Shown one piece after another: positions 1 to 64,000 of a stretch of DNA of 64,000 bases. Below the pieces are notes generated by a model. It saw only the letters and a list, made by a program, of their open reading frames with translations. It was not told where the DNA came from and ran no database searches. The DNA lies in assembly GCA_033182465.1 (NCBI GenBank), contig CP137318.1:496001-560000 (forward strand). Direction: 5' to 3'. How positions within the stretch are numbered: position 1 is the stretch's first letter; each line of letters starts with the position of its first letter. A program made the translations under genes and the position numbers. Origin of the DNA: Sanghuangporus weigelae (taxonomy: Eukaryota; Basidiomycota; Agaricomycetes; Hymenochaetales; Hymenochaetaceae).

Positions 1-12
1 ACGATTTCTTGT

Positions 13-1284
13 TTATGAAATAGTCTCCTCGTTAGCACGTTCTGCGGCTTCATGATATGCCGCCGCAAGTAACTCGTATATGAGCATTTGTTGTTCGGGT
101 CTCTGGACCATTGACGTTCGTTGATCCCGAAGGGAATCCACTTCAAGCGCCACTTCATCCTCGGCAAGGTCAGATGGTAAAGGCCCTTGTGGGGAAGGTG
201 GAAGCGGTGGAAACGACTGTGGCGAGGTCCGATTGTATTCAGGTAAGAGCATCCCATGAGCGCGAAGAAGCGAATTGAGAGCGATAAAAGAGCCTGTGCG
301 GCCGACTCCTGCAGAGCAATTCACGACGATTGGTGGGTCTGGGTGAATATCAGTGTTGGAGGAACCATTCGGAGGGGCACTGAGATTGACCCTTGCTACG
401 AGACGCGCGAAGGATAGCAGGCACGCCTTCTCCTCTGGTCCTTCTGGAACGCCGAAATCTGGCCAGTGGGTGAACAATAAATGGGTGAAGAATACGGGTT
501 CGTCAAGTTCTTCCACTTTGGAGTATCGTAGCATATCCTGTTCTCCGGAGGGTTGCGTGCAGTGAACCAATCGCAGAGTACTCTGTATGCAGCCCGCCCA
601 TTCATCTTCCTGTTCGGCTTCGAGCGAGATCTTCAATGCAGTATCCTTGCAACCTTCCGGAGCGGGTATAATGTATGAGCCTCCAACTTGAGCGGGGAAA
701 TATGGGTGCGCCTTCGTCCTCCCTCCTTCCGTCGTCATAGTCAATTGTACCGTAGTACGTAATCGGCATGGCCGAAGTCCAAGACCAAGAGAATCGTGAG
801 GGGCAAGATTGGAGGGCGGTCGAGTATCAGGCTGTAGGAAGAGGGAAAGGAACGCGTGCGCTGTGTTCGGTAGTGGCGCTTGCGTTGCAATCCACCAGTG
901 CCCGCCATGCAACTCTCGGACCCAGTTTGCATTCAGATATCGTCCCATGCTTTCAGCATTCTGGCCTACGACAACACGCGTCCTATCGAACGGTTCGATC
1001 GCATAATATCGATTCTCAGGAACGTTCTCCCTTTCTGTTCCAACATCTACGCGATAGAAATCTTTATGAGAGTCTGGCAAGCTCGACTTCACCAAGGCCG
1101 ATACTATCGAGTTATGCAAGAATGACCGCCGGCTCTTCCGGCGCTCGCGTGATAACGTACGAGCTGCTTCTCTGACCTTTTCTCGGTCTGCTAGTACGGT
1201 GTAGACGTATCTTTGGTATTCTCGATTGAATAGTGCACGCTTCAGCCAGTCAGGTAGTCGAACAGGAGATCCTGTGGCGGTCAT
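13..1284 (-). CDS. Protein tyrosine phosphatase, classical (non-receptor) type
   Basis: Single exon, 423 residues, removing phosphate from phosphotyrosine proteins. Seen: a pTyr-recognition segment (ENRYYAIEPFDRTRV), a WPD loop (HWPDFGVPE, general acid D276), the P-loop NCSAGVGRTG with nucleophile C323 and R329, and a Q-loop (RPEQQ) near the C-terminus. The usual histidine before the catalytic cysteine is asparagine (N322). The ATG at 1284 is the first in the frame; upstream codons are open but contain no ATG. The region after the P-loop carries a proline-rich insert (about residues 355-380). The likely role is MAP-kinase or cell-cycle dephosphorylation by analogy with fungal Pyp/Ptp proteins, but the substrate cannot be read from sequence. 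The N-terminal 50 residues are basic and hold no membrane segment, so a cytosolic or nuclear location is inferred. Confidence 0.88.
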   Translation of the reverse strand: MTATGSPVRLPDWLKRALFNREYQRYVYTVLADREKVREAARTLSRERRKSRRSFLHNSIVSALVKSSLPDSHKDFYRVDVGTERENVPENRYYAIEPFDRTRVVVGQNAESMGRYLNANWVRELHGGHWWIATQAPLPNTAHAFLSLFLQPDTRPPSNLAPHDSLGLGLRPCRLRTTVQLTMTTEGGRTKAHPYFPAQVGGSYIIPAPEGCKDTALKISLEAEQEDEWAGCIQSTLRLVHCTQPSGEQDMLRYSKVEELDEPVFFTHLLFTHWPDFGVPEGPEEKACLLSFARLVARVNLSAPPNGSSNTDIHPDPPIVVNCSAGVGRTGSFIALNSLLRAHGMLLPEYNRTSPQSFPPLPPSPQGPLPSDLAEDEVALEVDSLRDQRTSMVQRPEQQMLIYELLAAAYHEAAERANEETIS

Positions 1285-1308
1285 GGTGGAGGATTGAGCG
1301 CAAGACAA

Positions 1309-1622
1309 GACGATGAGCGGATGTCGTCCGTCCCAAATTTAGTAGTTAGTATGATCGACGTCTCCTCAGTGTCGGTGGCTGTCCATCTGAAGTGAGTAAC
1401 GTTTATCTACATTCTCCTGTTTCTTTCATCGTGTACGATGTCAACCAGGCATTCGGGATTGGTTTGTGTAAACTATTGCTTTGATGGACGGACAACGATC
1501 CCATGTCACAGTCGAGTCATCCAACTTGGAGAAAACGTGGCATTTGTGAGTTCCATCTTCCCTAGGCGGCTAAACATCAACCTAGTAGCAAGGCTCGCAA
1601 CGAGAATCAAGGAATTATGAAG
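1309..1622. other. Intergenic, upstream of phosphatase
   Basis: AT/GC-balanced sequence with only short ORFs lacking family resemblance. It must hold the phosphatase promoter. Nothing else is recognised. Confidence 0.4.
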
Positions 1623-1805
1623 TTACTGGCAGGAAAATTTTGAGTCTAACGGAGACATGCTCTCGAGTTGCTGATCTGCTTGTTGGAAAATGCAATCTTG
1701 AGCGCTTTGATGCTCTCCCCAGGCCTGAGATGCTTTGCTTTCGTCCTCAATGACATCGGACGTTTTCTGCATCTCATATGCCACCAGCTTTGGGGTATTA
1801 CCGGA
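1623..1805 (-). pseudogene. Relic of an aldo-keto reductase 3' end
   Basis: Base-level similarity to the 3' coding part of the reductase just to the right (2395-2560, same strand). Matching blocks include ATGCTCTCGAG and TTTTGAGCGCyT and, in protein terms, an AYxMQKT start. Indels put the matching blocks in different frames and the piece has no start of its own. It reads as an eroded copy of the C-terminal part of the reductase, lying downstream of the intact gene in the same orientation, as expected after a tandem duplication followed by loss. Where the relic ends on the right is uncertain. Confidence 0.6.
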
Positions 1806-2232
1806 TTTACGCTTCAATGAACGAGTCCCAGACTGAGCGATCGAGTTATTGGGAGTTTCTCTCGTCTGAAGATTCATTCCATGGTGTTCCAACCACCCCC
1901 ATATCTCGCTTTACCGAGTGCCTTAGCATATGCATATGCGTGCTCAACTGATGGATAGATGTGTGTTCCACCAGTGGACGTATAGGATATCGATGTATGT
2001 AGCTCGCTGCCTCTTCAGACCCGTATCGATGTTGACCGTTTCTGTTTTAGAATCAGGTTCACTCCATTACGTATAGATCTCAAGGCGACGATAAAGTGGA
2101 GTGACCTGTTCATACCCACTAGATAGACACTAACGACAATGATTTCTCTGTCTGAAAGGCAGTGCGTGTGTTAACATGGCAACTAACGGTCTAATCACAA
2201 TTTCAATTCATTGCTCTCGTACTCAATGGAGA
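1806..2232. other. Intergenic, 3' flank of the reductase
   Basis: No convincing coding or repeat structure. It probably holds the 3' UTR of the reductase and further unrecognisable remains of the duplicated copy. Confidence 0.3.
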
Positions 2233-3549
2233 TCAAGCAGTGGGAGCTGGTTTGATCGGTTGCCTCAGTGGCCAGCGATCCCATTGCGAGGTAGACTCGT
2301 ACAGGAAATGCGTGCGTTGGGACGTACCATCTCCCTGAAATCGAGAAATCAATCAAGGCATACTCTCTGGAGAAAGCGTAAGACTCACGGTGAAGTTGGT
2401 TGGGAACCCAGGATCAAACGGAAGTATGCTCTCGAGATATTGAATCTGCTCTTCCGAGAGCGAAATTTTGAGCGCCTCGATATTAGCCATGAGTTGCTCG
2501 ATTTTTCGACCGCCAATGATGGGGAACACGTATGGAGTCTTCTGCATCACATATGCGATTGCGATGGCAGTAATGTGCTCCGTGCCGACCTCCTTCGCGA
2601 CTTTTTCGAGAGCAGCGCTTATCTTCCTTTCATTCTCCGTCCGCTTCCATTCATCGTTGAATATCACGCGACCTCTCTCACCGCTGGCCATGCGCCGCTC
2701 TTCTTCCGCGTCGGTGCGTAGACGGCCACTAGCAAGTACGTTCCATGGAGCAAGAGCCAGTCCGAGCGTGCGAGCCATTGGGATTATCTCCCGTTCGAAA
2801 CTACGCTCCATAACGTTCCATGCGCCTTGGTAGATCACAAACGGCGTCTTACCGTGTGCCCTGGCATACATATTCGCGTATGAGACTGCCCATGCTGGAG
2901 TATCAGAGACGCCGAGGTACAAAACCTTGCGCGCGGCAACGAGATGGTGTAGATTGTCCATAATTTCCTCGATGGGTGTTTGCCAATCCCACCAGTGAAC
3001 GTAGAGAATGTCGATGTAAGTCGTCCGGAGCTTCTTGAGGCTTGCTTCGACACTGACCATAAGCGACTTGGCGTTGTTACCAGTGTAGTTGACTTTGATT
3101 GGGATGTCATTCGCACCGCGCTTGTAATTTGTCGTATACTATTGTGAAGTCAGCCACAGCGAAGCAGCATCAGAAGGCATCGTACTAACCTTGGTTGCAA
3201 TCACCATTTGGTCTCGGATACCACGCTTTTCCATCCATTCTCCAATGAACATTTCGGACGTCTCATCTTGACTATATCACAATTACTCTCTCGCCGAGTG
3301 CGGAAATGAAACTGGGACGTACTAATTATTTGCAGTGTCTATGAAGTTTCCACCGGCCTCATAGAACGCGTCGAGGAGCTCGAAGGACGATTCTTTGTTC
3401 ATCGCACCCATCCCAATTTTCTCCCATTTGTCTCCAATGCTCATTGCCCCAAGCTGGAGTGGCGAGACCCGAATACCCGCCAGTGGGGATAAAACACGAT
3501 AGAGACCAAGAGGAGTCGCAGGAGTGGGAGGCGGAGGAAAAGCAGACAT
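2233..3549 (-). CDS. Aldo-keto reductase, aryl-alcohol dehydrogenase (AAD) type
   Basis: Four exons: 3323-3549, 3190-3271, 2389-3138 and 2233-2334; 386 residues. NADPH-dependent reduction of aldehydes or ketones; AAD-type enzymes act on aromatic aldehydes and, in wood- and litter-decay fungi, are linked to lignin-derived compounds. Seen: the catalytic tetrad D71 (FIDTAN), Y76, K103 (VIATK) and H151 (YVHWWD), plus a cofactor-binding segment near PIIGGRK. The last exon supplies the typical AAD tail (GDG...HFLYES...WDRWP), which confirms that the small 3' intron (2335-2388) is real. The start is the ATG at 3549 before a proline-rich stretch. Cytosolic by absence of targeting signals. A relic copy lies about 0.5 kb downstream. 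Confidence 0.93.
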
Positions 3550-4628
3550 TGTCAAAGATCAAGATAGTCCGTAGTAGAATGTAGCGAAGGCCTTAGAGGT
3601 GAGTTGAGGAGTCGTTCTGAATCTGACTGGAATTTATAATCTTGCTTGAGAATTTTCTTTGATATAAAGCGGTTTTCAACGACTGTAAACTGAATCATTG
3701 GCATTTGTAGAACCGACGCCCTCCGTGGACGCGTCAGCCCACGGCAGAGCGGATGTTGCTTCGAGGGACATGTCGAGCGGCCAGACACGCACTGTTCTCG
3801 ACTTTTGTTACCAATCGCCGCTTGATTTTGGCCACTTGAAACACCGAATTTCCCCGCTAACGTACCTTGCTGCACCGTTTGATTTTCGAGAGGCGTCTGA
3901 TAGCAGGAGAACTCTATTGCCGTTCCCCCACATTACTGATATCGAGACATATATAGCTTGAAAGACCCCAAGTAGTGTTTGAAAGATTGATAGTTATTAA
4001 TAACTTCGTATGAGATTACATAATGTCGTATGACTGTGAACAAGGATTCGACACTTAGTACATACTTGCGCATCTCTTTGAGAGTCGGCACCTCATATCG
4101 TAGTATCGTAGGTAGGAATCAAACCAACTGCATAACTAATGACCTCAAAAATGTTGTGCATTTGCATTTGCAATTACAATAGTACTGCACTGTTTCATTA
4201 TAACACTTCTTCTTTCGTGAGAATGTTCTCTGAATTGCAGTTTCGGAGTTGCCGACTCGGAGGTCGGGTGAGGATTGTGCTACCCCCTCACATTCCAAAG
4301 ACAAGGATCGTCACACTACTTCCAGGCTCGTTACTCCTGCGTGAAACGCAGGTGGCATTGGACGAGTAGATCTCTCGACGTGAAGCTTGTAAAAAAACTT
4401 CTGACATGATAGCAGACTGGAAATAATGGCTCGTCGCGCATCACATTATATAATTAAGGACAGAATAGTCCATTCGGAATTCATATTCACGGTGAAGCTG
4501 CCAAAACGTGAACATGTTAATTTGGCGTATTTGACCGCTGCGAGTGTCCGTGTGCTTTCCCAAGAGGGGAAGTAATTCAAGTCTTTCCAACGCTCAGATA
4601 TACTGAACGACATGGAGGACAGCGTCTG
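3550..4628. other. Intergenic, 1.1 kb
   Basis: Promoter of the reductase (left) and 3' flank of the F-box gene (right). Scattered ORFs below 110 codons have no family resemblance and no plausible splice partners. No repeat or RNA gene recognised. Confidence 0.4.
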
Positions 4629-6341
4629 TCAAAATCTGTATAGATATAGATTAGGAAAATCGTAAAAATACGGATGTTCGACCGTCTTAGCGAGGTAATT
4701 CATCAGTAATAGGCACGGGAAAAAGGAAAAAAAAAAAAATCCACTGACTTCAAAGGGATACTGCTTCCGATCATACGATTTGACTTTGTCTTTTGTTAGG
4801 AATTTCTCTTCGTTGCCTCCCAAACTCTCCGTAGACACTTGAACGTTTTCGAATCCGGGCCCTCTTCCATATTTCTTGAGTGCGTCGGCAAGGCCGTTGA
4901 GGAAGTAGTAAGAGGATGTGCTCGGCAATACGATGGAGCGTAATGGCGGCATCTTATCTACATTCCGAAGATTGATGTCAATATTACTACCCAAAGAATT
5001 TAGATTGAGTAGTTCTAATCCAGGAAATTTCTGGAAGAGCTTTGAGAGTTCAAGGTTACTATTCCATCCTTGGTTAAATTCAAAGGCAAAGTCCAGTTCC
5101 TTGACAGAGGCACGTATAGCAGAGTATCGGTCCAGCCATCTGTCCGGCGAGCGCCCTCGGTAATCATGAAGGTCCAGACGCAACTTATGGAGTACGGGCG
5201 TGTCCAAGGAATCCATCAATGACCAGAAGAGTTGTGGAATGTTGACCTCGAGACGAAAACTTCTAACCCGTGGAAGACGGATATGAGATGGGATACTATC
5301 CGGTTTGGATTCCCAGTCTAATCTCGGCAAGAAGCAAAACTGGAGGTCATTGAGATTGGGCATTGATGAGAGAAAACTCAAATGATCAAGTATCTCGTAA
5401 GTTCTCGCTGTTTTACAACAGAGATTGAGCTATGTGATTACGGTCGAAACAAATGAGTTGGTGTTCGTCGGAAAAGGAACTTCTTCGAAAGAGATGTGGC
5501 AGACTTGTGGCATATTCCATGTTTGAAAAGTGCGAAACCCCTCAAGCTCGCCGGTACCCCAACTGAGTACTTGGAATGTTTTAAGCTTCGGAAGGTCCAT
5601 GTTACCGAAGCGTTTCTCCATGTTTTCCGCGAAGGAGCTCGAATAGCTGAAATTATCTTCTATGAAATGGAATGATTCCCATCTTGAAGCTTGTGGCTTT
5701 ATTGCGTCTATGAACGAACACAGTTGGGCAGACCACGAGCTCTCCCGGATTATCACCGTTAACGGCGCGTCCTTGCACAAGTCTAAATGACGCATGATGT
5801 TGTTATAAGACATTTCGGACGTCAAACACGACCACAGGCGTGGTTCGTTCAGCACAAGCGATCGGAACCGCTTGCAGACGCTTGACAAAGCCACTTCAGG
5901 CAGGTTCTTGCGAAACGGATTGTGTCCGTCCACCACGAATATGAAAATATCAATGAGTGTCTCTTCTGGAAGAGAATGAATTCCATAGTGAAAAAACGAG
6001 GGCTGCAGCTCCTTCTTCAGAATTTCGAGCCTACGCCCGGCAGACCGTGCCATGTGGTCAAGAGCCTCCTTCGCAGCTTCAAGACTTTTCAGCAAATCCA
6101 AGGCACTTTTCAACGCGGGCCCCAGATGTTCATGATGCATACTAATTTTATGTGGTCAGTACATTTGTGAACGAGAGTAGTCAAACGGAACTTACGGGAG
6201 TTTCGTCGACTCAATGCAATCCTCAGTGGACGACCACATCTCGTGGTCGCTGGCAGTCCCATGTTGAACATTTAACACGGCTACGGCTTCTGAGATAAAC
6301 CTGAGAGCGTCTCTACCAACAGCAACGCCTTCAGACTGCAT
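4629..6341 (-). pseudogene. F-box/LRR-like gene interrupted by one in-frame TAG
   Basis: Exon 1 is 6196-6341, intron 6142-6195, exon 2 starts at 6141. The frame runs to TAG at 5430-5432 (codon 286), then stays open in the same frame for about 250 further codons that continue the homology (FLSSMPNLNDLQF matches LASMSNLSDLQL of the paralogue at 33107-34706). The F-box is near HSLPEETLIDIFIFV, with a coiled segment before it and a leucine-rich substrate-binding part after it. Such proteins normally link substrates to an SCF ubiquitin ligase. As it stands the gene would give 285 residues lacking the LRR half. A last intron inside about 4680-4755 (poly-T tract) is likely, ending in a YFYDFPN tail. 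One base change from a serine (TCG) codon would explain the stop. The same splice phase as the paralogue supports the model. Confidence 0.72.
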
Positions 6342-6505
6342 GACGAGAGAGACAAAATGCAGGAGCTAGTAGACGACGAAATAAAGCCACATAAATGAGA
6401 CAAAAAAAAGACTCGAATTGATTATGTAAACTATTCCCAAGCATTCCCTATAGTCGCTTACTCCGAACTACTTAGTACTATCCGATCCTTCAAGTTGCGA
6501 AGAAT
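6342..6505. promoter_or_regulatory. Bidirectional promoter, F-box gene / NR2C2AP-like gene
   Basis: 164 bases between divergent start codons. The paralogous block at 32942-33106 has 165 bases between the same two genes, so the head-to-head spacing has been kept after duplication. A poly-A run lies near 6402-6410. No clear TATA box. Confidence 0.5.
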
Positions 6506-7079
6506 ATGTCTTCATCATCTGAGCCTTTGATCAATTCCAGAACGCGAATTAAGTGAGTGCACAAGTCTAACGGAACTCCTCTCAATTACTAATAGGCACT
6601 GTGACACCAGGGTCAGTTCCTCGTTGGACAGGTCCGTCGGGAGGAAGCATCTAACAGACGGCGATCCAGGTACTTGCTGGACCTCTCAGCAAGTCAGTTC
6701 GATTTTCCTCTTCTCCTCAAGCTTCTGCTGAGTGGAAGTTATGATACTACAGGATCTTCCGCAATTCATTCGAATCATATTCGATTCTCCTGTCGTGCCG
6801 AAGACTGTCCATATCACCTTCCAAGGCGGATTTGTCGGAAAGCTGTGTCGCATAAGCATCCTTCCAGCCGCATTGAATAGGGGCGAAAAAGCTATTATCG
6901 AAGATTTAACGACTATCTATCCTGAAGATGTCAACTGGAAACAGTCCTTCAGTCTTCCCAAGATCGAGCCGATACGACAAATGAACCTTGATTTCGAAGA
7001 GAGCTCGGATTTCTTCGGTCGCATCACGATCTATGACCTTCAAATCAAGGGCCAATTCGTCCAGGAAGGCGACACATGA
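6506..7079 (+). CDS. NR2C2AP (TRA16)-like discoidin-fold protein, copy 1
   Basis: Three exons: 6506-6552, 6611-6692, 6753-7079; 151 residues. The family is named after human nuclear receptor 2C2-associated protein, a small F5/8-type-C-like beta-sandwich. Seen motifs shared with the human protein: VSSSLDRS..GRKHLTDG, a TCWTSQQ turn, ITFQGGF, YPEDVN and FEESSDFFGRITIYDL. The second-exon acceptor at 6610 was preferred over one at 6595 because it matches exon lengths (47 and 82 bases) in the paralogue at 32359-32941. It ends 35 bases from the convergent membrane-protein gene. The fungal function is unknown; a role as a small binding module is inferred from fold only. Confidence 0.8.
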
Positions 7080-7114
7080 TAATTGCACAGTACATTTTAT
7101 GAGAAAACATGGGT

Positions 7115-8314
7115 TTAGCTATTTCGTCGTGTTCCTTCCAAGATGATTGGCGGCAGTGGGAGGTCCGGATTGAATCTTAGTTCTGGTGGTCGAGCCATCA
7201 TTTTCTCCTTGTCCCGACACCACGCTTCCAACCAACGAACGTCATCACCTTTTGTATTTCCTCTCCTGACGTCCCGCAGGTCAACATCTTCCCAACGTTC
7301 TTTTTCTTCAGTACGTCGTGATCCAGATGCGGTAGTCCCGCGCTCAACATCCAGGGATGTGCCGCCCGTTTCTTGCTCACGGAGATCGCCTTCGTAGTTC
7401 TGGCGCATCGGTGATCCCTTACGAGCCGAACGGAAAGGCGGAAAATGTATGTCGGATGAGAGGCCACGCATTCTACCGCCACGAACATAGGCGAGGATCG
7501 CCAATACTATGATGAGGAGCACGACAGCAATGCCGACAGTGATACCGGCGATAGTCCCTGCCTTGTCCAAAGGAGAAACCCTGTCGACATGTACAACGCG
7601 TGGAACACTGACCGGAGCGCTGGTCGTGCTTTGCATAGCGCTCGAGGTAGTAACACTAGAAGAGTGAAGGCCACTGGTAGAGGAGAACGCTGAACTGGCG
7701 ATTGATAGGGAATTGATTGTGGACGACGTTGTGTTTGCTTTTCTTAATGTGATAAATGGCATTATCGTCACACCACTAGATGACGCTTCATCCGACGTGG
7801 CCGTTATCCATGTGTTATGTCCTGTAGACGTTCCAGACAGCACCACGGCAGTCGTCTCGCTCTGCTGCTCGCTCGACGCATGTAGAGAAGAGGATGAGCT
7901 GCCTGGAATCTCCGCCATCGCTGTCTGGAAAACACCGTCCGTCCGTAGGCTCGACGTTCCGCACGCAGGGACTACCAGCCCAGCCGAAGAAGTTATGGAC
8001 AAGCCGTTTCCTGATCCTGTAATTGATGCCGCATCTGCAGGTCGACAGCTGCCTTGTGAAATCGAAGAGCTCGCCGACGAGAGTTGAGTCTGCGTCTCGC
8101 TTGCCTCCTGGGCTGTCGACTGGCTATTCGCTTCCGAGTCCCCTTCTCCGTCTGCATTCATCCTCATCATCTGAACGGTCGGTGAATTCCCGTCATCATT
8201 GGTCTCATCGTTGTAGTCAGCCGCAGCGAATACATCCTGTACCCTTCGTCCGAGCCTCTTTCTCGCCTTGTGAATTCCTCTCCCAAGTCCTCGCATCCTC
8301 GGATCATAAAACAT
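7115..8314 (-). CDS. Single-pass membrane protein with Ser/Thr-rich ectodomain, copy 1
   Basis: Single exon, 399 residues. The basic N-terminus has no clear signal peptide. A long Ser/Thr-rich stretch (about residues 60-245) is likely heavily O-glycosylated. One strong membrane segment follows (about 254-277, AGITVGIAVVLLIIVLAILA), then a charged cytoplasmic tail. The architecture resembles fungal Mid2/SKG6-like surface sensors, but no named domain can be claimed. The extreme C-terminus (ELRFNPDLPLPPI) is conserved in the paralogue at 31061-32314, so the tail probably carries the function. It converges on the NR2C2AP-like gene with 35 bases between stop codons. Confidence 0.65.
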   Translation of the reverse strand: MFYDPRMRGLGRGIHKARKRLGRRVQDVFAAADYNDETNDDGNSPTVQMMRMNADGEGDSEANSQSTAQEASETQTQLSSASSSISQGSCRPADAASITGSGNGLSITSSAGLVVPACGTSSLRTDGVFQTAMAEIPGSSSSSLHASSEQQSETTAVVLSGTSTGHNTWITATSDEASSSGVTIMPFITLRKANTTSSTINSLSIASSAFSSTSGLHSSSVTTSSAMQSTTSAPVSVPRVVHVDRVSPLDKAGTIAGITVGIAVVLLIIVLAILAYVRGGRMRGLSSDIHFPPFRSARKGSPMRQNYEGDLREQETGGTSLDVERGTTASGSRRTEEKERWEDVDLRDVRRGNTKGDDVRWLEAWCRDKEKMMARPPELRFNPDLPLPPIILEGTRRNS

Positions 8315-11300
8315 CTTATCGATAGGAATAACGAACTGTAGTGCGATACGGCCTGCGCTCGCTCTAGATGGTTGGTGGAAGACACGGATATTTCGTTATT
8401 CATTCATGGCTTGTCCATGTCTCATCCGGGCTCAGATTGCAGAGCAGACTGGACTGTTATATTGTCGCGTATCTCTGGACTAGTTTTCTTGTTCAGACTA
8501 AGACATGGAAGTTATTGTCGCCATGATATCGGGCCTCGAGCACGTCAAGAGTTCATGGCAAGTTGCAAACAAAGCAGTTTAATAGCCAGGTATCGGACGA
8601 ACGATTCGTACTGTGTATCCTAGAAATGTACGCTAATGTCCGAATCGACGCATTTTATCAATGTTCTATTCACCTGCTAACATTCATGCCTGTCGTACGA
8701 GAATAACACTAGTAATGATTGGTGCTGTATTGTATATCTTATTTACTCCTCTCATCAACTGTGCGATCTGCGGCTGTTCTGCATTCCCAGAGGCTCCGAC
8801 GTAGATCTCTTAACCGCTCCCGTCTTACTTCAATTGGATGCTGAGGATTATAGTACGAGCCTCTGGGTGGGAGTTCTCCCAGCGGGTTTTGGACTCTTTG
8901 GATATATGCTTGTTGAACTTTCTTCTCGTCGGCATAGAGGTCTAATTCCGTGATCGAAATCCTCCTCGGCCTTTTCCTCGTTTCTAGTGGACCTGCTCAG
9001 TGATGGGTTATTGTTTTTTTGCGTATTCTTTCTGAAGTTCTCTTGATCAGTTATGACAGAAGATATGATGTTGCTGGGACTGCTCACGTATTCTGCCTGT
9101 CACTATATATTGAGGCGGCGCAAAGCATGGAATGGAGTTTGTCGAAGCATACCACAACACGCACTTTGTACTGGTTCGGAGTACGGTCGTCGACCCGAAA
9201 GAAATGTTCCTTAATGTCCCGCGAGAAATGAAAGAGTAATTATTCCAGTTACATAAGTCCTAAGTAAGCTTGAAGATATACAAAGGGAATAGGTATGGCG
9301 CGCACCATTCAGTGCCTTTGACAACGAATGTATTGGACTTAGGTCCGAGCACAGGCAGCTTCATGATCTGTGTGACATTTGAAACGATAAGCTCTCAGCC
9401 GACCGGATGATGAGAAAGAAAATCTATAGAGGTCTGCCAATCCGTAATAAGAAAAGTTCCTGTTCACTTTGCTCAGGTCAGAATCTGCCTTCCTACACGC
9501 ACCACACTTCAAATTCGCCAACTTGATTATTCCATCTCACACGCACACGAATAAGCAGAAGGGCTCCATAGTCTCTGCTTGATCGTCCCAAGAGCTGAAT
9601 CCTACGGAAGTCTTTGGTAGTCCCGAGTCCCACGTCATCAAGCCTCGTCTCTATGTGGTAGATGGCATTTGACATTCCCTGGGTGCCATTCGTCCATATC
9701 CGTCCTTTGGCTTTCCACAACGGCTTGTTTCTCGCTGGACTTTGACGTATCCAGCGGTGTACTGGCTTTCTATATTATATATAAAGCCACTGGATTCAAA
9801 GGAAGCCATCTGGCAGAGTATTTTAGACAGTTGCTACTCCAGAATACTTACCAATGCATTCATTCCCAAATGCATTTGGGCGTCAGGATAATCGCTGTCA
9901 AACGAGCAAGTCCGAGTGCGCCGGTATTCGCAGTCTTCTGCAATGCAAAGAAATCACCTTGTTCGTCAAGCGAAGTACGAACACGGAGAAAGTCACCGAC
10001 TATGAGAGGCATCATGCTAGCCATAAATGATACGCCCCAGACCGGCCAATCGCTGACCCAGTGGTTAATATTAGGTTGTTAGTGTTTATAGTAACCGGTG
10101 ACCGAATGGTTAAGTCTGATGAGTCGTTCTAACGGCGATTCGGTGTTCTTATTAACTATTTATAGCTATGCCGAGACAAAGAGGACTGTTAATGAGTATC
10201 ATGATTCCAACGGTCGCGAACTTTGGCGAAGCGACCTTATTCGACCGGGAAGTCACTGATAGAGAGAGTGTGTGTGCATGAAGTATTAACCTCGGAAGCT
10301 AATACAGCCGTTGAATTCCAAGGAACAGAGATGGCGCTGCGTTCGTCTCCTTCCGGTTCAGATTGGTTTAGTCAAGATGAAATCCATCGGCTGCAGTCGG
10401 TGGTAGAAGGTAGTAGAGCGGCAATCGGCTTCGATAAGATATCAAGAATCTTGATCAACAAAATCTCAGTCTGACTCACACAGGAACATCTACGATCACA
10501 TTCAACCACCTTCGGAGACAACCGAGATTGATGTCCTCGATGGTGTCGCTTGATTAATCTCCGCACCGGCGGTGACTATTCTCATCTTTCGAAGCCCCGG
10601 TGTGTACAAGGCAGAACCAGCACAGCAAAACTGTTCTGCCGTAAGTCGTAACGACGTCTCTGATGGATGAATCCAAAGTCGAAATGACTTGCGCTACTGC
10701 CAGAGCGCTCTACTGAAGCGGAAGAGGGTTTGCTGATGTTAAGACTGGTAAGCTTTGGATGACGTGGCGAACATACTGTATCTACCATCTGATTTGTACT
10801 ACGCGACCACTTCCGTGTCGCTCCATCGTGATGTCGCTAAGACCTAAAGTGCCAGCTCAGAGCTGATGAAGGACTAGAAAAAGCCGAGGCATACATTCCT
10901 CGTGAGCCAAGAGAGCCAGCGCTGCGTGTTGCTGCGCATCTCGGAAGTACGGCAGGTGATTTTCACAGAAGAACAAGACTTCGCGAATCTCAGCCAGTTT
11001 TAGTCACCATACAAGCGCTACGGCCGAAGGTTTGCTGGCGTGCTGGATGCACGATGTTGAGTCAACCCGACATCTCTCGGGTGTCACAGAAGAGATGGTC
11101 ATTGATCTTCTCTTGATCCTTGTCGAGGAGCAGCTATACGACCGATAGAAGATGAGAAGGGTCTTCTTTCATTTCCTTGTAACCGGGCCTAGCTTAGCTT
11201 AGCGTCGTCCTCTGCCAATCATGAATATAGATAGATGGATACACAGATGCCCATTTTCGGAAGACATTTAGGCCTTGTTCCCTAGTGAACATCCTTAGCA

Positions 11301-11700
11301 ACAACGCAGCAGGAAAATAAAACTCACCGGGTCTCGGGAGCATGCGATTATTAATATTGCGACAAGATTCATTTCCGAATACTGGTAGTAGTTTGTTTCA
11401 TACGATAACCCTCAAGTCATCCCAATAAAGCTGCATCAGGAATCATGGGAACAGTCATTGCGATAACGGAGCATCCGGTCAGTTCAAAGTCGCGAGTAAT
11501 AATAACGCCGATAAATGTAATTGCGGCCGTAAACATTCCACAATTGCGCAAAAAAATGCGAAAAAATCGGATGCGAACCGAGATAATAGTTGAATATTGA
11601 TTATGAAAAAGAAAATCATCAACTGCATTTGGGAGAGGGTAACAAAATAAGCAAAAGAGGAGCTGGCAGTAGTCCCAAGCGAGCCAGGATGGGAAGGAGC
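8315..11700. other. Gene-poor stretch, 3.4 kb
   Basis: No gene model could be supported. Open fragments on the minus strand (8848-9087, 9340-9720, 9866-10049) can be partly joined through splice-like sites but contain in-frame stops between the pieces and match no family I recognise. At 10580-10790 (minus) an ERSGSSASHFDFGF segment recalls the leucine-rich part of basidiomycete F-box proteins, suggesting a decayed F-box relic. No tRNA, CRISPR or tandem repeat noticed. Confidence 0.35.
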
Positions 11701-12473
11701 ACGTGGTGAGAGACGACTGTAAATAGCAGGAGGGAGAGTGCCCGATGCCCTACCTACAGACCAGACAACCTTTACTCGCTCCTCGATTGCCAGCGCAACG
11801 GGCCTTCTCCTCTTCGCCCGCGTCTCTAACGACTTTTCTTACGATCCACCACGACTCTCTTCGCTCGCTGTCTTCAGCCCTTTGAGTTTGCTGTCTTCAC
11901 GCAGTCAGTATCGTCTTATTCTCTTTCATTTATCTCCAATCTCACCTACTCCCATCGTCTCAATCGCAAACACAATCTATATCTTTTTTATTGTCTCGAT
12001 GGAATGCTGATACACTGCTCTCCAGAATCACGACTCTGATCTATCGTTGTGCCCACCGCCCAGGTCGCATGTTCTACTTTCTTTGAAACTGTCTCAAGTT
12101 ATATCGCTCGCTTTTATCTTCTCGCGCTTTGTTTCGCCCGTTGCTTGATCTTGAGACATACTACCACGATTTGGCCCTTCGTCTGTAAGTGCCGCTAGTA
12201 CGTTCAACTGAGTTTCTCGGTGAGTTGCATGAACCTACCTTTTATTACAACTGACCATTGACGCTGACATATTCCGACACTGCTTGCCTTCTGTCCGAAC
12301 CTCGTGACCGATTGTATTTGACTCGGCTTTCCTTGGTCGCACCTGTCTATCGATGACACGCAATCCGTGCATCGCCTTTGTCTCTCATGCCTTCCGAACC
12401 GCTGCTTGCCGTTCCTGGTTCCGTATGTCTCTCCCAAGCCACCAACGACTAATCGTCTCGACCTCCCTTTTCA
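11701..12473 (+). promoter_or_regulatory. Promoter and long pyrimidine-rich leader of the zinc-finger gene
   Basis: From about 11740 to the ATG at 12474 the plus strand is rich in CT runs (CTCTTCGCTCG, TCTTCACGC and others), typical of a long fungal 5' leader. A TAAATAG element near 11722 could serve as TATA box. The leader holds upstream ATGs, the first at 11744 opening a frame of about 45 codons. This suggests translational control, but leader introns could remove these ATGs. Confidence 0.4.
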
Positions 12474-14064
12474 ATGGATAACACTCTTCTACTCTCTCCA
12501 TCACTTACGCTCGACTTCAGATCCCCGGAATTGCACCCCCAAGAGTCATTAGCAAGTCCTCCGACATCTCCTCTTATGCTATCACCCCTCTCGCCTAGCC
12601 AATCTCCCCGAATATCCTTCAATCCGATTACGCGCCCGCATTTGTATCCGGGCGGCTTCATCGAGTCCCTTTCTACTTTCAACGCTCAACATTCGCCGGA
12701 CACACTTTCTCCTGGACCAGGATCAGTTTCGAGCAGTGACGACTCACGTTCGCCTGTTGATAATCCGCCAGACGTTGATTTTGATAACATGACGGACTTC
12801 GAATACTCATATCCCTTCTCATTCAATGGCGCCGCAGGAGCAGCCTATGGTGGAGCAGATGCGTATCACTCATCGCAGATGATGAGCAACCGCAAGCCTC
12901 ACCCAATTGAAATCCCTTCTGCAGATGGCGAAGGTATCCCCGTGACGTCCCCGTATGGTTTGTCGAGTGCGGATCTGCCCTTCATCGGTGCTCATGTCAA
13001 GCAAGAGCACTACCACTCGAATGGTTCTGATGCTACCGCATATAATTACATGACGCCAGAACACATTTCGGCACAAAGTTACGCATATACGTCCTCGCCC
13101 GAATCGACATTCCTAGATGGAGCTGCTTACTACTCCCCGCCTGGTTCGCTGCCGACATCGGCGTCTATACCCATTAGCGCTCATCCCCAGCATTCCACAT
13201 ATGCACTATCCCGACACACTGGACACACCGGACAGGGCGCCGCAGGTGCCGGACAGGGTGGTTGTGACCCGCGGTTTGTCAGCGCCTCTCCGCCCGATCT
13301 TGATTTCCGATCTAGGATTATTTCCGGACCCGGCCCGAGTCCTTCACCTACCCGGTTCGCAGGAGCATTTGGTTCGGCTGATGCCGATGCCGACGCCGAT
13401 GCGGAAGGCGAGGTGGAAGGTGATGATTTACGAGAGTACGCGTTTGGCAATCAAGATGGAAGCGGCGAGGAAGAGCGTACGGACGAGGATGGCGATAGTG
13501 ACTATGTCGATGGAAATGGTCGACGTCGTCTCCGAACTCGGGCTCCGCCGCTTGTCGTTCCGTCTCAAGCAGCTCGCGTAACGGCCCTAACGACGCCTGT
13601 CGTTGGCTCTTCCTTTACCTCGCCTCTTAGTCAGGCAGTTCGAGACGTCTCACGGTCGATGGTGCGCATGCAGCGGCCGTCTGCTCCGGCACCTAGTCCT
13701 GTGCCAAATTTAACGAAGAAATCTCGCGGTAGACGGGTGCCTACCAATCCTGGTATTGTTGTCACTCCAGATGGCTCCGCCCGCCGTACTCGTGGATATA
13801 CATGCCGCGTAGCAGGGTGTGGAAAGTGCTTCGCTCGCGGTGAACACTTGAAGAGACACATCCGGAGTATTCATACAAACGAGAAGCGTAAGTCAACAGT
13901 AGTCTCTAGTTTACTCTTCTCACCGACTATTATTATCCTTAGCACACAAATGTTCTCATCCCGGTTGCGGCAAGGAGTTTAGCCGACATGATAATCTTTG
14001 TCAGCACATGCGAGTCCACAGAAACTATTCCGCGCCCCGCGACGGCGGTCTCCCTCAGGTGTAG
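12474..14064 (+). CDS. C2H2 zinc-finger transcription factor, Msn2-like fingers
   Basis: Two exons, 12474-13887 and 13943-14064; 511 residues. DNA-binding regulator. Seen: a long low-complexity N-terminal region rich in S, P and D/E (acidic run around residues 300-340, likely activation domain), then two adjacent C2H2 fingers at the C-terminus: CRVAGCGKCF...HLKRHIRSIH (about 442-467) and CSHPGCGKEF...NLCQHMRVH (about 473-496), joined by a TNEKPHK linker. The EHLKRHxRSxH / DNLxQHxxxH pair is the pattern of Msn2/4-type stress regulators. The intron falls within the linker. A stress or nutrient role is inferred from the fingers only; outside them no homology is evident. Confidence 0.85.
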
Positions 14065-15472
14065 AGCACAGAATCTCTTGCGAGATGTTACCGAATACAC
14101 GCGATGGCTGAGATAAATCCTGCTTTGCCTACACATCACGACGTTTTTACGATTGTTTACGACGTTTTACGAGTGCCTCATTTTCTTGTCACCCACATCA
14201 GTCTCTTTTCTTCTCCTTTGTCGTCGTTTTTCACCTAGGTTATTGTTTTTTGGTTCCCAATTACGGACGGCAATCTATCTCTGTGCTTACCTACTATCCC
14301 TCTTACTCCCCGTTGTGCTGATCCAATCAATTGATTGATCCTATGTCCCTATCGTTTCTTGTCTCGAGCTGGCAGCGATCACGCTATACTACCTACGATT
14401 GCGTGGTCCATCATACCCTCCAACATGCCGCTCATCTTTCCGTTGTCTCTAATAATGCTCCTCGTCAGTTTACGTGATTTCTTCCTCTCTTTCTAGCCCT
14501 AACAAGCACACGCACTGTTAACACACTCACTTAACTACTCGTGTTTTCATAGTGTCTGACATCAGAATTACTACTGAATCTCATCGGTACATGATCGTTC
14601 ATCGCCTGTAACAAACAGCTGTATCATCCATCTGTCTTTCTTTTACTGGTTTATAGTCGCTTTGTATTCGTTTCTTGTCCCACCAAATTTTCTGTGGTGG
14701 GAGCAGTAAATTGAATTCTCTTCGACACAGAATTTTCTTCGAGGTTGTACATGACTTCCTTCCTCCTTTTTTTCTTCCCTGTAAATTTGATTAGGTCAAC
14801 AAACTGTGTATGGTCCGTATCAATAGTCGATGTATCGATATTTCGAGCGCAAGTCAAGTAAATTGTAAATGAAGTGCATATCCTTTGAATTTTGGGCTTT
14901 GCTAAAATAGGGTTGCGTAGATCGTATTGCGTCATATTCGGATTCCTTGAGCCACAGTTCGGAACTGAAAAAAAAAGGAAGCTATATTTATTCTAAGTAT
15001 ACAAGGTCATATTTTTTCTGAATTATGTATAAAAAGCCGGGAGCAGTGAGCGGGGATTCGTAAGGGAAACGAAATTACCAGGAGCGGGAATATTCTGTAG
15101 AAGAAAATTCGGATGGGTGTGAACAACCAGGAAAACGAGGAGATAAAAGTCCCAAAACTTAAAAGTCCTAGTGAAAACGAAAACGAAAAACGAAAAGAAG
15201 AATGAAATTAAGAAATAAACCAATGTAGAGAGTACGGGGATAGGCAGGGAGAGCAAATACCAAAGTAGGCCAATAGCGATACATACCGAGCGGGATACAT
15301 AGAGAGTGTTCAGAGAGCAAAGAACAGAGGAACGAGTACCAATGGGAGTTCATTCACGGGGTTTAATCAGGAGGGTATGAGGCAGACGTAAAGCGGAACG
15401 TTCATCCGGTCGTGATGGTCGTGAAAATTCAAACGGAGAGAATAAGAAGGTATAACATTCGGGGGAATCTGA
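14065..15472. other. Convergent 3' region, 1.4 kb
   Basis: Lies between the stops of the zinc-finger gene and the DUF6699 gene. CT-rich sequence follows the first stop and A-rich sequence precedes the second, consistent with two long 3' UTRs. No additional gene is supported. Confidence 0.4.
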
Positions 15473-16436
15473 TCATGGCGCAGCAGGGGGAGCGATGAGG
15501 CGCACAGAGAAGGTATTATCCGCGTTTTGCACCATTCCTGCAAACTGGATACAACCGTACGTGAAATCGGCGCGCACGAAGCTCGCAGGGGATGCAGGAA
15601 ACGCCGCGCGACGAGAAGCGTACATCGCGCGAGCGTTGTGCACTTCGGCTTCAGGGAGTTGCCGCATCTCGGAGTCATCGACGGCAGTGATGAGTGCTCG
15701 GTGAATTGAGAGCAACACATCGCCAAGTGTGAGTCCAGCGGATGGCGGAGCAGAAGTGCGGCGAGGCTGCTTCAGCTCGATGTCCCAAAAGAAACGCTGC
15801 GGGGCGTTGATGGAGGCTGCTCCGCCTGAATAAAGAAGGACTGAGACACGGAGCCTTGGCCAAGGCGGATTCGTCGCGGGGAATGCGAGATCCGAGTCAC
15901 TGATTCGAGCGCCTTGGGAGCCCCGCAGAGCGTAGGGACCGTGTGCTGACGGCGCATAGAGTGCATTGAAGATGATGCTTGCACTCAGAGTCGAAGAGCC
16001 ACGAAGAAGCGGGTGTAGCGCAGGCGCAGACCCTTGGCTAGAGCCAGACCTCGAGTTCTGAGGTGAGATCGGAGGTGAAGGAAGACCATATGCGTTTATG
16101 GCTAATAAAGCAATGTAATGATGAATTTCTAAGAAAACGTTGTGATAGACGCGCAAGTTTTGGCTTACAGATTCCGAGACCCATTCCCTCGGGAGGAAGG
16201 GACGTGTGACGAGACCTCGAGGAGCCAGAGCCCGGACTCGCAAAGCCCACCATGGGACTACCGGTCTCAGGGAGCTCGATAGGCCTGAGGTGTGGCGCGC
16301 TCGGATAGAATCCGTGGAACGGGTCCATGTATGCGCGCTGCGAGCCCGTACTGTGATGCGAGCCGGTACCGGAGTGGGAAGAGCTGGTTGGCGCGGGCGA
16401 GGCTAGGCGCTGCCACTCAAATGGGCGGGTTGCCAT
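15473..16436 (-). CDS. DUF6699-type protein
   Basis: Exons 16169-16436 and 15473-16101 (67-base intron); 298 residues. The N-terminal 90 residues are Ser/Gly/Pro-rich. The C-terminal half, from about residue 190, has the pattern of the basidiomycete DUF6699 domain: a FFWDIEL strand, a TLGDVLLSIHRAL helix, then a charged helix ending in YASRR and a C-terminal F..ADFTYG strand. The biochemical role of this family is unknown to me. The gene lies head-to-head with the chitin synthase (929 bases between start codons) and has a good TATA box. No membrane segment or signal peptide. The start ATG (MATRPFEW) is the first in frame downstream of the TATA box. Confidence 0.68.
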
Positions 16437-17364
16437 GATAAAGCAAGTCTGATAGGCGATGAACAGAAATAGCAAGCAGAGGAGTACAGGGGGCTGTAGG
16501 CGGGGAGGGACGAAGGCGGGAGGCGATGGGGAGACCGACGGCGGGCGGGCGGGCGCCCTTTATACGGGGCGCTCGGCTAACGGCGCACCCGTCGTTTGGC
16601 GGCGGTCCAAGGGCGCAGGGCGCAGGGTACGGTAACGCGGTACACCGCGAAGCAGGTGAATCTGAATATCCGATCACGAAGAGTCGAGCATTTGGGAAGA
16701 AAGAGACCAAGGAAGACGGGGCTAGGAGAGATAAGCGCCCGCGCGAGTCATATTATGCGGTGCCGAGACGCGTCGGTGCTTCGGCGCGCTTCGCGAAGCA
16801 CCAAGAGGGCGGGAGGGCGGCGGCTAGATATGGCAATGATGCGCTGATTTGGTTTATCGATGGCTTCGCGTCGTTTCCACAGTGATGTACGTGCGATTTG
16901 ACTCGTACGACGCGTCCGCTGATGGCGCGCACCCGCCTCGTGCTAAAGAAGTCGGGAAGCGCTTCGACCTGACTCTTACATACGGCGAACTGGAGATGTC
17001 GGTCAACAAGCGCCTACCAAGTTGACGTCTCTGTCGCCGTCAGCAGACAAAGACAACTACTAACGGCCTCGTAAGACGAATAATCTAATAAATAAATATT
17101 AGAATTACCATAAGTAACAAAGTTTTCCCACTCTCTATGGAAATTTGTAATCGTGGGAACTTATAGCTAAGCTGAGAACTTGAACTGGTTTCCCATCCCA
17201 TGTTTGTTAGCCCCTTCACGGCCTGGCCTGGCCTTACGTCTGCATCACTCCTCTCCGCCGTCATCGTAGTCTGCCATCCCCCGCCCTCCTTATTCCTTCT
17301 CTCCTTTCTACACCACAGACCATATCGTGGCCCTCATTGCCTGTAGTGTTGTGTGGCTGTCGCT
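16437..17364. promoter_or_regulatory. Divergent promoter region, DUF6699 gene / chitin synthase
   Basis: 928 bases between divergent starts. The left part is GC-rich (GGCGGGCGGGCGGGC near 16541); the right part before the chitin synthase is CT-rich (CCATCCCCCGCCCTCC near 17274). No gene inside. Confidence 0.5.
16559..16564 (-). promoter_or_regulatory. TATA box of the DUF6699 gene
   Basis: Minus-strand GTATAAAGGGC, core TATAAA, lies about 120 bases upstream of the ATG at 16436 in an otherwise GC-rich promoter. Confidence 0.6.
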
Positions 17365-20300
17365 ATGGATCGTCGTGACCGACGCCCTCCACGTTCTGCG
17401 CCGCCTCCTGGCAATCCCAATGCCCTTACTAGTCCGCCAGCTTATTACGATGAGCCCCAGCTGCAACGACCATCTCCAAATCCACTGTCAGGCTCCCGCC
17501 ATAATGTTTCCTTTCAGGACACTGAGCTAGGCGACCGACGTGGTCAAGTGGAGGCCTCGAGGGAACGATTCCGGACAGTTTACCGCGACAACGCTCTCCC
17601 ACCGACACCGGATGACGCCGTTCTTGAAGGCGGCGCTGGGAGTGGATTCGATCCTTCGCGCGTAGCTAGGAAAAAGAGTCTTGTCCGTCCGGACAGGGAA
17701 AAGATTGAGCCTGGTCATCGACTATGGCACTACAGAACTCATGCTCAACAGCTGGAAGAGGATGGGGGCAGAGTAGGGCTCCTGCCTTCGTGTGCGTTCG
17801 CATTAGCCCCGCGCTTCATTCATAAACTCAAACAGTCATTTTGCAGCGACAGGAAACTATCCGCAGCGGGCGCCCCTGCGGCGTGGAAAATCGCTTCTCG
17901 CCCGAGAACAGGATATCCCCGAATCAGGTTTGGCCTTGTTCAAGCGTGGCGCGACGCTCCGTAGAAACAAATCGCGACAAACAATCAACAGTGAACGTGA
18001 TGGACACTCGGACAAACGAAGATGTTGTACCTGCCTACCCAAAGTACCAGGTCCTGTTGACGCATGGATGATGTATTGCCTGATTTTAACTATTTGCATT
18101 CCCGGCTTTCTGCTCAAAGTATTTGGTAAGCTATCAATTCTGTTACTAGCTCTTTTCTGTGGTATTTTGGCTAACAATAAGCGTCGCATAGGTATACGTA
18201 CACCTGAGCAGCAACGTGCTTGGAGAGAGAAGATGGGGCTCCTCAGTATTATTATGTCTCTCATGGCTGGAGTTGGTTTCATCACTTTCGGTTTCACACA
18301 AGCTGTTTGTGGAACTCCAGCCACGCGATTCCGCACAGGCACGGTGGGAAACAGCTCAGTCATTATACACGGTTGGGATTATGATTTCTCGAAGTTTAAC
18401 CATCCGAGAACCGGGTCATTTGACGGTACCACGAATCCTCTGTTCGAAGGCAACTGGAATGTCGCTGGGGCGGATATTTCGTTCATGTTCCAGAATACCG
18501 GAGGCAGTTGCCGTAATATCATTACGCGTGCGGATAACTCGTCCATCACTACCGCGAATGGTGACCCCCAGTGGTACTTCCCATGCAATGTTTTCAATCA
18601 GTACGGAACATCGGGCGTCAACCTCACTAGTTACGACTCCAACACCACTTGTCACGTCTCCAGCACCGCCCGCCAACAGCTGGCTGAGATCAGGCCGGAG
18701 GGACAGGTCTATTATACCTGGGATGATGTCAAGAGCACATCACGTAATCTCGCTATTTACGAAAGGTTCGTACCGTTCTAATTTTATCGCTTTCCGTACT
18801 CACGCTCTCCTCCGCAGCAATGTGTTGGATTTCAGCCTCCTGGGGTGGTTGAGCAAAGCGCAAGTAGACTATCCCGACATCTTCGAGGATCTCAAGCAGG
18901 GAAACGGTACCTTTAACACGCGTGATCTCACGATACATTTCCGAAGATCCAACCAGCAGACTCTTGCAAAGTGCTTGCAGGAGATCATCACTGTCGGCTA
19001 CGTCGATACCGTGACAATTGGTTGTGTTGCATCAGATATCGTGCTGTATGTTTCCTTGATCTTCATCGTCGGCGTCGTCGCTATTAAGTTTGGGATGGCC
19101 GTATTCTTTGGTTGGTTCTTATCATGGAGATTGGGTAATTTCGGCAATGAGACGTACGAGCAACGCATGAGGCGAGCTGCGGAGATTGAGAACTGGACGG
19201 ATGATATCTACAGACCAGCTCCCGCACGTTATAGGCCGACGGTTCAGAAGAGTGGTGTTTCGGAGAAGTTTGGAAACAATAAACGCAAGACGTTCTTACC
19301 GTCCACTTCGCGCTTTACACCTTCTGAGACGATGATGAAGCTCGGTGGAACCCGTGGTGCAGAGTCGGTGCAGTACAAACGGAGTACGGCTTATGGAGGC
19401 AAGAAGCTGACTCCGCCGGATACGCCTGCATATCGTTCATCGCGCAGCTCAACGTCATTAGTTGATAGTGCCTCGCAGAAAGGCTCATTCAATGACAGCC
19501 CCTGTCCCTTCCCGCTCCACAATGTAGTCCCTCAGCCACCGCCCGACTATATGCCGTTCAACTTCCCTCTCGCTCATACAATTTGTCTGGTCACCGCTTA
19601 CTCCGAGTCTGTCGCCGGTCTGCGGACTACATTGGACTCGTTAGCTACAACTGATTATCCGAATAGCCACAAGTTGCTCATGGTCATTGCGGATGGTATG
19701 GTCAAAGGTGCTGGTAACACGATGACAACACCAGATATTGTCTTATCCATGATGACGGAGCTCGTTATTCCCGTAGACGAGGTCGAACCACATTCGTACG
19801 TTGCTATTGCTGACGGTCACAAACGACACAACATGGCGAAGGTCTATGCTGGCTTTTACTCTTACGATGACAACACGGTCGAAAAGTCAAAGCAGCAACG
19901 CGTGCCGATCGTCTTGGTAGCGAAATGCGGAAACCCGCTCGAGGCACACGATGCAAAGCCTGGTAATCGTGGGAAGCGTGACTCACAGATCGTGCTTATG
20001 GCATTTATGCAGAAGGTCATGTTTGACGAGCGAATGACCACGCTTGAGTATGAATTCTTCAACTCCATCTGGCGTGTGACGGGTGTCAGTCCGGATAGGT
20101 ATGAGTTGGTGCTTTGCGTCGATGCGGATACGAAGGTGTTCCCGGATTCATTGACTCGTATGGTCTCGTGCATGGTACACGATACAGAAATTATGGGTCT
20201 TTGCGGAGAGACTAAAATCGCGAACAAGGCTGAGACATGGGTGACTATGATTCAAGGTCTGTTTTTACTAGGGATTTTTTTGTGGATATGAACTCCTGAC

Positions 20301-22051
20301 TGTTGCTTGCTTTGTATTAGTATTTGAGTACTACATCTCGCACCACATGACGAAGGCCTTCGAATCAATGTTCGGCGGTGTCACCTGTCTCCCCGGATGC
20401 TTCAGTATGTATCGTCTGAAAACTCCAAAAGGCGATTCCGGTTACTGGGTCCCTATCCTCGCGAACCCGGACATTGTGGAGCATTATTCGGAAAACATTG
20501 TCGACACCTTGCACAAGAAGAATCTTTTGTTACTTGGAGAGGATCGTTTCTTGACAACGTTGATGTTGAAGACCTTCCCGAGGCGAAAGATGATTTTCTG
20601 TCCGCAGGCAGTGTGCAAGACTATTGTGCCGGATACGTTTGGCGTGTTGCTGTCGCAACGTCGTCGTTGGATTAATTCGACCGTGCATAACTTGTTCGAG
20701 CTACTGTTGGTACGGGACCTGTGTGGAACGTTCTGCTTCTCAATGCAGTTCGTCGTCTTCATGGAGTTAGCCGGAACGCTCGTCCTTCCTGCCGCCATTT
20801 CATTCACGCTCTTCCTCATCATTGAGTCTATCATCCCTGGTGGTTCTGACACAACCATTCCGCTTATCCTGCTTGCGATCATTCTTGGTCTTCCGGGTTT
20901 GCTCATTGTTGTCACGTCTCGCAAAGTTGCATACGTTGGTTGGATGCTGGTTTACTTGCTCTCCTTGCCCATTTGGAATTTCGTGCTTCCGGCATACGCC
21001 TATTGGCACTTTGATGACTTCTCATGGGGACAGACACGCCAGGTATCCGGTGATAAAGGTGGAAATCATGGCGATAAAGAAGGAGAGTTTGACTCTTCGC
21101 ATATTGTTATGAAACGTTGGGCGGAGTTCGAGCGTGAACGAAGGTGGCGAGGTGGCACTCAATCCCGCGACTCGGTATTCAACGAAATGCGCTCGAATTC
21201 TCCTAAGCGGTAAGTTTTGACTATACCTTTCCGGTTTTCAGTACTGATGAAAATTCCGCAGTGCTTCTATGATCTCGACGTCCGAGACGTTCCATCCTCA
21301 GGGTTCGGATATGAGCGAGTCATTGAGCTACGGTGGCCAACCTCGACCTCGACATGACAGTTCTCCTTTGGTCATGCTCCCAGCACCTTTAGCAGTGAAT
21401 ACCAGACAAGGTGCTTTCCCAGGGACTTCCCCGTCAGTATCTGGCTATTCTCGGAACAGCGAAGAAACGCCCATGCTTGGAGACGCAACTTCTCGAACGC
21501 AATTGATACCCAGTCCACCAAGCGAAAATTACACGAATGCATACAACTCGCCGGATCCATTTTCTTCGAACCAAATTGAGGGTTATGTGAACCGAGCAGG
21601 ACATGGAGCGGGTGGCAGCATGGGTGGACCTGTACTTCGTCACAGCACAGTTTCGAGCATGTACCCTATTGAGATGCAGAATCCGTACCGAGCGACGCAG
21701 GCACAAGCGGCAGGTTATGATGACGAGTACTCAGGAACGACGACTACGACGACGGAGTCGGACGATACCCAGACGTCGGGACCGTATAGCCGGCAGCAAT
21801 CTCCACAGCAGTATCAACGAGCGCGTACGACGTCGCGTGGCGTGACGCTCTCGGATAATGGGCCTGTGCCGGGACCTGAGGGTGGAGTACGTCGCGTGGC
21901 TAGGCCGCAAGCGAGGAGGCCTTCATCGCAGCAGCCGACGAATCGATACTCGCGTACGTCCATGTACGCGACCCCGACGGCAGGTACCCAGGCGTACCAG
22001 CTTCCTCCAGGTGCTGCTCCTCCCCGGTCTTACGGTTCTGACTACCAGTAG
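17365..22051 (+). CDS. Chitin synthase, class IV (Chs3-like)
   Basis: Six exons: 17365-17791, 17847-18125, 18192-18765, 18818-20256, 20321-21209, 21262-22051; 1465 residues. Processive membrane glycosyltransferase (GT2) polymerising GlcNAc from UDP-GlcNAc into cell-wall chitin. Seen: a cytosolic N-terminus, two early membrane segments around residues 215-275, an extracellular loop with many N-x-S/T sites, a membrane segment ([14 protein letters not shown]), then the catalytic domain with DAD at 862-864 (CVDADTKV), EDRF at 980-983 and QRRRW at 1019-1023, followed by a cluster of C-terminal membrane spans and the class [12 protein letters not shown] motif. A long disordered Ser/Gln-rich tail fills the last 260 residues. 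UAP1 elsewhere in the window makes its substrate. Confidence 0.96.
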
Positions 22052-22663
22052 CCCTGTCTTCTCTATATACTTGCATCAGTTAATGGTAAATATCCCTACG
22101 TTCTTCTCTAAGGTTTGCTTCCTCCGGTCTTTGCTTTTCTGCTCTGTCAAACCCACTCGCTTTCCGTTTGCCGAACTTGCGAACTTTTCCTATTTTTCAT
22201 TTTAATGCAGAGTACGCTTTCGGACACACGATGAATTAATCTGCTTGCACGTTTCATTTTTCATTCATTCTTTTCATTCTTTATACTCGACTGCACGGAC
22301 TATCTGTTACAAACTTCACACCCACCATATGACCCCATCGAAACTTCGCTATTAGTAAACTGCATCCCGCATCTCTTCGGAGGTGCGCGCGCGAAGAAAT
22401 CCTGTACCTTAGCGTACGAACAAATGTAGTCGATTCTCCTCCTGCTGAGTTTGGAAATTTGGGTTTGGGAAATTTGGTGGATGGTGAACGTTTTGGATTT
22501 TCCTACCAAATCGGGATATGCTAAATTCGGGGCACATCGCCGTCCCCGGAGCAACAGCTCATTCTAGATCTATTCTCTTCTTCGTTTACCGATGAGGACA
22601 CTGGAAAACACGCAAGGCATATAGATATAATATCCTCAAAAGTCTTTCTTAGGTGTGCTTCGC
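22052..22663. other. Intergenic, 0.6 kb
   Basis: 3' flank of the chitin synthase and promoter of the TPR-like gene. Only short ORFs; nothing recognised. Confidence 0.4.
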
Positions 22664-25409
22664 ATGATGCCAGACTGTGCTTCATCTCTTACGTTCGAGA
22701 CGTGCGGGACAATCCCAACAGTCTCAGAAACTCTCTTGGACGAATTCGCAAAGGCAAAAATCGCAGGAGATGACGTCCAAGGCATAGTGTCTGCGCCAAA
22801 GAAGAAAAAGAGGAAGAGGACGAAGAAGGGAAATACTGCTGGCGTGACGAAGGGCAAACGCTCGAACAAGGGGACGGTGGAATCGGCAAATTCGCAAGGG
22901 AACCAGAATATTTTATGTATTAGCAGGAACAAGCACTGGAAGTATATCAGCTCGTATCATGTGAGTATCCTCTTTTATGGCTTGTCTACGCTATGGAAAA
23001 ATGCTGAATTTCATGCGCTGCGGCATGTAGGGACCATGGTTGCAGCTCCCGCTCGAGTTGCTTGAATCTCTGCTCATCCTCAACCTTGATCCAGCAACTG
23101 TATCGAACGAACACAGTCCGATCTCGCCTCCTTCAAGCCCACCTCCGTCATCCACTTCGAGCCGCAAAACTGGATTTGCAAGGCTACTCGATCGGAGTAA
23201 TTCACTTATCTCAAGCACGACTTCCCTCCAACGCTCCGCAGGTCCTGGCGCGTCCACGACCGCGTTGGCGAGCAGTAGTCCAAAGTTGGTACCGGCACTT
23301 GTTCCTCCGCCTGGAAAAGCTACCCCTCCGCCAATCGACCCTGGCGTATTTCGCTCAGTGACCACTATTCGCCGCTTAATAGACGAGGCTGCCGAACTTG
23401 CCGTACGTGCGTCTTCGGGTCTATCTGCCGCTGCGCTTGGATCGCTGCAAGCCGGCGGAGGAGGCGGGAGTGGAGGAGGAGCGTTCGGTTTGAATGGAAG
23501 CTCATGGGCTGCGGCGCAGGCCCTGGGACTGAATCCCCTCGGAGAATTTGGAGGTGGCGGCGGAGGGAGAAATGTGCCTATGTCCGCGACGCGCATACAT
23601 CGATTAAGAGCGCTTGCTGTCCAAAAACTTGCTGAGGCATATAGAACAGATGAGATCGCCTCGAGCGTTATGGTCATGCAAAGAGGAACTGTCTTCGACG
23701 ATATTGCTGAGAAAGTACTAAAAATGGGTTAGTGACGTGTTGTCGCTCCTTGGTAACAATGTGTTTCTTGACCAATGAAGGCATTGCAGATCCGAAGAAC
23801 GTCGATGCTCGCTATGTTCATTTCTTTCATGAGAAGATTCCCTCGAGGTGAGCTATTTTACGCCTGCATTGTCGGATTGATCAGTTCATTCAATTGTGTC
23901 AGACAACTTGCGGAATCCACCTCAACATCCATTCTAGATCAACTCCTCGCAGAAAACCCTCAACGTATAGAGTTCTATCGCACTCGTGCCATTGTTCATT
24001 GTTTCAGGGATGAATACCCGCTTGCAGTGAAAGACTTCTCTCATGCATTAAAGGAATCTCGAGCTATTCGTAAAACGCGACAAGCTCACAAGCCGTCTCA
24101 AAGAGCTAACGGCGAAAATGGTCTATCAAAGGCAAAAAGAAGGAAGGGCAAAATTAACGGGCAAGCTCCCCCGGATGGGACGGCAGCAGTGATTGAAGGT
24201 CCCGATGGCGAACAATTGCTTCTGCATCCTTCTGTCCTACCCGATGCTCCGGAACCAATCGAGCTGCAAGCCCTCTTCCTTCGTGGTTCTGCGTACTTTG
24301 CGCATGCGTTATACCTTATCGAGGATGCGTTCTTTAAACTTGAGGGGATCCCGCGCGTCCCACTGAACGACTTTGGTGAGATGCAGCTTTGCTATGTCCG
24401 CGGTAAATATGGTGGGACGGAGGTAAACAATCCGGATGGACCGCTTGGACGATCGGATGGTGCGAAAGCGCGTGCGTATCGTGCTGTCCTTGGTGAAAGT
24501 CCGCTTCGTGAACAAGTATGCGCGTTGCTGCGGAAGAGTAAACGCGATCATGAGAGATTTCTCGCGCATTTTGACTCAATGGAGCCATCTGCTAATGCTT
24601 TCAATGGGGCCGAGCAGTTGACGGATATGTCACAGAAGATGGAACGAGCAATTGCACTGCTTGATGCGTATCGGCCTATGAGTCGCCAGCACGAATCATC
24701 CAGCACGCAGGAGCTGTCGGACATTCCGCTCACGTTCACGACGTATCATCCGCTGATGCTCGAGGCTCATTTCAGTATCCTGAATTGCCTGCTGATGCTC
24801 GGTGATTTCGAGACTCTCACGAATACGTTCGAACGCACCTCTGGAATCGTTGCGGGTCTTGAAGGATATCCTGTCTTCCTTCCTCCGAGATCAATGGCCC
24901 AGGGAGAGTTCATGGAAACGCTTGAACGCCTTGCGGGTGGATGGAAGTACGGGAAGATGCCAAACGCACTAGTGCGCGTGCAAAAGCAGTCGCTTCGTCC
25001 ATCATCAGCGACGCATTCTAGTCGGGACTTGCTTTTCGCGGACGACGAAGTCGCTGCTGGTACGTCGAGCTCGTCTGCCGGACCGTCTACATCGGCATCA
25101 TCCAGTACAAATCCATCTCCGTCATCAGGCCGACGGCCCTCACTCAGTGAGGATGCCGATATAGATTCGCCGGCACTGACGATCACAGATGCACAAACTG
25201 ATTTACGCACCGCACTTGAGCACCTCCGTTTACTCCTCGCACCAATGCATAATCGTTTACGCAAGCGCGCTACGAATGAGAAGGCTCGCGGTGAAGAAGG
25301 CAAGAAGTCTGCGCCACTGAGTCTCGCATTGCACAGTGCTCGTGTCGAAGTCATACTTGCGTGGCTTGGCGCCGTTCATTTGCCTGAACTAGAGGAGGTT
25401 GCTGCATAG
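22664..25409 (+). CDS. TPR-like helical protein, uncharacterised
   Basis: Exons 22664-22960, 23031-23727, 23790-23847, 23903-25409; 852 residues (ATG at 22667 is an alternative). A basic nuclear-localisation-like run (KKKKRKRTKK, about residue 45) precedes a conserved LPLELLESLLILNLDP segment. A Gly-rich loop comes next, and then helical repeats reminiscent of TPRs (NPQRIEFYRTRAIVHCF, YPLAVKDFSHAL, ELQALFLRGSAYFAHAL). The last part is helical again after a Ser-rich spacer (about 700-740) and ends in ELEEVAA. It looks like a scaffold protein conserved among Agaricomycetes; I recognise no named family. Its last 178 coding bases begin a tandem duplication, so a broken copy of the 3' end recurs at 27842-28032. 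Confidence 0.75.
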
Positions 25410-26608
25410 TTATGCTTGTGTCGCTGTGAAATGCTCATAACTGATACGTATGGATATGACACTTTTTTCGTCTACATGTTTGAATTTCTGGTATGCTAGT
25501 TTGCCTTGCATCTGAGAAATAGTCGTAGTCTATGCTAATAGATACTTCTAAATATGAAATCATCATAGTATCACGAAACGCAATGTTTGAAAATCTGAGT
25601 GCGGCGTAAAGTTCAAATTATATTGTCTTAAGCCGGTGTACCCAGATTTCCGATCATTCAGCAAACTGGGTTCTCGACCGATATGGTGAGTTGGGCTCTC
25701 AGTCACTACCTTTGCTTCTCCAGAAAAACTATAAGAGGGGGCCAGAAATCCAAAGAACGGAATTAGATTCCTCGCCGCGTTCTAGATGAGTAAACAAGAA
25801 CCAGGAGGCCACAATGAAGGGAGTACCGTTCCCGCGAGCAATCGCCGCCGACAAGAGGATCAAACACACAGAAAGAATGCGGTGTCCAAGCGCCCGGAGA
25901 CAAGATCCGGTGCACGCCATGTTCATTTTGAAACACCGCAAATCCATGGAGATCATTCAGGAAATCGTCGAGTCCGGGAAGAACCTCGGGAAGAACCTCG
26001 GGATACTCATAGACATCGTGAAGACAACAGAAGACAATGTGGCGACCCGCTATCGGGAATGAGGAAAAGTCAGGACCAGATGGCGAAGCATACCGACAGG
26101 GAGAGGTCCAAGGAGAATTCCCAAAGACGTACAGTTGTGCAGCATTTAAGGGACTCGAAAGGCATAACAGAGACGGCCTACGACTTGGACAGGCCAGTCT
26201 ATTACGAGACGAGGGATCAGTACGAAGAAGCACTTAGGAGATATTTGTCAGCTATACGACACAGAGCTGCTTCCGGAGGAAGACAGAGACCTGATTCGAT
26301 GCAGAGGTTTACCTTGCTGTTGATAGAGGATAGGCCCAACCAATATCTACTACCAACCAAGGCACTTCGGCTGCAATATCTCCAAAGCAAACGTGAAAAC
26401 GAAATTATGGAAGAAAAAGTCGTGCTTTCACAGGGCGAAAGGCTATCATCCATTCTTTCCAGAGCAATGGACCGCGGTCATAACACTTTAATTAAACTAT
26501 GGGATAAAGTAGAACAGGCAGAAGGCAAATGTACCTTGTGTGAGAGACTATGTTTAGGTAGTATCTTGATGATACTTTTGGACTCCCTTCACACAGCCAT
26601 TATGTTGG

Positions 26609-26623
26609 CCTATGCCGGAGTAG
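26609..26623 (+). repeat. Left direct repeat flanking the inserted element
   Basis: CCTATGCCGGAGTAG, repeated with two mismatches immediately right of the element at 27191-27205. Likely target-site duplication, unusually long at about 15 bases. Confidence 0.6.
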
Positions 26624-26624
26624 T

Positions 26625-27190
26625 GTTCCGACCGTATGCGTATAATGCGTATACGGCTTTCCGTATACGGGATACGGCCATATCGTATAAGAGAAAAAGA
26701 AGAAAATATACGGCCCGTATATATACGGCCGTATCCCGTATAGAGTTGGGAAAGAAATGCCGTATACGGCATATGCGCCATATACGGAACTCCACCTCGC
26801 ATGCCCTTTGGAAGGGTATTTGTCCCTGCCTTCCATGCGGGGAGCATATTATTTTCTTTGGAAATCATAATTTGAGTGTTGCCAAGCACGGCAGGACTGG
26901 TGTCAGCAAAAATTTTGGCAATATGCAACCAGGTAAGCGATTATTCACACATCCGGTGAGCACATATACGCTGATCTTCTCAGACAGCTATGAAAATCAT
27001 CCCTAAGCACCATTATCAGTGAACAGAACCTTCATTGTATCGAGATAGACTTTGAACACTTTGAAAAAATATTTGTTAGTATGTCCTGATGTGGTAGAGT
27101 TACGGAACCTCCGTATACGGGTGTTCCGTATCCGTATGAGACCTTGACCACCAAATATACGGCCGTATCCGTATACGATACGGTCGGAAC
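26625..27190. mobile_element. 566-bp element with terminal inverted repeats, MITE-like
   Basis: It begins GTTCCGACCGTAT and ends ATACGGTCGGAAC, a perfect 13-base inverted repeat that continues imperfectly inward. Both subterminal parts (to about 26785, and 27110-27185) are built of palindromic GTATACGG / CCGTATAC words in alternating orientation. The middle (26785-27110) is unique sequence without a transposase ORF. It interrupts an otherwise alignable gene and is absent from the second tandem copy, which proves insertion after the duplication. Near 15-base direct repeats flank it. Non-autonomous DNA transposon is the best reading; the superfamily cannot be assigned (15 bases is longer than the 8-11 of hAT or MULE elements). 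Confidence 0.8.
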
Positions 27191-27205
27191 CCTATGTCGG
27201 AGCAG
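27191..27205 (+). repeat. Right direct repeat flanking the inserted element
   Basis: CCTATGTCGGAGCAG, paired with 26609-26623. In frame it restores the coding sequence of the interrupted gene. Confidence 0.6.
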
Positions 27206-27432
27206 AACAGGGTCTTAAGGATCAATGGGTCCAGGTCGCTTCTACAATCGAGGAAAGACTAGTCTCAATAGCCGGTCGATCCGGTCGGGCAAGGGACGTA
27301 CGTATTGTGTAGTTGCTGCGCCATGGACCGTATTCTATAGAGTATATACCGCCCAATAAGCTGTGATATCGTAACTAAAGACTACAAAAAGACACTACTT
27401 ATCTTACAGTAACTGCTTGCAAGCAGAAATCA

Positions 27433-27841
27433 TTACTCGGATTTCCGCAGTTGGGAGTTGTCTAGCTCCTTGCACACTCCAGACGCGATACGAGTAAGCG
27501 AGCCATGCAAACACGAGCAGGGGGTCGAGAACATTATAGTAGACACAACAGTCGCAGGAAGGTCTCCAAGGAGCGGCTCAATTGTGATGCTGGAGGGAAC
27601 AACTTTAGAACTTAGAAGCGCCGCGATCTGCCAGTGTATGTTCCCGGATGGGCAACTTGTCAAGCTTGGATCTGGAGGGCGGAGGAATGCAAGATATCGA
27701 CGAGTCGGACGTGCGCAAACATTGTCCGAGACGGATCATGAACGTCAGTTTCCGATAGATATTGTTCTCTTCGAAATGCTAACCTTGAAGTCCAAACCAC
27801 GAGTACATACGAGCCTTCAGACTTTGCGGAGAAAACAATTG
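27433..27841 (-). pseudogene. Truncated PIG-X-like exon 2
   Basis: Diverged copy of the last exon of the PIG-X-like gene at 29498-29938 on the same strand (shared blocks: DPSRTMFA.VRLVD, EPLL..LPATVV). Frameshifts break it, and it lacks exon 1 because the tandem-duplication junction cuts it at about 27841. Non-functional. Confidence 0.8.
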
Positions 27842-28032
27842 ATCCTCGCCTCAATGCATAATCGTTTACGCAAATGCGCAGAAAGCGCTACGAATGAAAA
27901 GCAAAGCCTCGCAGTGAAGAAGGCAAGAAACCGGCACCGCTGGGTCTGGCATAGCGTAGTGCCCGTGTCGAAGTCATACTTGCGCGGTTTGGCACCATTC
28001 ATTTGCCTGAACTGGAGGAGGTTGCGGCGTAG
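27842..28032 (+). pseudogene. 3'-end fragment of the TPR-like gene
   Basis: Matches 25233-25409 base for base over long stretches (TCAATGCATAATCGTTTACGC, GTCGAAGTCATACTTGCG, GAACTGGAGGAGGTTGC) and ends at the equivalent TAG (28030-28032). Insertions shift the frame and there is no promoter or start. A duplication by-product. Confidence 0.85.
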
Positions 28033-28402
28033 GTTTTGCTCGTCTCGCCGTGAAATGCCATTACTGAGGTATAGTTACTATGCTTTTCGTTACATGCGCT
28101 CGCATATCTGGTATGCTAGTTTGACTTGCATCTGAGAAACAGGCCCAATATATGTCAATAGATGTGCCTAAATATGAAATCATCATGGTATAGCGAAGCT
28201 CATTTTTGAAAATCTGATTGCGACGTGAAGTTCAACCTACAGTGACTTAAGCCGGTATACCCAGATCTCCGATCATTCAGCTAACTGGTTCTCGATTCAT
28301 ATGGTGACTTGGCATTTCAGCCACTACCTTTGCTTCTCCGAGAACGTTATAAGAGGGGCCCGGAAATATGAGTGAACAGAACCAGACTCACGGCGTTCTA
28401 CA

Positions 28403-29295
28403 TTGAGTCAACAAGAACCAGGAGGCCACAATGAAAGGAATACCGTTCCCGCGAGCAATCGCCACCGACAAGAAGATCAAACGCACAGAAAACATGCGGA
28501 GTCTAAGCGCCCGGAGACAAGATCCGGTGCACGCCATGTTCATTTTGAAACACCGCAAATCCATGGAGATCACCGCCGAGTTCGGGAAGAACCTCGGGAT
28601 ACCCATAGACATCGTGAAGATAAAAGAAGACAAGATGGCGACCCGCTATCGGGAATGAGGAAAAGTCAGGACCAGATGGCGAGGCATACCGACAGAGAGA
28701 GGCTTAGAGAGGACTTCCAAAGACTTGCAGCTGCACGACATTTGAAAGACACAATCGGCATAGCAGAGATAGCCTACGACTCGGACAGCTCACCAGATTT
28801 AGAGATAATGGGTCAGTACAGAGAAGAGCAGGTTAGGAGATATTTGTTAGCTTCACGGCATGGAGCTGCTTCCAGAGAAAGACAAAGACCAAGGGTCTAC
28901 CTCCCTGCCCGCACAAGTCTGACGGACGGCTACCAAGAAAGGCAATGCGGCTGGCAATCCTCCAAGGAAAGCGGAACGACGAAATTCAGGAAGAAAGTAT
29001 GTTGCTTCCACGGAACGAAAGATTATCCTCCATTCTTCCCAAAGCGATGGACCGCGGTCATGACACTTTAATTGAACTGTGGGATGAAGTAGAACAGGCA
29101 GAAGGTAAATGTGACTTGTGCGAGAGATTACTGATAGGTAGTGTATCAATGATGTCTCTGGACTCCCTTCACATAGCCGTTATGTTACGCTACGCTGAAG
29201 CAAATCAGAGAAGAAAGGAGGAATGGGCCCAGTACGCTTCTCAACTCCAGGAAATATTGGCCACAACGATCAGTCAATCCGCTCGAACTAAATGA
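28403..29295 (+). pseudogene. Unrecognised gene, copy 2, frameshifted
   Basis: Paralogue of 25786-27312. The ATG used in copy 1 is TTG here (28403). The first 220 codons align with copy 1 including a 21-base in-frame deletion, then a small deletion around 28890-28930 shifts the frame. The conserved C-terminal part continues in another frame (28945-29295: ELWDEVEQAEGKCDLCERL and LDSLHIAVMLRYAE) to a TGA. Either a pseudogene or a gene with an unrecognised intron over the shift. No family recognised. The undisturbed C-terminus shows what copy 1 looked like before the element landed. Confidence 0.6.
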
Positions 29296-29497
29296 AAATT
29301 CAACCGGCGATTCGATGGACCGGGTCGATATGATTCGGTAGAGATACTCGCAGGAGTGCGTCTTGTCTAGTTGCCGCAGCATGGATCATATTCTATAGTG
29401 TATATACCACCAAATAAGCGAGGAACAATTGTGGTATTGTAGCTGGAAAACCATACAACATAGTACTTATCTTAACTTTCTGCAAGACGGGGGGCTG

Positions 29498-30416
29498 TTA
29501 ATCGGATTTCTGCGATTGTGACTCGTATAGCTCCTTTCGCGCTTCAGACGCAACATCTTCTAAATATCGCACGGCATGCGGGTAAGTAAACCAGGCAAGC
29601 ACGAGTAGGGGGATCGAGAATATTATGGTAGGCACAACAGTTGCAGGAAGGACTCCAAGAAGGAGCGGCTCAACAATGATGTTGAAGGGAACAGCATCGA
29701 AAGTACTTTGATCTGTATGGCCCGAGGTGGACAACTCATCAGGCTTGGACCTGAAAGGTGGGCGAACGCCAGTATCGACGAGTCGGACGCGCGCAAACAT
29801 TGTCCGAGACGGATCAGGAGCGTTTTCTTCCGATAGTATGTTCTCTTCGAAATGCCAACCTTGCACTTCAAAACGCGAGTACATATGAGTCATCAAGTCT
29901 TTTGGATAAAACAACTGTATGTCAAAGTCTGTCGGATACTAATTATTCGGCAAGAAGTGAAAATCAATGACTTTCAGCGTGGAACCATACTCGTCCAATA
30001 GAAAAAAAACTTACAAAAGCAGGCCAGGATAAGCGAATAGTGAACCTATCATAATACATCCATTCCTGAGAGGAAAGGTCGAGCTCAAGCCAAAGCTCAT
30101 TCGGACATCTTTGCACTGGAACACCGGACTGGCTCTCACAGACGCTCTGGAGTGACGTTCCCAGCGGCGCCGGCATTACACGAAATGATTGTTCATTGCG
30201 AGTCACGTTCAACTCGTGCAGCTCCGCATGCAACTGTGATCGAATAATGCTACGCAGAGACGTAACCTGACTTAAGTTCGAATCTTGCGGACCTTGTCTG
30301 GAAGTGCTGGCTTCGAAGTTCCTGATCTCGGTGTTTCCGGTTGCGAAAGATACGAAGACGACGAGAAACAGGAACGTTCTCCAGAAGATTGAGGGAACAG
30401 AGTGGGCAGGGTGCAT
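29498..30416 (-). CDS. PIG-X / Pbn1-like subunit of GPI mannosyltransferase I
   Basis: Exons 30015-30416 and 29498-29938; 280 residues. In this family the protein is an ER membrane partner that stabilises the PIG-M/Gpi14 mannosyltransferase, adding the first mannose to GPI precursors. Seen: a signal peptide (about residues 10-28, FLFLVVFVSFATG), a lumenal beta-rich domain (CPNELWLELDLSS, FTIRLSWPAF.YPTDFDIQL, TMFARVRLVDTGV) and one C-terminal membrane span (about 240-260) after VEPLLLGVLPATVVPTIIF. Length and layout match the PIG-X family; the assignment rests on these motifs alone. It converges with the tandem duplication, and its last exon is the parent of the fragment at 27433-27841. Confidence 0.65.
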
Positions 30417-31060
30417 TGTCAACGAGTCAGCTCATCGTTGTCTGCGAAAGGCGTTTTGTGATGGAGTGGAAGCGGTTCCACGACGATCACGCGCCGATCA
30501 TAGTCAAATGCTGAAATGATCGTCTTCGTCGGTTGTATACTATCCCTTCAAATCATTTTAATCTCCATTATGCCGATGATACGACAACAACTTATAACAT
30601 TATATAATATATGCGAATTTATCGTGTAGGTAGGTCATTTGAAGAAATCGAGAAGAGATTAATCGCCTAAACACGTCTAACCATGAAGTGCTGGCAAACC
30701 GGAAGCACCGACAAGTATCACCGGTTTTGTAAAGGTGCCAAAAAGGTTCTGCTTGCTGCTACATTTCATAGCAATTGATAAAATGTTTTATAAGAATGCA
30801 GGTACACGGACAAGCGTCAGCCGGTCGGAAAGCAAATATGCCAGCGCAGAGTCACTTCAGGAAAGAACAAGACAGAATTTGAATGAGACCACAGCATGTA
30901 TGTCTGGAAGAGCCAGAGCTGACAACTGGTTACGTCTTTCATCGACTACTTGAAACGAGCGCAGGACGCTTTGTACTCGATCACACACCTCGCAACCCGT
31001 TGACGGGGCAGGCCCAGAAATCGGACAACGCTTACTGTAACGATATAGTCTTGGATAAGG
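30417..31060. other. Intergenic, 0.64 kb
   Basis: Divergent promoter space for the PIG-X-like gene and the second membrane-protein gene. Short ORFs only; an AT-rich patch lies at 30590-30615. Confidence 0.35.
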
Positions 31061-32314
31061 ATGGGAAAGAGCCCTTTTCACCAATGTGCTGGTTTCTTCC
31101 ACGATCTTTGTTATCACATGCGGGGCCTCGGCAAGAAAAGGCGCAAGGCTAGAGAGAATGGAAAGCGTCTCGACCAGGACGTGTTGACGACTCCACCAGC
31201 ATGGGAAGAAGATACAAGTTTGTATACAGGTCCCGACGAGAATAGCGTGCACGGCGATGGCATCGCGGCGACCTCTGGAGAGCCTCAGACTCAGACAGAG
31301 GATCCTGCAGTTCCTTCGTCATCGGAATCTTCTGATTCTTCAGACGGTTACTCGCCTGGGAACTCCCCGGAAGCACTTCCAAACGCAACGGACGTACCGT
31401 GGACATATTCGCCGACCATATCAGCGCAACTGACAGATGCTACATGGGGGACATCGCAGCCTGTGATAAGCAAGACGACCAGATTGGTGACACCCGAGAA
31501 TGAGGATCTGCAGCCAACCGGGTCAGGAAGTTCATCTTCAAATCTTCAGCCAAATTCAACACAAGGTGACGATCTTGCCGACGCACCGCCTTGGGCTTCA
31601 CAGATGTCGAGTGGAAATAACACATTGATGTCAGGGGAGGCATCGAGTGGTCTTTCTCTTTCTACTCTTATTACGCCTTTCTCTCCCGGAAACTCCACAC
31701 GGACAACGTTTGCTTCGCATCCTAGTAGCGCAAGAGCCTCAAACCCATCCACCATTGCTGAATCCTCTTCTTCGAGTGACATCCAAAGCTTAAACGGTGC
31801 TCCGGCCCTTCCAACGATGGGACACACAGACGGTGCGGCCTCAACTCGCACGGTGCGAACAGTTGCTGGAGTCACAGTAGGCGGCGTTGGACTCGTACTC
31901 CTCATCGTTGTCGCAGTTTTCGTCTATATTCGCAGAGGGGTAATGCGAGGCGTCGGGTCTAACATACGTTTCCCATCGCTCCACTCCAAGCGCAGATTTC
32001 CTCCGTCGCAACCCTTCAACGAAAGCGAAGAGAACTTTTTCCGTCGCGAGATCGCACAGATCCGCCCATTCGATCTTGAGAATGCTTCAATGTCGTCCGG
32101 ATCGCATTACAGCGACGACGAGGAGAATTGGGAGGAGATCGACATGCGTGATGCAAGAAACGGGAACATGGAAAAGGATAATGGAGAGTGGTTGGAATCA
32201 TGGCGACGAGGGAAGGAGAGAATGATAAGCACGCGTAGACCTGCAGAACTACGATTTAATCCCAAACTCCCTCTACCACCCATCTCTCTCGACGACCGAA
32301 GAAGAGTCAATTGA
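31061..32314 (+). CDS. Single-pass membrane protein with Ser/Thr-rich ectodomain, copy 2
   Basis: Single exon, up to 417 residues. Paralogue of 7115-8314: shared MRGLG..RKAR N-terminus, Ser/Thr/Pro-rich extracellular stretch, one membrane segment (VAGVTVGGVGLVLLIVVAVF, about residues 270-292), then a basic YIRRGVMRG stop-transfer and a conserved cytoplasmic tail (WEEIDMRDAR, WLESWRRGKERM, ELRFNPKLPLPPI). The ATG at 31118 corresponds to the second methionine of copy 1 and is an alternative start; 31061 is the first in frame. Convergent with the NR2C2AP-like gene, 44 bases between stops, exactly as in the first block. Function unknown, possibly a surface sensor. Confidence 0.65.
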   Translation: MGKSPFHQCAGFFHDLCYHMRGLGKKRRKARENGKRLDQDVLTTPPAWEEDTSLYTGPDENSVHGDGIAATSGEPQTQTEDPAVPSSSESSDSSDGYSPGNSPEALPNATDVPWTYSPTISAQLTDATWGTSQPVISKTTRLVTPENEDLQPTGSGSSSSNLQPNSTQGDDLADAPPWASQMSSGNNTLMSGEASSGLSLSTLITPFSPGNSTRTTFASHPSSARASNPSTIAESSSSSDIQSLNGAPALPTMGHTDGAASTRTVRTVAGVTVGGVGLVLLIVVAVFVYIRRGVMRGVGSNIRFPSLHSKRRFPPSQPFNESEENFFRREIAQIRPFDLENASMSSGSHYSDDEENWEEIDMRDARNGNMEKDNGEWLESWRRGKERMISTRRPAELRFNPKLPLPPISLDDRRRVN

Positions 32315-32358
32315 ACAGTTGCGCTGAATCCTGTATGACCATATGCCTTGTATACCCT

Positions 32359-32941
32359 TTATGTATCCGTATCCCTCATGAGCTGGCCCTCGATTCGCAT
32401 GTCGTAGACAGTGATTCGACCAAAAAAGTCAGAGCTTTCTTCGAATATAAGCTTCAACTCTTCTATAGGTCCGGCATCAGATAGATCGAACGACTGGCTT
32501 CGATTAACGTCCTCGGGATAAACCGTCATCAGTTCTTTTGAAGTTAGCTTCTCGGAGTCCGTCGACTCAGACGCAACCGGTAGAACGTCGATGCGACATC
32601 GTTGTCCAACAAAACCTCCTTGAAAAGTCAGATAGAGCGTCTTTGGCACGACAGGGGAGTCGAAGATGACGTGGATGTATTGCGGGAGACCCTTAACACG
32701 CGTTGATTGGTCAAGTTCATTTACCAGCAATGCCAAAGGCTAACCAACCTGCTGAGATGTCCAACAAGTTTCCGGGCTCCCGTCACTCAAGTTCTTCTTG
32801 CCGACTGATTTGTCGAGGGTCGAGCTGACTCTGAAGAAAGAAAAGAAAAGTTCGGGTCACGGTCATGTTCTGGAATGAATCGAATCAAACGCACTTTATC
32901 CTCGTATTTGAATTGATAAGGCTCGCTAGATCAGAGTTCAT
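32359..32941 (-). CDS. NR2C2AP (TRA16)-like discoidin-fold protein, copy 2
   Basis: Exons 32895-32941, 32749-32830, 32359-32691; 153 residues. Exon lengths 47 and 82 are identical to copy 1. Seen: VSSTLDKS..GKKNL, a TCWTSQQ turn, LTFQGGFVG, VYPEDVN, FEESSDFFGRITVYDM. Divergence from copy 1 lies mainly in the loop between QGGF and YPED (extra SESTDSEKLTS) and in intron sequence. Both copies look intact, so both may be functional. Confidence 0.8.
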
Positions 32942-33106
32942 CTATGCAAACTCTTTGATGGAAACGGAAGTCTGATATAAGGCTCAAGAACTTGAAGGCA
33001 ACAGAACTCAAGTCAACGTGGGTTAAATACGTAATCGTATACCATCCATGTTAGGTAATGGTAATATCAGATTACTCTCAGTCACCGTCATCTTTCATCG
33101 TACGAG
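32942..33106. promoter_or_regulatory. Bidirectional promoter of the second block
   Basis: 165 bases between the divergent starts of NR2C2AP-like copy 2 and the F-box gene; the matching spacer in block 1 is 164 bases. No obvious TATA box. Confidence 0.5.
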
Positions 33107-34706
33107 ATGGTAAATAATAGCATCGCTATCGGCCTCGACGCATTAGGAGTCATTGACAACGAAGTGAAAACCCTTCATTCGCACGATGGAATTATTACTG
33201 ACGATGAGTTGTGGGGAATTGGATCAGAGAGAGCAAGCCTTCCGTAAGTGATCTTTCTCGCAAGCGCTCCTAATTTCTCATAAATATTGCAGGCAGGCCT
33301 TTGAATCTATGTCGCCCTTGCTCAGAGAAGCGCTAGTAGATATGAAGCAGCTCGAGTCGGTGAAAGTTGCTCTCTACAACCTGGCGCATTCTTGCGAGAG
33401 GAAATTGGAAATAATGAAGAAGGATCTGTGGCCGTGTTTCCTCCAGTGCGGGATTCAAATGTTACCAGACGACGTCCTGGCTCGTATTTTTGAGCTCTGT
33501 GTTGAAGGCAATCAAGATGATCGTGCTGCAACTATGTCGCCCGAGGTTGTTCTGTCGCACGTCTCTACGAGGTTCAGGTCCGTTGCGCTAAGCCTCCCTT
33601 CTTTGTGGTCAAAACTTTCGTCCAAGATGTCCAAGCGCTGCTTGCAGCGCAATCTGAAAAGATCTGGAGTCGTTGCGTTATACGTCACAATAAGCGGGCA
33701 CGCGATGAGCAAACGGCTTGCATTGTTTATCCGTAACGTCAAGCGAGAGTGTTCGAGGTGGAAATCATTCAAATTTCACTTAGACGACGTTAAAGCTATG
33801 GATTCTGGATTTCTCAAGCAATTACGAATATCACTCGGGGACCTCCAACTTCCAAACCTGGAGCTCTTTGAGCTTTCGCACAACTGTAGGTCAGGCAATA
33901 CAGACGCAGTGACGAATATCGATTCCTTCAACATCTACCGCTCGTGGAGCATGCCAAAGACACGACATATCTCGATCTGCGAGAACACTCCGAGTAACCT
34001 GCGAGGACCATTTTCTTTACAGGCAGTCTCATTTCTAAGCCTTAGCTTTCCGGCAGATGGTGGAATCCGCTTGCAGCCCTTGCTTGAAACACTTGCATCG
34101 ATGTCGAACTTAAGTGACCTGCAACTGGAAATATCTTGCTATTGGTACGACATACCAGGAAAGAACATTAGCTTCGTCTTCCCTAGTTTGAAGAGCCTCA
34201 GCTTATTGGTCGGTTTGATAACGGGCCGGTTCTTTATGGACTACGCTCGTATGCCAATTCTGGAACACCTACATCTGGAAACGTCGAAACGACAACAAAC
34301 AAACGTCTATTATCAACCTTATCGTTTGTTACCCGATCTTCCTCGAGCGACGTGCCCGTCTGTCAAAAAGCTAGTCATTGTCTATCGTGGAAGTCGTCCC
34401 GATTATTTGGATTTCTTTTCCATTGTCGACAGGTTCCCAGGAATGGAGATTCTCGTTTTGGATGCACCTTTCAGTAAACTTTCTGTTCACCTCGGAGAGG
34501 TCAGGATGATGCCACCGTTTCGTTTCATTTCTATGCAGGTTGGGGAGCCGGCTTGCATCGATTTCCTTCCTAGATTCGTCGAGGAGATGAAACAGCATGG
34601 AAGGTGGGATGGATTCGAGGCCTTTGATTTTAAGTGTGACAACGTAGCTACGAGGCGGCAGGTAGAATCGGTCCTAACTAAAGAAAGAGTGAGATGGTAT
34701 GAATAA
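33107..34706 (+). CDS. F-box/LRR-like protein, intact paralogue
   Basis: Exons 33107-33243 and 33293-34706; 516 residues. A short coiled segment (LVDMKQLESVKVALYNLAH) precedes an F-box (IQMLPDDVLARIFELCVE...SHVSTRFRSVALSLPSLWSKL, about residues 100-155). Leucine-rich repeats follow to the end (SMSNLSDLQLEI, MPILEHLHLE, PGMEILVLD). The expected role is a substrate receptor of an SCF E3 ubiquitin ligase; the target is unknown. The intron is after the same LP codons as in the interrupted copy at 4629-6341, confirming paralogy. The C-terminal VKxYDR-like end of the paralogue corresponds here to LTKERVRWYE. Confidence 0.85.
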
Positions 34707-35330
34707 CGCTGTAGCTCTCCTTTGGGATGTTTGAGTAGATTATCTGCTGTACTAAGCAGAAGTGCTTCGCAGCGGGTCGACGAATGTGCTTTACTGTCTG
34801 TATATGCTATCACTCGATGACTCAGAAGATTATGGGCGGGTGAGCCAGATTACGATTATCAGAGTACTATACTATTCAAGTAAGAGATATAAATGTCTCT
34901 CTGCCGCACAGCTTACATCACATCCTGGCTGGGATATGACCTGGCATACAAGAAACCAAGCCCAAAATACAAAACAATTTCTTTGAGTTATACTAGAGCG
35001 TGAATAAATTTTAGTTGTTGGTTGTATCTTTATTTTCAAATAAACAATGATGAGTAACCTGGCAAAAATCCCGAAATGCGTCGGTCCAAGCGCGACCACG
35101 CCTCTTTCGAACATCCGTCCAGCAGCATTTTCAACGCTTTTCATTCTGCTACTCGATCTTGGTAAACAAACACTATTTTTTCGCGACTATTCAGTCGTAT
35201 TATCTGTTGTCGTTCTCAGTCGTTCTCTGAGCTCCTAAGCGTAAATACAGAAAAGAACAATCCGATCGACCAGAGACACGGCCACCGCGTGCCACGCTCA
35301 TTCTCAAATTCTTCACTCTCAGCGACTGAG
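34707..35330. other. Intergenic, 0.6 kb
   Basis: 3' flank of the F-box gene and promoter of the taxilin-like gene. No recognised element. Confidence 0.4.
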
Positions 35331-37533
35331 ATGAGTACGCCAGCTGCACTTCCGCAGCGTCCTTCGAAGCCTCCACCAGCGGGGCCCGCGCCTCCTGCTC
35401 CCGGGGCTGCACCACCGAACCCACCACAACCCAACAGTGGTCACGCTGCCACCACAAATGGTACCAAGGCCACCACGGTTCCCAATGGTACCACCAAGGG
35501 TAAAAAGGGCGCCGCTAAAGCGGATACGCCTGTGGATCCCCAGGCTATGTACGAGAGCTTGAAGAGCAAGATCGCTGCATTGGAAGAAGAGCTGAACCAC
35601 GCGGACGAGGAAGAACTTAAGTTTGGTGCGTTGTTCATTTGTTGTGTCTATGCTTCGTGACAAGAAGCAATATTCTTATTCCCCGTTGCTCTGAATACGC
35701 AGCTGAAGAGGCGCAGAAGAGTGTACGCGGTATGGAGGAAAACGCAGTACACACGAAATACGTAGAGTTGGTACGTGACCTGCTCTACATATGTTGTTCT
35801 TCACGTATTTAGGATTTCCTCTAGTTTGCTGAGATGAAGCGTACGGAAAGAGATCACGCGAAGGAGAAACAGAAGTTGACGAAGGACAAGGATACTGGTA
35901 CTACTTCTTGTCTCGGAGGAAGAAATCCATGAACTCACAAAGTTTTCCTAACGATGACCAGCGAAGAGTCAGTTGACGAAAGCAAACCAAACGAAGGCTA
36001 AGCTGGAGAGTCTCGCCCGAGACCTGACGAAGGTGAGATTATTGTCTATTTATTTGTACTCTTTCGCTGACAAAACGCAAGGATAACAAGAAATTGAGAG
36101 TAAGTGATGTGGATAATATAGGAGGATGAATCTGTACCAAGCGGTCGTGTAGGAAGAGAAACACCAACTCCTGCAAGAGATTTCCAAAGGACTGGAAGAG
36201 GTGAGCACTTTCACTACTTTCTTACGTTCATGTTCTAATGCTACACGATCACTCCGCAGATCAAGCACTTGACGGCAGAAATCTCCAAGGGAAAGGAGAA
36301 AGCTCGTCAGCAGGAGATTAAGAACCGCGAACTACCAGAGATTGTTGTGAAGGTCGTATGCAAGTACCGTGCGGAACTCTTCTTCAAGATTAATCGCAAG
36401 ATGAAGCTTTCTCGCCTTATGGACGCATGGACTGAACGAATGGAAGGTAATACGTCTCCTTCAATGGGCCGCAAAGCCATCGGGAAAGGAAATACTACTG
36501 CTTCCAATGGTGCATCGACGCCGAACGGAGCAGGTAAAGGAAACGATGCGGCAAGCATCAAGTCGAATGCGTCAATCCAATCGGGAGTTGTGGGAGGTGT
36601 CGTCAACGGGACGTCTGCCGGCGCAGCAACACCGGCGCGTATGACGTTCGAATTTTTCCACCAAGGTCGGACTCTGGACCCGGAAGTGACTATCGAGGAG
36701 GCGGGTATTGAGAGTCAGGATGAAATCCTTGCTGTTGAGTTCATGGATTTGACGGGACCGATGCCTGATGATGCGGTGCGTCCTTGACTGTATATTCCAG
36801 CTCATCCGGCTCAATACTTTGTACTTCAGGAGGAGATCATGGACACACGTCTCCCAAAACTGAAGAAGAATTGGACAGATAATCCACAAGAGTAGGTACC
36901 TCCCAGAGTTCAAGTTCTCCGCATACTGATGCAGAAGGTCGAATAGAGCAAAGAAAGCCATGGAAGAGATTTTCGACGGGGTGTAAGTCCCTCTCCTATT
37001 CTGTAAAACATGCATTTATATTTCTACTGCTTTGTACGCAATAGAACGAGAGAGCGTCTGAAACTTGTCCTTCGGCAATACGAGCTTCGCGAACGGCACT
37101 TCGAATGCTTCGTCCGGTCAAAGGAGCTCGAGCTCTTGCTTGCACGCTACCGCGAACAAGAGCACAAGCAGCGTGTGGAGTTCGAGAGGAGTCGAATAGA
37201 TAAGCTTGAGGAAGATGTGAGTGCTCTTGTTGATGTCTTCTCGGAGAAAAGTTAAGCGAGGTTGAAAGAACCAGCGAGTGCGCAAGGAGCTTGAAGATGT
37301 GCATAACGGGCAAACAATGCTCATTGAGAAGTTGATACAATGCTGCAAGGAGGTAAGTTTTCATTGGTCTCGCTTTCCGAGCCACTTGATTCATCTTCTC
37401 TTTTTTTTTTCCTTTGCGGGTCTGCGCTGGGTTGCAGCCAAATGCCGAAAGGACGCAAAGACTCTTCACATCTCTGCGCGAAGAGCTCGAGAAACGTGGG
37501 ACGAAACTGGTGGATGGCGTTGCAGGAGGGTAG
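35331..37533 (+). CDS. Taxilin-like coiled-coil protein with embedded SUMO-like domain
   Basis: Twelve exons: 35331-35625, 35703-35770, 35825-35897, 35962-36032, 36082-36099, 36153-36200, 36260-36775, 36830-36891, 36947-36982, 37045-37216, 37275-37352, 37438-37533; 510 residues. The first 75 residues are Pro/Ala-rich. A coiled coil follows (MYESLKSKIAALEEEL..., KAKLESLARDLTKDNKKLR), the taxilin signature. It runs without an exon break into a ubiquitin/SUMO-like fold at about 217-350: VVKVVCKYRAELFFKINRK, LSRLMDAWTERM, a Ser/Gly/Asn insert of some 60 residues, then MTFEFFHQGRTL and IEEAGIESQDEILAVEFMDL. No C-terminal di-glycine. Coiled coil then resumes (LRQYELRERHFECFVRSKEL, again taxilin-like). 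Taxilins bind syntaxins in vesicle traffic; Rad60-SLD/SUMO-like modules bind SUMO-pathway partners. One exon is only 18 bases. Confidence 0.82.
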
Positions 37534-37897
37534 CACTAATAGTCGGTGTCTTCTGAGCGAATGTCGAACTCGAAACGAGTCTCCTCTCGAGCTTTGACTT
37601 CCGACTCTGTGCGTAGTTTAGCATCGCCTGCAATCTAAACTTTCAACTTCGAAACACAGCAAATGATTGATTCCTGGTATCCACACGAGGTCCATTGCTC
37701 TACAGAAACTAACGCTACTTACTCCTTTCCTTACTATCTATGCGAGGCATAGTCCAAATGATATGCGTTGCCACTACTGCTTATAAGTTTCAAAGTCTGC
37801 GAAAAAACCTCTCTAGTCCGTCTGGTCCATTGTTATCCCGAGCCTCCAACTAACGAGAGGTTAAAACGTCTTCGCCCTTGCTCCAATTAAGACCCTA
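37534..37897. other. Convergent 3' region
   Basis: 3' flanks of the taxilin-like gene and UAP1. No gene seen. Confidence 0.4.
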
Positions 37898-39498
37898 TTA
37901 CACCAAAGCATCGAAATCCTGTAGTTTCTCAACATGTCCCGACTTGCTGAACGTCTTACCCTTGACGCTCTCAAGTCCCTCGCCCGCATACGTCACTAGC
38001 GGGCTGACCTCAATCTCCACTTCATCCGAGGCGAACTTCGCTCCAGCAGCTTCAAGGAACCTCCGTTGCTGAGCAAGGAGGTCGCGGCGGGACGTCTCAG
38101 CCGAGTCGCCCGCAGGAGCCCCAGGCGCGTTTTTCAACGGCGAGAACTCCTCCGCCCGAGCACCCTCAAACACGAAAAAGTTCTGCGAGAATGGAAAGAC
38201 GTCGAACACGAACATCTCCAGTTTCATTCCGTCCGTTTTGCCCTTTTCGCCCTTGCTTGCGCCGTCGAGGGAGGTGATCGAGGGGATCTTCTTACGCGCG
38301 ATGTGGTACGCGAGGGATTTCTCAATCTCGTGCGTGCGTTGGAGGAAGGGGAGCGTATAAACGTGGTTGGCGATGTTTGCTGCGCGGAGGGCTAGAGCGT
38401 TTGGGTTGGAGGGATCACGGCGGGCTGCGAGCTCCGGTGTGATCTCGCTATACTCCACCACAGCGAACTTCCCGCTGCGCTTTGCGACTACCCCGACGCT
38501 CTCCTCGGGACGCTCCTTCGGGACTGTCTTCGCCGCGCAGTCCGCATTGCGCGTGGCACAGGCACCGAGGAAGACGGGGTCGGCGACTTTGACGAGGCAG
38601 TTGTCGACGCAGTACGCGTGGATGAGGGTGATTCCCCGCGAAGAAAGGTCGGAGAGGATGGATGGGGCGGTGAGGTTGTTGAGAGATTGGGTGAGTGGGT
38701 TGCGCAGCGCGGCGTAGAGGCCGCCGTTCCCGTCTGGTGCGACGGCGACTTTTGAGGGAGCTTCGAGGAGGATCTTGCCCGAAGCTGAGAGGCATGGGAG
38801 CACACCTGCGGTAGTAAACATTTTTAGTTTAATAGCTTAGAGAATAATGAACGTAGACCCTGACCCTGCTTGAAGAACACAACCTGGTCCTCATCGAGCC
38901 CGAAATTCACTTCCTTCCGCAACTTCTCACCACCAAGTCCCCACCCAAAGAACTTCCTCGTCGCATCATGCGTAGGGTCGCTTGTCATGACATACCACCT
39001 AATCTTCACGCTTCCTTCTTTCTTGCCCGCCTCCTTCTCCGCTACAGTCTGCAAGCGCTGAATGCGCTCAGCTTGAAGCTGGAAAAGCGATTTGTGGGAA
39101 GGAAGACCGATATCGTAGCAACCTTTCGGGTCTGAACTGCCTAGACGCGTGCCCTGGCCACCAGCCATGAGGAGCACCGCTACTCTCCCCTCAGCGATCT
39201 CGCGTAGTCCCTTCTGGCGATACTCCGCCACGCGCTCCTTCTTCGCGTCTACGATATTTTCAGTCACATCACTTGGAAGGGGTTCAACAGCATCTGGAGA
39301 CGCGTGTTTAGTATCCTCGTCCGCTTTCAACGCCGCTTTGTAGATCTCATTCACTCGCGCTGGATTGAATACAGAGAGCTGATCGAGAAGGGAGGATTGT
39401 TCGCCTCGCGAAAGCGTGTCCCAGAACGAAAATACGTGTCCTTGGTCCGCAGCGATGTAGCGGGCTTTAATGTCTGCGTAACGCGCGTCGGTGGACAT
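37898..39498 (-). CDS. UAP1: UDP-N-acetylglucosamine pyrophosphorylase
   Basis: Exons 38865-39498 and 37898-38805 (59-base intron); 513 residues. Makes UDP-GlcNAc from GlcNAc-1-phosphate and UTP, the donor for chitin, N-glycans and GPI anchors; cytosolic. Seen: the nucleotide-binding loop LLMAGGQGTRLGSSDPKG (about residues 106-123), WYVMTSDPTHDATRKFF, the uridine-binding GNGGLYAAL, a YCVDNCLVKVADPVFLG segment, VVEYSEI, and FVFDVFPFS near the C-terminal domain. Length is standard for eukaryotic UAP1. The ATG at 39498 is the first methionine in frame downstream of the promoter; an upstream in-frame extension without ATG is ignored. It functionally feeds the chitin synthase at 17365-22051. Confidence 0.96.
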
Positions 39499-40102
39499 TT
39501 CACGGTTTAACGGCTGCTTTTTGTGTATGAGTGGCACTTGGGTCGTAGACTTATATATATTATGGCACGTTCTGACTGAACGTTTCTAGCCTCACCGCCT
39601 CAACACCTTCAATTTGGTCTGCCTCAGCACCTTTCAGCGGCCGTTATTTTACATCAACACTGCTTTTCGGTAACATAATTTATTTCTCTTACCCGCAGAC
39701 TTAATCAAGTAAAGGAGACGTAAATTTGACTGTCAGTATACTTTGACCAACTTTTAATTGGGAAATTGCGTAAATCGATGAGCGGATTCACCACTGGTTG
39801 TAGTGTGCAGTTATAGCGTGAAAAAAGCTCTCGAGGAGCCGTAGTTGACATAAGCAGACTACATGACGTAATCAGTTCACCCGAGGTTATCCGTTTGGCC
39901 AGCGCGAAAGTTCAAGGCAAGTGGAAGTTGCTCTCTACGTCTGCCCGTCGGTGCGCGCCATTCTCCTTCACTGGTCTCTAGCTTCAACAGTACGTCTCTC
40001 TAGGTCTAGACGTATGATAATCAATGCTAAAGTGTTATATTTTCCCAGGCGTTGAATCGCAGGAGACCTTCAACACTCTTTCTCCCTCTTCATTCGTGAA
40101 CT
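39499..40102. promoter_or_regulatory. Divergent promoter region, UAP1 / ATP synthase subunit e
   Basis: 604 bases between divergent starts. A minus-strand TATATATAA-like run lies at 39551-39559, about 55 bases above the UAP1 ATG. A leader intron before the subunit e ATG is possible (TTTTCCCAG at 40043-40051). Confidence 0.4.
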
Positions 40103-40613
40103 ATGGCCACGCCGACGGTAAACGTACAAATCTACTTCTTTGCTTTATACTTTGCCAAAAATACTTAAAGCATCCTATGAAACCAGGTCGTACGATACAC
40201 GGCTCTAGCAGCCGGCATCTTCTACGGTATCGCGCACCGACGTACACTGCAAAAACAGAAGAATGAACAGCGCGCACACGAGGCGGTGCATCAGCGCGAA
40301 GAGCTCATTCATCGTGCGAAGGAGGCGTGGAAGAGGCAATCGGAGCAGAAGAAGGATGATCGTGAGTCTTTTCAAGATCGTTGTCTCGATACGTTTACTT
40401 TTCCTCTCGCGTATTTTTACGTGTTCTATCCTTCGTATCTTTCATCGAATGTCGGACGTTTGATGCCCTTTCGTCTTGTCCCTTTTGCGGATACTGTGAA
40501 ACTGGCCGGCTACTAACGTGTTTCTCCTCTTCTTCACAGTGGTCACCAACCCGGACGACCCGAACTTCGACATTGAGAAGCTACTTCAAAAATGGGAGAA
40601 GGAGTATCAATGA
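40103..40613 (+). CDS. ATP21: Mitochondrial ATP synthase subunit e
   Basis: Exons 40103-40123, 40187-40361, 40540-40613; 89 residues. Membrane subunit of F1Fo ATP synthase needed for dimer formation and cristae shape. Seen: a single N-terminal span (VVRYTALAAGIFYGIAHRR) with the GxxxG dimerisation motif (GIFYG), then a long charged amphipathic helix (KNEQRAHEAVHQREELIHRA) and a short tail (NPDDPNFDIEKLLQKW). Size and order fit the family (Tim11/Atp21). The first exon codes for only seven residues and the second intron is 178 bases, so the gene is easily missed. Confidence 0.9.
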
Positions 40614-41092
40614 TCCTGTAATAACTTATTCCTCTGTCCTCCTTTCTTCTTCTTAGAATTCCCCTAATTTCGCTGCAAGTCTCCTACGTTCTTCCGCTAC
40701 CAAGTCCACAAACAGACATCGATTGCAAATAGTGACCTTTGCTGTCCGCCAACTGCGCAATTATTTGAATGTACGTCGTACATACATGCAATTTTTGCAT
40801 ACTTAAGCTGTCCGGGTTCTCGTCTGTGCACACGCACCAGTAACTAGACTTTGCGCATGTCAGACATTAAATTTCCGAAAGACTTTTCGGTCGTGTGCAA
40901 GTTACATTGAACATAAAGAAAATCATGGGTACATCATGGAGACCTCGTACAACATGCTACGCCATCATATTTAAATTACCCCGGTTATATCTTATGATAA
41001 TTAGTACTTCACAGAGGACACATTTTGATACAGAACCCAAAGAGCCGTTTAGATCGTGCGAGGCAAAGCGGCCGACGCGCACAGAGCCGAGA
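40614..41092. other. Convergent 3' region, 0.5 kb
   Basis: Between subunit e and the BRCA2 homologue. No gene or repeat recognised. Confidence 0.4.
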
Positions 41093-44000
41093 TTATTTCA
41101 GTCTGTAAAAGCGTGAATTTCGTGTTGTAGAAAGGTAGATCATATCGTCCTTCGCGCGACCCATCCAGCAACTCTGTTGCATAGGCACGAGGTTCGTCAT
41201 CTTGTCAGTTGTAAATTAAGTATAGGCGAAACATGAAAGAAAATCAAGTCAGTCACACGAGTATAACGAAAGGAAAGTGGCAAGTAAAACGCACAAGGAA
41301 TCGCTGTCCAGGTTCGATTGCTCCCGCTTTCCCGCCTTCGGATACACATAGTGAAAGGACGTCCCAGATGCACAAATGTGCTATTCGATTTGCCGGCCGA
41401 CGTAAGGTACGCGCGTCCCGAACTTGCACGATCCGGAAGTTTCGCACTTCTCGAGGTGGACAGAGGTGCTTTCCACAAATACTTCAGAATCAGTTCGACA
41501 GTGAGCAAGGATAAGGAACTTACATTCATCTCACACTCAACCTCCTCCGCCGCATTCTCTTTGTCCTTCTCTGACCTTCGTCGAAGATACCGTGCAAGCC
41601 AGCCAGATTCGTCCACGCCGAGTTGGCGAATAAAGGGTCCTACTTCGCCTGACGACAAGGCGTCAAGTTCGTCGAAGAGGTCTTCGATGTGGTCTGGCGG
41701 CATATCTGATCATTTTCAAATTAATTTTTAGGGAACCGAATGTTTAAATCCCGATTCATAAGAAAAACTGACCATCAGCCGAAGCTTTGAATTTCCCGCC
41801 CTCTGCACGCTCTAATCGTTCCGCTAAACCGTCCCAGCGTGCCCATCGGGCACCTATGTCCTCGCGGACCTTCGACTCAGCAGCTTCCCGTCGTTTCTGC
41901 AATGAGAACAATTCAATAGACTTGACGAGACGTTGCAAGGAAACTGGACGTACCCTCCAAGCATCCTCAATTGCAGCCTCTTCCGTCTCACCTCGCGGTC
42001 CTTCACGTTTCTTCTCTCCAGGCTTGTCGCCAGGAAGGAACTCAAAGAAGGCAATCGGGTGCACCTTCAACAGAACAGGAAAGGTTCAGCAGTTCACCTG
42101 TATTCGAACAAGATAAGAAAACACACCTTCTCGACGATAAAGTCCGCTGACGGAACAGGACCACCATCAGGAGTAAGGCTACCTAGGGTAGCAATGAATG
42201 GTTCTGGCTGGAATCCTAGCTTTGCATGCCATGGTGCTAGGTGAGACCCGTTGCCGGAAAGCAAGAGCGTACAGGAGTTGTAGGCTTCCAGAATTTCGCA
42301 CGGATCCTTCCTCTCATTGTCAAGCTAGTATGATTGATTAGTACTGTATGTGCTATAGCCGTATTAATAGAGCCTACCTTGGCCCCTGCCACAGCAAGCT
42401 TTCGACCAGGCTTGATAACTCCACGTACCACCGCACGCGAAAGAGGCGCATCCAACAAAGCTCGAAGCCGATACCACCCATCGCTCACCTCAATCTCCGC
42501 ACTCGCATCTCGCACCACCTTGCCATGCTTCCCCAACAACTGCTCCTGTGAGAACAGGACAGCAGTTACAACGAGCACAAGCGGTGACGCTGCGGGTGCG
42601 TCTCCTGTTGTGATGAGCCTCAAAGCCGGTCTAGTGCCTTTTCCAAACTCTTTGTCGTGACGGTTTTCGAGTTGCTCCATGACGGCATGCCAACACCAAC
42701 GACGAGATGAAGTTGATTCGCGCTTCGGATCGAGTGCTGCAAGGCCCGCAAGCTTCCAAAGTATGAGTGCCCAGTGGTTGTCAACCCATTCGCGCGTCGT
42801 CTTGCGACCTGTTTTATGTAGGTGCGCGAGTGCTTCTGCAGGCCCCAAAGAATCTCTTAAGGAGCCAGGAACCTGAGAAGAAGGGACGTGGCTCGCAGGC
42901 GTATGGAAGACATAGAATGGTGCAGTTTGTGGGGTAATCAGCTTGAGTTCGGCGATATTTCTGCACCACTTATCAGAAAAACAAGTTGAAAATAAGATAG
43001 AGTACTTACACTCCCATGTCCTCGAGCTCTTCAGAAGTATACCGATGCGGTCGAAGGCCAGAGTCCCCCAATGTAATTTTCCCGCTCTTTGTAACTTCAG
43101 GAACCCATCAGGATATGTTAACTAGACATGTTTTTGCTGAACTAACCTTTAAGCTGTGCAACTGGTGGCTCCAGAGTTGATACCGATTCCATTTTCTTCG
43201 GTTGTTCGAGATTCTCCAGTGCTGCTCTACCAGGTTCTCCGGGACCCATTCCCTTCTTGAACGGCGTCGCAAATGAGGGTCTTGGAGGTCGTCGAATAAC
43301 ACTATTTGGTCTATCCCGTGCAGATGGCCGAACAGGAGTAGTGAATTGCAAAGACGTGTCCGATAAGGCTCGGAAATGATGATCAGGAGCTTCGACTCCA
43401 GTAATAGACGCGGACATCGGTAGGTGTGTACGTGGGGTCTGGGCTACGCCTATATTGCCCTTCAGAAAACTCGACTCCCGAGAGCTGTCTATTCGTGAAA
43501 CTTGTTGGGGTAAAAGAGGAGATTTGAAACCGCGTAGCCTGTGAGCAGCATTGCGGTTAAGCACCGGTGTCGAGAATGATCGTGGCTGCGGTGATCGATG
43601 GATCACCGGCGAGTTCAACATTGAAGCTAGCGGAGGACGAGAGGAATCTGCACCAGATGCTCGTTTCAATGGAACCTGTGTTGTCGTTGCTTCCTTCACC
43701 CAAGTTTCGTCCTCCGCCGACCAATCTTCAAGTTTCTTTGACCAGCGTTCCAGCGCCGCCTTCGAAGGTTCTAGTGCTGCTCCTTGGGCATTTGAAGCAG
43801 ATCCAAATCCAGGAAGCTCTTTATTTTCGGGATCCAACTCGATATTTGAATTGTCGGAGGATAACTTGAGGCACTTAGAGACAGCTTGAAACCCAAGGAG
43901 CGGAGCGTCTGGATCTGTAGTCGGCTTAAACCAGTCTGAAGAGTCTTTCTCTGGAAGATGTTTTGACGCAGACGGAGACGATGACGTTTCGGCTTCGTGG

Positions 44001-44404
44001 GTATTGTGCACATTATCTGATCGATCGGATATGACAGCAGCGCTCTTGAAACCCGTACTGTCATAATCAGCACGTTTCTCGCTTACGGGATCCGAGAGTC
44101 CTGAGATACTTTTGTCATCGCTGCCCTGTAAAGCTTCCGTTATGGCTTTCAACCGTCTCTTCCTTGAATTTGGGCTGATGGCCTGTGACAATTGTGGTAT
44201 TCTTTGAGAACTCGACGATGCGGCTGGCTGTTGTCGCTGTATCTGAGAAAGTGTGAGCTCGATTCGATCGAGTTCGAGCAGATCATCCGAGTTGAAGTCT
44301 TCGAATTCGGCCTCATAAGTCGGCGACGATAGTCGTTGTCGTTTGAAAGCAGGAGAGGACATGATTGGTCGGAGCGGGAAAGTTGAATACGATCCAACTT
44401 CCAT
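41093..44404 (-). CDS. BRH2: BRCA2 / Brh2 homologue, recombination mediator
   Basis: Nine exons: 43147-44404, 43010-43094, 42378-42960, 42127-42324, 41954-42064, 41773-41896, 41524-41705, 41295-41468, 41093-41200; 940 residues (in-frame ATG at 44362 is an alternative). Loads Rad51 on single-stranded DNA in homologous recombination; nuclear. Seen: a disordered N-terminus with a BRC-like Rad51-binding repeat at about 198-226 (GFGSASNAQGAAL..SKAALERW). The helical domain contains REWVDNHWALILWKLA, and OB1 contains IEVSDGWYRLRALLDAPL..AVVRG. Also seen are WHAKLGF..P and a tower-like charged helix (KRREAAESKVREDIGARWAR). The last exons give OB3 (CPPREVRNFRIVQVRDART, MTNLVPMQQSCWMG, DMIYLSTTR). The size matches the compact fungal Brh2 form. 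Confidence 0.94.
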
Positions 44405-44548
44405 TGACGCGCCTAGTCACAATAGCACGTGATCGCAGTGTGGAAATTTAATACCTGATGAGGTTATTTAGAGTGCAAGCGCCTCGATCTTGCTCTCTTC
44501 CAGTGCACTTTCTACTTCTCCGATTATACGTTTTGCTCGATTTTAAAA
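44405..44548. promoter_or_regulatory. Bidirectional promoter, BRCA2 homologue / RbAp48-like gene
   Basis: 144 bases between divergent starts. It holds a palindromic E-box CACGTG at 44426-44431 and a GACGCGCC (MBF/E2F-like ACGCG core) at 44406-44413. G1/S co-regulation of a repair and a chromatin gene would make sense but is only inferred; the ACGCG core lies very close to the BRCA2 ATG. Confidence 0.5.
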
Positions 44549-46407
44549 ATGCGCCCAGGAAACGAGGATATTGATGACGAGCAGGCCGAAGAGGAAAACA
44601 AGATCATAAACGAGGTAGGTCTAATAAAACATATTACATCTGAAGTCTTCTGGTTGAACGCGTTCTAACAGGAATACAAAATATGGTGAGGTCAAAGTAC
44701 ATCTATGAAAAAAGAGATGGGATGACTGAAGAAATGCTTAGGAAGAAGAACTCACCATATCTTTATGATTTGGTGATGACCTCCGCCCTTTCCTGGCCGA
44801 GTCTAACTTGCCAGTGGTTTCCTGACAAGGAGTCGTGCGTATGCAAATTCATTTTATCGTGGCTTAGACTGATTTCAGCACTGGTAAGACCTCCGGACAA
44901 GCCGTATAACATCCATCGTCTTCTGTTAGGCACCCACACCTCAGGCCAATCCCAGGATTATCTACAAATCGCAACTGTACACATACCCAAAAGAGACGGC
45001 CCTGGAGCTGAGCGTCTTGACCACACATCATACGATGACGACCGGGGTGAACTTGGTGGACATAACCTTCCCGCACATCAGCCGCGCATACAAGTCATCC
45101 AACGCATCAACCACCCGGGCGAGGTGAATCGCGCGCGGTACATGCCGCAGAATCCGGACCTCATCGCGACGAAGGCCGTTTCTGGTGAGGTTCTTGTGTG
45201 GGACCGAACCAAACACAGCAGCGATCCAGACCGTGATGGTGTTGTAAGGCCTGATATTCGGCTAGTGGGGCAGACCAAGGAAGGGTAGGCCTCGGGCAGT
45301 TTGAGATAAGAACAGAAGTACTGAGCAGACGATCAGGTTTGGACTTGCATGGAGTCCTTTGAAAAAGGGACATATCCTTGGTTCTTCCGAGGACATGACC
45401 GTTTGCCACTGGTACAAAATTTCTACTTTTCTTGGTTTCAACTTCCCCTAAATGATGTTTCTTATTAGGGACGTAAATCAATATAGCAAAGGGAAGAACA
45501 TCGAGCCTCTCGTTGTTTACAGCGGACACAAGTCGGTTGTTGGCGTAAGTGATTCTCTCTTTGCTTACTACTGAACATTGGGCCTTACGCTACTTGAAGG
45601 ATGTCGACTGGCACGCACGGGAGGAGAACATATTCGCTAGCGTAGGTGACGACAAGAACTTGATGCTGTGAGAATCCTGTGCTCCTTTTACCTTGGTCGT
45701 ACTGAGACGTCGCTTAGATGGGACACTCGAGAACCGAAGGCGCCCTTCAGAACAATAGAGGCTCATGAGAAAGAGATTCTTTCGGTTGCTTGGAGCCTTG
45801 CTAACGATAACCTCATTATTACGGGCGGTGCGGACAATGTAAGACAATCTTCCTTTTCCCATTACACCAAGTGTCCGAACTCATCTGTCATAGGTGATTG
45901 CGCTGTTCGACAGGAGAAACGACGTAAAACGTGTCCATACCTTCGAATCTCACACGGACGAGGTACTTCACCTCGCATGGTCTCCTCATCACGAGACGGT
46001 CTTCGCGTCTGCTAGCTCAGACAGGCGTATCAACATATGGGACCTCGCTCAGATTGGCGTGGAACAGACGCCAGATGACGCTGAAGATGGACCACCAGAA
46101 CTGGTATTCATGCACGGAGGTACATCTCCAACTTATTGTGATTTTTCTTCATATTGATATGCCGGGAATTTTAGGGCATACCTCACGGCCTGCAGACTTC
46201 TCCTGGGCACCTGGAAAGAGCGAGGAATGGCACATCGCAAGTGTATCAGAGGACAATATTATCCAGGTTTGGCAGCCATCCCGCCGAATCTGGGCAGGGG
46301 AAGACCTGGATGTGGACTCGAAGGAACTTGAAACTGATGGAATGGAAGGGGTCGAGAGCACAGCTCAAGTCGATGGGAATGGGGTTGCAGGAAAATCAGG
46401 CGAGTAG
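44549..46407 (+). CDS. RbAp46/48-Msi1-Hat2 family WD40 histone chaperone
   Basis: Ten exons: 44549-44614, 44672-44685, 44742-44834, 44889-45284, 45337-45411, 45469-45544, 45600-45667, 45718-45838, 45894-46119, 46175-46407; 455 residues. Histone H3/H4-binding beta-propeller found in CAF-1, Hat1 and HDAC complexes. Seen: N-terminal helix EEYKIWKKNSPYLYDLVMT, SWPSLTCQWFPD, RARYMPQNPDLIATK, and WD repeats GFGLAWSP..CHWDV, VVYSGHKSVVGDVDWH..LMLWD, EAHEKEILSVAWS, TFESHTDEVLHLAWSP..INIWDL, PADFSWAPGKSEEWHIAS..IIQVWQPS. Whether it is the Msi1 or Hat2 orthologue cannot be decided here. The second exon is only 14 bases. Confidence 0.94.
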
Positions 46408-46610
46408 ATTATGCTGTATTCACTCTAGGTCTATCCTTTTGGAGGATTGCAGGCAAGTATATACCGTGATGCAATTGTACACTGCGATGCGAGCGGAAGA
46501 GTGGAAGACCCAGTTTTAATAGAATTCACTGTGAGAATCATCGAAGTATCGACATGAAAGGAGCAATAATCAAGTAGCGGAATAATATGATGAAGAAGGG
46601 GGAGACGAGT

Positions 46611-46918
46611 TCATAAGAATACGAGCCTTGCAAGCTCGAAAATGACTATGTAGATGCCATAAGACTGAGAGGCAGCTCGAGAGGACTAAGGACACGCACC
46701 TCCTCCACATACAACAAAAACGATTACACCAAGTACCCATAGAGGCACAGGACTCTGCCTTGCGAGGCGCTCCTGGCGCGACGGCTTCGTTGGCTTCTTG
46801 CCTTCGCGAGCGGCTTTGGCGAAGCTCGCATTTTTCTGACGCAACTCATGCTGGGTCGGCTAATTTAACGATGAATTATCACTTTGGCCTAGAATCTGGA
46901 CAGAAAAATGCGTACCAT
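46611..46918 (-). CDS. YSY6: RAMP4 / SERP1 / Ysy6-like small ER membrane protein
   Basis: Exons 46916-46918, 46700-46859, 46611-46645; 65 residues. Tail-anchored protein that associates with the Sec61 translocon and protects new membrane proteins under stress. Seen: a basic cytosolic part (ELRQKNASFAKAAREGKKP, the family's RxxNxxxxK..xxEGKKP core), a short linker, then one membrane span (PLWVLGVIVFVVCGG) and the family's VIFELARLVFL end. The coding part of exon 1 is the ATG alone, followed directly by GTACGC; phases of all three exons agree. It is tail-to-tail with the RbAp48-like gene and head-to-head with BMT5. No exon is long enough to stand out as an ORF. Confidence 0.85.
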
Positions 46919-47094
46919 GGTGGTAAAAGCGAGAGTGATATATAAAACTCGAACGCGCACTGGAAAGTTTGGTTTGGACGTGTCACTCGACGTGGCAGAC
47001 TCATTTAACCTGGTTGCCTAATCTGGGAAGTAGATCACTCAGTCATGATCGACACCAGATCAGATCAACAACTTTTTGATTCTTACGTTCATCC
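46919..47094. promoter_or_regulatory. Bidirectional promoter, RAMP4 / BMT5
   Basis: 176 bases between divergent starts. The minus-strand TTATATATC at 46938-46946 could act as the RAMP4 TATA element, some 20-30 bases above its ATG. Confidence 0.4.
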
Positions 47095-48233
47095 ATGGCT
47101 AAGAAACCGGGTCTTAAAGCAGCACTAGCCTCTCATCAGACGCGATTACAAAAGAATGCGAAAGCTAAGGAGGCCACTCAAAAGAATCAGAAGCAAACAG
47201 CCGGTTTATCCAAAGCAAAAGCTGCTAGCACTCGATCTGCATCGAACTCTTCGCCATCAAGAAAAGCACCTGGCAATAAGGGGAAGTCAACCATCCCTTT
47301 CCAACCAACAGATACGATCCTACTCATCGGAGAAGGGAACTTGTCTTTCGCTCGAGCACTTCTATCTCATCCATCCTTACAATATCTCCCTCCCCAAAAT
47401 GTGACTGCAACATCTTACGACTCAGAGGAGACTTGCTACGACAAATACCCCGACGCACGCGAGATTGTCAAAGATCTCCGGAGACGAGGTGCAGAAATCC
47501 TGTTCTCCGTCGACGCGACTAACTTGGAAAGGTGCAAGCCCCTGAAGAGACGCCGATGGGATCGAGTAGTCTGGAACTTCCCGCATGCCGGTGAGCTCCA
47601 TTGGATCTACGTGCAATCACACATCCCTTATATCAAAGTCTTCAGGGAAAGGGATAACAGATCAAGATCGTAACATTCTCTCAAACCAGATCCTTCTTCT
47701 CGGTTTTCTGAGATCGGTCGCTTCATTCCTCGTGACTGGACCTATACCATCCGTCCACGCGCCACGAAAGAGGAAAAGAAGACTGGAAGATGAGAAATCG
47801 GATGACGATGACGATGAGGAACGGCAGGCTCAGAACGAAGATGACATGTCTGAAGTCGAAGATCTTCAAGGAGAGGCTTTGAATTCCGTGAACCACACCA
47901 GATCTAGGGGAACAGTTCTTATCACGTTGCGAAATGTCCCACCTTACAGTGACTGGTAGGTCCTTCGTCTTGTGACTATCGTCTTATCGTTCATTTCTGC
48001 TCACTTGAATCAGGAACCTTCCAAAACTTGCAAAGTCACCACCTTCCTCGGCTTCAGCTAGAGATTTACAAAATCCCTGGTACATCCAAGTTCGATCGTT
48101 CGCATTCCACCGTAACGATTGGCCGGACTATGAGCATCGTATGACGAAAGGCGAGCGGGCCCATGGAGCTGGAACGACAGGAAAGGGCGGCGAGGATAGG
48201 ATGTGGGAGTTCTGTCTCAGAGATATGGAGTAG
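47095..48233 (+). CDS. BMT5: 25S rRNA (uridine-N3)-methyltransferase, Bmt5-like
   Basis: Exons 47095-47590, 47646-47955, 48014-48233; 341 residues. Family member methylating N3 of a uridine in the large rRNA (U2634 in yeast), nucleolar. Seen: a Lys-rich N-terminus (nucleolar targeting), the SAM-binding loop ILLIGEGNLSFARALL (about residue 77), VTATSYDSEETCYDKYP, VDATNLE, a WDRVVWNFPHAGKG motif (about 158-168), DQDRNILSNQILLLGFL, then VLITLRNVPPYSDW and WYIQVRSFAFH. An acidic insert (DDDDDEE) lies in the middle. All hallmarks of the DUF2431 family are present. Confidence 0.93.
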
Positions 48234-48700
48234 GCCAAATCATTTATCAAAGTTGGCCTTAAGAACGCGGCGAACAGCTACATGTATTCTCATGTGAGAT
48301 ATGTCACTAAATGCCTTTTCGCCGGGACTGGGAATGCTACATCGACGGAGCAGTCTATTGTGCACAGAAGAGCCTGAGACATATGTTGTAGAAACCGTCG
48401 GTTCTACTCCTGGATCCACAGGAAAAGTACACAAGCAAAGCGATGGACACAAGAAGAGCCAGCTGGTGCTCGTGAGAAGTAAAAAGGATCCAAATAAAAA
48501 GCGAGTAGATCAGAAGTGAAAGTGAAAGAGAGCAGGAGAAGCGGTTTTTCGTACCAGTAGGAAGAGTATCCTTAAATCACTGATCAACAAATAAATTATT
48601 GAAACTGCATCAGGTGACCGTGTCCAACCGAAGGTTTGTTACTCATACGCATATACCTAGATAGTACTCAAATGGCACAAGCAGCACGCAACATGTACAC
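48234..48700. other. Intergenic, 0.47 kb
   Basis: 3' flank of BMT5 and promoter of the quinone reductase gene. Nothing recognised. Confidence 0.4.
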
Positions 48701-50090
48701 ATGTTCTCTTTCTCACCAACATTTAGAGCGGCTACCACCAGGTCGTCTCTCATCCTCCGCCATCTATCCACTACCGCCAGAACGATGTCGCTTCCAAATA
48801 AGATCAAAGCTATCATCGTACCCAAGCACGGCGACGTCGACGTCATTGAGCTTGCCGACGTTCCCCTGCCGACGCAGCAGCCTGGAGAGGTCCTCATCAA
48901 GGCATGTATCAACGGCTAATACCGCGTTGCGCATATACTCAGGTTTGTCCTTATGAATGGATAGGTCAGCTATGCAGGCGTGAACTTCATCGACACATAT
49001 ATGCGCAAGGGTATCTATCCCGCGCAGTCCTTCCCCTTCCGAATCGGCCAGGAATCGTCAGGCACAGTCGTTCGTCCGCCGAGCGACGCGTCTGTTCTTG
49101 CCGAGGAAGAGTTCAAGAAGCGCGGGATCCAAGAGGGCGCGAAGGTCATAGCTGTACGTTCCCCCCAACGCATCCATGAACTCGATATGAATGATAACGA
49201 TGACCTATCACATCGAAAATGGTAGAGATACACAGGCTCCTTCGCAGAGTACATCTCCGTACCCTGGAAAGACGTGCACAGTCTCCCATCCAGCATCCCG
49301 CTTCGGGACGGGGCAGCACTCATAATCCAAGGGCTCACAGCGCTCACGTTCGCAACAGAAGCACACAACATCCAAGCGGGCGAGACGATCCTCATCCACA
49401 CCATCGCCGGCGGGTTCGGCCTCATCCTCGCGCAGATCGCCAAAGCGCGCGGCGCGACCGTCATAGGCACGACCAGCACAGAGGGAAAAGCCCAATTCGC
49501 GAAGACGCACACGGGCGCGGACCATGTAATCCTGTATACGAAGGAGGACACGGTGAAGAGGGTGCTGGAGATCACGCAGGGCGAGGGTGTGCATGCCGTA
49601 TTTGACGGTGTGGGGAAGGATACGTGAGGAATTCGCGTTTTGAGGAATCACCGTTTGTTATTAATATTCGTGGTTCTGGATGAAGGTTCGACTCCGATTT
49701 CGAGATGCTCCGCCGCAAAGGAACCCTCATCTCCCTAGGCAATGCATCAGGGCCCGTACCGCCCTTCCCTCCGCTAAAACTCTCGGCAAAGAACATCAAG
49801 CTCCTCCGACCCACGTACGTTCCCTCCCCCCTCCTCTTCCGCGCCAAACTTACTTTCTGTTTGGCGTTCATTAATCTCCTCTCATGTGCAGGGTAATGAA
49901 CTATATATACACACCTTCCGAAGCCAGACACTACGTCGAGACGTTCTACTCCCTCGTCTCCTCCGGAGTAGTGAAGGTTAAGATATTCAAGGAGTATCCT
50001 TTGACTGCTGAAGGAGTGAAGCAGTCCCAGATCGATATCACGGGCCATTCCACCATTGGGAAGTTGATTATCAAGGTTTCAGATGATTAG
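48701..50090 (+). CDS. ZTA1: Zeta-crystallin-type NADPH:quinone oxidoreductase
   Basis: Exons 48701-48901, 48965-49153, 49226-49623, 49686-49814, 49892-50090; 371 residues. MDR-family one-electron quinone reductase. Seen: an Arg/Ser-rich presequence of about 28 residues (mitochondrial targeting likely; ATG 48785 would give the cytosolic form), the fold start KIKAIIVPKHGDVDVIEL, VSYAGVNFIDTYMRKG, FRIGQESSGTV, YTGSFAEYISVP, the Rossmann segment HTIAGGFGLILAQIAKARGA (about 187-206), DGVGKDTF, KGTLISLGNASG and YIYTP. It lacks the zinc ligands of alcohol dehydrogenases, as expected. Intron 1 appears to start with GC (AAG|GCATGT...GATAG); no GT donor keeps the frame. Canonical quinone reductases have GGVG where this has GGFG. 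Confidence 0.92.
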
Positions 50091-50358
50091 GTACCGAGCT
50101 GAGTCGGAGGTACGAAGTGAATGGAAGCTTAGCGGGAGGCCATTTGGAATAGGCTGTGCACCCAACAGGAGGAAAGACTTAAGGATAAGTGATATTATGA
50201 GCTTTAACATTCGTAAAATACATTTTTTCTCCAACAAAGATATGTATAAGAGAGAGGAAGCCGCAGAAAGAGAAACTCCAGGATTTTTTTCGATAACATA
50301 GAAGCAGCAGGAAATGCGTAACGGAAAGACTGAAAGAATATACCATACAACCTCCAAA

Positions 50359-52092
50359 TTATGATCCATTTGCCTTCCCATTTGGCTTTCCACCGCCTGA
50401 GCGCTTCTTTCGCGGATTGCGAGGGTTCTTCCGCTGAGACGCACACTCATCACAGTACCAGACGCCCTTCGGCGCCTCCTTGAGCCCCACACAGCTTAAA
50501 TGGAACTACACGATCAATCATTGATCAGTACAATCATCCTCGCTTGTACGAAGGTAACGCCAAGAACGCATACGCACCCATTCACGTCTACAATTCGGCT
50601 CATCACACCCAATCATCTCGCCATAGCTCCCATTATCGCAGAAACAATAAATCTTGCCGTCATCTGCTTCGCCGTCCACTTCTGTTGCCCCGTCTACCCC
50701 TGCTGCAGCACCGTCTGCAGCCAAGGATTCTGTTGCACCAACATCTCCGGGTGCAGGCGAGCCTTCTAAGGCAGAGGCGAGGTTGGTTGTTAGTGATGAT
50801 TGAGTTGAAGCGCGTGCTTTGGAGGTACTGGGCGCGTGGAGGTCGCGCCCGTTCTCATTTGGCCAGTAGTCCTTGTCTCGCTTTCCTGTCGAAGAAAACA
50901 ATAAGAATTTGTGATAAATGGGTCCAAGCTCCCTACGAACCGTTATCAAAGACATCGCCCAATGAAGGATGCGACGTCGACGTCGACGGTGCCAAGTGCT
51001 GGTTGTCATTCCGCGACAGGACAGACTCGAGCAACGAGCCTTCGCCGTGAGCAGCGCCATTTTGGTTATTCGCGCGACGCTTGTTGGAGGAAGGGGCGTT
51101 GTGCGGATTTCGATGAGAGGTGGTACCTGATGAACGCTGGTTGGCAACTGCATTGCTCGTCGCGTTTGCCGGCGGGTGGTGGGCGAGGGAGGCGACAGAC
51201 TCTGGTGGAGAGGGGTGCCTCTCGACTCTGAGTAGCAAAGTTCAATGTAAATACGAGGCGAAAGTTTGCTCAAGACCCACTTTTTGGTGCGTGGCCCACC
51301 GCGCGGCCTCGATGGTCCCGCTCCCGCACTCTCCCCGGTCTTCTCTTTACGCGGCGACTTGGACGCAGTCCCGTAATCAGCATCTTCGTCCTGAATGACT
51401 TTTCTCTTCTTCGGGCTAGGATCGTTGAGGCCCAGCCAAATCGTACCAGCTACGGGTGCCCTCCTCCTGCGACCTGTCTCGAACGTATGGGGCGGCATGT
51501 ACGCGCGGTGGGAGACGTGAGGGTATCGAGTCTTCGGAACGAGCATCGCAGGCTCGAATTCTGGAAGATGCATCGCCAGCGCTGTGAGGTGATCTTTCTG
51601 TGAATGCAGGCTATCCGCTGCCTGCGTCGCGATGCGAATCTTATCATCCGCACCTGGACGTATTTTGCTGGCCTCCTCAGCGATCTCACCGAGCAGCCAT
51701 AGGCGCTGCTCGCTCGATGCCGAGCGGTCCTCAATCATCTCTATGAGTTTATATATCTTGCTCACTACAGAGGCAACTGTGGACGTGAGCACTGCGTCGA
51801 GCTCGCGGAGGTCGGCGAAGATACGTGAGAGCTCGAGAGGCATAGCGTCGAGGGTATGAGCGTACTCCGAGAGGAGCTCGAGGGAGTAGGATGTTGATGC
51901 TCTCTGTACTGGTAGCGGTCGTGCGGGCGCCAGTGGGCGCGGCGGCGGAGCCATGGCGGGTGTCGACGAGCTCGACTTGGACTGTGGTGAACTGAACAAA
52001 GGCAGGGCCAGAAGTTGCGGCACAGAGCTGCTTGAAACGGGAATCGCCGGCCCGGCGGGGACGAGGTATTTGTACTTGTTTGTACATTCCAT
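50359..52092 (-). CDS. ING family PHD-finger protein
   Basis: Exons 51281-52092, 50941-51227, 50578-50885, 50359-50505; 517 residues. Histone H3K4me3 reader in acetyltransferase or deacetylase complexes (Yng/Pho23 group), nuclear. Seen: an N-terminal ING helical domain (about 70-165: LLSEYAHTLDAMPLELSRIF, a long helix to DDKIRIATQAADSL), a long disordered middle, and a C-terminal PHD finger at about 440-495 with the ING pattern YCFCDNGSYGEMIGCDEPNC, EWFHLSCVGL and GVWYCDEC. A basic tail follows. Which ING complex it serves is not decidable. It is head-to-head with an F-box gene, 105 bases between starts. Confidence 0.93.
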
Positions 52093-52197
52093 ACGGCCTA
52101 TTTGATGAATATCGTTGGTAATCGACTCTACACCGTCACTTCACCATGATCACTGTGCCCCATACCAGCATCTTGCTCTTGACCCTTATCTGCCGAG

Positions 52198-53908
52198 ATG
52201 GGTGAACAAACAGTAGTAGACAATTCGTCTCTTGACGTTCTTACAGCTGCTTTAGACAGACTACAAATTGGATGCCGGCTTGACTCACAGAATTTGTGGC
52301 TAGGCAAGACGCCAGAACAGTACGCTCCTCTCAACTACGACGTGGCATTATTTGAATTTTATAACATCCAGATTGTGCCGAGTCACTCCTGACTCAGACA
52401 TCGAGGAGGCCGCCACATCCCTCCTTGATACCATTCAGCAGCTCAAACGTGTCAATCAACTTCTAGATGCTCTATCGAACTCTTCAAAAGCTTTCATCTC
52501 CACCTTACGGGAAAAATCGACACCCATAATATCTCAACATGGCATAATGTCGCTTCCGGACGAAGTTCTTACGAAAATCTACGAATATATCAAAGATCAC
52601 TATGACCCAATCCCTGCAAAGGACGAAAATTACGCGAACCATAAATATAGCCGGTCTAACAAGTACAATGTCTGCCAAAGAATTAGGCATCTAGCCGTGT
52701 CATCTCCTACGCTCTGGACAACCCTTCACTCCAGGATGCATCGCGAAGAGTTCAGTATCTACCTTAAGAGAAGCAAGAATGCACATCTCTCGATTATTTT
52801 CCGGTCGCCCTGCCCCGACCGGTCATTCTACAAGTTCCTTTCGGGGATATTGCCACATAATCGACGCTGGAAAGAGGTCACTATCGAATGCGCGTCAAAC
52901 ATCCCTTTTGCATGGGAGAGCCTTGATGCACAGCTAATGCAAATACCCGAATTACGAAAACTCGACTTCCCGGCGCTAACGACGTTGATTGTGCGCTCCG
53001 AAGGCTCACGCAGTTCTGATTCACACACACTCGACCTCGTAGAAGATTTCTTCTCTCGTTGGAGAGTGCCTAACTTGCGCCATTTGAGCTTATATTCTGT
53101 CATCCCAAGTCGGATCCATCAGTATGGGAATGTTGTCACGTCCTTGACGTTCAATTTCAGCGATATGGACGTTGTACTGCAGTATTTCTTCTCTTTCCTC
53201 GCTACGCTTCCGAATCTAAGGGAGTTCACACTCGAGGGCGTGCTCCCGACGAGTGCCCTTCAAGAAACATTCCAGCACAGCGCGTCCTTCCCTCACCTTA
53301 CCTCTCTTGCCCTGCGGAAATGCGACAACGAAACTTTGCGATTCGTCCTGCAAACGTTCGACATGCCCAAAGTCTCCAAGTTGATACTCGACATGGATAT
53401 TTCCAATTACACGACGACGGACCTGTCCTTCCTTCCAATTCTGTACAGGTACACCTCCTTGATCTCCCAAATCAAAATCCTCGAACTCTCACTTGACCGG
53501 TCAAGCTCGCACGTACATCCACACGGGACGCTCGACCACCTGCTCATGAACTTCAAATCCCTCGAACACTTCTCTCTCTCGTCCGTCCCTACTCGCCCCT
53601 TCCTACCTACCGGGAAAACACTCGAAACGCTGATGTTTTTTACTGTCAGGAGGTGGGGCCTCAAGACGATCAGAATAAGGGATTGCTCGGACTTGTCGGC
53701 TACGCTGCCGAGGATCATGTATTACCTTGCTCGGAAGAGGACAAATGCTCCTGAAGGCGGCTCATGTTCGACGTCGGTGAAGGGAGGAGAGACGGAGGAG
53801 AATAGGTTCGAAAGACTAGAGATCGTTGGAAGGACCAGCTTTGTCGAAGAAGACTTTGCTTTCGTCCCGAGGGAGAAGATTGTTTGGGTCCCGGATGACT
53901 CTTTGTAA
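52198..53908 (+). CDS. F-box/LRR-like protein, third copy in the window
   Basis: Exons 52198-52319 and 52372-53908; 552 residues. Coiled segment (DIEEAATSLLDTIQQLKRVN), F-box around residue 95 (IMSLPDEVLTKIYEYI ... RIRHLAVSSPTLWTTLHSRM), then leucine-rich repeats (LPNLREFTLEG, FPHLTSLALRKC, MPKVSKLILDMD, QIKILELSLDRS). Candidate SCF substrate receptor. It shares exon layout (short first exon, then one long exon) with the two other F-box genes but is more distant from them than they are from each other. Confidence 0.8.
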
Positions 53909-54613
53909 CTCTAGACGTCATGTCATAGATGCGCTTATCCATACGCACAAAGTAGTACTCAGTAGATGTATGCTTTCAAAATAGCTCTGTCGATAGTCGA
54001 TCGTTCAGTACTTACGATACTCAGACACACAATATCAGTATTAATGCAAGATCATGTTGAGAACCGCGTCGATACAAAGAATGATCTCTAAATACAAGGG
54101 AAACGAGGGCAGCGGAGAATCTATATGCTACAGGAGAGATAACAGACCAAATATCAATACAGTCGACTCAACTGAATTAGAGGAGAAGAAGAGAGCTTCT
54201 GAAAAGGATGATGCAACATGTCCTAAGGTGTATGTATTGTGCTAAAAATGAATAGGCGGATAGTACGAATGATACACGAAAAAGTGATTGGAGCAGCGAA
54301 CGGCGACCGAACACCTGTAACAAGAATTGAGATTGCGACTGTTATTGAGATGTGTGTACAAATAAAAGATGGGCGTAGAAATAGACACGATGGGAACGGA
54401 GAAGCGAATAGCGAATACGAACAGCAGATGAATTCGTGCACGTAGTGCGGATATCCGTGCAGATGGTATGGCGATAGGACGTAAATGGCGTCGTGTTCGG
54501 TTGGCTCGTCATCTCGTTCGTTACAGTTCTAATCGCGCGGACGGGCTAGCGCAGGTCTTTCCTGTCTGCGTGATGCGCGAGTGGCTCTAGCGAACCAGCG
54601 AGGATCCGAGTCA
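53909..54613. other. Convergent 3' region, 0.7 kb
   Basis: A-rich, low-complexity sequence (54240-54440). No gene supported. Confidence 0.35.
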
Positions 54614-54844
54614 TCACTTCCAAAGCTTCCTCAGATTCGCCATCGAGCTCCTCTTGCTAACGCTCTCTCCCTGCCCGTGTCCACTAGAACTACTCGAAGA
54701 ACCAGAGTACATCCGGAACTGTGCGTACATATTGTACGAATCGCGCGGGGACTGCTGCTGCATCGCTGCAAAGGAGAGCGCGGAGGCTGGGGAGGGGCAA
54801 ATTCCGAAGCTCGCGTTGCTCGGTGTCGTTGGGTGGTGAGCCAT
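54614..54844 (-). CDS. Small Ser/Gln-rich protein, unrecognised
   Basis: 76 codons from ATG 54844 to TGA. Composition: His/Pro/Ser-rich start (MAHHPTTPSNASFG), a QQQSPRDSYNMYAQFRMY core, a SGSSSSSSGHGQG run and a basic end (SKRSSMANLRKLWK). A TATA-like ATAAAATA lies 84 bases above the ATG and the 5' context is CT-rich, so a transcribed gene is plausible. I know no family with this end; it could also be the last exon of a longer gene, though no upstream partner was found. Confidence 0.4.
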   Translation of the reverse strand: MAHHPTTPSNASFGICPSPASALSFAAMQQQSPRDSYNMYAQFRMYSGSSSSSSGHGQGESVSKRSSMANLRKLWK

Positions 54845-55714
54845 CGCAGATTGAGATGAGGGGGCGGGGTGCAAATGATAGTATGGGCCCGAGTTGAGGA
54901 ACAATAGGTACTAGCAGGCCGACGAGCTATTTTATGCTCCGTCTGACTCCAGTGCAAGCGCCTAGTTAGACTCCGATTGACGACACGGCACAGCCTACTC
55001 GGGACACGAATTCGACGCGTTCAGGCGGGGTGCCGCAGACAAAGAATAGAGTGGTTTTGATAGGGGCTCGTTCAACGGGGAGGCGGAAAATTTGTCGTTG
55101 TCAAGCGAGCTCGTTAAGCGCCCGAGGACGAGTATGACTCAAAGCTCGTACCAGTTCTGAAGTCGAAGACGGAGCAGAGCGAGCGAGCGAGCGATATCGG
55201 TGGTGCTGAGGCCCATCCCAGCCCGCCCTCCTCAGGCTGCCTATATAACCTACGCATCGAGTGGCCTCCATCATCCACCATCGCACAAAATACAAGCCAA
55301 AGTGTGTAAAAAGGCGCACAATGGTATAATGAGGTAATAGAGCAAACAAAGCCGCCTCGACCGAAGGAAGCAAAATGGTTACAACCGGAGTCAAGTCAGA
55401 TCTAATCTCCCAACAACGCCTTCCATATCGAGTAGCGCCCTTTGTTCGTGTCATTCCCTTTTAAGGAAATATCCCACCCGGAACAATTTTGACAGTAGTG
55501 ATTGGGTCCAATTGTTGTTTTTCGCGGTCGAGTCATTATGAAAGACCATGAGCTAAGGGACTAAGCGAGAATGGAATCCGGAGTTTGAAGAGCCTCGAAC
55601 GAGGTGATGTAGCTTATATGTAATCTTACGCGTGGATCTTCAAAAGTACAAGGACGAACCTTTCACTTCTGAAGGAATCCACGCATTGTGCGCATGCAGA
55701 CGACCTACTCAAGT
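54845..55714. other. Intergenic, 0.87 kb
   Basis: Promoter of the small ORF (left). The rest holds short ORFs without family resemblance. Confidence 0.35.
54928..54935 (-). promoter_or_regulatory. TATA-like box of the small ORF
   Basis: Minus-strand GCATAAAATAGC at the right distance from ATG 54844. Confidence 0.45.
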
Positions 55715-57338
55715 CAGAGTGATATTCTCGGTCGCGCTTCTTGGAGTCATATCTCCATCTTTTCCCAGCCGCTCGAGTCAGATCAGATATCATAACACAA
55801 ATCGAGTTTGAAATTGAAATGCATTTGTACTTGTATCTGCTTGTCTGATGCACTTGAGTGCTTCTAGACTGATATTGGTACATAAGTATTTCTAAATGAG
55901 AGAGCAAGTTGATAGGAGATGAGGCGAGGCGAGGCGAGAGGTGAAAGAAGCAGAAGAAGCACTGGCAAGCAAGCAAGCTAGAAAGGACTCGGATATGAAA
56001 ACAAACCAGTGGACGATACAGAATTCCCAGAGGCGATTCAAAAATGAATGCGAAGTTTTCGAAATGAACCGGAGAAGGGAGAGAAAAGAAGAAAGCAACA
56101 GTAGTAAGATGACTATACTAAAATATAAAAAATTAAATAGAAAAGGGTGTTTTGAGTCTCAAATGCAGAGGATACGGGAGAAGCAGAGTTTGTGGAGGTC
56201 AAGACTTCGTCTCAAAAATTGAAATAACGAAAACGGATGAGGAGTAGGAATCTGCTTTATGCTGATTGGCGTAATGCTTTGATGCGATGTTTGTGAGTGT
56301 TTAGAGAAATAATTGAAATAAAGATGAAAGACGAAAAGCAAAATGAAGGGGAAAGCGAAACGTGAAGACCCGAAAGAGAGCCCAAACGAACGGGGATCAG
56401 AAAACATAAACATTAAGAAACAAAAACCCAGAAAGCACAAGATCGAAAGGGAAGAAGAGAAAGGGATTCGGCACGACCCTCCTCTTCCTACGTCTAAGAT
56501 CAAGTTCAAGCTTTGGATCATAAAAGCACCCCACCATCCTTCTTCTCCCCAACAAGCCCGCGCCTTTCAGCGCGCCACCTATTCATCTCCGCGCGCAGCT
56601 TCTTGTCGTCAAGCGCACGCTCGACCCACCGTAACAGCGTCTCCTCGTCCGCCGGTACAAAGAAGGACGAAAGGAGCGAGAGGATCTCGCTTGGGCTGAC
56701 GTAAGGTGACCTATGCAGAAGAAAAAACAAGCGCCGATAAAATAGTGAGATTTGATCAGTCAGCTGAGATACTTAGAAGAGATTCCAAAGGAGAGAGAAA
56801 GGAGAGACCTCTGAGAGCCAGACAATCGCCACTGAAACAATCACGAAGACGTCCCTCCAGCAAGAACGTATCCCAAATCCGGAGCTGTGTCTGAAACGGC
56901 ATGGTATTCGCGCGAAATACCATTCCGTTGCATAGCTCGTGGTCGAGATCATATGTTTTCTCTACAGGACGCCATTAAACTAACAAGAAAGATTAGGGAA
57001 AAGAAATTCAGTCCTGCGCAAGAAATCGGTTTCGGTTCCAAAAAGTGCATAAGAGGGTCAGTGCTCACAAATGCATCAAACACGTTCGGTGACATCTTCA
57101 CCATGATCCGTTCTCGCACATATATATCGCTTCGAGCAAGCCAGGGAAACTCGGGAGGAAGATATCGTGCAACTCGTACTCATCGTGAAAATGCATGAGG
57201 AAGGAGTACACCTTTTCTGGCTCGTGGTAGCATGAAAGCGTGGCTGCGATAGGTCCCATGCCCTGACAGTACCCTCATTCGTTGCACACGAGGGAGAAAG
57301 AGTGGAATATATGAAATAGCAAGCATTATCTAGCTGCC
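55715..57338 (-). repeat. Segmental duplicate A of the TBC-gene 3' part and flank
   Basis: About 1.6 kb alignable with 60755-62418 in the same orientation, about 5.05 kb apart, including non-coding flank (TCAGATCAGATATCATA, TTGCTTGTCTGATGCACT / CTTGTCTGATGCACT, TGCTTCTAGACTGATATT). Many substitutions and indels. Confidence 0.85.
56518..57338 (-). pseudogene. Truncated TBC-domain gene copy
   Basis: Duplicate of the last three exons of the TBC gene. The last exon (56518-56710) is still nearly identical (LLSSFFVPADEETLLRWVERAL...KKDGGVLL). The next two exon equivalents (about 56810-56985 and 57080-57338) carry insertions, deletions and stops, for example within the segment matching KKHMISTTSYATKW. 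It stops at the equivalent of the TBC exon border near 62413, so it has no N-terminal or catalytic arginine/glutamine part. Confidence 0.85.
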
Positions 57339-58185
57339 GTAAATTATGCTCATTACCCTTTTCAATATTACTGTAATGTGAATTTCAGGAGTTAAGTATC
57401 AGTGCCAATGCCATCAAAACTCTTCTTTGCGAATGTTAAATAATTTATGCACATGACTTTCGGCCCTCCTGTACCGGCCTGTACGTATACCTCGTAACAC
57501 AAAATAGATCATATCTGAACTGTTATGCACGATTCAATTCATCTAGTTCGATCTCCGCTTTCATATTCCAGGTTGAATAATGAGAGAACGTGGCGAAGAA
57601 CGTGGTGACCTGCACTCAGGTTCTCCCGTAAGGCAGGACCCTGGATGGCTCTTTTTTGGTAATTGATCGACGCTAGGCATAGACCAGCACTTTAGCCCAT
57701 CCCGCTTCACATTTTTATGCAGAAAAGTTGTCAGGAAAGAAGTATGATTCGGATGCTACCGGAGAGCCAAATAAAAAAGAGAGAAAAAGAGAGAGAAAGT
57801 AGAAGGATCGACGCGTGTCTGACACACCGTCTGTGCTGTGCTCTTCTTCTCTTTCGCACCACATCTCATGTGAACTCTCTCGCGAACTCCTTCTTCAAAA
57901 AAAGCCAAACTCTCCCGTACTGGTTTTAAAAAATGATTATGATAAAATGTTGCTAGCTGTGGACAAATAGTCAAGTCTATCATAAATGTCAATCATTTAC
58001 CAGAAGCCGGGGTTTGGGAACCATCTGTATGAAAAGTTGACAATGATAAGAACACGCCGTAACATACGGGCCGCTAAATCGACTGACTCCGAACTTATAC
58101 ACACATAAAACCCAAAACCCAACTTGAAACCTCTCCGTCTCGCCGCCATCCCCAGCATCTGTCCGTCTCCCCAGTACCATCCATC
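57339..58185. promoter_or_regulatory. Promoter region of the CDF gene
   Basis: 0.85 kb without a gene. It contains a purine run (57766-57802, AAAAAAGAGAGAAA-like). Confidence 0.4.
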
Positions 58186-60091
58186 ATGACCTGGGGCATG
58201 TCGCGCGTTTTCAGGATTTCTCTTTTACTGGTTATAGACTTCATTTTCTTCCTTGTCGAGCTCATCGTCGGTGTGCATCTCCTCTTTCTCGAGATGCAGT
58301 CCACTTGAGCTCACTCTCTCCGTCCAGGTCATGTCGTTGACTCGCTTGCGCTCGTCGCAGACAGTTTTCATATGCTCAAGTATGATTACTCTCTTTGCAT
58401 TGTGCCACAATAAGTTCATTATTGGGATAATATAGTGATGTTTTGAGCTTGGCAGTTGCTCTATACGCAATAAAGGCGTGGCTTCGCTTCCAGTCGTTCG
58501 CCCCTGCTTGCGCTGATATCCCTCAAGCTTGCAGGGCAAAGAATCAAAGACGAAGATACCAAGTATTCGTACGGATGGCATCGAGCCGAAATCCTGGCCG
58601 CTCTGATCAATGGCGTATTCCTTCTTGCTCTTTGCTTTTCAATCGTCTTGGAAGCCATTGAGCGCTTTTCCAGCACTCCAGGTACACATAAAACATTTGT
58701 TCCCATCCATTACCACTCGTGACCAATAACACAGAGATTTCAAATCCGAAATTGGTGGTGATTGTTGGCTCACTCGGATTGGCTTCAAACCTTTTCGGTC
58801 TATTCTTGTTCCACGGTCCGTGTATACTATAGCGCTAAATCAATTCGTCGGTTCCTGATTTGTTTTTTTGTCAGAGCATGATCATTCACACGGCCACAAA
58901 GGCCAGCACCACCACGAGAAAGCTGCAGCTAGACCGACACATGAACGAGACGAACAGTCGGACAGCATGGCCTTGAGCGGCAGTGTCATGCCCACAGACG
59001 AGAATGAGAGAGGTCGAAACAGAGAACGCTCTGACTCTCTCTTCGGTCATCCGGCCGTGACGCGCGCCTATGTCGTCCATCAAGCCCAAGAGTTGCAGAG
59101 AGCTCATTCACCTTCCGCACGTAGATCTGCCGAAGACGGAATACCACCGTCTTATAAACCAGAACGATCGAATGATTTCTTCGGTGCTGAAAATCGCCAA
59201 ATTGAGTTAGACATAGCTGGACGAAACACGTCAGAACCCACTCCCCCTCTGGGTGGTGACGATATAATCAGCGCAAGGCAGTCTGCGACTGACCTTCGAG
59301 CAGTCGACCAGCAGATCTCGGCCTCAGCAGGCCCCAGACACGTCAATGGACAGGCCGGTTCCATGAACATGCGTGCCCTGGTTCTACATGTAATGGGTGA
59401 TGCCCTCGGTAATATTGGTGTCATTTCTACAGGTTTGATCATCTGGTTCGTCAACCTCAGTTGGAAGTACTACCTCGATCCTGCCATTTCCCTTGTGATT
59501 ACCTGCATCATATTCTCATCGGCGCTGCCCCTTGGTAAGTCCCTGGTTTTTTATGTTCATGTTCATATGCTCACAATATTACGTTTGCTGGCAGTGAAAA
59601 GCGCCTCATTCATCCTCCTTCAGGGTGTTCCTTCAGGAATCTCTTTGAAGGACGTCGATGGGGCTATCCGTATTGTTGAAGGCGTGCAAGATGTCCACGA
59701 GTTACACATATGGCAGCTCTCAGAGTCGAAGGTGGTAGCATCTGTGCATGTTCTTGCTTCTCGGAACCATGACTTTATGCAAGTTGCTACCGACATTCGC
59801 AAGGCTTTGCACGATAGGGGTATCCATTCAAGTACAATCCAACCCGAGTATCATCCATGGCGTCAAGCTCAGGCGGTCGGTGTCGTCAATACAATCAATT
59901 TTTTTTGCTATTGTTGCGTTGCTAAGCTAACAATCCTCTAGACTAATGACACATCTTGTTTAGTCATGTGTCCTCCCAACCAAAACTGCAACCCTTCGGA
60001 GCATGCATGTTGCCGTAGGTATCCAGTTGATAGTTGAGTTTCTTTGAACTTATCCGCTTTGCCTATAGTTCCACCACCACCGACAGTATAA
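58186..60091 (+). CDS. CDF zinc transporter (Zrc1/Cot1-like)
   Basis: Nine exons: 58186-58270, 58328-58379, 58436-58475, 58528-58681, 58735-58815, 58875-59534, 59595-59875, 59942-60014, 60069-60091; 482 residues. Moves Zn2+ from cytosol into vacuole or another organelle in exchange for H+. Seen: six membrane spans, the zinc sites H43/D47 (SFHMLND) in span 2 and H309/D313 (HVMGDALGNIG) in span 5, SYGWHRAEILAALINGVFL, a His-rich loop (HDHSHGHKGQHHHE) after span 4, a long cytosolic insert, a C-terminal ferredoxin-like domain (VHELHIWQLSESKVVASVHV) and a Cys-rich end (CLVMCPPNQNC, ACC). HD/HD residues favour Zn over Mn. Intron 3 (58476-58527) seems to begin with GC. Confidence 0.93.
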
Positions 60092-60754
60092 GCTCGACCC
60101 ATTTCAATAGAAAGCTTAGTCCGTCTGTTCCCAAGATCGTTTGATCGGTCCGTTTTTCTTGTGCTCCTCCAAACTGTGTAATATAGTGTCGTGCATTCAA
60201 TTATCGGAGCTTTGCATCGCAGGCGGTATTGAATAGGCGCGACTTATCAATGATATGTTCATGTCACCATCACGGGAAAACTGGCCACGAATGAGGAAGA
60301 GTAGGCGGAAGAGGAAGAAAGTCTCTGTTAAATAACACCGAGCCACTCCAGCGGATCTGTCGCTGATCTCCGAGCTATAGTCACTGGCCGGAGACTGATA
60401 TGCGTAACGCTGCGCCTGTGATTCGGCACCTAGAGCGTGTAAAGCTCACTCAAGGTGCAGGAGTCCCTGTGAGCGAGGACGTGAAAACGGCGACGAGTAG
60501 GTCAATACCACACGTCTGCTCCGCATCCACGCGTGAATCTAGCCGAGAGAGGAGCCCATGAAGCACGCTGGTAAGTAGGAGGGGTGGTGTACGCCCTATG
60601 GCGGCGCCCGCCGGGCAGGTAACACGCACGTTGCGAACGAACCTCTTACTCGGTCCAAATGAAAGTCGCCCCAGAGAAGTCGGAGAAATCGAGCTGGACC
60701 GAGGATCCACAACACAGCGCCCGACATTCGAAGGCAGGTGCTTTATTCTTGCGC
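60092..60754. other. Intergenic, 0.66 kb
   Basis: 3' flank of the CDF gene. A GC-rich patch at 60540-60660 contains an ORF without resemblance to any family. Nothing else seen. Confidence 0.35.
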
Positions 60755-62418
60755 GTTAATATTTCTCGGTCGCGTTTGTTAGAGTTATATCTTTCTCCCC
60801 TCAGTCGCACGGGTCAGATCAGATATCATAGCATGAATCGGATTTGGAATCGTATGTATTTGAATTTGAATTTGCTTGTCTGATGCACTCTTTGAGAATG
60901 CTTCTAGACTGATATTCGTACACGAGTATTGCTGAACGAGCTAAAATGAGAGGGCACGTTGACAGGAGGCCAGACGAGATGAGAGCAGATGATGAAAGAA
61001 GCAAAGAAACAAAACAGAAGAAGCAAGCAAGCTGCAAAGGAAGTGAAAAAACAAACGAGTGGACGAGAGAGAAATTCTCAGAAGCGATTCAAGAAATGAA
61101 AACGAAGTTTCCGAAAATGAACGGAAGAAGCGAAGCAGAAAAACAAGAAAACAAGAGTAGTAAGATGACTATACTCAAGTATAAAAGATTAAAATAGAAA
61201 AGAGAGGTTTCGAGTTTCAAATGTAGAAGGATGCGGGAGATGCAGAGCATGTAGACATCATGACTTCGTCTCAAGAAATCAAACAACGAAAACGGAAAAC
61301 GAAAGAAAACGAATGCCAGAGCAAGAATTTGATTGGTGTTGATTGGCGTACTTTGATGCGATGCTTGTGAGTGTTCAGAGCAAAAAAAAAAAAAAAAAAA
61401 GAAAACGAAACGGAAACGAAAGACGAAAAGCAAGACGAAGGGGAAAGCGAAGTTTCGAAGCACGAAGACCCGAAAGAGTGTCCTAAACGAGCAAGAAACC
61501 CAAAAAAAACATCAAGTAACGAAAACCCAGAAAGCAGAAGATCGAAAGAGAAGAATAGAGAGAGATTCGGTAAGGCCCTCCTCTTCCTGGCTCTAAGATC
61601 AAGATCAAGCTTTGGATCATAAAAGCACCCCACCGTCCTTCTTCTCCCTAACAAGCCCGCGCCATTCAGCGCGCCACCTATTCATCTCCGCGCGCAGCTT
61701 CTTGTCGCCAAGCGCACGCTCGACCCACCGTAATAGTGCATCCTCGTCTTCCGGTACAAAGAAGGACGAAAGGAGCGAGAGGACGGTCTCGAAGCTCGCT
61801 TGGGCGGACGTAAGATGATCTGCGTAGAGAAACGAAAACAAGCGCCGATAGTAAGATTTTGATTGATCATGAAATAGAAGGACTTTGATGAAAAGGGAAG
61901 ATGAACGGACCTCTGAGGACCCAGACAATGGCCACCGCAACAATCACGAAGACGTCCCTCCCTTCAAGCAAGAACGCATCCCAAAACCGGAGCTGCGTCT
62001 GAAACGGCACAGTATTCGCAAATAGCGTGATATACCACTTCGTCGCATAGCTCGTAGTCGAGATCATATGCTTTTTCTAAAGAAAACAAATAAACAAACA
62101 GATCTCCATAAGAATCCGATCCATGAAATGCACGTAAAACAAGGGAGGACTCACGAAAGCAGCAAACACGCTGGGTAACATCCTCTCCATGATCCGTTCT
62201 TGCACATATATCGCTTCGAGCAGCCCAGGGAAGCCCGGGAGGAAGATATCATGCAACTCGTACTCATCGTGAAAATGCACGAGGAAGGAGTACACCTTTT
62301 CTGGCTCGTAGTAGCAGAGAAGCGTGGCTGCGATAGGTCCCATGCCCTGGCAGTACCCGCATTCGTTGCAGACGAGGGAGAAGGAATGGAGCGTATGGAA
62401 TAGAGAGCGTTGTCTACG
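60755..62418 (-). repeat. Segmental duplicate B (parent copy) of the TBC-gene 3' part
   Basis: Parent of the 55715-57338 copy. Includes the 3' flank of the TBC gene (60755-61616), which is strongly purine-rich on the plus strand and holds a long A run at 61383-61400. No other gene within the flank. Confidence 0.85.
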
Positions 62419-64000
62419 GGTTAAAGACAATCAAATCAGTTAGTCAATCCTCTCAGAGTAACAGTCGGTCGGGGGAAAAAAAAGGTAAACTTACCCCTGA
62501 CCATACCGCGTCTTGAACAACACATGCCCACTAATCGTCCTCGGGACGTCCAGATCAATCTGGACATCATAGCTACTCGGCCTATCCAAGCTCGATCTAT
62601 ACTCCCTCCTCAGATTATCCAACATGCTCTCCAGCCTCCTCGCATCCAGACTCTCCTTCTTCCTCCTCCCCACCCAGCGCGCGACGAGCACCTCCCACGC
62701 CGCGGCGCGCCACGCGTCGGGTATGCCCTTGAACACCCGTTTGCGCAGTTTTTTCTCCTTCGAGGGCTTGATCCGCCAGATTGCGACGTTCCCGCCCTGA
62801 TCGCGCCCCTCTGCTTCGAGCATCCGCGCCCATTTTGATATCCGCTTGGTCTCGAGGTCTTTTGAGACGGGACGGGGTTTGGGTTCGCTGGATAGGACGG
62901 GCGGGGACGCGGGCCCTGAGGTGCTTGTTTGGGATATTCGATGGAGGGGTTTGAAGAGTGCAGATGTGTGTAGGATGACGATCCGGTCATGAGAAGGCGT
63001 ATTGAAAAATCCATATCTATCGCAATTGTCAATATTACAACCCAAACACAGAACAGAACGGAAAAAGAAAGAAAGAAATGAAACACACCGATCCACGTTT
63101 TCCAAAAGCCTAAGCTCCTCATCGGACAGTTCACCCGTAATATCCCCACGCGCATCGTTCCTCAGAGCTATCTGCACGCTCCTGCGATCATGCCCCAGCT
63201 TCGCACGCGTCCTCTCAACGCCCTCTTCATACCCGTCGCCCTTCACGCCCGTCACATCCAGCTGCGCGTAGGTGTTTCGCACGAAGAAGGCTTCTGGCTC
63301 CTCGCTGGCGGCGGCTACTGCTTCTGCGGCTACACCATTTTCACTAGGACGACTTCCTTCGGCACCTGGTATGCCCACTTCGGCAAGTTCGGGCACGCGC
63401 GAGCGTCGTGAAGAGGAAGACGCCCCGGATGTGGATGTCCCCGTTGTCCGGCCCGGTGGTGGTGTTATTGATGAAACGCTAGATTGGCGGTTTGCATGTA
63501 CGGGAACGTTGTCCTTCTCGCTAGGTATGGGTGTGCGTGTAGGAGTAATAGGTGCGACGCCAGAAGGCCTAGGACTTGAAGGTAACGCCGGTAGCCCTTT
63601 TTGAGAAGAGGAGGAAGAAATACTCCCGTGGTGAGAAGACGAAGAAGCGTGATTCGCAAAAGGAGGGGGCGAGGGACTGGAAGGCGGGTCGGGGTTCGTC
63701 ACCTTGAATCGGAGTGAGCTGGTGATACTACGATTGCTCGACTCGACGCTCTGCGGAGCAGTCACGTAGCACCCGCTCTCGTGCGTCGAGCTCATGCCAT
63801 CCAGTCCATGCCCCAGTGCGCTGCTGCTGGGTGAGAGGACGAGACCGTAGTGCGCTGCAGTACTCGCGCTATCGGACTTGGCGTGCGCTTGGGTCTGGGT
63901 TTGAGTTTGCTGGGTAGCACTATGGCTTTGGGAGGGGAGAGGAGGATTCCCGCGAGGCGGTCGAAAGGGTTTGTTCTTCTCCCATGTCCCGTCAGCGGTG
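61617..64000 (-). CDS. TBC-domain Rab GTPase-activating protein (5' end outside the window)
   Basis: Exons 61617-61819, 61911-62076, 62155-62413, 62495-63016 and 63089 to beyond the right edge. GAP for Rab GTPases in membrane traffic. Seen: a Ser/Pro-rich N-terminal region; the TBC start KGIPDAWRAAAWEVLV; the arginine-finger motif IDLDVPRTI; the glutamine-finger motif CGYCQGMGPIAA; VYSFLVHFHDEYELHDIF; KWYITLFANTVPFQTQLRFW; then a C-terminal helix pair. Both catalytic fingers are present. Upstream, ATG 63795 (MSSTHESGC) is in frame, but a different frame to its right (EKNKPFRPPRGNPPLPSQ, GLVLSPSSSALGHGLD) looks more like protein, so an unlocated splice near 63800 probably joins an exon that continues past 64000. 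Confidence 0.88.

Follow-up and report, generated by a model that had tools for sequence, protein, structure and literature searches.

A SUMO-like domain nested in the taxilin coiled coil of Sanghuangporus weigelae and its mushroom-forming relatives

A gene in the window, by which is meant the whole 64,000-nucleotide stretch of Sanghuangporus weigelae DNA that was analyzed, encodes a taxilin in which a SUMO-like domain sits inside the coiled coil. Taxilins are rod-shaped proteins that in animals are associated with vesicle traffic and nascent proteins. The computations reported here support the nesting, the SUMO fold of the inserted domain, its SUMO ancestry, its conservation in Agaricomycotina and its absence from three outgroup taxilins. 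The domain itself would act as a fixed, non-conjugated SUMO mimic carried on the rod and docking peptides with a SUMO-interacting motif (SIM), a reading given about an even chance of being right. The gene model and the layout of the protein are as follows.

35331..37533, plus strand: whole taxilin gene, 12 exons, GT-AG in-frame splice model, 515 aa (or 512)
35331-35625, 35703-35770, 35825-35897, 35962-36032, plus strand: exons 1-4
36082-36099, 36153-36200, 36260-36775, 36830-36891, plus strand: exons 5-8
36938-36982 (or from 36947), 37045-37216, 37269-37352, 37438-37533, plus strand: exons 9-12
35331..35537, plus strand: N-terminal tail rich in Pro/Ala/Asn, residues 1-69, less conserved (mean top-residue fraction 0.54)
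35538..36340, introns included, plus strand: N-terminal taxilin coiled coil, residues 70-218, Taxilin profile 7-123
36341..36445, plus strand: first half of the SUMO-like domain, residues 219-253, strands 1-2 and helix 1, Rad60-SLD profile 1-34
36446..36640, plus strand: low-complexity loop in the SUMO-like domain, residues 254-318, length-variable, predicted disordered
36641..36754, plus strand: second half of the SUMO-like domain, residues 319-356, without a di-glycine end
36884..37497, introns included, plus strand: C-terminal coiled coil of the taxilin with a short final helix, residues 382-504 of 515, Taxilin profile 121-246

In the splice model a single frame runs from the start ATG at 35331 to the TAG stop at 37531-37533, and all 11 introns are GT-AG introns of 46-85 bases. 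For exon 11 a start at 37269 was preferred over 37275 because it gives more identities and fewer gaps to four of five relatives; with the fifth relative it also gives fewer gaps. The move lengthens the protein from 513 to 515 residues, raises the Pfam Taxilin (PF09728) score from 53 to 58.5 bits (curated cut-off 30.3) and lets the second coil match up to profile position 246 instead of 196. The 513-residue model (exon 11 from 37275) was used in the relatives search, the search with a SUMO-less profile, the 121-sequence alignment, the outgroup alignment and the first-coil scan, and the SUMO-like domain is identical in both models. Exon 9 has two in-frame acceptors nine bases apart, and both keep the frame: the one at 36938 agrees with the protein of Sanghuangporus baumii, while the one at 36947 fits P0002, P0003, P0004 and P0007 better, and the three residues between them are missing from 118 of the 121 aligned proteins.

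Two neighbouring open frames were noted. A convergent gene at 37898-38836 (minus strand) encodes part of a UTP--glucose-1-phosphate uridylyltransferase-type enzyme (UDPGP, 57.8 bits) that by eye is a UDP-N-acetylglucosamine pyrophosphorylase. In Phellinidium pouzarii the SUMO-like domain, a taxilin coil and UDPGP are held in one predicted protein (P0235), which suggests that the two genes, perhaps wrongly joined in that model, are adjacent there too. Upstream, an open frame of 484 codons at 33252-34706 (plus strand) gave no Pfam match at 0.01, and its stretch LPDDVLARIFELC resembles an F-box by eye.

The initial annotation had proposed that the coil runs in frame straight into the SUMO-like domain within exon 36260-36775, and this holds. 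Within one open frame (36239-36787), exon 7 (phase 0/0, residues 192-363) encodes the last part of the first coil, then the entire SUMO-like domain and the first part of the linker; coil residues 192-216 lead into the domain with no splice between them. The same annotation had the taxilin-like coil resuming four exons later, a count that needs correction, as RQYELRERHFECF belongs to exon 10, which is three exons on from exon 7. The exon joins are based on splice signals, on the shared reading frame and on the collinear arrangement of 211 of 238 fetched proteins, which are themselves predictions. It is extremely unlikely that two genes or transcripts have merely been fused by annotation. One relative, P0186 (Ceratobasidium sp. 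370), does have a model that lacks the domain, but the coil and the domain share the open frame of exon 7, the same order is found in those 211 proteins, and the domain is present in P0185 and P0187, also from Ceratobasidium.

Both families were recovered above their curated cut-offs in the window protein, and the SUMO-like domain could be placed inside the taxilin coil in profile coordinates, which bears out what had been claimed from the letters alone. Pfam Rad60-SLD (PF11976) scored 25.8 bits against the whole protein and 31.8 bits against exon 7 alone (cut-off 23.8). In the whole protein each of the two families matched in two stretches, and the Taxilin match covers profile 4-128, so that the 302-position profile is not covered in one uninterrupted stretch. 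When the coil halves were scanned alone, the first matched Taxilin profile 7-123 (45.3 bits) and the second 121-246 (30.9 bits). This indicates that the domain is nested in the coil, with an insertion point near profile position 122 and no profile positions removed. The protein therefore resembles the Taxilin family (alpha- and gamma-taxilin) on both sides of the insert and differs from it by the SUMO-like domain at about position 122 and by profile positions 247-302, which are unmatched. No NCBIfam family scored above its cut-off in any of three proteins. Chance resemblance was considered and rejected: both profiles score above their curated cut-offs, structures were predicted for two family members, and 211 of 238 relatives are collinear.

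This gene seems to be the sole taxilin found in the genome (33.9 megabases in 13 contigs). A search for a second taxilin without the insert returned two matches, both of them exons of this gene and both below the cut-off; the search scored single exons and might overlook a second copy that is split or diverged.

The initial annotation had allowed that the architecture may be common in basidiomycetes. For Agaricomycotina, where the survey reached Agaricomycetes and Dacrymycetes, this stands, since coil, both SUMO halves and coil occur in that order in 211 of 238 fetched relatives. Among the other fetched proteins, 23 of 238 miss one or more end segments and 4 of 238 (the three outgroups and P0186) have coils without the SUMO-like domain. 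These relatives came from searches that scored only the candidates with most words in common: one with the window protein (274 matches, the best 120 listed), one with a profile that lacked the SUMO-like part and a length criterion biased towards shorter proteins (209 matches, the best 120 listed) and one for proteins of about 528 residues or longer (23 matches, all listed). Both domain halves are present in all of the best 120 of 274 matches and in the query (121/121). The closest relative among the matches listed is P0001 from S. baumii (Hymenochaetales), with 96% identity over 100% of the 513-residue model. Recognized named basidiomycete sources were Agaricomycetes plus Calocera (Dacrymycetes), and metagenomic entries were nameless. 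Conservation of the two SUMO-like halves (mean top-residue fractions 0.93 and 0.84) is comparable with that of the coils (0.86 and 0.90), against 0.29 for the loop.

Some individual gene models depart from this pattern. In P0186 the annotated protein jumps from IVV to KFVPEDE, and because its congeners carry the domain, the loss is likely to reflect a wrong intron. P0198 (Rhizoctonia) has a gapped domain in its gene model and is nevertheless among the 211; its relatives keep the domain. In Mycena citricolor the SUMO-like taxilin lies inside a 919-residue prediction named listerin (P0226), perhaps a joined gene model.

In the three outgroup taxilins, which represent Ascomycota, Glomeromycota and Chytridiomycota, the coils occur with no SUMO-like domain. 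P0236 (Entrophospora) and P0238 (Phlyctochytrium) match Taxilin profile 1-302 in one stretch, whereas the match of P0237 (Geoglossum) is broken in two, its best stretch covering 1-228. In an alignment with the SUMO-less form, the outgroup blocks REL-K-NK and QY-LRE-H flank the insertion point, and QYELRE-HF is common to the window protein, P0236 and P0237 and partly to P0238. These sequences place the age of the insertion no more narrowly than between Agaricomycotina and the three outgroup phyla. The P0236 prediction (Entrophospora sp. SA101) continues after the taxilin into a WW domain and a peptidyl-prolyl isomerase (Pin1-like by eye) and may be a fused gene model.

A ubiquitin/SUMO-like fold had also been proposed, and both the Rad60-SLD match and the predicted structures of two family members agree with it. 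AlphaFold2 models of two relatives contain a complete beta-grasp that matches solved SUMOs, Ubc9-bound structures among them. In the P0001 model the tail is predicted to be disordered (pLDDT block means 38-53), the first coil forms helices 70-106 and 111-214, and the second half forms helices 379-480 and 484-501, shifted by 3 in the window protein. By sequence the domain is a relative of SUMO rather than of ubiquitin: the family consensus (loop omitted) matches the genome's own SUMO in 27 of 67 alignment columns (40% identity), whereas no signal to ubiquitin was found (z of 0.3 for the consensus and 0.7 for the window copy). This comparison supports a SUMO-derived, not a ubiquitin-derived, domain.

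The domain shares with SUMO (Smt3/Pmt3) its beta-grasp fold, this level of consensus identity and a largely kept SIM cleft. It differs from SUMO in being internal, in having no conserved di-glycine, in its loop and in the loss of the acidic residue that contacts the E2 enzyme. The long low-complexity loop between helix 1 and strand 3, noticed earlier, was recovered at 65 residues (254-318) in the window protein, and it ranges from 25 to 77 residues, with a median of 39, across 121 sequences. The lack of a di-glycine end was likewise upheld: in the window copy no GG follows the domain and the chain runs on into the coil. The domain is complete but apparently not attachable to other proteins.

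If the gene were instead a hidden SUMO precursor, a protease cut past the domain would free a conjugable modifier. In 17 of 207 family members a GG does occur one to three residues past DLT (14 of them with one residue between), and one database entry, P0045, is titled 'Small ubiquitin-related modifier 1'. However, GG directly follows DLT in 0 of 207, the commonest reading at the domain end is ELMDLTEGPG (42/121), cleavage there would leave the N-terminal coil joined to the product, and the genome encodes SUMO in a gene of its own, the last exon of which is readable as VGG-YL, all of which makes a precursor scarcely credible. That SUMO gene (L012; G000 C3, about 2783158-2783430, minus strand) had its end joined by eye to give VGG plus two residues. 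Another locus (L007; G000 C9, about 1159443-1159631, plus strand) is a gene distinct from the taxilin; it encodes a SUMO-like domain close to its end and looks Rad60-like by eye.

The surfaces of the domain were then compared using SUMO and ubiquitin numbering, a mapping made by alignment. In the SIM cleft, judged by sequence, Phe233, Arg237 and Arg251 are found in 207 of 207 members, every one of which also has Ile or Val at position 235, and Leu244 is kept in 205 of 207. At the position of K53 of S. pombe SUMO, one of four cleft positions, Ser takes the place of the lysine in 184 of 207 members, and the window copy is off consensus at 236, 239 and 246; the predicted SIM affinity may be weak for these reasons. 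The residue equivalent to ubiquitin Ile44 is Thr or Ser in 203 of 207 (119/121 in the smaller alignment), and the window copy is exceptional in having Phe. The equivalent of Smt3 Asp68, the acid that contacts Ubc9, is acidic in 0 of 207 by alignment, Asn (103) and Gly (37) being commonest. Mutation of Smt3 Asp68 disrupts the E2 contact, according to PMC8636563.

Such a domain might also act like SLD2 of Rad60/Esc2/NIP45, holding the SUMO E2 Ubc9 on taxilin and promoting SUMO attachment to taxilin partners. Those proteins too carry a non-conjugated SUMO-like domain within a larger protein and match the same Pfam profile, the fold is like SUMOs including Ubc9-bound ones, and Asp345, aligned with SUMO1 Asp86 near the E2 face, is found in 121 of 121. 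The loss of the Smt3 Asp68 equivalent argues against this role, as does the single internal domain where theirs is a tandem at the C-terminus, and it is considered improbable. The cleft of Rad60 SLD2 is described as obscured in PMC2946365, where four SUMO positions were mutated to Pro, Phe, Arg and Glu in imitation. The taxilin family mostly has Ser, Thr, Ala and Arg at these four places, and the cleft-obscuring changes are nearly absent (Pro at the first position in 3 of 207, the remaining three changes in 0 of 207).

Less probable still is a ubiquitin-type domain through which taxilin or its cargo would reach the proteasome or UBA domains. The alpha subunit of the nascent polypeptide-associated complex (NAC) has a UBA domain and could be such a receptor, but the near-zero z to ubiquitin and the Thr or Ser in place of Ile44 in nearly all members (Phe in the window copy) make this very unlikely. 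The kept cleft, the rarity of SLD2-type changes and the loss of both the E2 acid and the Ile44 patch point to an open cleft of the SIM-docking type rather than to binding of E2 or UBA.

Invariant residues also lie away from the SIM cleft: Cys225, Tyr227, Arg228 and Trp248 could pack on the coil or make another contact, which speaks against SIM docking alone. The domain might then be mainly structural, capping or kinking the coil or setting its register or oligomeric state, with no docking by itself. In the P0001 model the helix 111-214 stops four residues ahead of strand 1, which would fit such a role. The models are neutral on coil packing because the inter-domain orientation is not confidently predicted (pTM 0.31 and 0.36 in the two models), and a near-invariant SIM cleft would be superfluous for a pure spacer. 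A mainly structural role is rather unlikely on this evidence.

Under the preferred reading of a SIM-docking SUMO mimic, a SUMO-derived domain would have been built into the taxilin coil in a basidiomycete ancestor and retained since. A partner's SIM would bind in the open cleft that strand 2 and helix 1 form, and the coils would engage the usual taxilin partners, either syntaxin/SNX4-type membrane proteins or the nascent-chain complex NAC; the two sets of partners would thereby meet without SUMO conjugation. Animal taxilins are stated to bind syntaxins, SNX4 and NAC in PMC3972091, PMC4650556 and PMC3427180. A plant taxilin-like protein is listed among ribosome-linked proteins in a cross-linking study (PMC12330729), and a trypanosome taxilin-domain protein is given as cytoplasmic, with other partners thought likely, in PMC7272336. 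None of these partner studies concerns a fungal taxilin, so that pairing SIM docking with membrane or nascent-chain sites is inferred here.

Both Pfam domains are already recorded in databases for most of the matches listed, many of which are titled 'Ubiquitin-like domain-containing protein'. A literature search by title and start of abstract, with subscription journals and most preprints outside its reach, found no paper describing the combination of taxilin and a SUMO-like domain. Taxilin is reportedly mentioned in a study on Penicillium (PMC6678512).

Taxilins occur widely, and the central function of these coiled-coil proteins is unsettled; identifying what this domain binds would lead towards the taxilin pathway. 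Such a strongly conserved SUMO-like domain on what seems to be the sole taxilin is a handle on taxilin function, and it places a SUMO mimic in the middle of a rod instead of at a protein end. A broader and more tentative proposal, which is possible but less than likely, is that an ancestor of the mushroom lineage turned a SUMO copy in its single taxilin into a permanent, conjugation-free SIM receptor that wires a set of SIM-bearing proteins to membrane or nascent-chain sites throughout the mushroom-forming fungi. The findings hint that SUMO-type docking may have been recruited to taxilin sites in these fungi.
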